Shown piece after piece: positions 1-64,000 of a stretch of DNA of 64,000 bases. Source of the DNA: Opitutaceae bacterium (GTDB lineage Bacteria > Verrucomicrobiota > Verrucomicrobiia > Opitutales > Opitutaceae); contig JACSRI010000163.1 of NCBI GenBank assembly GCA_014879845.1, positions 1-64,000 of the forward strand. The letters are read 5' to 3'. The translations under genes were made by a program, and so were the position numbers. The notes beneath the pieces are model-generated. The model saw nothing but the letters and a program-made list of their open reading frames with translations. It was not told the DNA's origin and searched no databases. Position 1 is the first letter of the stretch. Every line of letters begins with the position of its first letter.

Positions 1-1617
1 CAGGGCGGCGACGTCGGGCAGGGGCGCCTTGGCGAAGCTCGGCAGCGTCTGGGCGTGGGCCGAGCCGTCGGCGGACGCGAGCGCACGACGGATGATCCGG
101 GCGAGGGCGAACTCGAAGGGACTCGTACGGTAGTCGGCGCCGATCATCTCGTCGATGACCGCGAGCAGCGCCGACACCGTGGCCGGCGCGAGCTGCCGGA
201 TGGCGGGCAGGGTGAGATCGACGAGGGCGAGGCGTGTCTCGTCACCTAGCGAGGCGGTGGACCGCGCGAACTGGAGCGCCTGGATCATGCCGGCCGCGCC
301 CAGCGCCTGCTCAAGGATCCGGCGCTCGCGCGCGGCCGTGGCCTCGTCGAGGGCGTGTGCGAGCAGGCCGAGCAACAGCGCTGGCGCGCTCTCCGGGCCA
401 TGGGCGGCGGCGCGGAGCACGTCGGGGATCGCGGCCAGCACGCCCTGGGCGCGTGTGGGTGCGGCCTCCGCGCCCGCCACGAGCGCGGCGACAAACTGCT
501 CGGGCCGCAGCGGCGGAGGTTGCGCGGCGGTCGGCCGGGCCGGCGCGGAGGTGGTTCGGTGTTCCGAGTCAACCGCGGCGCCTGCCTGGACGGCGGGGAA
601 ACGTCCGTCGAAGGTTGGCTCGATCGCGCGGATGCGCGCGAGCAACGGCGGGTGGGTCGCCCAGGGGCCGGCTCCGGCCACGACCAGGGCGTTGGCGAAA
701 AAGAGGTGCGAGCTCTCGGTCGCGTGGGCGCTGCCCAGGCGCGAGCCGAAGGCCGAGCCGCCGATCTTCTTGAGCGCGCCGGTGATGCCGGCCGGATTGC
801 GGGTGAACTGCACGGCCGAGGCGTCGGCGAGAAACTCCCGCTGGCGCGAGACCGCGGCCTGGATGAGACGGCCGAAGAACACGCCGATCAGGCCGACGAG
901 CATGATCGCGAGCCCGAGCAGCAGGATGCCGGCATGCCCGCCCTTGCCCTTGCCCGAGGAGCGCCCGGCAAATCGCATCGAGCGCAGCATGCTCCGTCCG
1001 ATCACCACGAGCAGCATGATCCCGAAGAGCAGGCCGATGAGGCGGATGTTCAGCCGCATGTCGCCGTTGAGGATGTGGCTGAACTCGTGCGCGATCACGC
1101 CCTGCAGTTCGTCGCGTGAGAGCGTTTCGAGCGCCCCGCGCGTCACGGCCACCGCGGCGTCGTCGGGCGTCCAGCCGGCGGCGAAGGCGTTGATCCCCTG
1201 CTCGTCGGGCAGCACATAGATGGCCGGCACGCGCACGCCCGAGGCGATGGCCATCTCCTCCACCACGTTGACGAGACGGCGCTCGCGCAGGTCTGTCGTG
1301 TGCGGGGCGATACGCGTGCCGCCAAGCGACTCGGCTACCGCGCCGCCGCCGGCGCGCAGGGCGAGGGTCTTGAAGAGCGAGCCCAGCCCGATGACCGCGA
1401 CCGTGCCCAGCGCGACGGCGCCGAAGATCTTCGGGTCCCAAAACTGCCAGCGCTCGGTGTAGAACTCGGGTCCTTCCAGATCGGATACAGCTTCGTGGAA
1501 CACGAAGAACGCCACCACGTACAGCACGGCGATGATGCCCACCACCGCGGCTGCGAAATAGGCCACGAGCAGCGACGTGCGGCCGCGAGCGCGGTCCTGG
1601 GCCTGGAAGAAGTCCAT
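1..1617 (-). CDS. M48 family (HtpX-like) zinc metallopeptidase, 3' end truncated by window edge
   Basis: Manual reverse-strand translation from ATG at 1617: MDFFQAQDRARGRTSLLVAYFAAAVVGIIAVLYVV...; contains VIAHEFSHILNGDMRLN (HExxH) and LPDEQGINAFAAGW. The ORF is open to the window edge, so it is absent from the supplied track. Confidence 0.9.
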   Translation of the reverse strand, partial: MDFFQAQDRARGRTSLLVAYFAAAVVGIIAVLYVVAFFVFHEAVSDLEGPEFYTERWQFWDPKIFGAVALGTVAVIGLGSLFKTLALRAGGGAVAESLGGTRIAPHTTDLRERRLVNVVEEMAIASGVRVPAIYVLPDEQGINAFAAGWTPDDAAVAVTRGALETLSRDELQGVIAHEFSHILNGDMRLNIRLIGLLFGIMLLVVIGRSMLRSMRFAGRSSGKGKGGHAGILLLGLAIMLVGLIGVFFGRLIQAAVSRQREFLADASAVQFTRNPAGITGALKKIGGSAFGSRLGSAHATESSHLFFANALVVAGAGPWATHPPLLARIRAIEPTFDGRFPAVQAGAAVDSEHRTTSAPARPTAAQPPPLRPEQFVAALVAGAEAAPTRAQGVLAAIPDVLRAAAHGPESAPALLLGLLAHALDEATAARERRILEQALGAAGMIQALQFARSTASLGDETRLALVDLTLPAIRQLAPATVSALLAVIDEMIGADYRTSPFEFALARIIRRALASADGSAHAQTLPSFAKAPLPDVAAL

Positions 1618-1696
1618 CGAGAGGAGTGGACGTGAGGGGAGGGCGGGATCGCCCGACCGTGGGTGGTTCAGGCCACGTTCACCGCCCCATGCACCC

Positions 1697-2293
1697 TCAA
1701 CCGAAACTCACCTTCGGCGCCTGGCGTTCGGCCGGGGCCTCGACCTGAAACAGCTCGGCCGCGGCGAAATTGAACATGCCGGCGAGCACGACGGTCGGGA
1801 AGGTCTCGCGCTTGGTGTTATAGACCGTGACCGCGTCGTTGTAGGCCTGGCGGGCGAAAGCGATCTTGTTCTCGGTCGAGGTCAATTCCTCCGTCAGCTG
1901 CGCCATGTTCTGGTTGGCTTTAAGGTCGGGGTAGGCCTCGGAGACGGCAAGCAGTCGGCTGAGCGCACCAGTCAGGCCGCTCTCGGCCGAGAGCAGGCTC
2001 TTGACCGCGGCGCCGTCGGCGGGATTGGCGGCGGCAGCCTGGGAGGCGGCGAAGGCGGTGTTGCGGGCCTTGATCACCGCCTCGAGCGTCTCGCGCTCGT
2101 GTTTGAGGTAGGCCTTGGCCGTCTCGACCAGATTGGGAATGAGGTCGTAGCGGCGCTTGAGCTGCACGTCGATCTGGGCAAACGCGTTCTTGAAGCGGTT
2201 GCGCAGCGTGACCAGGCCGTTGTAGATGCCGACGATCCAGAGCACCAGGACGGCGAGGATCGCGAGGACGACGAGCACGGGGATCGTGAACAT
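1697..2293 (-). CDS. LemA family protein
   Basis: MFTIPVLVVLAILAVLVLWIVGIYNGLVTLRNRFKNAFAQIDVQLKRRYDLIPNLVETAKAYLKHE is a typical LemA N-terminus; adjacent to the M48 peptidase, a common pairing. Confidence 0.93.
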   Translation of the reverse strand: MFTIPVLVVLAILAVLVLWIVGIYNGLVTLRNRFKNAFAQIDVQLKRRYDLIPNLVETAKAYLKHERETLEAVIKARNTAFAASQAAAANPADGAAVKSLLSAESGLTGALSRLLAVSEAYPDLKANQNMAQLTEELTSTENKIAFARQAYNDAVTVYNTKRETFPTVVLAGMFNFAAAELFQVEAPAERQAPKVSFG

Positions 2294-2449
2294 AAGCAGA
2301 TGCGCTCCTTGGGGTTAACTGGCGCGCACGATGGCAATTAGGTTTGGCGTGCGCGAGGATTTTAGTGCAGAGCTGGCGAGCCGGTTGAACACCGGGACAG
2401 CGCCCGCTGTCCCCGCGGGTTGCGAATGACACTCTCATGCCAAGTTACG

Positions 2450-5206
2450 ATGCGCCGCCTCCGAGCGGCGACTGCCGTGTTCCGTGCGCTGCGCGTGCAC
2501 GCGGTGCGCGCCTGCGTGGTCGTGTGGGTCGCGGGTGCACCGGTCTGGGGCGGACTTGCCGCGAGAGCCTGGGCCCAGGAGTCGGCGCCGGCGACGGCAG
2601 CGGCGAGCGCGCCCTTTTCATCGACCAGCACCGTGGCTGAGGCCAGTCGTGGTCACGACATCGTCTGGCAGTTCGAGCTGGCCGACAGCGCCATGCGTGG
2701 CGGGTATCACTCCCTGGCCGAGCGGCTCTACCAGGAGATTCTCGAACGGAAGGATGCCGACGACGCCGTGCGCCGGCGGGCGGCCTTGGGGCGGATCGAC
2801 GCGTGGATCGCACAGGGACGGGGGGCCGACGTGGCTCTCGCGCTCGAGGCGATGGGCGGCGGGCGCGACGAGGCCTGGCGCCTGCGCCGTGCCGTCGCGC
2901 ATTTCCTGATCGGGATGTCGACACGCACGCCGGCTGAGGAGCAGCGTGAGTTTGCCGGGATGGGCGAGCTGCTACGCGACCTGCATCCGGAGATGTTTCC
3001 CCGGGACGCGGGCTGGCTTTTTTTCCTGCGCGGCATGGCGGCACTGCGGGCGGGCAACAACGGCGAGGCGGAGCAGAATTTTGTGCGCGCGGAGGCGGCT
3101 GCCATTTCCGAGGCGGAGCGCTCGATGTTTCGCGTGGCGAACTGGCAGGCCGGGTTGGCCGCGAGCGAACCGACCGAGGACCTGGTGGCGAAACTGCAGG
3201 AGACCGCCGAGCGTTATGCGGGTCGCCAGCTCGGGCTGCTCTCCACCTTGCAGTTGGCCGTCGTGAGGGACCGCATGGGCAACAAGTCGCGTGCGGTCGC
3301 CGAACTCAAGCGCCAGCGCGAGACCATGCCCGCCACGGAGGTCGAGCTGCGCGACCAGACCCTGCTCCTCCTCGGCCTCATCGCCGGGGCCTCATCCGAG
3401 GATGGACGGCAGGCGCTGCGCGAGTTGCTCGAACGCGGGCAGAACATCGATTTCCAGCGCGTCGCCCTGATGCGCCTCGCCGCGGCCGCGCGTGTCGACT
3501 CGGCGGGTTCGTCAGCCGACCTGCGGCGCCTGCTCTCGACCCTGCTCGACCGGCCGGCGCCTCATCCGTTGACCGAGGACCTGCTCTTCTTTCGCGCCGA
3601 ACTCGCCCTTCGGGCGCGGGCTTTTGAGGAAGCGGAAAACGATGCCAGGGCCGTGCTCTCGCGTTTTCCCGGTTCCAGCCGGATGCGCCGTGAGGCGCTC
3701 TCGATCCTGGCGAGTTCCTCATGGCAGCGTCCGCCCCGCTACCGCACGGCGGCGGATTACCTCGCCCAGATCCAAGCGTTGCCCGAAGTCAGTGTGGCCG
3801 ACAAGGCGCAGCTGGCGCTCCTGCAGGGCGAGTGCTACTTCCGCGCGGGACGGCAGGACAACACGGTAGAGGACTATCGCAACGCGGCCGAGGCCTACGC
3901 GGCGATCCAGGCCGGCGGCGTCATGCCGACGGGGGTCTCGCCCGGTGTGGTGTTTTTCCAGCGCGTGCTCGCCTTGATCAACGCCCGCGCGCTCGATGCG
4001 GCGGTCCGCCTGCTCGACGACCCGGCGGCCCGCGCCGGGGTCGATGTGGAGAGCTGGTGGCAGTCGGAATGGAATCTCGCGCGCGAACTCCAGTTGCTGG
4101 GACGTGGGGCCGAGGCCGTCGCCCGGGCCGATGCGATGGGCCCGGTCGTCGGTGTGCCGGCCGAGCTGCGCCTGCGCTTTCTCTGGCTCGCCGCGCAGGT
4201 CTCGCTCGAGAGCGGCCGGCGCGACGAGACGACCGCGCGCGTCGATCGCGTGCGCGAGTTCGTGCAAGGCCCCCAGGGTGCGGAACTCAGCGCGGAGCGG
4301 CGGGCCGAGGTCATGTCCAATGGCTTGCTCGTCGCGGCCGAGGCGCCGTTGCGCGCCGGGGATCGCGACGGCGCACGCGCGGCGCTCGAGCGGTTGCGCA
4401 CCGAGTTTCCCACGAGCCTGGCGGCGGACTACTCCTACATCGTCGAGGCCGGTTTCCTTGCGGCCGAGAACCGGCTGGTCGAGGCCATGCAGCAGCTCCT
4501 GCGCTTCGTCGACGCCCGTCCGGGCAGCCGCTATGCGCCCGAGGCCCTCTATCAGGCGGCGCTGCTGAGTATCCAGCGCGGCCAGAAGGAACATCTCGAC
4601 GAGGCCAATCGCCTGCTCGAGCAGATGGCTCAGGAGTATGGCGAGGACAACTACGTCTTTCAGGCGCGCCTGAAGCAGGCGGAGGTCAAGCTCAGCCTCG
4701 GCGCATTCAGCGACGCCGAGGCAATCTACCGCGATCTCGAGGACAAGTTCCCCAACCACGCGGACCGGCCGATCGTGCAGATCTCCCTGGCCGGCGCCTT
4801 CATGGCCCAGGCCACGGTCGAGCCCGCCAAGTTCGACGGGGCGGTCTCGCGCTTCGAGCGCCTCATGGCCAACGAGAGCCTGCCGGTCGACCTGCGGGCC
4901 GAGGCCGGTGCGCGGCTCGCCGAGGGCTGGCAGGCCCAGGGCAACACGGCGAGAGCGGCCGAGATCTGCTGGGAGGTCTACCACCGCTTCGTCGAGGACC
5001 CCAACGCGGCATCGCCCCTCGGTGCCACCGGCCCGTCGTGGATCTCGCGCGCGATCTTCCTGCTCGGCGACATCGAGGAACGCGACGGCCGCTTTGAAAA
5101 CGCCCGCCGCCTCTATCAGTCGGTGATCGACCACGGCCTGCCCGGCGAGAAGATCGCCGACGCCAAGATCAAGCGCATCAGCGCGCCCGTCGGGGTCGGC
5201 GGCTGA
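2450..5206 (+). CDS. Large TPR-repeat secreted/periplasmic protein
   Basis: Signal-peptide-like N-terminus ending AARAWAQES; repeated TPR-like helices (e.g. SLAERLYQEILERKD, AIYRDLEDKFPNHAD). ORF runs from 2420; ATG at 2450 preferred. Confidence 0.8.
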   Translation: MRRLRAATAVFRALRVHAVRACVVVWVAGAPVWGGLAARAWAQESAPATAAASAPFSSTSTVAEASRGHDIVWQFELADSAMRGGYHSLAERLYQEILERKDADDAVRRRAALGRIDAWIAQGRGADVALALEAMGGGRDEAWRLRRAVAHFLIGMSTRTPAEEQREFAGMGELLRDLHPEMFPRDAGWLFFLRGMAALRAGNNGEAEQNFVRAEAAAISEAERSMFRVANWQAGLAASEPTEDLVAKLQETAERYAGRQLGLLSTLQLAVVRDRMGNKSRAVAELKRQRETMPATEVELRDQTLLLLGLIAGASSEDGRQALRELLERGQNIDFQRVALMRLAAAARVDSAGSSADLRRLLSTLLDRPAPHPLTEDLLFFRAELALRARAFEEAENDARAVLSRFPGSSRMRREALSILASSSWQRPPRYRTAADYLAQIQALPEVSVADKAQLALLQGECYFRAGRQDNTVEDYRNAAEAYAAIQAGGVMPTGVSPGVVFFQRVLALINARALDAAVRLLDDPAARAGVDVESWWQSEWNLARELQLLGRGAEAVARADAMGPVVGVPAELRLRFLWLAAQVSLESGRRDETTARVDRVREFVQGPQGAELSAERRAEVMSNGLLVAAEAPLRAGDRDGARAALERLRTEFPTSLAADYSYIVEAGFLAAENRLVEAMQQLLRFVDARPGSRYAPEALYQAALLSIQRGQKEHLDEANRLLEQMAQEYGEDNYVFQARLKQAEVKLSLGAFSDAEAIYRDLEDKFPNHADRPIVQISLAGAFMAQATVEPAKFDGAVSRFERLMANESLPVDLRAEAGARLAEGWQAQGNTARAAEICWEVYHRFVEDPNAASPLGATGPSWISRAIFLLGDIEERDGRFENARRLYQSVIDHGLPGEKIADAKIKRISAPVGVGG

Positions 5207-5244
5207 GGCCCGTTTTTCGCACGCACACCGCTCTTTCTTCCCGC

Positions 5245-5952
5245 ATGAACGTCCAGGATCGCTCGCTCCTCGATCTGTTTTCCCTCGGCGGCCCGGTCAT
5301 GTGGGTGCTGCTCGGTCTCAGCACCATCGGCCTGGTGCTGTTCGTCGAGCGCGCCCTCTTCCTGCACCGCGGCCAGATCCGCACCACGCAGTTCCTCGAG
5401 GGCATTAAGAACATCGTGCGCAAGCGCCGCGTCGTCGAGGCGCTGACCGTGGCCGAGGAGACGCCCGGTCCGGTCGCCGCGATGGTCAAGGCCGGGCTGC
5501 TCCACTACGAGGAGACGGAAGACCGCATCCGCGCCGCCATGACAGAGGCCGCGCTGGTCGAGATCCCCGTGCTCGAGCGCCGCCTCGGCGCGATCGGCGT
5601 CATCGCGCAGGTGGCTCCGGTCCTCGGCCTGCTCGGCACGATCCTGGGCATGATCCAGGCCTACCAGGAGTTTGAGAAGGGCGGTGCGTACGCCACCGCC
5701 GGGGCGCTCTCCGGCGGCATGTGGCAGGCGCTGCTCACCACCGCCGCGGGCCTGGCGGTCGGCGTGGCGGCCCGGCTCGGGCATCACTTCCTCGCCGGCC
5801 GCATGCGTGCCCTCGTCTACGATATGGAATGGGTCGCCAACGACGTCCTGCGTTTCCTCGTCGCCGAGCGGAGCGGAGCTGGTGGCGAGACGCCCCCGGC
5901 CGCCGAGGCGGCGCCGGGCGCGGGGCCCGACCAACCTTCGGGAAAACCATGA
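5245..5952 (+). CDS. MotA/TolQ/ExbB proton channel family protein
   Basis: GGPVMWVLLGLSTIGLVLFVERALFLHRGQ and IAQVAPVLGLLGTILGMIQAYQEF are characteristic ExbB/TolQ segments. Confidence 0.92.
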   Translation: MNVQDRSLLDLFSLGGPVMWVLLGLSTIGLVLFVERALFLHRGQIRTTQFLEGIKNIVRKRRVVEALTVAEETPGPVAAMVKAGLLHYEETEDRIRAAMTEAALVEIPVLERRLGAIGVIAQVAPVLGLLGTILGMIQAYQEFEKGGAYATAGALSGGMWQALLTTAAGLAVGVAARLGHHFLAGRMRALVYDMEWVANDVLRFLVAERSGAGGETPPAAEAAPGAGPDQPSGKP

Positions 5953-6401
5953 TCGTGCAGCCGTTTAACTTCACGGCGCGCCTGAAGCAGACCTCCGTCG
6001 GCTTCGACGTCGTGCCGTTCGTCGACTTCTGCCTCCTCCTGGTGCTTTTCACCGTGCTCGGCTCGCGCTTTGTCGTCGCACCCGGGCTCACCGTGAACCT
6101 GCCTGCGATGCAGGCCGCGACGAGCGACGCCGTGCCGACGAGCCGCGTGCTCACCGTCGGCGAGGTCGAGGGCCGCGAGCTGATCATCTACGACAATCGT
6201 GTCCAGAGTCTGAAGACGCTGGCGGATTCCTTCGCCGAGCATCCCGCCGCTGCCCCCGGCGAAGTGCTGCTGCTGCGCCTCAAGCGCGACGTCTCGGTGC
6301 AACTGCTGGTTCAGATCAACGAGCTGGCGGCGCGGGCCGGCTTCTCCGCCGTGCAGATCGCGGCTGAGCCGGAACAGGCGAGTGCATCCAGTTTTCAGTG
6401 A
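5949..6401 (+). CDS. ExbD/TolR family biopolymer transport protein
   Basis: MIVQPFNFTARLKQTSVGFDVVPFVDFCLLLVLFTVLGSRF, single TM with conserved Asp; ATGA overlap with the ExbB ORF. Confidence 0.87.
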   Translation: MIVQPFNFTARLKQTSVGFDVVPFVDFCLLLVLFTVLGSRFVVAPGLTVNLPAMQAATSDAVPTSRVLTVGEVEGRELIIYDNRVQSLKTLADSFAEHPAAAPGEVLLLRLKRDVSVQLLVQINELAARAGFSAVQIAAEPEQASASSFQ

Positions 6402-7204
6402 CCGCGGCACCGCACATCGAGGCCCCGTCGCGTGAACCCGCGGCGCCGGCACGCGAACGGCGCAACCGCCGGCGCGCGCGCCTGCGCTGGGGCGCCGGTG
6501 TGTTGGTGGCGCTCGGTTTTCACGTGGCGCTCGTCGGGTTGACGCGGGTGGATATCCAGGCGCGCCGGCGCGCCGATCCGCTCAATCCCCGCATCGCCTG
6601 GGTCGGTGACAAGGCCGTCCTCGAGGAGGATACCCTGCGCGGCCAGCTGCTGAGTGTCGGCAACGACACGCCGCTCTTTATGATCACCGGGCAGAACTTC
6701 GCCGGCGTGCAGCGCCGAGGCGAGGAGGCGCGCGGCCCAGGCGAGATCTTCTCGCGCTACGAGCCCATCCTGACCGTTCCGGTGGATCGCAGCCCGCCGG
6801 GCTTGGTGGCGGCACCCACCGACCGGTTCGATCCGGTCTCGGCGATCCAACGCTTTCAGTGGCCGTATTTCGCGCGGTTTGGCCGTGCCGACCCGGTGGC
6901 GCGGACGTTCGAGGCCCGCCGCGCCCGCATCGAGGTTCGCTCCAGCGGTTCCGGGGCCCTCGTCTACGCCATCTCGCTGCCGCAGGTGGTCGATCGCGAG
7001 ACTCCCGAGGTCTGGCCGGATTGGCGGCCCTTCGAGCTGCATCTGGCTGTCTCCGGCACCGGTCGCCTCTCGGAACCCGTGGTCATCGGAAGCGGCTCGG
7101 GGTCGGATCGGGTCGATCAGTTCGTCCGCGACTACATCCGCCGGGAGATGCGCCTAGACCTGCGACTGGGGGAGGGGAGTTACCGCATCGTCGTGGGACC
7201 GTGA
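6398..7204 (+). CDS. Hypothetical single-TM protein in TonB/TolA-like position
   Basis: GTG start overlapping the exbD stop; basic N-terminus then one TM (GVLVALGFHVALVGLTRV); last gene of the TPR-ExbB-ExbD unit. Confidence 0.65.
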   Translation: MTAAPHIEAPSREPAAPARERRNRRRARLRWGAGVLVALGFHVALVGLTRVDIQARRRADPLNPRIAWVGDKAVLEEDTLRGQLLSVGNDTPLFMITGQNFAGVQRRGEEARGPGEIFSRYEPILTVPVDRSPPGLVAAPTDRFDPVSAIQRFQWPYFARFGRADPVARTFEARRARIEVRSSGSGALVYAISLPQVVDRETPEVWPDWRPFELHLAVSGTGRLSEPVVIGSGSGSDRVDQFVRDYIRREMRLDLRLGEGSYRIVVGP

Positions 7205-7334
7205 CTGGGCCGGCGCCCGCGCAGGGCCGCGAAATCGCGGCCAAGCCCGCAGATTCCCAAATATTTCGGTTGACGGGCAAAATCGGGGATTTCAATTTCC
7301 ACCTTCTTTTTCCTCTTTCCGACCCACTTTTAAA

Positions 7335-7410
7335 GCCCTTGTAGCTCAGTTGGCAGAGCACGTCCTTGGTAAGGACGAGGTCGCCGGTTCAAATCCGGTC
7401 GAGGGCTCCA
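7335..7410 (+). tRNA. tRNA-Thr (anticodon GGT), CCA encoded
   Basis: gcccttg-ta-gctc...anticodon loop ttGGTaa...ggttcaaatcc...cgagggc-t-cca; cloverleaf pairs. Confidence 0.95.
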
Positions 7411-7478
7411 GGTTCGGAAGCCGTTGATTCCACGGCTCTAATCTTGGATTCACATTCTTCAAACAACCTCACATCCAC

Positions 7479-8669
7479 ATGGCTAAAGGAACCTTCGAGA
7501 GAACAAAACCGCACGTCAACGTCGGCACCATCGGCCACGTCGACCACGGCAAGACCACGCTCACCACTTCGATCCTGAAGTGTCAGGCTGACCTCGGCCT
7601 CGCCGAGTTCAAGTCCTACGCGGAAATCGCGAAGGGCGGCACCGTGCGCGACGCTTCCAAGATCGTGACGATCTCGGTGGCTCACGTTGAGTATCAGTCG
7701 GTCAAGCGCCACTACGCGCACGTCGATTGCCCCGGCCACGCGGACTTCGTGAAGAACATGATCACCGGTGCCGCGCAGATGGACGGCGCCATCCTGGTCG
7801 TCTCGGCCGCTGACGGTCCGATGCCCCAGACGCGCGAGCACATCCTTCTCGCCCGTCAGGTCGGCGTGCCCGCCATCGTCGTCTTCCTGAACAAGGTCGA
7901 CCTCATCGACGACGCCGAGCTCCTCGACCTCGTCGAGATGGAGATCCGCGAACTCCTCAGCAAGTATCAGTTCCCGGGTGACACGATCACCATCGTCCGT
8001 GGTTCCGCCACGGCCGCGCTCGAGGGCAAGCCCGAGGGCAAGGCCGCCATTCAGGCGCTCATGGACGCGATCGACAAGGATATCGCCGAGCCGGTCCGCG
8101 AGATCGACAAGCCCTTCCTGATGTCCGTCGAAGACGTGTTCTCGATCACCGGCCGCGGCACCGTCGCGACGGGTCGTATCGAGCGCGGCGTCTGCAAGGT
8201 GGGCGACACCGTCGAGATCGTCGGCCTCAAGGATACAGCCTCGACCGTCGTCACCGGCGTCGAGATGTTCCGCAAGATGCTCGATCGCGGTCAGGCTGGC
8301 GACAACGTCGGCGTGCTCCTGCGCGGCGTGGAGAAGGACGGCATCGAGCGTGGCCAGGTCCTGGCTGCCCCGAAGTCGATCACCCCGCACCGCAAAGCCA
8401 AGGCCGAGATCTACGTCCTCACCAAGGAAGAGGGCGGCCGCCACACCCCGTTCTTCCAGGGGTATCGCCCGCAGTTCTACTTCCGCACCACGGACGTGAC
8501 CGGAGTCTGCACGCTGCCCGCCGGCGTGGAGATGGTTATGCCCGGTGACAACATCAACCTCGACGTCGAGCTGATCGTTCCGATCGCGATGGAGAAGACC
8601 CAGCGCTTCGCCATCCGCGAGGGCGGCCGCACCATCGGTGCCGGTCGTATCACGGAGATCATCGAATAA
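7479..8669 (+). CDS. tuf: Elongation factor Tu
   Basis: [32 protein letters not shown]; full-length EF-Tu. Confidence 0.99.
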
Positions 8670-8692
8670 GGAAAGTTGGTCTTCTTTGGCGC

Positions 8693-8719
8693 GCCGAGAC
8701 TCCACATTGGGGTCTCGGC
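8693..8719 (+). other. Hairpin between tuf and tRNA-Trp (possible processing site or attenuator)
   Basis: gccgagac-N11-gtctcggc, perfect 8-bp stem, no U-tract. Confidence 0.5.
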
Positions 8720-8742
8720 TGCACCATTTCAGGAAATTCCAC

Positions 8743-8818
8743 AGGCCAGTAGCTCAATTGGTAGAGTAGCGGTCTCCAAAACCGTTGGTTGGGGGTTCGA
8801 TTCCCTCCTGGCCTGCCA
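8743..8818 (+). tRNA. tRNA-Trp (anticodon CCA), CCA encoded
   Basis: aggccag...loop ctCCAaa...gggttcgattccc...ctggcct-g-cca. Confidence 0.95.
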
Positions 8819-8836
8819 CTCTCGCCGTCCTCGCCC

Positions 8837-9040
8837 ATGAAGAACCCGTTCCGCGCCGTCCGCATTTTTACCTCCGAGATGATCGGAGAGCTCAAGAAAG
8901 CCACCTGGCCGACTTGGCTGGAACTTCGCGACTCGACGCTCGTCGTGATCGTCGCGGTCGTGATCCTGGGCATCTTCACCAGCATCGCGGACTTTTCTCT
9001 CATCCAGCTGGTCGCGCTCTTCACCTCCTGGGTGAGCTGA
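8837..9040 (+). CDS. secE: Preprotein translocase subunit SecE
   Basis: MKNPFRAVRIFTSEMIGELKKATWPTWLELRDSTLVVIVAVVILGIF; located before nusG. Confidence 0.93.
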   Translation: MKNPFRAVRIFTSEMIGELKKATWPTWLELRDSTLVVIVAVVILGIFTSIADFSLIQLVALFTSWVS

Positions 9041-9057
9041 TCTCAACACGCCTCCGC

Positions 9058-9636
9058 ATGTCCACCCAGACCTCCACGCCTGCCGGTGCCCAGTGGTTCG
9101 CCGTGCACACCCTCTCCGGCAAGGAGAACAAGGTGAAGGAGTACATCGAGAAGTTTAAGCGCGTCGAAGAACTCGATGACTTCATCTTCGAGGTGCTCCT
9201 CCCGACCGAGGTCGTTTCGGAAGTGAAGCGCGGCAAGAAGACCAGCACGGTGCGCAAACTGATGCCCGGCTACGTCTTCGTGCAGATGAAGCTCTACGAC
9301 GACGAAAACAAGGTGCTGAACAAGCCCTGGTATTTCGTCAAGGAGACGACCGGCGTCATCGGCTTTGTCGGCGGCGACCGCCCCACGGCGCTGCGCGAAG
9401 CCGATATCCGCGAGATCCGCGAGCGTGTCGAGGCCGGCGCGGGCAAGGAAACCCCCAAGGTTCAGTACGACGTGGGTGAGGAGGTCAAGATCACCGACGG
9501 GCCGTTCCTCAACCTCACGGGCCGTATCGACGAGATCGACCCGATGCGCGGCAAGCTCAAGATCTCCGTCTCGATTTTCGGCCGCTTCACGCCGGTCGAA
9601 CTCGAATATTGGCAGGTCGAGCGCGCCACGAGCTAA
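9058..9636 (+). CDS. nusG: Transcription termination/antitermination protein NusG
   Basis: QWFAVHTLSGKENKVKEYIEKF...LMPGYVFVQMKL...GEEVKITDGPFLNLTGRIDEID. Confidence 0.97.
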   Translation: MSTQTSTPAGAQWFAVHTLSGKENKVKEYIEKFKRVEELDDFIFEVLLPTEVVSEVKRGKKTSTVRKLMPGYVFVQMKLYDDENKVLNKPWYFVKETTGVIGFVGGDRPTALREADIREIRERVEAGAGKETPKVQYDVGEEVKITDGPFLNLTGRIDEIDPMRGKLKISVSIFGRFTPVELEYWQVERATS

Positions 9637-9720
9637 GTCCGCGCCCCTCCCCCGCGATCCTCCCATCCTCCAGGCGCCCGGCGCCACGATCTACACTCTC
9701 ACACTCAAACTCCTTTTCCC

Positions 9721-10146
9721 ATGGCCAAGAAAGTCACTGGCATCATTCGTCTTCAGCTCCCCGCTGGCGCCGCCAACCCGGCTCCTCCGGTCGGCCCCGC
9801 GCTCGGCGCCCACGGCGTCAACATCATGGGCTTCTGCAAGGAGTTCAACGCCAAGACCAAGGACCAGGCCGGCCTCATCCTGCCGGTGGTGATCACGGTC
9901 TACGCCGACAAGTCCTTCACGTTCATCCTCAAGTCGCCCCCGGCGTCGGTCCTTCTCAAGAAGGCCGCTAACATTGCCAAGGGGTCTGCGGTCCCGAACC
10001 GCGACAAGGTCGGCAAGGTCACGAAGAAGCAGCTTCTTGAGATCGCCAAGACCAAGGTCAAGGACCTGAACGCCCGCAGCGACGAGGCTGCGATTCGAAT
10101 CATCGCCGGCACGGCCCGTAACATGGGCGTCGACGTCGTCGACTAA
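9721..10146 (+). CDS. rplK: Ribosomal protein L11
   Basis: [39 protein letters not shown]. Confidence 0.99.
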
Positions 10147-10208
10147 ACACCAACAACCCGCAGGAGTCCTCAGTCCGCTCGGACCAGACGTTTGTACTGC
10201 ATCGTACC

Positions 10209-10901
10209 ATGGAAAAACTGAGCAAGCGCTACAAGGCGGCGACCCAAGCTGTGGACCTGACCAAGGAATACTCGGTCCAGGACGCAGTGGCCGCCCTCTC
10301 CAAGTTCCCGAAGGCGAAGTTCGACGAGACCGTCGAGGTTTCCGTTCGCCTCGGCGTCGATCCCAAGATGGGCGACCAGATGGTCCGCGCGACCGTGGCC
10401 CTGCCCAACGGCAGCGGCAAGAAGGTCCGCGTCCTCGCATTCACCGAAGACGCTGCCGCGGCGCTTGCCGCTGGCGCGGAGTACGCCGGCCTCAAGGATT
10501 ACCTCGCCAAGATCAATGAAGGCTGGGTCGATTTCGACGTCGCCGTCGCGACCCCCGGTGCGATGAAGGAAGTGCGCGCCGTGGCCAAGGTCCTCGGACC
10601 GAAGGGCCTCATGCCGAACCCGAAGTCCGGCACCGTCTCCGACAACATCGCGCAGGCCATCAAGGAAGTGAAGGCCGGTCGCGTGGAGTTCAAGATGGAC
10701 AAGGCCGCCAATGTCGGCGTCGGCGTGGGCAAGCGCTCGTTCACCCAGGAGCAGCTCGTGGAGAACATCAACGCCCTGCTCGGCGCCCTCGGCAAGGCCA
10801 AGCCGGCCACCTTCAAGGGCAAGTATATCCACACCATGGTGCTGTCCTCGACCATGAGCCCCGGCGTGCGCATCGCCGCCGGTGAGTACTCGAAACTCTA
10901 A
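10209..10901 (+). CDS. rplA: Ribosomal protein L1
   Basis: MEKLSKRYKAATQAVD...LGPKGLMPNPKSGTV. Confidence 0.99.
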   Translation: MEKLSKRYKAATQAVDLTKEYSVQDAVAALSKFPKAKFDETVEVSVRLGVDPKMGDQMVRATVALPNGSGKKVRVLAFTEDAAAALAAGAEYAGLKDYLAKINEGWVDFDVAVATPGAMKEVRAVAKVLGPKGLMPNPKSGTVSDNIAQAIKEVKAGRVEFKMDKAANVGVGVGKRSFTQEQLVENINALLGALGKAKPATFKGKYIHTMVLSSTMSPGVRIAAGEYSKL

Positions 10902-10921
10902 TACACGAGGAGACACCAGAC

Positions 10922-11428
10922 ATGAGAACCGCCAAGCAATTCCTCGTCGACGAAGTCGAAAGCCACCTGCGCAAGTCCGACTACGTCTATCTTGCCAATT
11001 TCGACCGCATCACGGTCGAGGACGTGTCCAATCTGCGCAACCAGCTCGCCGCCGAGAAGGCCGAGTTTCACGTCGTCAAGAACAGCATCCTGCGCGTCGC
11101 CGCCAAGAAGCTGGAGTATCCCGACCTCGACAAGTGGCTTGCCGGGCCGACCGCGATCGTGGTCGGCGGCAAGAATGCCTCCGGCGTGGCCAAGGTCATC
11201 CGCGGCTTCTTCGAGAAGGCCAACAAGGGCGAGGTGAAGGTCGGCGTCGTCAACAAGCGCGCGTTCGGTCCGGATGAGGTCAAGGCCCTCTCCGAGCTCC
11301 CGTCGCTCGACGTCCTTCGCGCCCAGCTCCTGGGCCTGCTCAACACGCCCGCGCAGAAGGTGCTCTACGTCCTCAACGGCGTGCCCACCGGCCTGCTCAA
11401 CGTCCTCCAGGCCAAGTCCAAGGCCTGA
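10922..11428 (+). CDS. rplJ: Ribosomal protein L10
   Basis: MRTAKQFLVDEVESHLRKSDYVYLANFDRITVEDVSNLRNQLAAEKAEFHVVKNS. Confidence 0.97.
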   Translation: MRTAKQFLVDEVESHLRKSDYVYLANFDRITVEDVSNLRNQLAAEKAEFHVVKNSILRVAAKKLEYPDLDKWLAGPTAIVVGGKNASGVAKVIRGFFEKANKGEVKVGVVNKRAFGPDEVKALSELPSLDVLRAQLLGLLNTPAQKVLYVLNGVPTGLLNVLQAKSKA

Positions 11429-11564
11429 ACCTCCCTTTCGTCGGCCGGCGCGAGCCGGCCTGCGGAAATCACCACCAAGTAGAAACCTCCAAAGAATCAG
11501 GCCCGTCCCGCGTCCGCGGGATTAAACGCTCCTGTCGGAGTACGAGCCGTTCAAGGAAACAGTC

Positions 11565-11951
11565 ATGTCCACCATCACGAAAGACCAAGTCATCGAGTGG
11601 CTCTCCAGCCAGTCGGTTCTCGAAATCGCCGGCCTCGTCAAGGACCTCGAAGCCAAGTGGGGCGTCTCCGCCGCCGCGCCTGTCGCGGTCGCCGCTGTCG
11701 CTGCTCCTGGTGCCGCCGCCGCTGCTCCCGTCGAAGAGAAGACGGAGTTCAACGTCGTCCTCGTCGACGCAGGTGCCAACAAGATCGGCGTCATCAAGGA
11801 AGTCCGTGCCATCACGGGCCTCGGCCTCAAGGAGGCCAAGGACCTCGTCGAGGGCGCGCCCAAGCCGGTCAAGGAAGGCGCTGCCAAGGCCGAGGCCGAG
11901 GAGATCAAGAAGAAGCTCGAGGCCGCTGGCGCCAAGGTCGAGCTCAAGTAA
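11565..11951 (+). CDS. rplL: Ribosomal protein L7/L12
   Basis: [48 protein letters not shown]. Confidence 0.99.
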
Positions 11952-11990
11952 AGTTGCCGCATCCGCGCACTTACATCCCTCGTTTTTCGA

Positions 11991-12017
11991 GACAGGCCCG
12001 GGTTTTCCGGGCCTGTC
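11991..12017 (+). terminator. Terminator/attenuator hairpin between rplL and rpoB
   Basis: GACAGGCCCGG-gtttt-CCGGGCCTGTC, perfect 11-bp stem followed by TTTCCCGTTT; position matches the classical L7/L12-rpoB attenuator. Confidence 0.8.
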
Positions 12018-12117
12018 TTTCCCGTTTCTGATTCCCGGGCGCCGTTTCAGGTAAAACGGCGAGTCCCGGCTGTTTGTTTTTCACCAACCGCCGCATCCGC
12101 ATCCACTCGGAGTTCCC

Positions 12118-15897
<3,780 letters not shown>

Positions 15898-15925
15898 CAC
15901 TTAACAGCACGCGTTCCCGAAATAT

Positions 15926-20050
<4,125 letters not shown>

Positions 20051-20082
20051 TCGGCGTCGCGAGCGCACGCTTGGCATCGTTC

Positions 20083-20114
20083 CGAGGCCGTTCCCTTCGC
20101 GGGGAGCGGCCTCG
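20083..20114 (+). terminator. Rho-independent terminator after rpoC
   Basis: CGAGGCCGttcccttcgcggggagCGGCCTCG then tgcTTTTg. Confidence 0.75.
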
Positions 20115-20152
20115 TGCTTTTGTCGGATACGCAGGTGAGCCAGCCTTGACTT

Positions 20153-20179
20153 CAGCTACTATGTGATACAAGGTAGCTG
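20153..20179. promoter_or_regulatory. Palindromic putative PadR operator
   Basis: CAGCTAC-ta-TGT-gat-ACA-ag-GTAGCTG, 27-bp dyad immediately before the padR-like GTG start at 20181; TTGACT at 20146. Confidence 0.6.
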
Positions 20180-20180
20180 C

Positions 20181-20531
20181 GTGTCCGATGTAGCACGGGA
20201 GCATCTCGAGAGCTGGGCGGTGCAGGTCCGCAAGGGCGTCCTGGAACTGGCCGTGCTCAACACGCTGCTCGAGGGCGAGCGCTACGGTTACGAACTGGTC
20301 AAGGCGCTCGCCGCTGTGCCCGCGCTCAGCGTCTCGGAGGGCACACTCTATCCGATTCTCTCACGCCTTCGCCTGCAGGGACTGGTCCGGACCCGGCTCG
20401 AGGAAAGTCCCGAAGGCCCGGCGCGCAAATACTACGCCCTGACCCCGGCGGGCCGCGATGCCGCCCGCGAGATGCAGGAGCGGCTCGACCACCTGGCGGT
20501 GGCCTGCCGCCACCTGCGACATTCCCCATGA
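20181..20531 (+). CDS. PadR family transcriptional regulator
   Basis: QVRKGVLELAVLNTLLEGERYGYELVKAL...SEGTLYPILSRLRLQGLVRTRLEESPEGPARKYYALTPAGRD. Confidence 0.93.
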   Translation: MSDVAREHLESWAVQVRKGVLELAVLNTLLEGERYGYELVKALAAVPALSVSEGTLYPILSRLRLQGLVRTRLEESPEGPARKYYALTPAGRDAAREMQERLDHLAVACRHLRHSP

Positions 20532-23152
20532 AAAACTGGACCCCGGCCGCCCGCGACGAACTCGAATCCCGGCTCGCCGAGCACCACGCCCGCCTTGTCG
20601 GCACAGGCGTCGATGCCGACGAGGTGGTGTCCGACCTGCGCCGTCACCTGGAGATCGAATTCGCCGGCAAACCGCCTCCGGCTGCCGGAGACGTGCGGGC
20701 GGCCCTGCGCGCCCTCGTGGGAGCGGCCACAGATCATCAGGGTGATGCGCCCACGCCGGAGGCGCCGGCCGTCGGCCGCGATCCTGGGGTGCCCAGGCTG
20801 CGTTATCGCCCTGCGTTGTGGATCTTTTTGGTGGCCCTGCCTCTCGTCACTCTGGCCTTCGAGTGGGTCACCGAACTGTGTGCGACGGAGTTCTTCGATC
20901 CGCTGCGCGGATGGGTGCAGATCGTCGCCGTTGCGGCCGTCCCCGCGCTCTTTGCCGGCGTTCTCCTTTTCCACGGGCGGCTCGGACGAACGAGCTCCGG
21001 GTTGTATCGCCTGCGTGTGGCCGTCGCGGTCGCGGTGGGCGTGTGCCTGTTCTATGCGTTCCAGTTCGTCGTGCTCACTCCGTTTGCCGTCGTCGGCACG
21101 ATCTACCTGGGGATCGGACTGCTGCCGCTCTCGCCGTTGATCGGCGTGCTGCTCGGACTAGGCGTGTTCAGTCAGCTATCGCGTCAGGCACGGCGAGATG
21201 GTGCGGCAAAGGCCCGGCGGGCATGGCCGTGGATATTCGCGGGTGCGGGTGCCTTGGTGCTGGCCGACCTCAGCCCGACCTGCGCTTCGCTCGGGATGCG
21301 CTGGTATGCGAGTCACGATCCGGCCACGCAGGCCCGCGGCCTGACGCTGCTGCGTAGCGTGTGGGTCGACACCGAGGACATCGAACAATCCTGGCGGGCG
21401 GCCGGTCCCATGACCGGAACCAACGTCGTGCTCAACCTGCTCACCGGGCAAAGCGGCCGGATCTTTGGCTTGGACTTCGAGCGGGCTAGATTCGCGGCCA
21501 CAGGGGCGGCACGCGACCTTGCCGACCCTGACTTGTGGCGCCGATCACGCGGTCGAGGTCGGGCAGGAGACGGTCGCTGGAGCGTGCTGGGCAACCTCGC
21601 CCTGGATGGCAGTCGCTTGGACGGAACGATCGATCCGGACCTGCTCTACGGCTACGTCGAATGGACGATGACCCTGCGCAATTCCGAGTCGTGGCCGCTC
21701 GAAGGGCGCGCCACGCTGCAGCTTCCACCGGGCGGCGTGGTTTCGCGTGTCACGCTCTGGATCGCCGGCGAGGAACGTGAGGCCGCATTCGCCGGACGTG
21801 CGGCCGCGACCCAGGCCTATGAGTCGGTCGCGATCGTGCAGCGTCGCGATCCGATCCTCGTGACCACGGCCGGTCCGGATCGCGCGCGGTTGCGCTGCTT
21901 TCCGGTCCCGGCCTCGGGAGAGATGAAGTTCCGGCTTGGCATCACCTTCCCGCTGCGACCCACGCCCGACGGAGCCGCCGCGGAGGTGTGCCTGCCGTCG
22001 GTCATCGAGTCGAACTTCATGATCCCGGGCGCGCTGCAGCACTCCCTTTGGGTGAGCCGTGCCGGCACCGACGGAGTGCGTGTCGAAGATGCGGATACAC
22101 GATCGCTGCGTGGGCCTGTCGGGCGCGATGCGCTCAGGGCGCTGTTCGTGCGCGTGAGCCGGGACGCCTCCGTCGGGCGCGTCGTCGCGCGGGGCGTCGA
22201 TGATACTGCGGTCATCGTGCAGCAGCTGGGCCGGGCGAAGGTGCCAGGACGGCGCCTGATGATCGTCGTCGATGGCAATCCGCGGGTGCTGCGCGGCTGT
22301 GGGACGGCGTTGGCGCAGTGTGTCGCGGGAGTGGGCCCGGTGGATACCGCCCTCTGGTGCGCGCTCGACCGTCCGGTTCACCGCGACTTCCCGGGTCCGG
22401 AGGCGGCACGGGCCTGGCTCACTGAGGGCGTTGACGCGGGGGAGATGTCCGATGCGAACGGCGGCACGGTCGCGATCCCGCGGCGCGGGGGCTTTGATAA
22501 CGGCCCGGCTCTGGTCGCGGCTCTGACCGAATGCGCCGGCTCGGAGGGTGGGGGCGTGGTCATCTGGGTTCACGGCCCACAGGTCGGAAGCGCGGGCTCG
22601 GCCGAGGCAGTGCGCCAGGTCCTGGAGCGGACGCAGGGGCGCGCGCGCCTGGTAACCGTCTGTGCCGTCCCGGGAAGGAATGACCTGTTGGATGCACTGG
22701 ACGGGAGACCGGAGGTCCGCGGAGCCGGGGCGCTCGAGGCGGGCGCCCTGCGCCAAGCCATCCTGCGGCAGGCTGGGGATGCGGCCGTCGACGTGACCCG
22801 CCACGTAGAGATGGCCTCATCGGTGGCGACCGGAGCGACGGTCGCGCCGACGCGGCATCTCGCGCGACTCTGGGCCGCGGAGGAGGCGGCGCGCCTGATG
22901 GCCCGAGGACCCGCGCGCCAAGCCGAAGCTGTGGCACTTGCGGTCAAGCACCAGGTCGTGACCCCCGTGTCGGGCGCAGTCGTGCTCGAGACTCAGCAGC
23001 AGTATGACGCGCATGGCCTCAGCCCGGTCGATCCGGCGTCGGTCCCCTCGGTGCCGGAGAGGGCTTCGATCCTCGTCGTGTTTCTGGCGGGAGGGGCGAT
23101 CACCGCGGCGGCCGTGATCCGGCGACGAGTGTGTCGACGAGCGACGTCATGA
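20528..23152 (+). CDS. Multi-TM membrane protein with N-terminal HAAS-like segment, VIT-like domain and C-terminal TM/Arg tail
   Basis: N-term DELESRLAEHHARLVGTGVDADEVVSDLRRHLEIEFAG (HAAS-like), several TMs, then YVEWTMTLRNSESWPLEGRATLQLPPGGVVSRVTLWIAGEEREAAFAGRAAATQAYE (VIT-like), tail VPSVPERASILVVFLAGGAITAAAVIRRR. ATGA overlap with the PadR gene. Confidence 0.7.
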   Translation: MKNWTPAARDELESRLAEHHARLVGTGVDADEVVSDLRRHLEIEFAGKPPPAAGDVRAALRALVGAATDHQGDAPTPEAPAVGRDPGVPRLRYRPALWIFLVALPLVTLAFEWVTELCATEFFDPLRGWVQIVAVAAVPALFAGVLLFHGRLGRTSSGLYRLRVAVAVAVGVCLFYAFQFVVLTPFAVVGTIYLGIGLLPLSPLIGVLLGLGVFSQLSRQARRDGAAKARRAWPWIFAGAGALVLADLSPTCASLGMRWYASHDPATQARGLTLLRSVWVDTEDIEQSWRAAGPMTGTNVVLNLLTGQSGRIFGLDFERARFAATGAARDLADPDLWRRSRGRGRAGDGRWSVLGNLALDGSRLDGTIDPDLLYGYVEWTMTLRNSESWPLEGRATLQLPPGGVVSRVTLWIAGEEREAAFAGRAAATQAYESVAIVQRRDPILVTTAGPDRARLRCFPVPASGEMKFRLGITFPLRPTPDGAAAEVCLPSVIESNFMIPGALQHSLWVSRAGTDGVRVEDADTRSLRGPVGRDALRALFVRVSRDASVGRVVARGVDDTAVIVQQLGRAKVPGRRLMIVVDGNPRVLRGCGTALAQCVAGVGPVDTALWCALDRPVHRDFPGPEAARAWLTEGVDAGEMSDANGGTVAIPRRGGFDNGPALVAALTECAGSEGGGVVIWVHGPQVGSAGSAEAVRQVLERTQGRARLVTVCAVPGRNDLLDALDGRPEVRGAGALEAGALRQAILRQAGDAAVDVTRHVEMASSVATGATVAPTRHLARLWAAEEAARLMARGPARQAEAVALAVKHQVVTPVSGAVVLETQQQYDAHGLSPVDPASVPSVPERASILVVFLAGGAITAAAVIRRRVCRRATS

Positions 23153-23520
23153 AGGCGCGCCTCGCACTTGCCTGCTTGGCCGGCCTCCCGCTCGTGGCGT
23201 TCGTGGCAGTGGTGGGTTTGGCGTATTACGCGTGGTCCGTCGTAGGACACTGGCCTGTCTACGCCCACCCGGACCCGAAGGATCTTCCGAATTCCGCATG
23301 GCGTCCGATCTTGCCCTGGATTGTCGCGGGAGCCGTCGCATCGGTCGTGCTCTATCCGCCGCTTGCCGCGGTCTCGCTCGCTCGCGCGAAGCTCCCGGCG
23401 CGGGTTTGGCTGCGAGAGCACGGTATGGGGCTCACGGTGTTCTGCTTGGGAGTCGGACTCTGGGCGATTGAGACGAGCGTGCGTGGGGAGAGGGGACTTC
23501 TGTCCTGGTTGCTCGACTGA
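23149..23520 (+). CDS. Small hypothetical membrane protein
   Basis: [29 protein letters not shown]..., about 3 TMs; ATGA overlap with the preceding VIT gene. Confidence 0.6.
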
Positions 23521-23719
23521 CTTCTGGGCGCCGCGCAGCGGGGATTCTGGAAAGCTGGGGCGGAAATCTCTCGTCGGCACGAGATCGTGCTTGTCATCGC
23601 TTCCACGGGGGGCCTTTTTCGACAGTTTCGTCGGATCGCGTCTGCACCGAACCGAGCAGCTCCGGGGTCCGGCCCCCACACCATATCGCCTGCTACGCTC
23701 CCGCCCGCCCGGGGTGCGT

Positions 23720-23749
23720 GAGATTTTTCAGGACGTTTCGAAAAATCTC
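23720..23749. promoter_or_regulatory. Inverted repeat upstream of the str operon
   Basis: GAGATTTTT-caggacgtttcg-AAAAATCTC (perfect 9-bp arms), followed by a possible TTGCCC (23750) - 16 nt - TACCGT (23772) promoter. Confidence 0.45.
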
Positions 23750-23806
23750 TTGCCCGGTCGGACTCGGGTGCTACCGTCCAAACCTTTTTCCACTTTTCAC
23801 CAGACC

Positions 23807-24187
23807 ATGCCCACCATCAACCAGCTCGTCCGCAAGGGCCGCCGCGCCGTCCGGGCCAAGTCCAAGTCCCCGGCGCTCGCTAGCAATCCGTTCCGCCGCG
23901 GCGTTTGTGTGCAGGTGATGACCCGCACGCCGAAGAAGCCGAATTCGGCTATCCGCAAGGTCGCCAAGGTGCGCCTGACCAACGGCAGCGAGGTGATTTC
24001 CTACATCCCCGACGAAGGTCACAACCTTCAGGAGCACTCGATCGTGCTCGTGCGTGGTGGTCGCGTGAAGGACCTCCCCGGTGTTCGTTACCACATCGTC
24101 CGCGGTACCCTCGACGCCCTCGGCGTGGAGAAGCGCCGCCGCAGTCGCTCCAAGTACGGAGTCAAGCGTCCGAAAGCCGCCAAGTAA
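23807..24187 (+). CDS. rpsL: Ribosomal protein S12
   Basis: [60 protein letters not shown]. Confidence 0.99.
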
Positions 24188-24199
24188 TTCGCCCAAGCC

Positions 24200-24673
24200 A
24201 TGTCACGTCGCCACAGAGCCACCAAGCGCGAGCGTCTGCCGGATGTCCGGCACAACAGCACCCTGGTCGCGCACCTCGTCAATGCCGTCATGAACAGCGG
24301 CAAACGCACCACGGCCCAGCGCATCGTCTACGGTGCGTTTGAGAAGGTCTCCGAGAAGCTCGAAAAGGGCGATCCGGTCGACATCCTCCTCGGCGCGCTC
24401 GAGAATGTCCGCCCGAAGCTCGAGGTGAAGAGTCGCCGCGTTGGTGGCGCCACCTATCAGGTGCCGGTCGAAATTCCGTTCGAACGCCAGGAGAGCCTCG
24501 CACTTCGTTGGATCCTCGACGCCGCTGGCTCACGCAAGGGCACGCCCATGCGCGAGGCTCTCGCGGCCGAGATCGTCGACGCTTACAACAACACGGGCAC
24601 GGTCGTGAAGAAGAAGGACGACGTGCACAAGATGGCCCAGGCGAACCGCGCCTTTGCTCACCTCCGCTGGTAA
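24200..24673 (+). CDS. rpsG: Ribosomal protein S7
   Basis: [47 protein letters not shown]. Confidence 0.99.
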
Positions 24674-24677
24674 GCCG

Positions 24678-26858
24678 ATGTCTATTCAGATCGTTACGGA
24701 AAAGTCCCAGCTGTCGGCCTCCAACGCCGCGTCGCGTCCCGCTCCGATGGAGTGGACGCGCAACATCGGCATCGCCGCGCACATCGATGCCGGCAAGACG
24801 ACGACCAGCGAGCGCATCCTCTATTACACCGGCACCGTCCACAAGATGGGCGAGGTGCACGAAGGCACCGCCGTCACCGACTGGATGGAGCAGGAGCGCG
24901 AGCGTGGCATCACGATCACCGCCGCCGCCATTTCCTGCGCCTGGGTCGCCTCGGTCGGTCCCTTCAAGGGCATCAAGACCCGGATCAACATCATCGACAC
25001 TCCCGGCCACGTGGACTTCACCGCCGAGGTGGAGCGTTCGCTCCGCGTGCTCGACGGTTGTGTCGCCGTGTTCTGCGCCGTTGGGCGCGTCCAGCCGCAG
25101 TCCGAGACGGTCTGGCGCCAGGCCAACAAGTATCGCGTGCCGCGTATCGCGTTCGTCAACAAGATGGATCGCGTCGGCGCGAACTTTTTCGCCTGTATCG
25201 AGGAAATGCGCACGAAGCTGAAGGCCAACGCCCATCCGCTCTTCCTGCCCATCGGTGCGGAGGAGAACTTCAGCGGCCTCGTCGACCTCGTGCAGATGAA
25301 GGCCTACATGTTCGGCGACACCGATCCCTCCGACCCGCTCGGCATCAAGGCCGTTCCGGTCGAGATACCGGCCGACATGGTTGCCCAGGCCAAGGAGTAC
25401 CGTGAGAAGCTTGTCGAGGCCGTCGGCGATAGCGATGACACCATCGCCGAGAAATACCTCGGCGGAGAAGAGGTCACCGAGCAGGAGCTCCTGATCGGTA
25501 TTCGCAAGGCCACCATCGCCCTCAAGTTCACGGGCGTCATCCCCGGCTCCGCCTTCAAGAAGAAGGGCGTGCAGCGTCTGCTCGACTGCGTCGTCAACTA
25601 CCTGCCCAACCCGCTCGACGTCCCGGAGATCAAGTGCCAGGACAGCGAAGGCACCGAGATGGTGGTGAAGTCCGACGATCGTCTCAAGACCGCCGGCCTC
25701 GCCTTCAAGCTCTGGAGCGACCCGTTTGTCGGCCGCCTCGTTTTCGTCCGCGTTTACCAGGGCCAGCTCAAGAAGGGGCAACCGCTCTACAATCCCCGCA
25801 CCCGCCGCACCGAACGCGTCTCGCGCCTGTTGCTGATGCGCGCGATGGACAAGGAGGAGATCGATGTGGCGTATGCCGGTGACATCTGCGCCGTGATCGG
25901 CGTCAAGGATGTCATCACCGGAGACACCCTTTCCGACGAGGATCTCGATGTCCGCCTCGAGCCGCCGTCGTTCCCAGAGCCGGTCATCTCGATGTCGATC
26001 GAGCCGAAGTCCAAGTCCGACCAGGAGAAGATGGGCAATGCGCTGGCCCGCCTTTCCGCCGAGGATCCGACCTTCCGTGTCTCGACCAACGAGGAGACCG
26101 GCCAGACGATCATCGCCGGCATGGGCGAGCTTCACCTTGAAATCATTCGCGACCGCATGCTGCGCGAGTTCAAGGTCGAGGCCGAGGCTGGCAAGCCGCA
26201 GATCGCCTACCGCGAGACCGTGACCAAGGCGGCCGATGGCGAAGGCAAGTTTGTCCGTCAGACCGGTGGCAAGGGCCAGTACGGCCACGTGGTGATCAAG
26301 ATGGAGCCGAACGAGAAGGGCAAAGGCGTCGAGGTCCTCAACGAGATCGTCGGCGGTGTCATTCCTAAGGAGTTCATCAAGCCCGCCACTGAGGGTATCC
26401 TCGAGGGCACGAACAACGGCACGGTCGCCGGCTTCCCGGTGGTCGACGTCAAGATTCGTATCGTCGACGGCTCATTCCACCCGGTCGACTCGTCGGAAAT
26501 CGCCTTCAAGATGGCCGGCATCTTTGCCTTCAAGGACGCCATGGCCAAGGCCAAGCCGATCATGCTTGAGCCGATCATGAAGGTCGAGGTCACCGTTCCC
26601 GAGGAATACCAGGGCGACATCATGGGCGACATCAATCGTCGCCGTGGCCAGATCCAGGGCATGGAGAGCCGCGAGGGCGCGTGCATCATCACCGCGCTCA
26701 ACCCGCTCGAGACCATGTTCGGCTACGCCACCGACATCCGTTCCCTCTCCAAGGGACGTGCCAGCTATTCCATGGAGCCTTCGCACTTTGAGCAGGTCCC
26801 GTCGTCGATCCTCACCAAGATCGTCGAGACCTCCACTCGCGCCCCGGCCCGCACCTAA
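24678..26858 (+). CDS. fusA: Elongation factor G
   Basis: [58 protein letters not shown]; about 23-aa N-terminal extension. Confidence 0.98.
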
Positions 26859-26888
26859 AACCTCCCGTTCTTTGCCCGCTTGACCGCC

Positions 26889-27197
26889 ATGAAAGGCCAA
26901 CGCATTCGCATCCGTCTTCAGGGTTTTGACTACCGAGTCATCGACCAGTCCGCGACCGAGATCGTCGACACCGCCAAGCGCTCCGGCGCCCGCGTCGCCG
27001 GCCCGGTGCCGCTCCCGACCCGCATCGAGAAGCTCTCGGTCAACCGCTCCCCGCACGCCGACAAGAAGTCGATGGAGCAGTTCGAAATCCGCACCCACAA
27101 ACGCCTCATCGACATCATCGAGCCCACGGCTCAGACGGTCGACGAGCTCAAGAAACTGAACCTGCCGTCGGGCGTTGACATCACGATCAACGTCTGA
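26889..27197 (+). CDS. rpsJ: Ribosomal protein S10
   Basis: [48 protein letters not shown]. Confidence 0.98.
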
Positions 27198-27269
27198 GCC
27201 GCATGGAGTAACCCTTCACTAGACAGGTCTGCAGACAGATAGGGTCCGGCGCTCCCGGATCCATCTAAT

Positions 27270-27310
27270 GTAGGTCGAAACTGAAACGTCCCGCCCGCGG
27301 GGACACCTAC
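27270..27310 (+). promoter_or_regulatory. Candidate structured leader upstream of rplC
   Basis: GTAGGT-[cgaaactgaaac]-GTCCC-gcccgcg..GGGAC-ACCTAC: two stacked stems with a 12-nt one-sided bulge, 12 nt before the rplC ATG. Confidence 0.4.
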
Positions 27311-27322
27311 CGCTTAGAAAAC

Positions 27323-27961
27323 ATGATCAACACTCTATTGGGTACGAAGCTGGGCATGACCCAGGTTTACGACGGCGACAACGTCCTCGTTCCCGTCACC
27401 GTCGTCGAGGCAGGTCCCTGCCCGGTGGTGCAGGTCAAGTCGCCCGAGAAGGATGGCTACCATGCTGTCCAGATCGGCTTCCTCAAGACCAAGGCACACC
27501 GTATCAACGATCCGGAGACCGGGCACCTCAAGAAGGCGGGCGTCGACGCGCACAAGCTCCTCCGCGAGATCCGTCTCAGCGAGGCCTCCCAGCTCAAGGC
27601 CGGCGACGTCGTCACGGTCGACGCGGTCTTCAAGGAGGGCCAGATCGTCGACGTCATCGGCGTGACCAAGGGCAAGGGCTTCCAAGGTGTGGTCAAGCGC
27701 TGGAAGGTCAACGGCGGTCCCGCCGCCCACGGCTCCATGTTCCACCGCCGCATCGGCTCGATCGGTCAGCGCCAGACGCCCGGTCGCACCTGGAAGAACC
27801 AGACGATGCCCGGCCACATGGGCCAGGAGCGTCGCACGGTGCAGAACCTGCGCATCGTGAAGATCATCCCCGAGAAGAATCTCATCCTCGTGCGCGGCGC
27901 CCTTCCCGGCGCGACCGGCGACGACGTCGTGATTCGCGCGGCCATCAAGGGTGGCAAGTAA
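27323..27961 (+). CDS. rplC: Ribosomal protein L3
   Basis: LLGTKLGMTQVYDGDNVLVPVTVVEAGPCPVVQVK. Confidence 0.99.
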   Translation: MINTLLGTKLGMTQVYDGDNVLVPVTVVEAGPCPVVQVKSPEKDGYHAVQIGFLKTKAHRINDPETGHLKKAGVDAHKLLREIRLSEASQLKAGDVVTVDAVFKEGQIVDVIGVTKGKGFQGVVKRWKVNGGPAAHGSMFHRRIGSIGQRQTPGRTWKNQTMPGHMGQERRTVQNLRIVKIIPEKNLILVRGALPGATGDDVVIRAAIKGGK

Positions 27962-27978
27962 CCGACGAGACACGCGCC

Positions 27979-28608
27979 ATGAAATTCAAGATCTACAACG
28001 CTGATGGCTCGTTCAACCGCGAGGTTGAGTACGCCGACATCCCGGTCTTCGAGGGCGACAAGGGCGTCCAGGCCGTGAAGGAAGTGGTCGTCGCCCAGGC
28101 CGCCAACGCGCGCCTCGGCACGCACTCCACGCTCACCCGCGGCGAGGTTCGCGGCGGTGGCAAGAAGCCGTGGAAGCAGAAGGGCACCGGCCGTGCGCGC
28201 CAGGGCTCGACCCGCTCGCCGGTCTGGACCGGTGGTGGTGTCGTCTTCGGCCCGAAGCCCCGCGACTACTCCAAGAAGATCAATGCCAAGGTGAAGTCGC
28301 TCGCCTTCCAGCGCGCGTTCTTCGACCGCGCGATCGCCGGCGAGATCGACATCATCGAGAAGCTCGAGGTGCCGAACGCCAAGACCAAGGCCCTCAACGG
28401 CGTGGTCACCAAGATCGCCCCGAAGGGCAAGGTCCTCATCGTCGACACCAAGCTCGACGACGCCTCCAGCCGCGCCGCGCGCAATCTCGCCCGCGTTGCC
28501 ACGACCGAGGCGTCCAACCTCAACACCACCGAACTCTGCCGCTACGGCCGGATCCTGCTCACCTCGAGCGCCATGGATGCCGTCGTCAGCCGCCTGAAGG
28601 GAGCCTGA
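27979..28608 (+). CDS. rplD: Ribosomal protein L4
   Basis: RGEVRGGGKKPWKQKGTGRARQGSTRSPVWTGGGVVFGPKPRDYSKKIN. Confidence 0.99.
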   Translation: MKFKIYNADGSFNREVEYADIPVFEGDKGVQAVKEVVVAQAANARLGTHSTLTRGEVRGGGKKPWKQKGTGRARQGSTRSPVWTGGGVVFGPKPRDYSKKINAKVKSLAFQRAFFDRAIAGEIDIIEKLEVPNAKTKALNGVVTKIAPKGKVLIVDTKLDDASSRAARNLARVATTEASNLNTTELCRYGRILLTSSAMDAVVSRLKGA

Positions 28609-28610
28609 TC

Positions 28611-28895
28611 ATGGTCAGCGCCGACAAAGTTCTCAAAACCCTCCGTCTCACGGAGAAGTCCAACCGCGCGTCGTCCGAGCACAATCAATACACCTTTGAG
28701 GTGTTCCCCGACGCCAACAAGTTCCAGGTGAAGGAAGCCGTCGAGCACGTCTTCAAGGTGACCGTCACCCGCGTGAACGTCATCAACGTCAAGGGCAAGC
28801 CGACGCGCTCGCGCAAGGGCCTGCCCGGCTACAAGTCCGACCGCAAGAAGGCGATCGTGACCCTCAAGCAGGGCGACAAGATCGAGATGGTCTGA
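28611..28895 (+). CDS. rplW: Ribosomal protein L23
   Basis: MVSADKVLKTLRLTEKSNRASSEHNQYTFEVFPDANKFQVKEAVEHVFKV. Confidence 0.97.
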   Translation: MVSADKVLKTLRLTEKSNRASSEHNQYTFEVFPDANKFQVKEAVEHVFKVTVTRVNVINVKGKPTRSRKGLPGYKSDRKKAIVTLKQGDKIEMV

Positions 28896-28913
28896 GACCC
28901 GGAGTAACACACC

Positions 28914-29768
28914 ATGCCGATCAAAGCATTCCGTCCCATCACGCCGACGCTGCGGTTCACCGAGCTGAACAAGGTGGCCGAGCTGGCCAAGAAGCGCCCC
29001 GAGCGCGCCTTGACCGAGTCGCAGGGCAAGAGCGGCGGCCGCAACAATAACGGTCGTGTCACCTCGCGCCGTCGCGGCGGCGGCCACAAGCGCCTCCTGC
29101 GCATCGTCGACTTCCGTCGCAACAAGCTGGAGATCCCGGCCAAGGTCCAGGCGATCGAGTACGATCCCAACCGCTCGGCCAACATCCTCCTGCTCGCCTA
29201 CGCCGACGGCGAGAAACGCTACATCCTGGCGCCGACCGGAGTGAAGGTGGGCGACACCGTCGTCGCGACGAACAAGCCCGAGTTCAAGGTGGGCAACAAC
29301 CTGCCCCTCTCGATCATCCCGCCCGCGACCAAGATCCACGCCGTGGAGCTGTATCCGGGTCGTGGAGCCCAGCTCGGTCGCTCGGCCGGCAACGCCGCCG
29401 AGCTGGTCGGCGTCGAGGGCAAGCAGGCCACGATCAAGCTCCCGTCCGGTGAGATCCGACTCGTCTCGGCCGCCTGCCGCGCCACGATTGGCGAGGTCGG
29501 CAACGGCGAGCACATGAATCAGAAGCTCGGCAAGGCCGGCCGCAACCGCTGGCTCGGCAAGCGCCCGCGCGTGCGCGGTATGGCGATGAACCCGGTCGAT
29601 CACCCCAACGGTGGCGGCCAGGGCAAGTCGAAGGGTGGTGGTGGTCACCTCCAGCTCGTCTCCCCGTGGGGCCAGCTGGCGAAGGGTTTCCCGACCCGCC
29701 GCAAGTCCAAGGAAACGAACAACCTCATCATCCACCGTCGCAACGGTCGGAAACTCAAGAAGCTCTAA
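28914..29768 (+). CDS. rplB: Ribosomal protein L2
   Basis: RGMAMNPVDHPNGGGQGKSKGGGGHLQLVSPWGQLAKGF. Confidence 0.99.
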   Translation: MPIKAFRPITPTLRFTELNKVAELAKKRPERALTESQGKSGGRNNNGRVTSRRRGGGHKRLLRIVDFRRNKLEIPAKVQAIEYDPNRSANILLLAYADGEKRYILAPTGVKVGDTVVATNKPEFKVGNNLPLSIIPPATKIHAVELYPGRGAQLGRSAGNAAELVGVEGKQATIKLPSGEIRLVSAACRATIGEVGNGEHMNQKLGKAGRNRWLGKRPRVRGMAMNPVDHPNGGGQGKSKGGGGHLQLVSPWGQLAKGFPTRRKSKETNNLIIHRRNGRKLKKL

Positions 29769-29774
29769 CCCGCC

Positions 29775-30050
29775 ATGGCTCGTTCCGTCAAAAAAGGTTT
29801 CTTCGTCGACCCCCATCTCATGGACAAGGTCGAAAAGTCCGTGAAGGCCGGCGCCCGCAAACCCATCCAGACGTGGTCCCGTCGCTCGACGATCACGCCG
29901 GAGTTCGTAGGCCAGACCTTCAACGTGCATAACGGCAAGAGCTTCGTCTCGGTCTACGTGACGGAGAACATGGTCGGTCACAAGCTGGGTGAGTTCGCCG
30001 CCACGCGCATCTTCAAGGCGCACGGCGCGCACACCGCCAAGGCGGTCTGA
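29775..30050 (+). CDS. rpsS: Ribosomal protein S19
   Basis: [26 protein letters not shown]...[24 protein letters not shown]. Confidence 0.99.
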
Positions 30051-30067
30051 TCCTGGGAGACAACACC

Positions 30068-30415
30068 ATGGAAGTCCAAGCACTCACCCGTTACGCGCAC
30101 ATGTCGCCCAAGAAGGTCCGCGAGATCACGCGGGTCATCCAGGGCCGCTCCGCCTCCGAGGCGCTCGAGCTCGTGCGCTTCATCCCGCGCAAGTCGGCCC
30201 GCCTCGTCGCCAAGACGCTCAAGTCGGCCGTCGCCAACGCGGAAAACAACAACGAGCTCTCCGTCGAGAGCCTCATCGTGAAACGCGCGATCGTGGAACA
30301 GGGACCGGTGCTCAAGCGCTTCAAGGCCGCCGCCCGTGGTTCCGCCGCCCCGCGCCGCAAGAAGATGTCCCACATCCGCATCGTCCTGAGCGACGAAGCC
30401 AAGAAATCCGCCTGA
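30068..30415 (+). CDS. rplV: Ribosomal protein L22
   Basis: [50 protein letters not shown]. Confidence 0.98.
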
Positions 30416-30423
30416 TACCCACC

Positions 30424-31056
<633 letters not shown>

Positions 31057-31062
31057 CCTTCG

Positions 31063-31093
31063 AATCTCAAATCTGAGATTTCACATTTGAGAT
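31063..31093. repeat. Intergenic alternative-hairpin repeat (rpsC-rplP)
   Basis: aatctcaaatctgagatttcacatttgagat: atctcaaat/atttgagat stem and alternative aatctca/tgagatt stem. Confidence 0.6.
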
Positions 31094-31104
31094 CCTAAGA
31101 AGCC

Positions 31105-31524
31105 ATGCCTCTCCAACCCGCACGCACCAAGTATCGCAAGACCCAGAAGGGGTCGAATCCCGGCAACGCGACCGCTGGCAACACGCTCGCTTTCGGCGAA
31201 TTCGGCATCCAGGTCCTCGGCCGCGGCCAGGTCACGTCCAACCAGATCGAGGCCGCACGCGTGGCCATCAGCCGCCACCTTAAGCGCAAGGGCAAGCTCT
31301 GGATCCGCGTGTTCCCGCACAAGCCGATCACCAAAAAGCCTCTCGAGGTTCGAATGGGCCAAGGCAAGGGCCCGGTCGAATACTACTGCGCCATGGTCAA
31401 GCCCGGTCTGGTCCTTTTCGAGATCGCCGGAGTGCCGCTGAAGCTCGCCAAGGAGGCCCTCCGCCTCGCCGACACCAAGATTGGTCATCCCTGCCGGTTC
31501 ATCGCCCGCGAAGGCGCTGTCTGA
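31105..31524 (+). CDS. rplP: Ribosomal protein L16
   Basis: [36 protein letters not shown]. Confidence 0.99.
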
Positions 31525-31541
31525 GCCGCCCACACGACGCC

Positions 31542-31754
31542 ATGAAAGCCAAGGAAATCCGAGATTTGTCCGTGACCGAGATCGAGAAGCGCCTGCGCGA
31601 CACGCGTGAGGAGTCCCTCAAGCTGCGCCTGGGCCGCCAGACCGGTCAGGTCGAAAAGACCCACGAGATCCGCGAGCGCCGCAAGACGATCGCCCGCCTC
31701 GAGACCGTGCTCAACCAGAAGAAGAAGGCCGCCGCCGCGACTTCCGCGAGCTAA
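31542..31754 (+). CDS. rpmC: Ribosomal protein L29
   Basis: MKAKEIRDLSVTEIEKRLRDTREESLKLRLGRQTGQVEKTHEIRERRKTIARLETVL. Confidence 0.97.
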   Translation: MKAKEIRDLSVTEIEKRLRDTREESLKLRLGRQTGQVEKTHEIRERRKTIARLETVLNQKKKAAAATSAS

Positions 31755-31769
31755 CCGCCGCCCACCACC

Positions 31770-32087
31770 ATGGAAAATTCCCCGCGTAGCAAACGCAAGG
31801 TCCTCGTCGGCACCGTCACCAGCAAGATGGGCGACAAGTCCATCAAGGTCACGATTCCGTTCAAGGTCCGCCATCCCCAGTACCTGAAGATCATCAACCG
31901 CAAGTCGGTCCTCCACGTCCACGACGAGGAGAACACCGCCAAGGTCGGTGATCGCGTCGAGGTGATGGAGACCCGTCCGATCAGCCGCCTGAAGCGCTTC
32001 CGCGTGACCCAGGTGCTCGAGCGCGCCCCCCAGCAGGTCGCCCAGCTCAAGGACGAGACCGCCGAAACCGCAGCCGCCAAGGAGTGA
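31770..32087 (+). CDS. rpsQ: Ribosomal protein S17
   Basis: [46 protein letters not shown]. Confidence 0.97.
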
Positions 32088-32094
32088 TCACACC

Positions 32095-32460
32095 ATGATC
32101 CAAATGCGTTCCATCGTCGATGTCGCCGACAACACCGGGGCCCGCAAGGCTTCGATGATCCGGCGCATCGGCCAGGCCAAGAAGACCGCCTCCGTCGGCG
32201 ACCTCATCGTCGTCAACATCAAGGAGAGCAGCACCGACGCCTCGGTAAAGAAGGGCGAGGTCGCCCGCGCCGTGGTTGTCCGCACCAAGGCCCCGATCCG
32301 TCGCGCCGACGGCAGCTATCTGCGTTTCGACAGCAACGCGGTCGTGATCCTCGGTGCCGACGGCAACCCGAAGGGCACCCGCATCTTCGGGCCGGTCGCC
32401 CGCGAGCTCCGCTCGAAGAACTACATGAAGATCATCTCCCTCGCTCCGGAGGTCCTCTGA
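32095..32460 (+). CDS. rplN: Ribosomal protein L14
   Basis: [45 protein letters not shown]. Confidence 0.99.
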
Positions 32461-32723
32461 TGAAGCTGCATATCAAACGCGGCGACGAGGTCGTCGTCAT
32501 CAACGGTTCCCAGGCCGGCAAGCGTGGCAAGGTCCTCGAGGTGCAGCGCGCCAAGGGCCGCGCCATCGTCGAGGGCGTGAACATGATCAAGAAGGCGCAG
32601 AAAAAGACCAAGGAGACCGACAAGGGTGGCATCATCGAGCGCGAGGGCTCCCTCCACGTCTCCAAGCTGATGCTCGCCTCCGAGTACGACGCCCGCAAGG
32701 CCAAGCGCGGTGCGGCCGCCTGA
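32460..32723 (+). CDS. rplX: Ribosomal protein L24
   Basis: [45 protein letters not shown]. Confidence 0.97.
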   Translation: MKLHIKRGDEVVVINGSQAGKRGKVLEVQRAKGRAIVEGVNMIKKAQKKTKETDKGGIIEREGSLHVSKLMLASEYDARKAKRGAAA

Positions 32724-32790
32724 GCCGCCTGCGTATCCAAGAATCACCTAGGCACATCCCGCACCGGGTCGGAAATCCGGCGCACATCCC

Positions 32791-33363
32791 ATGAGCAACG
32801 CCTTTCTTCGCAAGCACTACAACGAAACGATCAAGCCCGAGCTGCAGAAGCTGCGCGGCTACCAGAACGTCCACCAGATCCCGAAGATCACGAAGGTCGT
32901 GATCAACTCCGGCGTCGACGCCGGCGCCGACAAGAACGTCCTGGCCGACCTGGTGAAGGACATCAGCCTGATCTCCGGCCAGAAGCCGGTAGTCACCAAG
33001 GCCCGCAAGAGCGTCGCCAACTTCAAGCTGCGCGAGGGGCAGAACATCGGCGTGAAGGTCACGCTGCGTGGGGACTCGATGTATGAGTTCCTCTACCGCC
33101 TGATCGCCGTGGCGCTGCCGACGATCCGCGACTTCCGCGGCGTCCCGACCAAACTCGACGGCCAGGGCAACTACAACCTGGGTATCACCGACATTACGAT
33201 CTTCCCGGAGATCAACGTCGAGACCCACAAGACGCACCCGGGCCTGGACGTCGCGATCGTGACGACGGCCGAGACCGACGACGAGGGCCGCGACCTGCTC
33301 AAGCTTTTCGGCATGCCGTTCCGCCGCGCCGAGGCTCCCGCCAAGGCTCCCACCGCCGCCTAA
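32791..33363 (+). CDS. rplE: Ribosomal protein L5
   Basis: [26 protein letters not shown]...[26 protein letters not shown]. Confidence 0.99.
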
Positions 33364-33380
33364 TCCTTTCGACACCCGCC

Positions 33381-33686
33381 ATGGCCAAGACCTCCACTCT
33401 CGAGAAGAACCAGCTCCGCAAGGATCTCGTCGCCAAGTTCGCCGCCAAGCGCGCCGAGCTCAAGGCGATCCTCGCCAATCCCAACACCAGCGACGAGGAG
33501 TTCTTCAAGGCGCAGCGCGCCCTCAACAAGCTCCCGCGCAACTCCTCGCCCATCCGCGTGCGCAACCGTTGCTCGCTCACGGGTCGTCCGCGCGGTTTCA
33601 TCGGCCGCTTCGGCGTGTCCCGCCTGACCTTCCGCGAACTCGCGCTCTCCGGCAAGATCCCGGGCGTGACGAAGTCGTCCTGGTAA
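33381..33686 (+). CDS. rpsN: Ribosomal protein S14 (long, zinc-independent type)
   Basis: [49 protein letters not shown]. Confidence 0.97.
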
Positions 33687-33755
33687 GCACGAAGCAGATA
33701 CACTCACCGGCGTCGGAAGTGTGGATATCATCCGGCGCCACCATCCGAAACACAC

Positions 33756-34148
33756 ATGAACGATCCCATCTCTGATTTTCTCACGCGCCTGCGCAATGCG
33801 TCGCAGGCCCGGCTCGCCGAGTGCGTGGTGCCGCACTCCCGCCTCAAGGCAGGTCTCGCGAAGATCCTGTCCGACGAGGGCTACGTGGGCGCGATCTCCG
33901 AAGGCGCCGACGAGGCCGGCCACAAGACGCTCATCGTGCAGATGAAGTACGTCGACGGCGTGCCCGCCATTACCGGCCTGAAGCGTGTCAGCACGCCCGG
34001 CCGCCGCCTCTACACCCGCTATTCCGAGATCCCCCGCGTGCTCAACGGCCTCGGCATCTCCATCCTTTCCACCTCGCACGGCCTGATGAAGGACCGCGAC
34101 GCCCGGCGCAACAAGCTGGGCGGCGAGCTGGTGTGCAACGTCTGGTAA
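33756..34148 (+). CDS. rpsH: Ribosomal protein S8
   Basis: MNDPISDFLTRLRNASQARLAECVVPHSRLKAGLAKILSDEGYV. Confidence 0.98.
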   Translation: MNDPISDFLTRLRNASQARLAECVVPHSRLKAGLAKILSDEGYVGAISEGADEAGHKTLIVQMKYVDGVPAITGLKRVSTPGRRLYTRYSEIPRVLNGLGISILSTSHGLMKDRDARRNKLGGELVCNVW

Positions 34149-34161
34149 GGAGCACACTACC

Positions 34162-34698
34162 ATGAGTCGCATCGGAAAACTTCCCGTCCCCGTTCCCGAC
34201 AAGGTCAAGGTCGACGTCAAGGACACGACCATCAATGTCGAGGGACCCAAGGGCAAATTGACCAAGACGTTCTCGCCGGTCGTGGCCATCAGCTTCGCCG
34301 ACAAGAAGGTCAGCGTGAAGCCGCTCGAGGAGAGCCGCTTCGCCAAGGCCATGCACGGCACCGCTCGCTCGGTGATCGCCGGCATGGTCAAGGGCGTGAC
34401 CGAGGGTTACGCGAAGGAGCTCGAGATCCAGGGCGTCGGCTTCAAGGCCAACCTCAAGGGCAGCGTGCTCGACCTCGCACTCGGCTACTCGCACCCGATC
34501 CTCTACACGATCCCGGCCGGCATCAAGATCACCGTCACCGACGGCACGAAGCTGAAGGTGGAGGGCCCCGACAAGCAGCTCGTGGGCAAGGTCACGGCTG
34601 AGATCCGCAGCTATTATCCGCCGGAGCCCTACAAGGGCAAGGGCGTGCGCATCGTCGGCGAGCGTGTTCGCCGCAAGGAGGGCAAGACCGTCGCCTGA
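34162..34698 (+). CDS. rplF: Ribosomal protein L6
   Basis: MSRIGKLPVPVPDKVKVDVKDTTINVEGPKGKLTKTF. Confidence 0.99.
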   Translation: MSRIGKLPVPVPDKVKVDVKDTTINVEGPKGKLTKTFSPVVAISFADKKVSVKPLEESRFAKAMHGTARSVIAGMVKGVTEGYAKELEIQGVGFKANLKGSVLDLALGYSHPILYTIPAGIKITVTDGTKLKVEGPDKQLVGKVTAEIRSYYPPEPYKGKGVRIVGERVRRKEGKTVA

Positions 34699-34772
34699 TC
34701 GCGGTCCGCAGGACCCGGCAGGTGAGGGGACTTCCCCCGATCCGCGTGTCCCGCCAAAGCACACACCCGCCC

Positions 34773-35135
34773 ATGAATACGATCAAGAAAGCAGAACTTC
34801 TCCAGAAGCGCCGTTGGCGCATTCGCAAAAAGGTCGTCGGCTCCGCCGCGCGTCCCCGTCTCACCGTCCGTTTTTCCAGCAAGCACATCTACGCCCAGTG
34901 TGTGGACGATGCGGCCGGCAAGACGGTCGTCTTCCTCTCGACCCTCGCTCCCGAGCTGCGCGACCAGAAGCTGGCCGCCAACCGCAAGGGCGCCGAGGCG
35001 CTCGGCAAGGCCTTCGGCGAGAAGGCCAAGGCCGCCGGCGTGTCCAGCGTGGTCTTCGATCGCGCGGGCCGCGTCTATCACGGCGTCGTGAAGACGTTCG
35101 CCGACACCGTCCGCTCCACCGGCATCCAGTTCTGA
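34773..35135 (+). CDS. rplR: Ribosomal protein L18
   Basis: [51 protein letters not shown]. Confidence 0.97.
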
Positions 35136-35142
35136 CCCGCCC

Positions 35143-35676
35143 ATGAGTTATTCATCCCAGAGACAGCAGCCGCAGCAGGATTCCCGCGAGGGCTCCTCGC
35201 CTGAGCTGACCGAGAAGGTCGTCTACATCAACCGCTGCGCCAAGGTCGTGAAGGGCGGACGTCGTTTCAGCTTCTCCGCCCTGGTGGTCACCGGCGACCA
35301 GAAGGGCCGCGTGGGCATCGGTTACGGCAAGGCCAACGAGGTGCCCGAGGCGATCCGCAAGGGGTCGGAGCGTGCGCGCAAGCGCATGGTTCCGGTCCGC
35401 CTCAAGGGCGACACCGTCCCGCACGAGGTCATCGGCGAGTCCGATGGCGGCCGCGTGCTGCTGCGTCCGGCCAGCGCCGGTACCGGCATCATCGCCGGCG
35501 GCGGCGTGCGCGCCGTGCTCGAGGCGGCGGGCGTGAAGAACGTCCTGTCCAAGTCGCTCGGCTCGAACAACCACATCGCCGTGGTCAACGCCACGCTCGA
35601 TGGTCTGCGCAAGCTCAAGCTCGCGGAGGACTTCACGAAGCTCCGCAGCACCGAGGCGACCGCCTCGGGCAAGTAA
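35143..35676 (+). CDS. rpsE: Ribosomal protein S5
   Basis: [51 protein letters not shown]. Confidence 0.99.
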
Positions 35677-35696
35677 CACCCGGGGAAACTCCCACC

Positions 35697-36143
35697 ATGC
35701 GTCTGCATTCACTTTCCAACGTCAAGGGTGCCGTTCATCGCCGCAAGCGCGTCGGCTGCGGCGAAGGCGGCGGCCACGGCAAGACTTCCACCCGCGGCGG
35801 CAAGGGCCAGACGGCCCGCTCGGGCGGCTCCATCCGCCCCGGTTTCGAGGGCGGCCAGATGCCCCTCTACCGCAAGCTCCCGCACCGTGGTTTCAACAAT
35901 CACAACTTCCGGACCTCGTATGCGGTGGTCAACATCGGCGATCTCGCCAAGGTTGACGCCTCCGTGGCCGAGATCGACGTCGCGGCGCTGGTCGCGGCGG
36001 GCCTGGTCCGCGGCGGTTCCGAGCTCGTCAAGGTGCTCGGCGACGGCGAGCTCTCGCGCGCCGTCAAGGTGAAGGCCTCGAAGTTCTCCGCCTCGGCCAA
36101 GGCCAAGATCGAAAAGGCCGGCGGCGAGGCGATCGTCGCCTGA
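35697..36143 (+). CDS. rplO: Ribosomal protein L15
   Basis: MRLHSLSNVKGAVHRRKRVGCGEGGGHGKTSTRGGKGQTARSGGSIRPGFEGGQMPLYRKLP. Confidence 0.98.
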   Translation: MRLHSLSNVKGAVHRRKRVGCGEGGGHGKTSTRGGKGQTARSGGSIRPGFEGGQMPLYRKLPHRGFNNHNFRTSYAVVNIGDLAKVDASVAEIDVAALVAAGLVRGGSELVKVLGDGELSRAVKVKASKFSASAKAKIEKAGGEAIVA

Positions 36144-36148
36144 GCCGA

Positions 36149-36246
36149 GTGCGGATTGGGGATTGCGGAGTGCGGATTGAGCCAATCTGCTGACTGACTC
36201 CGCGATCGGCCCATTCCGCAGTCCGCAACCTGCATTCCGCATTCCC
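36149..36246. repeat. Imperfect inverted repeat in the rplO-secY spacer
   Basis: Left arm agtgcggattggggattgcggagtgcggattg; right arm (reverse complement) aatgcggaatgcaggttgcggactgcggaatg. Confidence 0.7.
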
Positions 36247-36248
36247 CA

Positions 36249-37748
<1,500 letters not shown>

Positions 37749-37771
37749 TTTCGCTCTTGCCTACGGAGGGA

Positions 37772-38476
37772 ATGCCCGTCAACTCAGTCACCTTTTCGCC
37801 CCTTGAGGCACTCCATGCGAAGCTGATTCTCGTGGGCCCACAGGGGGCGCTCCATCGCCGAGTCCTGGACTCGATTTGTTCTTTGAAGGAAACCGAGCAC
37901 GTCTCCGCGGAAAATCTCTTCCGCGACGAGATCGAGCGTGGCACTCCATTGGGCCAGCAGTGTGCGCGGGCGAAAGCCTCGCGTCGCGCCGTGTCCGATG
38001 ACGTCGCCAACGCGGTTTTGCGCCGTTGGTTCTGGTCCCGCAAGTCGACGCGCGGCTTCGCCCTTTCCGGATTTCCGGAGAATAGGGCGCAGGCCGTGGT
38101 CCTCGACGAGTGGCTCGAGAGCCGCGATGAAGCGCTGACCGGCTGCATCTGGTTCGAACTTTCCCGCGACGACGCCCTTGCAGAGGCCTCCGAACGTCTG
38201 GTCTGCCCGGCTTGCCGGTGCACCCACTACCCGAACAGGGAAGTGCTCCTCGTTCCCGGCCACTGTGATCACTGTCGCACCGCTCTCGTGGCCGATGGCA
38301 CGAATGCGCGTGACGAGGTGAGCACTTGGTTTGACCACAAGGCTCGCGGGAGCCGATCCGTTGCCAGCCATTACCACGATCGGGGCATGTTGGTGTCCAT
38401 GGACGCCAGCGGCCCAGTTGATTCCACCCTCGTTGAGTTCGCCAGCAGCGTGCGTTCTCTCGCCGTTGACCGATGA
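37772..38476 (+). CDS. Adenylate-kinase-like protein with degenerate active site (probable pseudo-kinase)
   Basis: Occupies the secY-adk-map slot; LILVGPQGALHRRVLDSI corresponds to the Adk P-loop, GTPLG and GFALSGFPENRAQAVVLDEW align with Adk segments; CPAC-X16-CDHC zinc LID retained. Confidence 0.75.
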   Translation: MPVNSVTFSPLEALHAKLILVGPQGALHRRVLDSICSLKETEHVSAENLFRDEIERGTPLGQQCARAKASRRAVSDDVANAVLRRWFWSRKSTRGFALSGFPENRAQAVVLDEWLESRDEALTGCIWFELSRDDALAEASERLVCPACRCTHYPNREVLLVPGHCDHCRTALVADGTNARDEVSTWFDHKARGSRSVASHYHDRGMLVSMDASGPVDSTLVEFASSVRSLAVDR

Positions 38477-39264
38477 TTCCGATCAAGTCACCCGCCGAGA
38501 TCGAGCGCATGCGCGAAGCCTGTCGCATCGCGGCCACCGTCCTCGAGGCCCTCAAGGCCCACGCGAAGGAAGGGGTCACGACCTACGAGGTGGATCAGAT
38601 CGCACGCAACCTGATGTTTGAGCACGGTGCCGCCAGCGCCTGCTACAACTATCAGGTCGGGTCCCGCCGCTTCCCGTCTCACACGTGCATCTCGGTTAAT
38701 GAGGAAGTCGTTCACGGTATCGCTTCCATGAAGCGCACGCTGCGCTCCGGAGACATCGTCGCCCTCGACGTCGTCGTGGTCTACCAAGGCTACATCGGCG
38801 ACAACGCCTGCACGGTCCGTATCGGCGCGGTTAGTCCTGAAGCCGACCGCCTGCTGAAAGTCACCGAGGAGGCCCTGTATGAAGGGATCCGCTACGCCCT
38901 TCCCGGCAAGCGGGTGGGGGACATCTCCCAGGCGATCCAGCGCTACGTCGAGAGTCGCGGATTCTCCGTCGTGCGGGATTTTGTCGGCCACGGGGTCGGA
39001 CGCAGCATGCATGAGGAACCGCAGATCCCGAACTTCGTGGACCGCCCGATCAAGCGCACGGCCGAGCTCAAGCCCGGCATGACACTCGCGATCGAGCCCA
39101 TGGTCAACCTGGGCCGGGCCGACACCCTCGTGCTCGCCGACGGATGGACCGTCGTCACCCGCGACAAGAAGCCGTCCGCGCACTTCGAGCACACCGTCCT
39201 CATCACTCCCGGCGAGCCCGAGATCCTCACGCGACTTGCCCCGCAGCCCGCCGCGGCCCGCTGA
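38473..39264 (+). CDS. map: Type I methionine aminopeptidase
   Basis: MIPIKSPAEIERMREACRIAATVLEALKAHAKEGVTTYEVDQIA...VVRDFVGHGVGRSMHEEPQIPNF. Confidence 0.98.
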   Translation: MIPIKSPAEIERMREACRIAATVLEALKAHAKEGVTTYEVDQIARNLMFEHGAASACYNYQVGSRRFPSHTCISVNEEVVHGIASMKRTLRSGDIVALDVVVVYQGYIGDNACTVRIGAVSPEADRLLKVTEEALYEGIRYALPGKRVGDISQAIQRYVESRGFSVVRDFVGHGVGRSMHEEPQIPNFVDRPIKRTAELKPGMTLAIEPMVNLGRADTLVLADGWTVVTRDKKPSAHFEHTVLITPGEPEILTRLAPQPAAAR

Positions 39265-39329
39265 TCCAGCGGTGTCCCGCATCTCCACTTTCAACCAACA
39301 CACTCTCTCAAACCTAAGCTCATCGTCAC

Positions 39330-39707
39330 ATGCCTCGTCTCCTTGGCGTCGAGATTCCGCCCAACAAGAAAATCGAGTTCGCCCTCCGTTACATCTACGG
39401 TATCGGACCGGCTCGCGCCCGCATCCTGGTCGAGACCCTGCACATCGACCCGAACACCCGCGCTCATGACCTGAGCGAGGAACAGCTCAACAAGCTCATG
39501 GCGATGATCGCCGACCGCAAGTGGGTGGTCGAGGGCGACCTCCGCCGCGAGATCGCCGGCAACCTCAAGCGCCTGCAGTCCATCAACTGCTACCGCGGCG
39601 TCCGTCACCGCCGTGGTCTGCCCGTCCGCGGCCAGCGCACCCAGACCAACGCCCGCACCCGCAAGGGCGCTCGCCGCACCGTCGGCGTCGTCCGCGCCAA
39701 AGAATAA
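39330..39707 (+). CDS. rpsM: Ribosomal protein S13
   Basis: [56 protein letters not shown]. Confidence 0.99.
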
Positions 39708-39719
39708 CACTGACCCGTC

Positions 39720-40364
39720 ATGGCCGAAGAAAAGTCCCAGGAAAAGCCCGCCGCCAAGAAGCCGCGCGCCCCGAAGGCCGCCGCTGAGGGCGCCGCCCCC
39801 GCCGCCGCTGCCGAAAAGCCCGCCAAGGCTGCTCCCGCCGCCCAGGCGGACAAAGCTGCCAAGCCTGCCGCCGACAAGGCTGCCGCTCCCGCCGCCGAAG
39901 GCGCCGCCCCGGCCGCCGAGGGCGCCGCGCCGGCCCGCCCGTCCGCTCCGAGTGCCGAGGACCTCCTCAAGGAGGAGATTGGTGCGATCAAGATCCGCCG
40001 CGCCAAGGGCTCCAAGAACATCACGTCCGCCATCGCCAACGTGCTTGCGACCTTCAACAACACGGTCGTCAGCATCACGGACCACAAGGGCAACGTGATC
40101 TCCTGGTCGTCCGCCGGTAAGTGCAACTTCCGCGGCTCGCGCAAGTCCACGGCCTACGCCGCCCAGGTCGTCGCCCAGGACGCCGCGCGCAACGCGATGG
40201 CCCACGGCGTCAAGGACGTGGTCATCCGCGTCAAGGGTCCCGGCCTCGGCCGCGACTCCGCCATCCGCGCCCTCCAGGCCATCGGTCTCGAGATCACCTC
40301 GATCATCGACATCACGCCGGTGCCGCACAACGGCTGCCGCCCGCGCAAGCGCCGTCGCGTGTAA
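39720..40364 (+). CDS. rpsK: Ribosomal protein S11 with long Ala/Pro/Lys-rich N-terminal extension
   Basis: C-terminal core [53 protein letters not shown]...[13 protein letters not shown]; 214 aa total. Confidence 0.98.
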
Positions 40365-40408
40365 CACGCCCGGTATCCACCACGTAAACACTTAGATTCC
40401 AGAGCACC

Positions 40409-41020
40409 ATGGCTCGTTATACCGGTCCTTCCTCCCGCATTTCCCGCCGCTTCGGGCAGCCGATCTTCGGCCCCTGCAAGGCGCTCGAAAAGCGCAACTT
40501 CCCGCCGGGCGTGCACGGCCCGCGCCTGCGTCGCAAGAACTCCGAGTACGCCCTCGGCCTCATGGAGAAGCAGAAGCTTCGCTACATGTATGGCCTGCTC
40601 GAGCGCCAGTTCCGTCGTGTCTTCGCCCTCGCCAAGCGCGAGCGCGGTGTCACCGGCGAGCGCTTTATGCAGCTGCTTGAGACGCGCTTGGACAGCGTGG
40701 TCTACCTGCTCGGTTTCGCCCGCACCCGCCGCGCCGCCCGCCAGTTCGTCAATCACGGTCACGTCCGCGTGAACGGACGCAAGGTCGACATCTCCAGCTA
40801 CCAGCTCAAGGCCGGCGACGAGGTCTCGATCAAGGACAACGCCTCCTCCCGCCAGCTCGCCACGCGCTGTCTCGAGGAGACCCGCGTCCGCTCCGTTCCG
40901 CCCTGGCTCACCCGCCAGGACGACGGCCTCAAGGGCACGGTCACCCGCCTCCCTGTCCGCGAGGAGATGGATCCCGCGATCAACGATCAGCTCATCGTTG
41001 AGTTCTACAGCCGCTTCTGA
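40409..41020 (+). CDS. rpsD: Ribosomal protein S4
   Basis: MARYTGPSSRISRRFGQPIFGPCKALEKRNFPPGVHGPRLRRKNSEYALGLMEKQKLRYMYGLLE. Confidence 0.99.
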   Translation: MARYTGPSSRISRRFGQPIFGPCKALEKRNFPPGVHGPRLRRKNSEYALGLMEKQKLRYMYGLLERQFRRVFALAKRERGVTGERFMQLLETRLDSVVYLLGFARTRRAARQFVNHGHVRVNGRKVDISSYQLKAGDEVSIKDNASSRQLATRCLEETRVRSVPPWLTRQDDGLKGTVTRLPVREEMDPAINDQLIVEFYSRF

Positions 41021-41090
41021 GTGGGTCTTCTCGGCCTGCTCTTTCGCTTAACCGCCAACCGATAACCGTAGTCGCACACCGTTTGCCGCC

Positions 41091-42092
41091 ATGCCGAAAC
41101 GCCTTGGCAAGTTCGAACTTCCCAGCCGCTTGATGAAGGTCGAGGAGGGCGCCACCGCCACCTACGCCAAATTCATCGCCGAGCCCTTTGAGGCCGGCTA
41201 CGGGCACACGATCGGAAATTCCCTCCGCCGCGTGCTCCTGAGCTCCATCGAGGGTGCCGCCATCTCGTCGATCCGTATCGACGGGGTCAGCCACGAATTC
41301 CAGAGCGTGGACGGCATGGTCGAGGACGTGACCGACATCGTCCTCAACCTGAAGAAAATCCTCATCGTCTCGCACTCCCGCGAGACCGTCCGCCTGCGCA
41401 TCAACGTGACCCGCGAGGGTCAGGTGACCGCAGCCGACATCCAGCCCGACGCCAATATCCAGATCATCAACCCGCAGCAGCTGATCTGCACCCTCGACAA
41501 GAACATGACGTTCTCCGCCGAGATCGAGATCCGCACGGGCCGCGGGTATTGCCCCGGTGAGGACAATAAGAAGGAGGACCAGCCGATCGGCGTCATCCCG
41601 ATCGATTCGCTCTTCTCGCCGGTGCGCCTGGTGAAGTACGCGGTGGAAAACACGCGCGTCGGCCAGATCACCGACTACGACAAGCTCAACCTCGAGGTCT
41701 GGACGGACGGTCGCATCACGCCGGACGACGCCCTCAAGCAGGCGGGCGCGATCCTCAAGCACCATCTCGACGTCTTCGACCGCGTCTCGGACGAGAAGTA
41801 CGAGTTCGAGAACCAGGGTGCCGAGGTCAGCGAGGAGCAGAACAAGCTGCGCAAGCTGCTCAACATGTCGGTCAACGAGATCGAACTCTCGGTCCGCGCC
41901 GCCAACTGCCTCAACAACGCGAACATCACCACGGTCGGCGAACTCGCCATGAAGACCGAGCAGGAGATGCTCAAATACCGCAACTTCGGCAAGAAGTCGC
42001 TCAACGAGATCAAGGACAAGCTCGAGGCCCTCGGTCTCTCGCTTGGCATGAAGTTCGACGAGCGCCTCCTCGAGTCCCGCAAGGATGCCTGA
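41091..42092 (+). CDS. rpoA: RNA polymerase alpha subunit
   Basis: GYGHTIGNSLRRVLLSSIEGAAISSIRIDGVSHEFQSVDGMVEDVTDIVLNLK. Confidence 0.99.
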   Translation: MPKRLGKFELPSRLMKVEEGATATYAKFIAEPFEAGYGHTIGNSLRRVLLSSIEGAAISSIRIDGVSHEFQSVDGMVEDVTDIVLNLKKILIVSHSRETVRLRINVTREGQVTAADIQPDANIQIINPQQLICTLDKNMTFSAEIEIRTGRGYCPGEDNKKEDQPIGVIPIDSLFSPVRLVKYAVENTRVGQITDYDKLNLEVWTDGRITPDDALKQAGAILKHHLDVFDRVSDEKYEFENQGAEVSEEQNKLRKLLNMSVNEIELSVRAANCLNNANITTVGELAMKTEQEMLKYRNFGKKSLNEIKDKLEALGLSLGMKFDERLLESRKDA

Positions 42093-42119
42093 CCGGCCGG
42101 CGAAGCCGCCCGGAAGTAA

Positions 42120-42145
42120 CACGAATCACGTTTCACGAATCACGT
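42120..42145. repeat. 12-bp direct repeat in the rpoA-rplQ spacer
   Basis: cacgaatcacgt-tt-cacgaatcacgt. Confidence 0.75.
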
Positions 42146-42222
42146 AGACAGAAGGCCATCCGAGACCGCAGTGCCGAACCCGGCACTTGGACCTTGGCCG
42201 CAGGCCCTTCGCCCATTCAGCA

Positions 42223-42693
42223 ATGCGTCACCGCAAACACCGCCAGACACTCGGCGTCAGGACCAAGGAGCACCGCTCCGCACTGCTCGCCAACCTCGCT
42301 TCCTCCCTCATCGAGAAGGGCCGGATCAAGACCACCACGACCAAGGCCAAGGCCCTGCGTCCGTTTGTGGAGAAGCTCATCACCCTGACCAAGAAGGGCG
42401 AGGGCAAGAAGATCCACCAGCGCCGCCTCGCCTCCGCGCGCCTGCGCAATCCCGGTGCCGTGAAGAAGCTCTTCGACGAGCGCGCCGCCGACTTCGCCAA
42501 TCGCGTCGGAGGCTACACCCGCATCTACAAGCTCGCGCTTCCGCGCCTGGGCGATGCCGCCGACATGGCGATCATCGAGTTCGTCGGCGCCGGTGACACG
42601 GGCTACGCCAAGGGCGGCCGCCGCCGCGCCAAGGCCAAGGCTCCGGCCGCCGCCGAGGCCGCCGCGCCCGCCGAGGGCGAGGCCAAGGCCTGA
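42223..42693 (+). CDS. rplQ: Ribosomal protein L17 with Ala-rich C-terminal tail
   Basis: MRHRKHRQTLGVRTKEHRSALLANLASSLIEKGRIKTTTTKAKALRPFVEKLITLTKKG. Confidence 0.98.
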   Translation: MRHRKHRQTLGVRTKEHRSALLANLASSLIEKGRIKTTTTKAKALRPFVEKLITLTKKGEGKKIHQRRLASARLRNPGAVKKLFDERAADFANRVGGYTRIYKLALPRLGDAADMAIIEFVGAGDTGYAKGGRRRAKAKAPAAAEAAAPAEGEAKA

Positions 42694-42706
42694 GTCGCGT
42701 TCCCTG

Positions 42707-42735
42707 GGGCGGAGGTCGCTCCGCCCGCAGTTTTT
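42707..42735 (+). terminator. Rho-independent terminator after rplQ
   Basis: GGGCGGAG-gtcg-CTCCGCCC-gcag-TTTTT. Confidence 0.88.
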
Positions 42736-42736
42736 G

Positions 42737-42773
42737 ACACGCCGCGCCCTTTCGGGGGTGCGGCGTGTTGTTT
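42737..42773 (+). terminator. Second tandem terminator after rplQ
   Basis: acacgccgcgccctttcgggggtgcggcgtgt followed by tgTTTTc. Confidence 0.75.
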
Positions 42774-42891
42774 TCGGGGAGCATGCCGCGCCCGGCGGTC
42801 GCGGCGATTTCTCTGTGCCGTCCGGGCCGGCTGTGGTTCAATGCCGCCGCGTAGCCGCGAACCAGGCGCCATCGCTGTTGTCTCCAAGCCC

Positions 42892-43125
42892 ATGTTCACC
42901 ATTCCACTCAGCGTCGTCGCCGGGATCTATGTCGGCACCGCGTGTGCGGCGACGTTCGGGCTGTGGTTCTACTACGATCGCCGCGACAAGCACCTCTACG
43001 ACCTTGAGCGGCGCAAGGTGAACTTTCACTGCATCCGCTGCGACAAGCTCTACACGGCCAAGGCCGGCACGGAGTTGTGTGAATGCCCGCGCTGCCGCTT
43101 CCCTAACCAGCGGCTGACCTTCTAG
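42892..43125 (+). CDS. Small membrane protein with C-terminal zinc ribbon (2 x CxxC)
   Basis: One TM then VNFHCIRCDKLYTAKAGTELCECPRCRFPNQRLTF. Confidence 0.65.
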   Translation: MFTIPLSVVAGIYVGTACAATFGLWFYYDRRDKHLYDLERRKVNFHCIRCDKLYTAKAGTELCECPRCRFPNQRLTF

Positions 43126-43157
43126 CTGGCTCGCCCGCCGGCCGACCCCCCGCTGCC

Positions 43158-43616
43158 GTGCTCGATCCCTTGCGCCGCCTCGTGGCTCGACTCAAGCCTT
43201 CGGCCCGGGCCGCGGCGTCCCCGGCGGAACGCGGTAGCGTGGGCGAGCGTCTCGCCGCCGATTGGCTGAAGCGGGAGAAGGGTTTCCGCGGCATCGTGCA
43301 CAACTGGCGCTCGCCGCACGATCGTCGTCTCGAACTCGACCTCGTGGCCGAGGACGAGGGCGTGGTGGTGTTCGTGGAGGTAAAGACCCGGCCGGCGGAC
43401 GCCCGCGTGCCCGGCTACTACTCCGCCGTCCGCCCGCGCAAGAAGCGCGCCTTGCTGCAGGCGGCGCGCGACTACGTCAGGGAACTGCGCACGCCGCCGC
43501 GCACGATCCGCTTCGACGTGGTCGAGGTCGTGACCGGTCCGGGTCCGAACGACGTGGAGATTCTCCATTTCGTAAACGTGCCGCTCTTTCCCAAGGAGTT
43601 TCTCCGCCGCGGGTGA
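43158..43616 (+). CDS. YraN/UPF0102 family protein (endonuclease-like fold)
   Basis: GERLAADWLKREKGFRGIVHNWRSPHDRRLELDLVAEDEGVVVFVEVKTRP. Confidence 0.85.
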   Translation: MLDPLRRLVARLKPSARAAASPAERGSVGERLAADWLKREKGFRGIVHNWRSPHDRRLELDLVAEDEGVVVFVEVKTRPADARVPGYYSAVRPRKKRALLQAARDYVRELRTPPRTIRFDVVEVVTGPGPNDVEILHFVNVPLFPKEFLRRG

Positions 43617-43695
43617 GAGGACGCCTGAAAGCGCGGATGCCTTCCGCAGAGTTTCCGTGTGGTCATGCCCAGGCTGCGCGTCATGCTGCGGAACG

Positions 43696-43917
43696 ATGAA
43701 CCACCCCGCTGTTCGATCGAAAGTGTCGCGCGCGCCGCAACAGCCTGAAAACGGCGAGCGGTTTGATCCGACCACGAAGCCGGCTTCCGGGCTCTCCGAG
43801 CTGCTCGACGAAAACGGCGTCCCGCGCTCTGCGCTGTTCGGCTGCTCGGGAGCCCTGTTTGTCCTGGCTGGGATCGGTGGTGTTGCCGTCTATTGTGGGC
43901 TTCGCTTTCTGGCGTGA
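43696..43917 (+). CDS. Small hypothetical protein with one C-terminal TM
   Basis: MNHPAVRSKVSRAPQQPENGERFDPTTKPASGLSELLDENGVPRSALFGCSGALFVLAGIGGVAVYCGLRFLA. Confidence 0.4.
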   Translation: MNHPAVRSKVSRAPQQPENGERFDPTTKPASGLSELLDENGVPRSALFGCSGALFVLAGIGGVAVYCGLRFLA

Positions 43918-44710
43918 CCCGATCGCGGTGGGTGACTCCATCTACGACGCGGTCCCGTGGCTCGAGCGCTCGTGGAGCGCCATGGCTGAGTCGCGCGAGA
44001 GATTCCTCCAGGGGTCGGAGGCGTGGTATAGCCGGAACTTGTCGGGGATCGATGGGTGCGTGTGTGAACTCGGGTGTGGGTTCGGGAGACTTCTCGTGCC
44101 GCTGGCTCGCCGCGGCGTGTGTGTCCATGGAATGGATGCCTCAGCGGCCCGTGTCGCCGCGGCCCGCGAGCTCTTCGCGACACTCGGTTCAGGGGAATCG
44201 ACCTTCGAAGTCCTCCGTATGCCTGAAGTTCCGCGAGGACGGCAGTTCGACGCCGTGATACTCGCGCTCAACGCGATCGGCTATGTCCGCACTTTCGAGG
44301 ACAAGGTGACGTTGATGCGCGGGATCGCCTCGATTCTGAAGCCGGGAGGGCTGTTGCTGATGGATCAGAGACGCGGAAGTCTGCTTCTCCGGCTGGTGCG
44401 ACGCTGGCCCGGATTGAAGGGCAAGATCGCACAAACAACCGGAGCGAATCTGGTGAGCGGTTTGAGATGGGACTCGTCCGCTTCCGGGATCCGGGAGACG
44501 TTTGAGCTGCAGGCGGCCGATGGAACCGTTCAGGTCTTTCACGACACCTTTCGGTTCTGTTCGGTGTCCGCGACCCTGCGGATGCTGCAGGCCTCGGGTT
44601 TTCGGATCGAACGCTGCGATGGTGGGTTTTCGGGCGGTGCGTTCCGACCCTGGAGCCGGACGATCGCGATTGTGGCACGACGGACGCATGATACCGATCC
44701 AGGCCATTGA
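43895..44710 (+). CDS. Class I SAM-dependent methyltransferase
   Basis: CVCELGCGFGRLLVPLARRGVCVHGMDASAARVAAARE...FDAVILALNAIGYV; GTG start at 43895 chosen within the longer ORF. Confidence 0.8.
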   Translation: MGFAFWRDPIAVGDSIYDAVPWLERSWSAMAESRERFLQGSEAWYSRNLSGIDGCVCELGCGFGRLLVPLARRGVCVHGMDASAARVAAARELFATLGSGESTFEVLRMPEVPRGRQFDAVILALNAIGYVRTFEDKVTLMRGIASILKPGGLLLMDQRRGSLLLRLVRRWPGLKGKIAQTTGANLVSGLRWDSSASGIRETFELQAADGTVQVFHDTFRFCSVSATLRMLQASGFRIERCDGGFSGGAFRPWSRTIAIVARRTHDTDPGH

Positions 44711-45398
44711 CGCTGTCGTTGCCCGATCCGCCGCGCTTGCCGTCGCTCAGAAGCCGGCGGCCGCGGCTTTCCTGGTTTCAGTGACCGAAAGCGACCTGAC
44801 GAAGGCACTCCTGATCGCTCCGGCGCTGATCGTAGCCTGGTACTGGGCAGGAGACACAGCGGTACGGCGGTCGGACGTTCTGGCGACCATCGCGTCATGT
44901 GCGCTGGCGCTCGTGGGCGTCTGGTGTGTGACCACGGTCTGGCTGCGACCGCGCCCCATCGCGCCTGACGCGGGCCTGGCTGCCATCGGTTCGGTTTTCC
45001 TGCCGCACTTTGAGCACTCGCCGGATTTCCGGTGGGGGTGCTTTCCGTCGGACCACATTGCCTACTTGGCGACGCTGGCATTCGGGGTGGGGCGGCTTGA
45101 GCTCGGGATGGGTCGAATCGCGTGGGCTATAGTGGCTGTCCAGGCGTGTGCACGCCTGGCGGTCGGCCTGCATTACCTTTCGGACGTCGCTGCCGGAGTC
45201 GTGCTGGCCGCACTCATACACCACGGGGTCTTTCGGATCGTCCGTATCCAGGAGCGAGCGGCGACCGACAGGCTGGCCGCGATCGTCTCAGGCTCGCGCT
45301 GGCTGCAGCTCGGGTTGATTCTCGTCGTCGTGGAAATGGCCACGTTCTTCCGGGAGATACGGTTCCTGGATGGGTTGATCTTCGGGGGAGCGCATTGA
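44688..45398 (+). CDS. PAP2-family phosphatase
   Basis: TVWLRPRP ... WGCFPSDHIAYLATLAFG ... ACARLAVGLHYLSDVAAG match the tripartite PAP2 signature. Confidence 0.8.
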   Translation: MIPIQAIDAVVARSAALAVAQKPAAAAFLVSVTESDLTKALLIAPALIVAWYWAGDTAVRRSDVLATIASCALALVGVWCVTTVWLRPRPIAPDAGLAAIGSVFLPHFEHSPDFRWGCFPSDHIAYLATLAFGVGRLELGMGRIAWAIVAVQACARLAVGLHYLSDVAAGVVLAALIHHGVFRIVRIQERAATDRLAAIVSGSRWLQLGLILVVVEMATFFREIRFLDGLIFGGAH

Positions 45399-45581
45399 TT
45401 CGGTCGCGCTTGCGTGCGCGGGGGGCAGCGTGCTGCTGTGCGTTCCGAGTTCCCTTCAGGTGGAGTGCGGATCGAACCAACCGGTGCCGCCCTTCATGCG
45501 TCCCATGAAAAACGTTCCTCGTTTGCGGTGTGGACGTTGCTTGTGTTGCTTGATCGGGCGCGGTTGAACCGCGTCCCTCCC

Positions 45582-47123
45582 ATGGACTCCGCCCCCCGGC
45601 ATCCGTTTCTCAAAGGCCTCAGCAAGCACCGCGGTGCTCCGCCGACGGTCGTCGTGATCTTCGGCGCGTCTGGCGACCTGACCGCGCGCAAGCTGATCCC
45701 CGCGATCTACAACCTCGCCTGCGACAACCTGCTGCCCGCGGACTTTTTCCTCATCGGCTACGGGCGCACGAGCGTGCCCGACGAGGAGTTTCGAAAGATC
45801 GCGAGCGACGCGATCACGCAGTTCTCGCGCCGTCCGTTCCAGGCCGAAATCTGGCAGCGGGTCGGGGAGCGTACGCATTACCAGGCTGGCGGCTACGACG
45901 AGCTCGAGGCCTTCAATCAACTCCGCCAGCGCATCGAGACGATCGAGAAGTCCGTCGGGCAGGACGTGCAGGCCCTGTTCTATATTTCCACGCCGCCGAC
46001 GGTTTTCCGGCCGATCCTGGAAAACCTCGGCGCGGCCGGCCTCGCCGCCCGCCATCTCGGCACGGAGAAGGCCTCGAAGGTCATCATCGAAAAGCCCTTC
46101 GGCCGCGATCTCGCCTCCGCCCAGGAACTCAACCGCGTCATCGGCGGGGTGTTTCAGGAGAAGCAGGTCTTCCGTATCGACCATTACCTGGGCAAGGAGA
46201 CCGTGCAGGACCTCCTCGTGCAGCGGTTCGCCAACACGATCTTCGAGCCGATTTGGAACCGCAACTACGTCGACTGCGTGCAAATCACGGTCGCCGAGGA
46301 CCTGGGCGTGGGCACGCGCGGCGGCTACTACGAGACGAGCGGTGCGATGCGTGACATGATCCAGAACCACACCATGCAGCTGCTCGCGCTCACCGCGATG
46401 GAGCCGCCGGTGTCGCTCGATCCTGAGGCCGTGCGCGACGAGAAGGTCAAGGTGCTCAAGGCGATCCGCCCGCTCGACCTTCACCCGATTGAGGGTGACA
46501 CCGTCCGCGCCCAGTACGCCGAGGGCCTCGTCGCCGGGAAACCCGTGCCCGGATACACGCAGGAGAAGGGAGTCTCGCCGGAGTCCGCCACCGAGACCTA
46601 TGCCGCACTGCGGCTCAATATCGCGAACTGGCGCTGGGACGGCGTGCCGTTTTACCTGCGGTCGGGCAAGCGCATGGCGCGCCGCGTGAGCGAGATCGCC
46701 ATCCAGTTCAAGCGTCCGCCGGGCAACCTCTTCAGCGAGTCGGAGATGATCAACCTCACATCCAACACGCTCGCCTTCCAGATCCAGCCGGACGAGGGCT
46801 CGACGGTCTCGCTCAACGCCAAGATCCCCGGCCTCGAGACGCGTATCCAGCCGGTGAAGATGCACTTTCGTTACAAGACGACGTTCGGCTCGAACACACC
46901 CGAGGCCTACGAGCGACTGGTGCTCGATGCGATGATCGGCGACGGCACGCTCTTCATCCGCGGCGACGAGACCGAGGCGTCGTGGAAGCTGATCACGCCG
47001 GTGCACGAGTCATGGGCCGCGCTCGGGGCACGCGGCATGGAGGGATATGCCGCCGGCTCGTGGGGCCCGCTCGCGGCCGACCGCCTGCTCTGGAAGGACC
47101 GCCACCAATGGAGGCGGCCATGA
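45582..47123 (+). CDS. zwf: Glucose-6-phosphate 1-dehydrogenase
   Basis: TVVVIFGASGDLTARKLIPAIYNLACDNLLP...FRIDHYLGKETVQDLLVQRFANTIFEPIWNRNYVD. Confidence 0.97.
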   Translation: MDSAPRHPFLKGLSKHRGAPPTVVVIFGASGDLTARKLIPAIYNLACDNLLPADFFLIGYGRTSVPDEEFRKIASDAITQFSRRPFQAEIWQRVGERTHYQAGGYDELEAFNQLRQRIETIEKSVGQDVQALFYISTPPTVFRPILENLGAAGLAARHLGTEKASKVIIEKPFGRDLASAQELNRVIGGVFQEKQVFRIDHYLGKETVQDLLVQRFANTIFEPIWNRNYVDCVQITVAEDLGVGTRGGYYETSGAMRDMIQNHTMQLLALTAMEPPVSLDPEAVRDEKVKVLKAIRPLDLHPIEGDTVRAQYAEGLVAGKPVPGYTQEKGVSPESATETYAALRLNIANWRWDGVPFYLRSGKRMARRVSEIAIQFKRPPGNLFSESEMINLTSNTLAFQIQPDEGSTVSLNAKIPGLETRIQPVKMHFRYKTTFGSNTPEAYERLVLDAMIGDGTLFIRGDETEASWKLITPVHESWAALGARGMEGYAAGSWGPLAADRLLWKDRHQWRRP

Positions 47124-47155
47124 CGGGCGCGTGGTGCGCGGACCAAGGTGAAGCT

Positions 47156-47252
47156 CGAAGTTGAAGTTGAAGGAGGAATCTCGACCCAACGACACCTGAT
47201 TTCCGACTCCTGCCGTACCATGCTTTTACTTCAGCTTTCCACTTCAACTTCG
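47156..47252. repeat. Inverted repeat in the zwf-opcA spacer
   Basis: cgaagttgaagt (47156-47167) and acttcaacttcg (47241-47252), perfect 12-bp arms within longer imperfect arms. Confidence 0.65.
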
Positions 47253-47266
47253 GTTGCCTTCCACCC

Positions 47267-48253
47267 ATGACCGCGATCTTTGACTCCCTCCCGGGCATGG
47301 AGACCGCGGTGAGCGACATCGCTCGCACGCTGGCCGCGGTCTGGGACATGGAGGCCGCGCCGGGCAAGGCCGCACCCTCGGAGTTTCGAGCTTCGCAGAT
47401 GAACCTTGTCCTGCACCTTGGCCTGGAGAACACGGTCGAGACGGCGCGCGCGGCCTTCGACACGGCTTTGCGCTTCTCGCACCGGTACCCGTGCCGCACG
47501 ATCGTGTTGTGCCCACGCGATCTCGGCAGCGGCGGACACGTCCGGGCCAAGGTGTTCTGTGAGTGCTTTGTCGGGTCCTCCCACCACGAGATGGTGTGCT
47601 CCGAGGCGATCCTCCTCTCGTATCCACTCGAGCAACGCGCCTACATCGAGAACCAGGCCTCGATCATGATCGAGAGCGACCTGCCGCTCTATTACTGGCC
47701 GCATCGCATCCAGCAGGCGGCGCGTTTTGGCGACTATCCCTTCCTGCTGCAGCACTCGCAGCGCATCGTGATCGACTCCGCGGTGGAACGGCCGGAGGTC
47801 GAGGCCTATGCCTGGCCGCGCGGCGAACTCGTGCACGATCTCGCGTGCGCGCGTGTCCTGCCGTTGCGGCAGAGCCTGGGACATTTTCTCAGCTATATCA
47901 CCCCCGGGCATCTCGTGAACGGTCTCAAGTCGATCGCGGTGCATCACGGCCCGGATGTCGCGGCCGAGGCGCGCGCGATCGCCACCTGGTTCGTGTCGCG
48001 CCTGGATGACTGCGCCGCGATCGCGAAGGCTCAGTCGTTTGGCGACCGGCCCATCCTCCAGCCGGACCTGCCGGGGGGCGGCCTGGATGTCCGATGTGCC
48101 TACGAGGATGGCGGGACGCTTCGCCTCGCCTTCGACCTGACCCGGGGCGCGGCCTGCCTCCACGCGCATCTGGGGCAGGCCAAGGCATCGATGAGCTCGA
48201 CCATCAGCCTGCTCGGAGATGATCGGGCGCTCGCCGAGGCGCTTTTCTTCTAG
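47267..48253 (+). CDS. OpcA-like glucose-6-phosphate dehydrogenase assembly protein
   Basis: MNLVLHLGLENTVETARAAFDTALRFSHRYPCRTIVLCPRD...ESDLPLYYWPHRIQ; directly downstream of zwf. Confidence 0.8.
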   Translation: MTAIFDSLPGMETAVSDIARTLAAVWDMEAAPGKAAPSEFRASQMNLVLHLGLENTVETARAAFDTALRFSHRYPCRTIVLCPRDLGSGGHVRAKVFCECFVGSSHHEMVCSEAILLSYPLEQRAYIENQASIMIESDLPLYYWPHRIQQAARFGDYPFLLQHSQRIVIDSAVERPEVEAYAWPRGELVHDLACARVLPLRQSLGHFLSYITPGHLVNGLKSIAVHHGPDVAAEARAIATWFVSRLDDCAAIAKAQSFGDRPILQPDLPGGGLDVRCAYEDGGTLRLAFDLTRGAACLHAHLGQAKASMSSTISLLGDDRALAEALFF

Positions 48254-48390
48254 TTTGGATTAGGTCGTCTTTGGAATGCGGACGGAAGGTAATGCGGTTG
48301 ACCAGGTCCGCTTGACCGACCGCGGGTGTTGCACAAGATCGCGGCCACAGTTCGGCCCGATTAACCCCAAACGATTCGGAGGACACCCCA

Positions 48391-48612
48391 ATGAACTGGA
48401 AAATCGAGATCCTGGAGAACCACTCCGGGGAGCTGGGCGAGGCGATCCCGCATGAGGATCACCTCTTTGAATCGGAAGAGTATCATTACGACCAGGGCCA
48501 GGTGCTCGAGGTGGCCGTGCATGAGTCGGCCAACGATCACTGGCACATCTTCACCGACTTGGACTCCGGGCATCGGTTCAAGATAGACCCGAGGAAGTAT
48601 AGGAAGGTCTGA
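48391..48612 (+). CDS. Small hypothetical protein (73 aa)
   Basis: MNWKIEILENHSGELGEAIPHEDHLFESEEYHYDQGQVLEVAVHESANDHWHIFTDLDSGHRFKIDPRKYRKV; ggagg upstream. Confidence 0.55.
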   Translation: MNWKIEILENHSGELGEAIPHEDHLFESEEYHYDQGQVLEVAVHESANDHWHIFTDLDSGHRFKIDPRKYRKV

Positions 48613-48878
48613 CGGGTCCGGTCCCGTACGCACCAAAGGCCGCGCAGACAGGGCCGGCCGCATTCGGCGCCATCGCCGCAGCCCGTGGGCGACGATGCGC
48701 GGGGATGTTGATTCCGACGCCGTGTGCTGCACGGGCGGTCGGCCGGTGAGGGATAAACCGATCGCCCGGCGATCGCGTTCTGCTTGATGATTCGGGCGGA
48801 AGGATCGACACTGCCGCCCGCATTCGTGTTTGACCGGGCGACCGGCTCGCACGGATTCAACCCCCTCAAGCACCACTC

Positions 48879-50534
48879 ATGAAAAAAGCCCTGTTTGCGT
48901 TGGTGTTTCTCGCTGTCGTTGGTTTTGGCGTCTGGCGCTGGTGGGACCGTCTCGATCCCAACGCCGGCCAGGGCGCGCCGGCCGCGACGTCGTCTTCGGC
49001 CGCGGTATCCTCGGCTCAGTCCGGCGGGGGCGCGACGGTCGAGGGACTGATCGAGCCGGAGACCGAGGTGCGCGCCCTCGCTGCGCCCGTGCTCTACCAG
49101 ATGAAGGATGGCGTCTTCGACCTCGAGCTGAGCGAGTATGCGGGCTACGCCGGCCTGATCGTCGCCAACGGCGGCCTCGCGCCCTCGGAGGAGAGCTACT
49201 TTTTCAAGAACCACGGCTTCAAGGTCCGCATCACCATCAGTGAGGAGGAGAGTTGGGATGCGCTCAACTCCGGTCGCATCGGCGGCTCGGCAACGACGGT
49301 CGACGTGCTCGCGGTCTACGCCAAGACCTTCCAGGCCGTCGTGCCGGCGCAGATCGGGTTCTCCCGCGGATCCGATGCGATCGTCGTGCTCAACGATATC
49401 AAGCGCGTCAACCAGCTCGCCGGCCGCACGGTCGTGGCCTCGCAGTTCACCGAGGCCGATTTCTTCATCCGCTACCTCGCCTCGGAAGCCGGTCTCGAGG
49501 TGAAGGCGCTCGATGTGGGTGAGGCTCCGGATCCCGAGAAGATCAACCTCGTCTATGCCGAGGATTCCTTCGAGGGCGGCGATCTGTTCGCCCGGCTCAT
49601 CAACGAGGGCCGCACCGACATCGCGGGCGCGGTGTTGTGGGGCTCGAAGATTCAGGAGGTGCTCGAGTCGACCCAGGGCAAGACCCGTGTCCTCGTCGAC
49701 AACCGCAATCTCCTCGTCGTCGCCGACGTGCTCGTGGTCAACAAGCCCTTCGCCCAGGCCAACCCCAAGGTCGTCGAGGGCTTGGTCGACGGCCTGCTCG
49801 CGGGCAACGACATGGTGCGCACCAACCCGGACGCACACCTCGACGTGGTCGCCCGGGCGTTCAAATGGGAATCGCGCGCCCAGACCAAGGTCGAGCTGGC
49901 GCAGATCCACTTCTCGAACCTGCCCGAGAACAAGGCCTTCTTCTCCGGTGCGATCGATGCGGCCGGCAGCTATGCGGGCATCTTCACCTCGGCGATGTTC
50001 GCCTACGGCCCGATCCTCAACCACTCGGTGCCGCCCGAGCGCCAGCTCGACCTCAAGCTCGACGCGCCGTTCGCGGCGAAGTATGCCGCGCAGACCGTCT
50101 CGATTCAGCCGATACGCTCGACCGGCACGCGCTCGATCGAGCAGAATCCGCTGCTCACGCGCGACATCCGGTTCTTCTTCGAGCCGAACTCCGCCGTCCT
50201 CCAGGCCACGCCGGACAACGACAAGAACTACGCCTCGATCAAGCAGCTGCTGCAGGTCGCGCCCGGCTCGACCATCCTGCTGCGCGGCCATGTCGACAAC
50301 ACGATGGTGCCGGAGTTTCGCAAACAGGGCGGCGAGTCGCTCGTGCGTTCCATGGCGCTCAAGGCGATGGAACTCTCCAGGCAGCGCGCCGAGTCGGTGC
50401 GCGTCGAGTTGAAGAAACGCTACCAGCTGCCTGACGCGCGCATGGAGGTGATCGGCCGCGGCTGGGAGGAGCCGGCCGGCAACGACGGCGAGAAGAACCG
50501 GCGCGTCGAGGTGCAGTGGTTCACGGTCGAGTGA
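48879..50534 (+). CDS. Membrane-anchored substrate-binding protein / OmpA-like fusion
   Basis: N-terminal TM; periplasmic-binding-like region; C-term DIRFFFEPNSAVLQ...TILLRGHVDNTMVP...RAESVRVELKKRYQLPDARMEVIGRGWEEPAGNDGEKNRRVEV (OmpA-like). Confidence 0.8.
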   Translation: MKKALFALVFLAVVGFGVWRWWDRLDPNAGQGAPAATSSSAAVSSAQSGGGATVEGLIEPETEVRALAAPVLYQMKDGVFDLELSEYAGYAGLIVANGGLAPSEESYFFKNHGFKVRITISEEESWDALNSGRIGGSATTVDVLAVYAKTFQAVVPAQIGFSRGSDAIVVLNDIKRVNQLAGRTVVASQFTEADFFIRYLASEAGLEVKALDVGEAPDPEKINLVYAEDSFEGGDLFARLINEGRTDIAGAVLWGSKIQEVLESTQGKTRVLVDNRNLLVVADVLVVNKPFAQANPKVVEGLVDGLLAGNDMVRTNPDAHLDVVARAFKWESRAQTKVELAQIHFSNLPENKAFFSGAIDAAGSYAGIFTSAMFAYGPILNHSVPPERQLDLKLDAPFAAKYAAQTVSIQPIRSTGTRSIEQNPLLTRDIRFFFEPNSAVLQATPDNDKNYASIKQLLQVAPGSTILLRGHVDNTMVPEFRKQGGESLVRSMALKAMELSRQRAESVRVELKKRYQLPDARMEVIGRGWEEPAGNDGEKNRRVEVQWFTVE

Positions 50535-50565
50535 AGATCTGGCGATCGAGATTTCCGCGGGTGGG

Positions 50566-50586
50566 GCGGGTTCTCCGAACCCGCCG
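50566..50586. other. Intergenic hairpin within the SBP-OmpA/PspA cassette
   Basis: GGCGGGTT-ctccg-AACCCGCC, 8-bp perfect stem. Confidence 0.5.
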
Positions 50587-50643
50587 CGAATGCCCAGGGA
50601 CGCACGCAGCGGACGCGGGGAGCCGATCCCGCCGACTTCACCC

Positions 50644-51507
50644 ATGACCCGCCTCGGTTACCTCAAGGCCTTTGCCACGAGCTTCACGCATGGCGCGCTC
50701 GCGCTCGCGACGCTCGGTGCGGGCTTCGCCTCGGGTGAGCCGCTCGGCCTTATCGCCGGCGCGACCGTCTATGTGCTCGGCTGGGTGTTCATCGGCGACT
50801 CGCGCTGGTTTCGCCGGCGCGTCGATACGGCGGAATTCGAAAAGCTGGCGCGCGACGAGGAGGCGGCGCTCGCGGGGGTGCGCGCGGAGCGCGACGGCAT
50901 GGTGCGCCGCCTCATTCCGCCCCAGCGCCAGCGTTATGACGCGCTCGTGCAGGTGTGCCGCGACATCGAGGCGCAGCTCGCCAACTCGAACACCTCCGAT
51001 TTCCCCGTCGAAAAGCTCGACGGCCTGATGTGGTCGTTCCTCGGCCTGCTCGGCAACGAGACCAACATCGCCTCCTTCATCGAGCGCGAGATCGACGAGA
51101 AATTCGGTGAGCGCATCCTCGACCTCGAGCCCGAGGTCAAGGCGCTCGAGTCCGCGATGTCCAAGGTCGAGCCCGGCACGTCGGCCTACGAGACGCGCAT
51201 GCAACTCCTCGCCTCCAAACAGGAGGCGCTCGAGGCCCTGCGCAAACGCCACCAGCAGTTCCAGCGCGCCGCGGAGAACCTCGAGTTCGTTCGCGCCGAG
51301 CTCGATCGCATCGAGCAGCAGCTCAAGCTCGTGCGCTCCGATCTCTTCGCCTCCAAGTCCGTCGGCCAGATCAGCCAGCGCGTGAACGACACCATCGACC
51401 AACTTGCCTCGTCGGGCCGATTCAGCTCCGAACTCGCGCCCACGATCAAAGAGATGCCGGCCTTCAAGACCCGCCGCGTCGGCTACAAGCTCCAGAGCGA
51501 GGCCTGA
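50644..51507 (+). CDS. Membrane protein with N-terminal TM segments and long coiled coil
   Basis: MTRLGYLKAFATSFTHGALALATLGAGFASGEPLGLIAGATVYVLGWVFIGDSRWF followed by helical heptad-rich region. Confidence 0.65.
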   Translation: MTRLGYLKAFATSFTHGALALATLGAGFASGEPLGLIAGATVYVLGWVFIGDSRWFRRRVDTAEFEKLARDEEAALAGVRAERDGMVRRLIPPQRQRYDALVQVCRDIEAQLANSNTSDFPVEKLDGLMWSFLGLLGNETNIASFIEREIDEKFGERILDLEPEVKALESAMSKVEPGTSAYETRMQLLASKQEALEALRKRHQQFQRAAENLEFVRAELDRIEQQLKLVRSDLFASKSVGQISQRVNDTIDQLASSGRFSSELAPTIKEMPAFKTRRVGYKLQSEA

Positions 51508-51552
51508 GCCTCGCGCATCCTTTCGCCCCTCAACCACCAACGCCGCCACACC

Positions 51553-52308
51553 ATGTCGCTCTTCGCACGCCTCTATAACCAGATCCGCGGACGCATCAGC
51601 CTGTTCTTCAGCTCGATGGAGTTTCGCAATCCCGAGGTGCTCCTCGAAAACGCCAAGGAGGACCTCAAGGCCAACCGCATCCGCATGCAAAACGGCGTCG
51701 CCCAGATGGCCGCCGTCTCCGAGCGGCTCAAGCGCCAGATCGCCGACGGCGAACGCCGCAAACAGGACCTCGAGGGCCGCGTCATGGTCATGTACAACGC
51801 GGGCAAAGAGGAACTCGCCGCCGAACTCGCCGAGCAGCTCCAGCAGGTCGAGAACGACCTCGCGGAAAACAAGGCCGAGTTCGACCACAACGAACAGGCC
51901 TACAAGGAGTTCGTCGGCGCGTGTCAGACCGTCGAGAAGGAGACGCGCAAGAAGATCGAGAAACTCACCGCCAGCCTCTCCAAGGCCAAGGCGAAGGAGG
52001 CGATGGCCGACGTCTCGGAAATGCTCTCCGGCACGGTCACTCAGCAAAGCGCCTCGCTCGAGAACATGTCGCGTCTCGAGGAAGTGGTGACGGAGAAGCT
52101 CGACAAGGCCTCCGGCCGCCTGCGCGCCGCGCAGGACTCCTCGCAGTTCACCGACATCAAGCTCAAGCAGCAGGAGCAGGAGATCTCGAAGAAGGCCGCG
52201 CTCGCGAATTTCCTCGCCCGCAAGAACATCGCCATGGCTCCGAAGGAAGGCGCCGCCGCCGCGCCCGCCACCCCGGCCGAAAAGCCAAAGCTCGGCGAGT
52301 CAGCCTGA
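51553..52308 (+). CDS. PspA/IM30 (Vipp1) family protein
   Basis: MSLFARLYNQIRGRISLFFSSMEFRNPEVLLENAKEDLKANRIRMQNGVAQMAAVSERLKRQIADGERRKQDLEGRV; all-helical PspA-like layout. Confidence 0.78.
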   Translation: MSLFARLYNQIRGRISLFFSSMEFRNPEVLLENAKEDLKANRIRMQNGVAQMAAVSERLKRQIADGERRKQDLEGRVMVMYNAGKEELAAELAEQLQQVENDLAENKAEFDHNEQAYKEFVGACQTVEKETRKKIEKLTASLSKAKAKEAMADVSEMLSGTVTQQSASLENMSRLEEVVTEKLDKASGRLRAAQDSSQFTDIKLKQQEQEISKKAALANFLARKNIAMAPKEGAAAAPATPAEKPKLGESA

Positions 52309-52317
52309 GATGTTGAA

Positions 52318-52463
52318 CCACGGATGGACACGGATGCACACGGATCACCGATCCTGATTGGCTCGGGAAGCAGTGCATCCGGTAGAGTCGCCGCGATCGA
52401 TTGAGCGGTCGTACCCCCAATTCTGGACTTCATTCATCTGTGTCCATTCGTGTTCATCCGTGG
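52318..52463. repeat. Inverted repeat with 3 x 10-nt periodic arms between pspA-like and AAA+ genes
   Basis: Left ccacggatgg/acacggatgc/acacggatca (52318-52347); right arm reverse complement ccacggatga/acacgaatgg/acacagatga (52434-52463); 25/30 identical. Confidence 0.8.
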
Positions 52464-52479
52464 TTAACCCCCTTCCCGC

Positions 52480-54180
52480 ATGGCATCCTGGATCAACGAA
52501 CTTGAATCGCTCTACGCCTCCGAGGCGGCCTGTCAGTTCATCCTGCACGGCAATGTGCAGGATGTCTTCTGGCACGGCGCGGATGCCAAGGCCGCGGGCC
52601 TCGTGCCGCCGGCGGCTGCGAAGTCCGTTTCGGCTCCACGCGGACCGCTCGCCGAGTATCACGACCTCGACGAGTTCCTCGTGCGCCGCCTGCTCGGAGG
52701 ATTCACGGTCATCGTCGAACTCGACCTCGCTCACGGCATCGACATCCGCCGCGGGCGCGAGGTCCTGGAGGGGTGGGATGGGCTCGCCTCGCTGCGCGAC
52801 CTGCGGGCCTCGCCGATGGAGTATCTCTCGGCGCTGCGCCGGCTCTTCCTCTTCCTGAACAACCTGGCGGTTTCCGAGCGCCGGCCCGTGCATGTCGCGG
52901 CGATTCTGCGCGACGCGCACATGCTTGTGCCGGGCGATGCCGGCAACCTGCAGTTCGACCTCGGCGCCGGCGCCTCGCTGGTGCGTGAGTGGTCTCGGCC
53001 ATCCACGCACGAGTGGTTCAGCCTCACGACCTTCCTGCTCGCGGAAAATCTCAGCGACCTGCACGTGATGGTGCGCAACAATCCGCTGGCGGCGGCGCTC
53101 ACCGTGGGCCTGCCGGGCGAGGAGGATCTCGTCGCGGACCTGACGCGCCTCGCGACGGTTTTTCCCGGCAGCCTCGGCGAGTATGAGAAGAGTCCCGACA
53201 CGCTCGCGCGCAAGCTGCGCGGACTCACGCGCAACTCGCTCGTCAGCCTCCTGCGCCGGCGCACGCACGCGAAGAAGCCCCTCGATCAGGCAGCCGTCAG
53301 TGCGTTGCGCAAGGAGCTGGTCGAGCGCGACAGTTCGGCGCTCGTGGAGTTCGTGGAATCGAAGGTCACGCTCGACGACTATCACGGCCAGCCGCAGCTC
53401 GTGGACGCCGTGCGCACGGACCTGAAGCTCATGCGCGAGGGCGTGACCAAGGCCGTGCCGATGGGCTACCTCGTCGCCGGGCCGGTCGGCACGGGAAAGA
53501 CCTACCTCGTCAACTGCATCGCGGGCGAGGCGCAGCTGCCGGTCATCGTGCTGAAGAATTTCCGCGACCGCTGGGTCGGCAGCTCCGAGAGCAACCTCGA
53601 GAAAATTTTCCGGCTCATTGGCGCGGTGGGCGAGTGCGTGGTCTTCATCGACGAGGCCGACCAGACGCTGGGGCGCCGCAGCGGTGCCGATTCGTCGAGC
53701 GACGTCAACGGTCGGCTCTACTCCATGCTCGCGCAGTTCATGGCCGACCAGAACAACCGCGGCCGCGTGCTCTGGGTGCTCGCCACCTCGCGGCCCGATC
53801 TCGTCGAGGTGGATCTCAAGCGCCCGGGTCGTGTCGATCGGCGCCTGCCGGTGCTGCCCGCCTTCGAGCTGAAGGACCGCTGGGCCATGCTGCGCGGTGT
53901 GTTCAAGCGCTTCGGCCTCGAGCTGCCAGGCGAGTGCCCGGCCGACCTCGAGCCGCCGGAACTGCTCACGGCCGGCGCCGCCACGGCGCTGGCGAGCGCC
54001 GTCTATCGCCAGCACCACATCAGCCAGGCGCCGGCGCTGGACCTCTTGCGCCAGCAACTCGCGAACTACATGCCGCCTGTGCCGATTTCCCGGATACGCG
54101 AGCAGATCAAGCTCGCGATCGAAGACACGAGCGATTTGGCGCTGTTGCCGGAAGGCTTGCGCAAGGAGTTGGCGGGGTAG
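52480..54180 (+). CDS. AAA+ family ATPase
   Basis: Walker A LVAGPVGTGKTYLVNC, Walker B ECVVFIDEADQTLG, LATSRPDLVEVDLKRPGRVDRRLPV. Confidence 0.92.
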   Translation: MASWINELESLYASEAACQFILHGNVQDVFWHGADAKAAGLVPPAAAKSVSAPRGPLAEYHDLDEFLVRRLLGGFTVIVELDLAHGIDIRRGREVLEGWDGLASLRDLRASPMEYLSALRRLFLFLNNLAVSERRPVHVAAILRDAHMLVPGDAGNLQFDLGAGASLVREWSRPSTHEWFSLTTFLLAENLSDLHVMVRNNPLAAALTVGLPGEEDLVADLTRLATVFPGSLGEYEKSPDTLARKLRGLTRNSLVSLLRRRTHAKKPLDQAAVSALRKELVERDSSALVEFVESKVTLDDYHGQPQLVDAVRTDLKLMREGVTKAVPMGYLVAGPVGTGKTYLVNCIAGEAQLPVIVLKNFRDRWVGSSESNLEKIFRLIGAVGECVVFIDEADQTLGRRSGADSSSDVNGRLYSMLAQFMADQNNRGRVLWVLATSRPDLVEVDLKRPGRVDRRLPVLPAFELKDRWAMLRGVFKRFGLELPGECPADLEPPELLTAGAATALASAVYRQHHISQAPALDLLRQQLANYMPPVPISRIREQIKLAIEDTSDLALLPEGLRKELAG

Positions 54181-54203
54181 GAATGCCAACGGGCGAATGC
54201 GGC

Positions 54204-54270
54204 GCGGCCGAGTCCTCGCCCTACGTTCGAGCGGGCTCAGCGGGTAGGGCGAGGCCTCTGGCCGAGCCGC
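54204..54270. repeat. REP-like pair (BIME-like), left of the RAYT pseudogene
   Basis: gcggccgagtCCTCGCCCTAC-N19-GTAGGGCGAGGcctctggccgagccgc. Confidence 0.8.
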
Positions 54271-54278
54271 GAAGATGC

Positions 54279-54758
54279 TCACGTGGGCCGAGGCCCATCG
54301 TCGACCAGATCGTCGCGCCACTGCAGCCACGCATGCGGCCAGTCTCCGGGACAGGTGACGAGCTTGGCGCGAACCGGGTTGTTGAGGATATAGCGGATCT
54401 TCTCATCCGCCGACTCATCCGACCGCAGTCGATGGTCGAAGAATCCGGTCTGCTACCTGATGCCGACGGCTTTCGCCTGGTAGCCTTTCCATGTGGAAAT
54501 TGTTGCTTGGAGCGATTGGCCGGCCGGCACACTCAACAAGGCGTGCAGGTGGTCTGGCATGAGCAGAATGACATCCAGCCACCAGCGACCGATATGGTGA
54601 TAGTGAACCGCGTTGCGTAGGACCGCGGGCGCGACGGTCGGTAGCGTGAGGACGCTGGTGCTGCGATCAGCGGCGCAGATCGTGATGAAGAATCGTGACC
54701 CTGCCCCCACCCAACCTGGTGGCGTGTGGTGGAGGCGTCGGCGTTCGGGCAGGGGCAC
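54279..54758 (-). pseudogene. REP-associated transposase (RAYT / IS200-like Y1), interrupted by in-frame TAG
   Basis: Reverse strand: ...SRFFITICAADRS...HYHHIGRWWLDVILLMPDHLHALLSVPAGQSLQATISTWKGYQAKAVGIR*QTGFFDHRLRSDESADEKIRYILNNPVRAKLVTCPGDWPHAWLQWRDDL; stop at 54453-54455, same frame continues to TGA at 54279. Confidence 0.87.
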
Positions 54759-54800
54759 GTGGCCGGGATACGGATCTCCTGGTGTGGGACAATATCCATC

Positions 54801-54873
54801 GCGGCTCGGCCGGAGGCCTCGCCCTACCCGCGAGCCAGCTCAGCAGGTGGGATGAGGCCTCCGGCTGAGCTGC
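54801..54873. repeat. REP-like pair (BIME-like), right of the RAYT pseudogene
   Basis: GCGGCTCGGCCGGAGGCCTCGCCCTAC (54801-54827) matches 26/27 the reverse complement of 54244-54270; second degenerate copy at 54847-54873. Confidence 0.8.
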
Positions 54874-54889
54874 GTCGCGCGATGGCACG

Positions 54890-56170
54890 TCACTCCGCGC
54901 ACACCAGCAGGTAGTTCCTCTTCCCCTTGCGCAGGAGCACGTGCTTGCCGTGCAGCAGGTCGCTCTCGGTCACCTGGCGCTTGATGTCGGCGACACGCGT
55001 ATTGTTCACGTAGATGCCGCCGCCTTCGACGTCCTTGCGGGCCTGGCCCTTCGACGGGCAGAGATTCGTGGTCGCGAGCAGGTCGACGATGTTGAGGCCG
55101 GCGCCGGCGAGCGTCACGCGTGCGATCGCGGCGCCGGGCACCTCGGCGGCGATGTCGCGCATCGCGCTTTCGGATACACCGGTCGGGTCGCCGCCGAAGA
55201 GCAGCTGGCTGGCGCGGATCGCGTCCTCGCAGGCCGCGGTGCCGTGCACGAGCGTCGTCACTTCGCGGGCGAGCGCGGCGTGCGCGGCGCGCGCGCCGGG
55301 GTTGGCGGCGTGCTCGGCCTCGAGCGCTTCGATCGTCTCGCGCGGCAGGAGCGTGAACTTGCGCAGGTAGGGTGCGACCATCACGTCCTCGGTGTTGATG
55401 AAGAACTGGTAGAAGCGGTAGGGGCTCGTCTTCTGCGGATCGAGCCAGACCGCGCCGCTGGCGGTCTTGCCGAACTTTGTGCCGTCGCTCTTGGTGATGA
55501 GCGGGAAGGTCCAGCCCCAGGCCGCGGCGCCGAGTTTCTTCCGGATCAGGTCCGTGCCGGCGACGATGTTGCCCCACTGGTCGGAGCCGCCGATCTGCAG
55601 CTCGCAGCCGAAGGCCTGGCGCAGGTGGAGAAAGTCGAAGGCCTGCAGGAGCTGATAGCTGAACTCCGTGAAGCTTATGCCCGAGTCGCCCTCCATGCGG
55701 GACTTCACCGAGTCCTTCGCGAGCATGACGTTCAGCGAAAAGTGCTTTCCGATGTCGCGGAGGAAATCGAGGAAGCTGATCGGCGCCGTCCATTCGGCGT
55801 TGTCGACGAGGCGGGCGGGGTTGGCCGCGACCTCGAAATCGAGCAGCTTGGCGAGCTGTGCCTTGATGCAGGTGATGTTGTGCGTGAGGGCCTCGCGCGT
55901 GAGCAGGTTGCGTTCGGACGAGCGGCCGGAGGGGTCGCCGATCATGCCGGTGGCGCCGCCGGCCAGCGCGATCACGTGGTGGCCGGCCTGCTGGAAGCGC
56001 TTGAGCGTGAGCTGTCCCATGAGGTGGCCGACGTGCAGCGAGTCGGCCGTCGGATCGAAGCCGCAATAGACGGTCACCGGTCCCGATTTGAGCCGGTCGG
56101 TGAGACCGGGCAGGTCGGTGCAGTCGGCCAGCAGGCCGCGCCACTGGAGGTCTTCGATCAGGGAGGACAT
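54890..56170 (-). CDS. tyrS: Tyrosyl-tRNA synthetase
   Basis: MSSLIEDLQWRGLLADCTDLPGLTDRLKSGPVTVYCGFDPTADSLHVGHLMGQLTLKRFQQAGH...LGCELQIGGSDQWGNI-type segments. Confidence 0.97.
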   Translation of the reverse strand: MSSLIEDLQWRGLLADCTDLPGLTDRLKSGPVTVYCGFDPTADSLHVGHLMGQLTLKRFQQAGHHVIALAGGATGMIGDPSGRSSERNLLTREALTHNITCIKAQLAKLLDFEVAANPARLVDNAEWTAPISFLDFLRDIGKHFSLNVMLAKDSVKSRMEGDSGISFTEFSYQLLQAFDFLHLRQAFGCELQIGGSDQWGNIVAGTDLIRKKLGAAAWGWTFPLITKSDGTKFGKTASGAVWLDPQKTSPYRFYQFFINTEDVMVAPYLRKFTLLPRETIEALEAEHAANPGARAAHAALAREVTTLVHGTAACEDAIRASQLLFGGDPTGVSESAMRDIAAEVPGAAIARVTLAGAGLNIVDLLATTNLCPSKGQARKDVEGGGIYVNNTRVADIKRQVTESDLLHGKHVLLRKGKRNYLLVCAE

Positions 56171-56399
56171 GGAGCCGATCGGTATGCGGCGCGCGCCACG
56201 ACGGCTCAAGGGGAAATCCCGTGGCGCCATGCCGCCAACTGATCGCTGATGCGGGAAACAAATAAGCCGCGGTGAACCCTGACGGTATGGTTCCCGCTTA
56301 TGCTCTTTGTGTTTGTCTCAACCCGGGGGCGGGGACACGTTCTCGAGCTCGTCCAATCGACAGCGTTCCCTCCAAACCTGTTAACCAACAAATACAAAC

Positions 56400-56870
56400 A
56401 TGCCACTCGCCCAAGGAAGCAAAGCCCCGGATTTCACCCTCAAGACCAAGACGGCCGACGGCCTCAAGGACGTCACCCTCAGCGCCAACTTCGGCAAGAA
56501 GAACACCGTCATCCTCTTCTTCCCGCTCGCCTACACCGGCGTGTGCACGGCCGAGATGTGCGATGTGACCGGCGGTCTCGCCGACTACTCCAAGCTCGAT
56601 GCCGAGGTGCTGGCGATCTCCGTGGACAGCCCGTTTGCCCAGGAGGCGTGGGCCAAGGCCAACAACATCAAGGTCACCCTCCTGAGCGACCTGAACAAGA
56701 CTGTCACCAAGGCCTATGACGTGCTCTTTCCCATGCTCGCCGGCGTGGGTGACACCGCCGCCCGCGCCGCCTTCGTCGTCGGCAAGGACGGCGTGATCAA
56801 ATACGCCGAGCAGACGCCGACCCCGAAGGACCTCCCGAACTTCGCCGCGGTCAAGGCAGCCCTCGCCTGA
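56400..56870 (+). CDS. Peroxiredoxin (redoxin family)
   Basis: GSKAPDFTLKTKTADGLKDVTLSANFGKKNTVILFFPLAYTGVCTAEMC. Confidence 0.92.
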   Translation: MPLAQGSKAPDFTLKTKTADGLKDVTLSANFGKKNTVILFFPLAYTGVCTAEMCDVTGGLADYSKLDAEVLAISVDSPFAQEAWAKANNIKVTLLSDLNKTVTKAYDVLFPMLAGVGDTAARAAFVVGKDGVIKYAEQTPTPKDLPNFAAVKAALA

Positions 56871-56887
56871 GACCGATGACGTGAGCT

Positions 56888-56925
56888 GCGTCCCGGCCGC
56901 CTGATTGCGCCGGGACGCGTTTTTT
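56888..56925 (+). terminator. Rho-independent terminator after the peroxiredoxin gene
   Basis: GCGTCCCGGC-N11-GCCGGGACGC-g-TTTTTT. Confidence 0.9.
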
Positions 56926-56945
56926 CCGAAATTTCCGATCCGACC

Positions 56946-59657
<2,712 letters not shown>

Positions 59658-59687
59658 TGGCCTGACTCCCCGCCCACACCTCCCGCG

Positions 59688-60200
59688 ATGGCTGCAAACA
59701 ACGGACCTGTCTTTCTCGTCGACGCCAGCTCGGACCCCACGCTCGTGCGGGTCCGCGGGCGGGCGTCGTTCCAGAACAGCCAGTTGATTCGGGACTACGT
59801 CCAGCAGTCGGTGCGGGAGGGGCGGCGGCGGTTCATCTTCGACTTCATCGAGTGCACGGGCATGGACAGCACGTTCCTCGGCGTGCTGGCCGGCGCGGCG
59901 CTCGACCTGCGCAAGGCCGTGCCCACGGGCACGCTGGTGCTCTGCCGGCTGGGCCAGCGCAACCTCGAGCTCGTGCGCAACCTCGGCCTGCACCGGCTCG
60001 CCGCGGTCGTGACCGGCGAGGACCTGGCCGAACTGCAGCGGCAGGGTGGCGAAGCGCTCTCGGGACCGAAGTTGAACGAGAGCGAGGCTGCCAAGCTCGT
60101 GCTTCGGGCCCACCTCGATCTCGTCGAGGCGGACGAGGCCAATCGCAGCAAGTTCCAGGATGTGATCTCGCTCCTCAAGGGGCGCGTCGATCACGGCTGA
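59688..60200 (+). CDS. STAS-domain (anti-anti-sigma factor-like) protein
   Basis: RFIFDFIECTGMDSTFLGVLAGAALDLRKA resembles the STAS phosphosite region. Confidence 0.85.
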   Translation: MAANNGPVFLVDASSDPTLVRVRGRASFQNSQLIRDYVQQSVREGRRRFIFDFIECTGMDSTFLGVLAGAALDLRKAVPTGTLVLCRLGQRNLELVRNLGLHRLAAVVTGEDLAELQRQGGEALSGPKLNESEAAKLVLRAHLDLVEADEANRSKFQDVISLLKGRVDHG

Positions 60201-60203
60201 GAG

Positions 60204-61649
60204 ATGGCCCTCGCCTGCCTGATCGTGGCGGCGTTGGTCGTCGGCGCGGCGCTGTGGCGCCTGCAAGTCGAGATGCGCCATGCCCGCGGACTGGATGCGC
60301 GCGTCCAGCGCCTCCAGCAGGAGAAGGAGATGGCCGTGCGTTTCATGCAGGAGATGGTCGAGGCTCTCAGCGAGGGCGTCGACCGGCCTGCGCTTTTCCA
60401 GCGCATCGTGCGTGCCGCGGTGCGCTGCACCGGGGCGGTAAGCGGTTGCGTCTACGAGGTCGGCACCGATGAGCGCCTGCGCGGCGTTGCCGTGCAGGGT
60501 CTGTTCCCGCCGCAGAAGCCCCTTGCCGACGCCGCGCGGGATCGCGCCGGTTCGCGTGCCCGGTTTCTGGAGACGGTGCTGCGCTCGGAGGAGCTGGCCC
60601 TCGGTGAAGGTGTGGTCGGCACGGTCGCGCAGACGCGCAAGGCCGAATGCATCGCCGACGGGGCGGGGGATGGGCGCCTCGTCCGGCACGACGACCCGGC
60701 CCTCGCCGTACGTTCGCTCATCGCCACGCCGATCGAGTTTCGCGGGCGCTTGATCGGCGTGCTGGCCGTGGCCAATCCCGCGGACGACCAGGCCTTCACG
60801 GATACGGACTTCTCACTCGTGCAGTCGCTCGGCGTGCAGGCCGGTCTGGCGGTGCACAACATCGAGCAGCTCGTCTCGCAGCGCGAGAAGACGCAGATGG
60901 ACGTCGACATGGCTCTGGCCCGGAGCGTGCAGATGATGCTCGTGCCGACCGTGCTGCCGCATGTGGACGGCCTGGATGTCGATGCGCGCTACATTCCCGC
61001 GCAACGCGTCGGCGGCGACCTCGTCGACATCGTGCCGTTGTCGGCCGACCGGTTGGCCGTCGTCGTGGCCGATGTCTCGGGCAAGGGCGTGGCCGCCTCC
61101 ATTCTCATGGCGATCTGCCGCACGCACCTGCGCCATGCCCTCGAGCACGCCGACTCGCCGGCCGAGGTCTGCCGGTCGGTCAACCGCGTGATGTCCGGCG
61201 AGATCCGCGAGGGCATGTTCGTCACCGCGGTCGTTGCGATCGTCGATGCGGGGCGGGGTTGCGTGACCTTTGCCCGCGCCGGGCACGAGGCCCCTCTCGT
61301 GGGGCGTTACGACGCGGTGCGTGGGTCTTATGTGGTCGAGCCGGTGCGCTGCGACGGCATGGCGCTCGGTCTGGTCGACCCGGAGTTTTTCGATCCGGCC
61401 ATCGCCGACTGTTCGGTGCCGCTGGAGGTCGGCGGCATGGTGGTGTTGTTCACCGACGGGCTGACCGAGGCTCCCAATCTGGAGGACAAGGAGTTTTCGA
61501 CCGCGCGCCTGATCGACGCGGTGCGCACGCACCGCCAGGCCGCGAGTGCGGAGATCAACGCCGGCATCCTGGAGACGGTCGAGCGCTTCATCGGTGGCTC
61601 GAAGCAGCACGACGACCTCACGCTGGTCACGATCAAGCGGATCGGGTAG
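60204..61649 (+). CDS. GAF + SpoIIE/PP2C-type serine phosphatase (RsbU-like)
   Basis: [50 protein letters not shown]...[16 protein letters not shown]...[11 protein letters not shown]. Confidence 0.92.
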
Positions 61650-61667
61650 GGGCGGCGGAGTCCAACG

Positions 61668-61738
61668 GCAAGGCGACGCCTCAGGCCAAGCCGCCATGGG
61701 CGTCGTCGGCGGTCTCGGCTCGGCCGGAAGCGCCCCAC
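61668..61738. repeat. Degenerate REP-like pair upstream of trpB
   Basis: gcaaggcgacgcctcaggccaagccgc (61668-61694) matches 22/27 the REP at 54244-54270; CGGCTCGGCCGGA at 61716-61728 matches part of the 54801 copy. Confidence 0.6.
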
Positions 61739-61806
61739 GGTGGCCTGGCGCGACACCGGGCAATTCCGTTTGCCAACCCCGCCGTGCGCGGCAGGGTTTC
61801 GGGCAT

Positions 61807-63033
61807 ATGTCGACGCAAGGTGCCCCCACCATGATCGCTCCTGAGACGCTGCCGGATGCGCGTGGGCGCTTCGGGGATTTTGGCGGCGTCTATGTGCCCG
61901 AGACGCTGATGACGGCGCTCGAGGAACTGGGTGCCGCCTACGAAAAGGCCCGGACCGATCCGGCCTACCAGACCGAGTTGCGTCACCACCTGAAGGAGTT
62001 TTGCGGACGGCCGACCGAACTGTATTTCGCCGAGCGGCTGACCGAACACGTGGGCGGCGCGAAGATCTACTTCAAGCGCGAGGACATGCTCCACACCGGC
62101 GCGCACAAGATCAACAACGCCCTCGGGCAGGCGCTTCTCGCCCGGCGGATGGGCAAGCGGCGCATCATTGCCGAGACCGGCGCCGGCCAGCACGGTGTGG
62201 CCACGGCGGCGGTGAGCGCGAAGTTCGGCTTCGAGTGCGTGGTCTACATGGGCTCGGTCGACATGGAGCGCCAGGCGCTGAATGTCTTCCGCATGCGGCT
62301 CATGGGCGCGGAGGTGCGTGGCGTCGACGCCGGCCAGAAGACGCTCAAGGAAGCGGTCAACGAGGCCATGCGCGACTGGGTGACCAACGTGCGGTCGACC
62401 CACTACATCCTCGGCACGGCCTACGGCGCGCATCCGTATCCGATGATGGTGCGCGAGTTTCACCGCATCATCGGCCGCGAGGCGAAGGAGCAGATCCTCG
62501 CGCGCGAGGGGCGGCTGCCGGACGAACTCGTCGCCTGCGTGGGCGGCGGCAGCAACGCCATCGGGCTCTTCTTCGAGTTCCTGCCCGACACGCACGTTCG
62601 CATGTGGGGCGTGGAGGCCGGAGGTCGCGGCATTCGTCGCGGCGAACACGCGGCCCGCTTTGAGGGCGGGCGCCTCGGCGTGCTGCAGGGCTGCAAGACC
62701 TTCATCCTTCAGGACGGCGATGGCCAGATCGAGGGTACGCACTCCGTGTCCGCAGGACTCGACTACGCGGCCGTGGGGCCCGAACACGCGTTCTATCGCG
62801 AGAAGGGCCGCATCGAGTTCACCTACGCGACCGATGACGAGGTGCTGGAGACGTTCCAGCTCTGTTCCCGCCTCGAGGGCATCATCCCGGCGCTGGAGTC
62901 GACGCATGCACTCGTGCACGGCATCAAGCGCGCCCGCGAACTGGGCAAGGGCAAGGTCGTGCTCGTCAACCTCTCCGGCCGCGGCGACAAGGACGTGCAG
63001 CAGGTCGCTGCGATTCTCGGGAACAAGGCTTGA
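61807..63033 (+). CDS. trpB: Tryptophan synthase beta chain
   Basis: [22 protein letters not shown]...[20 protein letters not shown]-type motif ([46 protein letters not shown]). Confidence 0.98.
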
Positions 63034-63097
63034 TCGCGCGCCGGGGTGTGTCCCCTTGGCCCTTGGCACCTGGCTGCCGGGTCCTCACCTTGGCTGC

Positions 63098-63970
63098 ATG
63101 CGCAGCATGACAGGCTACGGCCGCGGTACGGCCGCTCGTGATCATTGGGAAGTCACCGTTCAGCTCTCGTCGGTGAACCGCAAGTCGCTCGAGGTCGCGG
63201 TGTCGCTGCCGCGCGAGTGGCAGGCGTTTGAGCCGGAGATCGCGGCGCTCGTGCGTGAGAAGGCGGCGCGTGGCCGCGTGCAGGTTTCGATCGACGTGCG
63301 TGGTGCGGCCGCGGCGGGCGGGCTCACGTGGGACGATGCGGCCGTGGCGGCGACGCTCGAACGCCTCGCGGTGCTCGCAGCCAAGCACGACACCGCGTTC
63401 ACGCCGACCCCGGAGCTGCTCTTCCAGCTCGCTCAGGCCAACCGCGTGGAGTCGGCCTCCCTCGCGCCCGAGGCCGCCCTGGCGCTGATCCGCGAGGCGA
63501 TGGAGCCGGCGCTGAACGACTTCGGCGCCATGCGCGCAAGAGAGGGCGCCGCGCTCGCCGCCGACCTCGCGGCGCGGGCGGCCACGCTGGCTTCGCTGGT
63601 CGAGGCGGTCTCCCGGCGGGCGCCCGAGGTGGTGCAGAACTACCGCGAAAACCTGCTGCAGCGCCTGCGCACGGCGGGACTCGAACTCGACGTGAGCGAT
63701 GAGCGCGTGCTGCGCGAGATCGCGCTGTTTGCCGACCGCATCGACATCAGCGAGGAACTCACGCGCCTGCGCAGCCACCTCGCGCAATTCGCGGCGCTCG
63801 ACGGCGGCGCAGAGCCCGTCGGCCGCAAGGCCGAGTTCATCCTCCAGGAAGTCGGCCGCGAGATCAACACCGTCGGCAGCAAGGCCAACGACATCGAGAT
63901 CGCGCGCGCCGTGATCGAGTTCAAGAACGAGCTCGAGCGCATCCGCGAGCAGATCCAGAACGTCGAGTAG
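63098..63970 (+). CDS. yicC: YicC/YloC family endoribonuclease
   Basis: MRSMTGYGRGTAARDHWEVTVQLSSVNRKSLEVAVSLPREWQAFEPEIAALVREKAARGRVQVSI...ELTRLRSHLAQF...GRKAEFILQEVGREINTVGSKAND. Confidence 0.95.
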   Translation: MRSMTGYGRGTAARDHWEVTVQLSSVNRKSLEVAVSLPREWQAFEPEIAALVREKAARGRVQVSIDVRGAAAAGGLTWDDAAVAATLERLAVLAAKHDTAFTPTPELLFQLAQANRVESASLAPEAALALIREAMEPALNDFGAMRAREGAALAADLAARAATLASLVEAVSRRAPEVVQNYRENLLQRLRTAGLELDVSDERVLREIALFADRIDISEELTRLRSHLAQFAALDGGAEPVGRKAEFILQEVGREINTVGSKANDIEIARAVIEFKNELERIREQIQNVE

Positions 63971-64000
63971 GGCGCGCGTCGGATCGTCATCCGGTGGCTC

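Follow-up and report, generated by a model that had tools for sequence, protein, structure and literature searches.

A PspA subfamily linked to a tandem AAA+ ATPase in an Opitutaceae envelope locus: a candidate membrane remodelling unit

The locus described here spans positions 48879-54180 of the window (the whole 64,000-nucleotide stretch of DNA that was analysed) on one Opitutaceae contig. An earlier note, made from the DNA letters, had described four same-strand genes in this region, and all four ORFs were found on the + strand (Table 1). For gene 2 the longest ORF starts at 50590, and alignment of 23 homologues (alignment A1) supports the ATG at 50644 as the start. The intergenic gaps are, in gene order, 109, 45, and 171 bp. 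Because the last gap, between the PspA gene and the ATPase gene, contains a REP-like palindrome, we only assume that the ATPase gene is co-transcribed with the other three. A promoter scan gave no signal that exceeded those of shuffled sequences. No ABC ATPase or permease gene was found within 19 kb around the locus (L075), and the locus itself contains neither a VWA gene nor genes for PspB, PspC, or PspF. The genome from which the window comes has one PF04012 protein and one full-length SBP-OmpA protein of the window type.

Table 1. Coordinates of the genes and sequence features of the locus, numbered from the first position of the window
Feature	Position	Strand	Length or basis
Gene 1, SBP-OmpA fusion	48879..50534	+	551 aa
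Gene 2, two-TM coiled-coil protein	50644..51507	+	287 aa from homologue-supported start
Gene 3, PspA/IM30 family protein, divergent AAA-linked subfamily	51553..52308	+	251 aa
Gene 4, tandem AAA+ ATPase	52480..54180	+	566 aa
Low-complexity C-terminal tail of PspA with KLGESA at its end (candidate tag for ATPase recruitment)	52264..52305	+	
Walker A GPVGTGKT, second AAA copy of gene 4	53479..53502	+	alignment
Pore-loop aromatic Trp365 in DRWVGSSE, gene 4	53572..53574	+	alignment
Walker B VVFIDEAD, second AAA copy of gene 4	53638..53661	+	alignment

The product of gene 1 has the three parts that the earlier note had assigned to it. Hydropathy analysis gives one N-terminal hydrophobic segment with its peak at residues 1-19, the TM anchor (approximately residues 1-22), and Pfam places above cut-off both an NMT1/SsuA-like substrate-binding region at residues 108-319 (PF09084), which partially matches the SsuA family, and a C-terminal OmpA domain of the peptidoglycan-binding type at residues 433-543 (PF00691). 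The Asp (in GHVDN) and Arg (in LSRQRA) of the OmpA motif are conserved in 52 of 53 alignment rows, and the domain is predicted on this basis to bind peptidoglycan.

Gene 2, whose product was found in no Pfam family, encodes two TM helices (residues 14-30 and 33-51) followed by long helices, the longest at residues 180-235. An AlphaFold model (pLDDT 91.6) contains both the two short hydrophobic helices and the long helices, in keeping with the TM segments and long coiled coil first proposed for this protein. We rejected its identification as a TM-anchored ESCRT-III/Snf7 protein on the negative results of profile and fold comparisons: hhalign gave probabilities of 0.3% and 0.1% against PspA profiles, and there was no ESCRT-III chain among the 50 Foldseek matches listed (best E 0.24), which were to coiled-coil, BAR-like, and similar helical proteins, all at E >0.2. 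A match to pneumococcal surface protein A was set aside as coiled-coil noise, as that protein shares only the abbreviation PspA.

The product of gene 3 is, as had been noted, a member of the PspA/IM30 family. It matches PF04012 over its length (profile positions 1-218 of 220) with 56.7 bits against a cut-off of 33.9, and the profile of its family recovers Vipp1/IM30 chains of solved structure (E 5e-7).

Gene 4 encodes an AAA+ ATPase (PF00004, 89.8 bits) in which Walker A and Walker B are both intact, as originally read. The AlphaFold model, built from 19 homologues (mean pLDDT 82), matched Rix7, p97, Cdc48, NVL, and AFG2 full-length in Foldseek, over ~600 alignment columns and with E about 1e-19. 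On this model, the protein is two AAA folds in series, of the Cdc48/NVL/Rix7 type, with a degenerate first copy (residues ~1-245) and an active-type second copy (residues ~295-560). In all 27 homologues aligned, Walker A and Walker B occur in the second copy only, which also keeps sensor 1 and an Arg-containing segment; its pore-loop residue is Trp in 26 of the 27 and Tyr in the remaining one. In the first copy, the expected P-loop position is occupied by a conserved GN (mostly HGN), and there is no Walker B DE. In these respects it departs from Cdc48/p97, NVL/Rix7, and AFG2, which it otherwise resembles along the whole chain: its first copy has an HGN-type sequence in place of Walker motifs, and no separate N-domain precedes that copy.

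The comparison with Vps4 implied by the earlier note did not extend to architecture. Vps4 has a single AAA domain and an MIT domain, whereas Pfam detected no MIT domain in the gene 4 product, the N-terminal half of which aligns with the first Cdc48-type AAA copy. With no MIT domain detected and a tandem AAA fold whose first copy is dead, the protein therefore lies outside the Vps4 family, and the Vps4 comparison is valid for it at the level of function only. At that level, the motifs expected of an active AAA core and an aromatic pore loop are present in the alignment, and judged by them the protein is equipped as a threading motor would be, like translocating AAA+ proteins. A role in anti-phage defence was considered and dropped (the AAA core matches IetA weakly, and there are coiled-coil matches in addition), and relatives of the ATPase were not found in plasmids at E 1e-50.

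The earlier note had left open whether this exact combination of genes was new. It is not: a literature search for the four genes returned Ravi et al. (2024; PMC11237479) as the sole match. That report describes one operon (example, OGG56892.1) in which PspA and a Snf7 homolog with a TM segment occur with a PBPB-OmpA protein, an ABC transporter, and an AAA+ protein whose N-terminal copy is inactive; it states an ABC ATPase and permease for some members and proposes ATP-dependent membrane remodelling comparable to that by Snf7/Vps4. The combination was thus known before; what we add is a tight, subfamily-specific pairing of PspA and ATPase. The window locus resembles the published operon in combining PspA, an AAA+ protein with an inactive N-terminal copy, and SBP-OmpA, together with a TM-bearing helical protein. 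It differs in having no ABC ATPase/permease and no VWA gene, in that its PspA is PF04012-positive and is flanked by the two-TM gene on one side and the ATPase gene on the other, and in that its two-TM protein has no detectable similarity to ESCRT-III. Should the gene 2 product correspond to the TM-bearing Snf7 homolog of Ravi et al., our comparisons do not support that name for it. With the classical Psp/Vipp1/Lia systems the locus shares a PspA/IM30 family protein, but it has none of PspB, PspC, and PspF, and its dedicated AAA+ protein is of a class other than PspF.

A scan of a genome collection with gene 1 yielded 39 loci, to which more were added from whole-genome searches, and five arrangements were distinguished. 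In the first (L038, L039, L040, L072-L074), the order is VWA, a divergent PspA (PspA'), SBP-OmpA, permease, ABC ATPase, two-TM protein, and AAA. The second (e.g., L010, L018, L021, L051-L053) has PspA', SBP-OmpA, two-TM protein, and AAA, often with VWA and with no ABC genes. The third, that of the window and G013 (L048), is SBP-OmpA, two-TM protein, PspA, and AAA; in G055 the two-TM and PspA genes share a contig, and AAA is on a different one, and in the Acidobacteria-labelled L037 the order is two-TM protein, AAA, PspA, and SBP-OmpA. In the fourth, the units are dispersed at separate loci (G253, G325, and G380), and in the fifth, a bare PspA-AAA pair, 35 bp apart, has no SBP or two-TM gene beside it (G423; L156). 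Some loci showed just VWA, PspA, and SBP genes on the contig. The co-occurrence on which the earlier proposal had been staked was therefore found, with conserved clusters in many genomes, across Verrucomicrobia and in records labelled Planctomycetota, Acidobacteria, and Fermentibacteria. In a tree of the ATPases, those of the first two arrangements (type A) separate from the rest (type B), with the ATPase of G445 on a long branch.

Co-inheritance was assessed in 388 evenly drawn genomes of the phylum, of which 15 contain the ATPase, 11 the two-TM protein, 12 SBP-OmpA, and 51 a PF04012 protein. All 11 genomes with the two-TM protein also have the ATPase (Fisher p 2e-18), and a PF04012 PspA is present in 9 of the 10 type B ATPase genomes versus 42 of the 378 others (p 5e-8, or 4e-7 without the window's own genome); these pairwise values, from 5e-8 to 2e-18, ignore the relatedness of the genomes and are descriptive. 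In genomes with a type A ATPase no PF04012 match exceeded the threshold, yet they have the divergent PspA' in the same cluster. We considered whether these might be no more than stress genes that lie loosely together, without a common mechanism, as the variable gene order and the dispersal of the units in some genomes would allow; the strong co-occurrence (with the same disregard of relatedness) and the repeated clustering under several phylum labels make this improbable.

Four genomes (G311, G314, G317, and G423) contain the ATPase and PspA and, at the thresholds used, neither the two-TM protein nor SBP-OmpA. As these genomes keep only PspA and the ATPase, the other two proteins are add-ons, and on these sequence comparisons PspA and the ATPase are the core and SBP-OmpA and the two-TM protein accessory. 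The remodelling machine with its own disassembly ATPase and a cell-wall-tethered sensor that had been proposed at the outset thus stands in part: the phyletic and synteny data support the dedicated ATPase, and the SBP-OmpA protein becomes an accessory of the unit. The same four genomes bear on the suggestion that the ATPase is a Cdc48/NVL-like chaperone that assembles or turns over the coiled-coil and SBP-OmpA proteins, with PspA as a recruiting scaffold and not as the substrate. The constant company of the ATPase wherever the two-TM protein occurs in the phylum sample and the likeness of its fold to Cdc48/NVL are what such a chaperone would lead one to expect, but the four genomes retain ATPase and PspA without either supposed client, and in the two-gene form of G423 PspA is the sole linked partner. 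We regard this explanation as unlikely.

A transporter offers another explanation. According to the view put forward by Ravi et al., the SBP feeds an SsuBC-like ABC transporter and PspA and the AAA protein maintain the surrounding membrane. Permease and ATPase genes do lie inside the operon in the six loci of the first arrangement, and the window's genome has SsuC-like permeases with ATPases (SsuBC-like pairs) at other sites. However, the ABC-linked SBP-OmpA proteins form a single clade (100% SH-aLRT), the only one that ABC genes accompany; the window protein lies outside it, and no relative of the linked permease was found in the fetched flanks, some of them short, of the 47 SBP-OmpA proteins of the other clade, that of the window included. 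At least one transporter of the window's genome, that at C51, is moreover apparently served by an SBP of its own that adjoins it. For the window locus we therefore consider a transporter-coupled role quite unlikely. Because no transporter is linked at the locus, a part in transport is less likely for the window SBP-OmpA than one as a sensor or tether, and use of a distant transporter elsewhere in the genome fits less well than sensing or tethering.

We return to PspA and the ATPase as the core. In a tree of PspA proteins, those linked to the ATPase (both types), with two from the genus g80, stand apart from the other PspAs of the phylum (support 91/90); this tree holds the nearer outgroups only, as most canonical PspAs are unmatched by the type B profile. 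Most PspA' proteins of the type A operons are too divergent for Pfam, which recognized 8 of 21 at E 0.01; hhalign relates PspA' to the window-type PspA with 96% probability, a figure that coiled-coil composition may inflate. All 12 type B ATPase-linked PspAs have a low-complexity linker and then, near the C terminus, a short [MLI][GS][PEQ] motif, which was defined on the same sequences in which it was counted. Examples are KLGESA in the window and TMGPVSQ, KEIGPER, and TMGQAEG in others. The motif is absent from the two PspAs of the same subfamily in ATPase-less genomes, the tails of which differ, although these come from a single genus and provide few independent contrasts. The type A PspA' proteins have, after a similar linker, a conserved Q(K/R)I at the end (21/21).

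ESCRT-III proteins carry C-terminal MIM motifs, and Vps4 dismantles the polymers of both eukaryotic and archaeal ESCRT-III. By analogy with the MIM motifs, we read the PspA tail motifs of both types as candidate tags for recruitment of the ATPase. The locus resembles eukaryotic and archaeal ESCRT-III/Vps4 (CdvB/CdvC) in pairing a polymer protein of the ESCRT-III superfamily with an AAA ATPase that has a Trp pore loop, and in the short motif at the C terminus of the putative substrate.

The reading that we favour, with confidence a little above even, is that the locus is a bacterial membrane remodelling unit of the ESCRT-III type with a motor of its own. The PspA-family protein would, as expected from its family, polymerize on the cytoplasmic face of the inner membrane. 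The tandem AAA+ protein would form a hexamer in which the second ring hydrolyzes ATP and the first, catalytically dead, serves as a scaffold or as a ring for substrate recognition. By binding its own PspA at the loose C-terminal tail, the ATPase could thread subunits out of the polymer, so that the coat is recycled or remodelled. The two-TM coiled-coil protein may anchor the cytoplasmic PspA-ATPase pair to the membrane or act as its adaptor, and SBP-OmpA, reaching from the inner membrane to the peptidoglycan, may report or hold the state of the periplasm. That PspA is the basis of a remodelling machine to which an ATPase is dedicated is a prediction well supported by phyletic and synteny data; the proposed disassembly of PspA by that ATPase is supported by genomic context.

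It is possible, though we would put the chance somewhat below even, that the unit is a true functional counterpart of ESCRT-III/Vps4 in bacteria, in which the tandem AAA motor reads the C-terminal motif of the PspA subfamily and disassembles the polymer. It is equally tentative that the motor of this counterpart was drawn from an AAA class other than that of Vps4, and that motor and tail motif have been gained and lost together. Several observations run against the main reading. The dispersed loci of the fourth arrangement show that linkage is not universal; two genomes of one genus (G092 and G137) have a PspA of this subfamily and no ATPase, and G445 has a divergent ATPase and no detected PF04012 PspA. 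In addition, a 2024 structural study found that PspA has weak ATP hydrolysis of its own and that PspF, the one AAA+ protein of the classical Psp systems, is apparently inessential for remodelling by PspA (PMC11746142).

A PspA-linked motor bears on the recycling of PspA/Vipp1 polymers in bacteria. A motor inherited with one PspA subfamily, and reduced in G423 to two genes, offers a small, purifiable system in which to ask whether a dedicated disassembly ATPase exists, and the common tail motif provides a specific prediction at the level of residues. The subfamily-specific pairing of PspA and ATPase thus makes the idea of a bacterial ESCRT-III/Vps4 counterpart directly testable.

SBP-OmpA proteins also occur in a different setting. 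Several Planctomycetota- or Phycisphaerae-labelled records encode an SBP-OmpA protein that has a cleavable-looking signal sequence and whose gene lies next to those of two coiled-coil proteins instead.

Type A operons begin with a gene for a lipoprotein-like VWA domain protein; no such protein is encoded in the window. The text of the 2024 survey (Ravi et al., PMC11237479) does not mention this protein for the type A operon.

Other loci vary the arrangement further. The AAA gene of genome G014 lies with a rhomboid protease gene, and no PF04012 PspA was detected in that genome; a rhomboid-like gene is also near the AAA gene of G055. A third arrangement (L161, genome G445) puts an SsuB-like ABC ATPase and a two-TM protein together with a NOV_C-domain protein and a divergent AAA. 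The cassette-type PspA subfamily occurs without the ATPase in two genomes of one genus, and the C-terminal tails of these proteins differ from those of AAA-linked PspAs.

In Planctomycetota-labelled records, SBP-OmpA is preceded by tandem single-pass or lipoprotein-like coiled-coil proteins that match no known family, which suggests that this type of SBP-OmpA is a module reused with varied helical partners.

The inverted repeat within the cassette (arms 87% complementary, spacing 90 nt) looks like a REP-type palindrome and has no second copy in the window. The minus-strand ORFs resemble a disrupted REP-associated tyrosine transposase.

Features of the window and of compared loci (L numbers)
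Feature	Position	Strand	Remarks
VWA domain protein (PF00092)	L039:5425-6171; L038:1397-2170; others too		Type A
AAA, rhomboid protease, frame-broken SBP-OmpA, two-TM gene	L050:1-6137		G014
Rhomboid-like gene	L049:5908-7038		G055
PspA without ATPase	L188:7912-8661; L189:7475-8218
Coiled-coil proteins, then SBP-OmpA	L017:5315-6852; L011:6124-6909
Inverted repeat, 30-nt, ACCACGGATGGACACGGATG type	52316-52465		Between PspA and AAA genes
Short overlapping ORFs, RWWLDVILLMPDHLHALL-type sequence	54453-54758	-	Directly downstream of cassette
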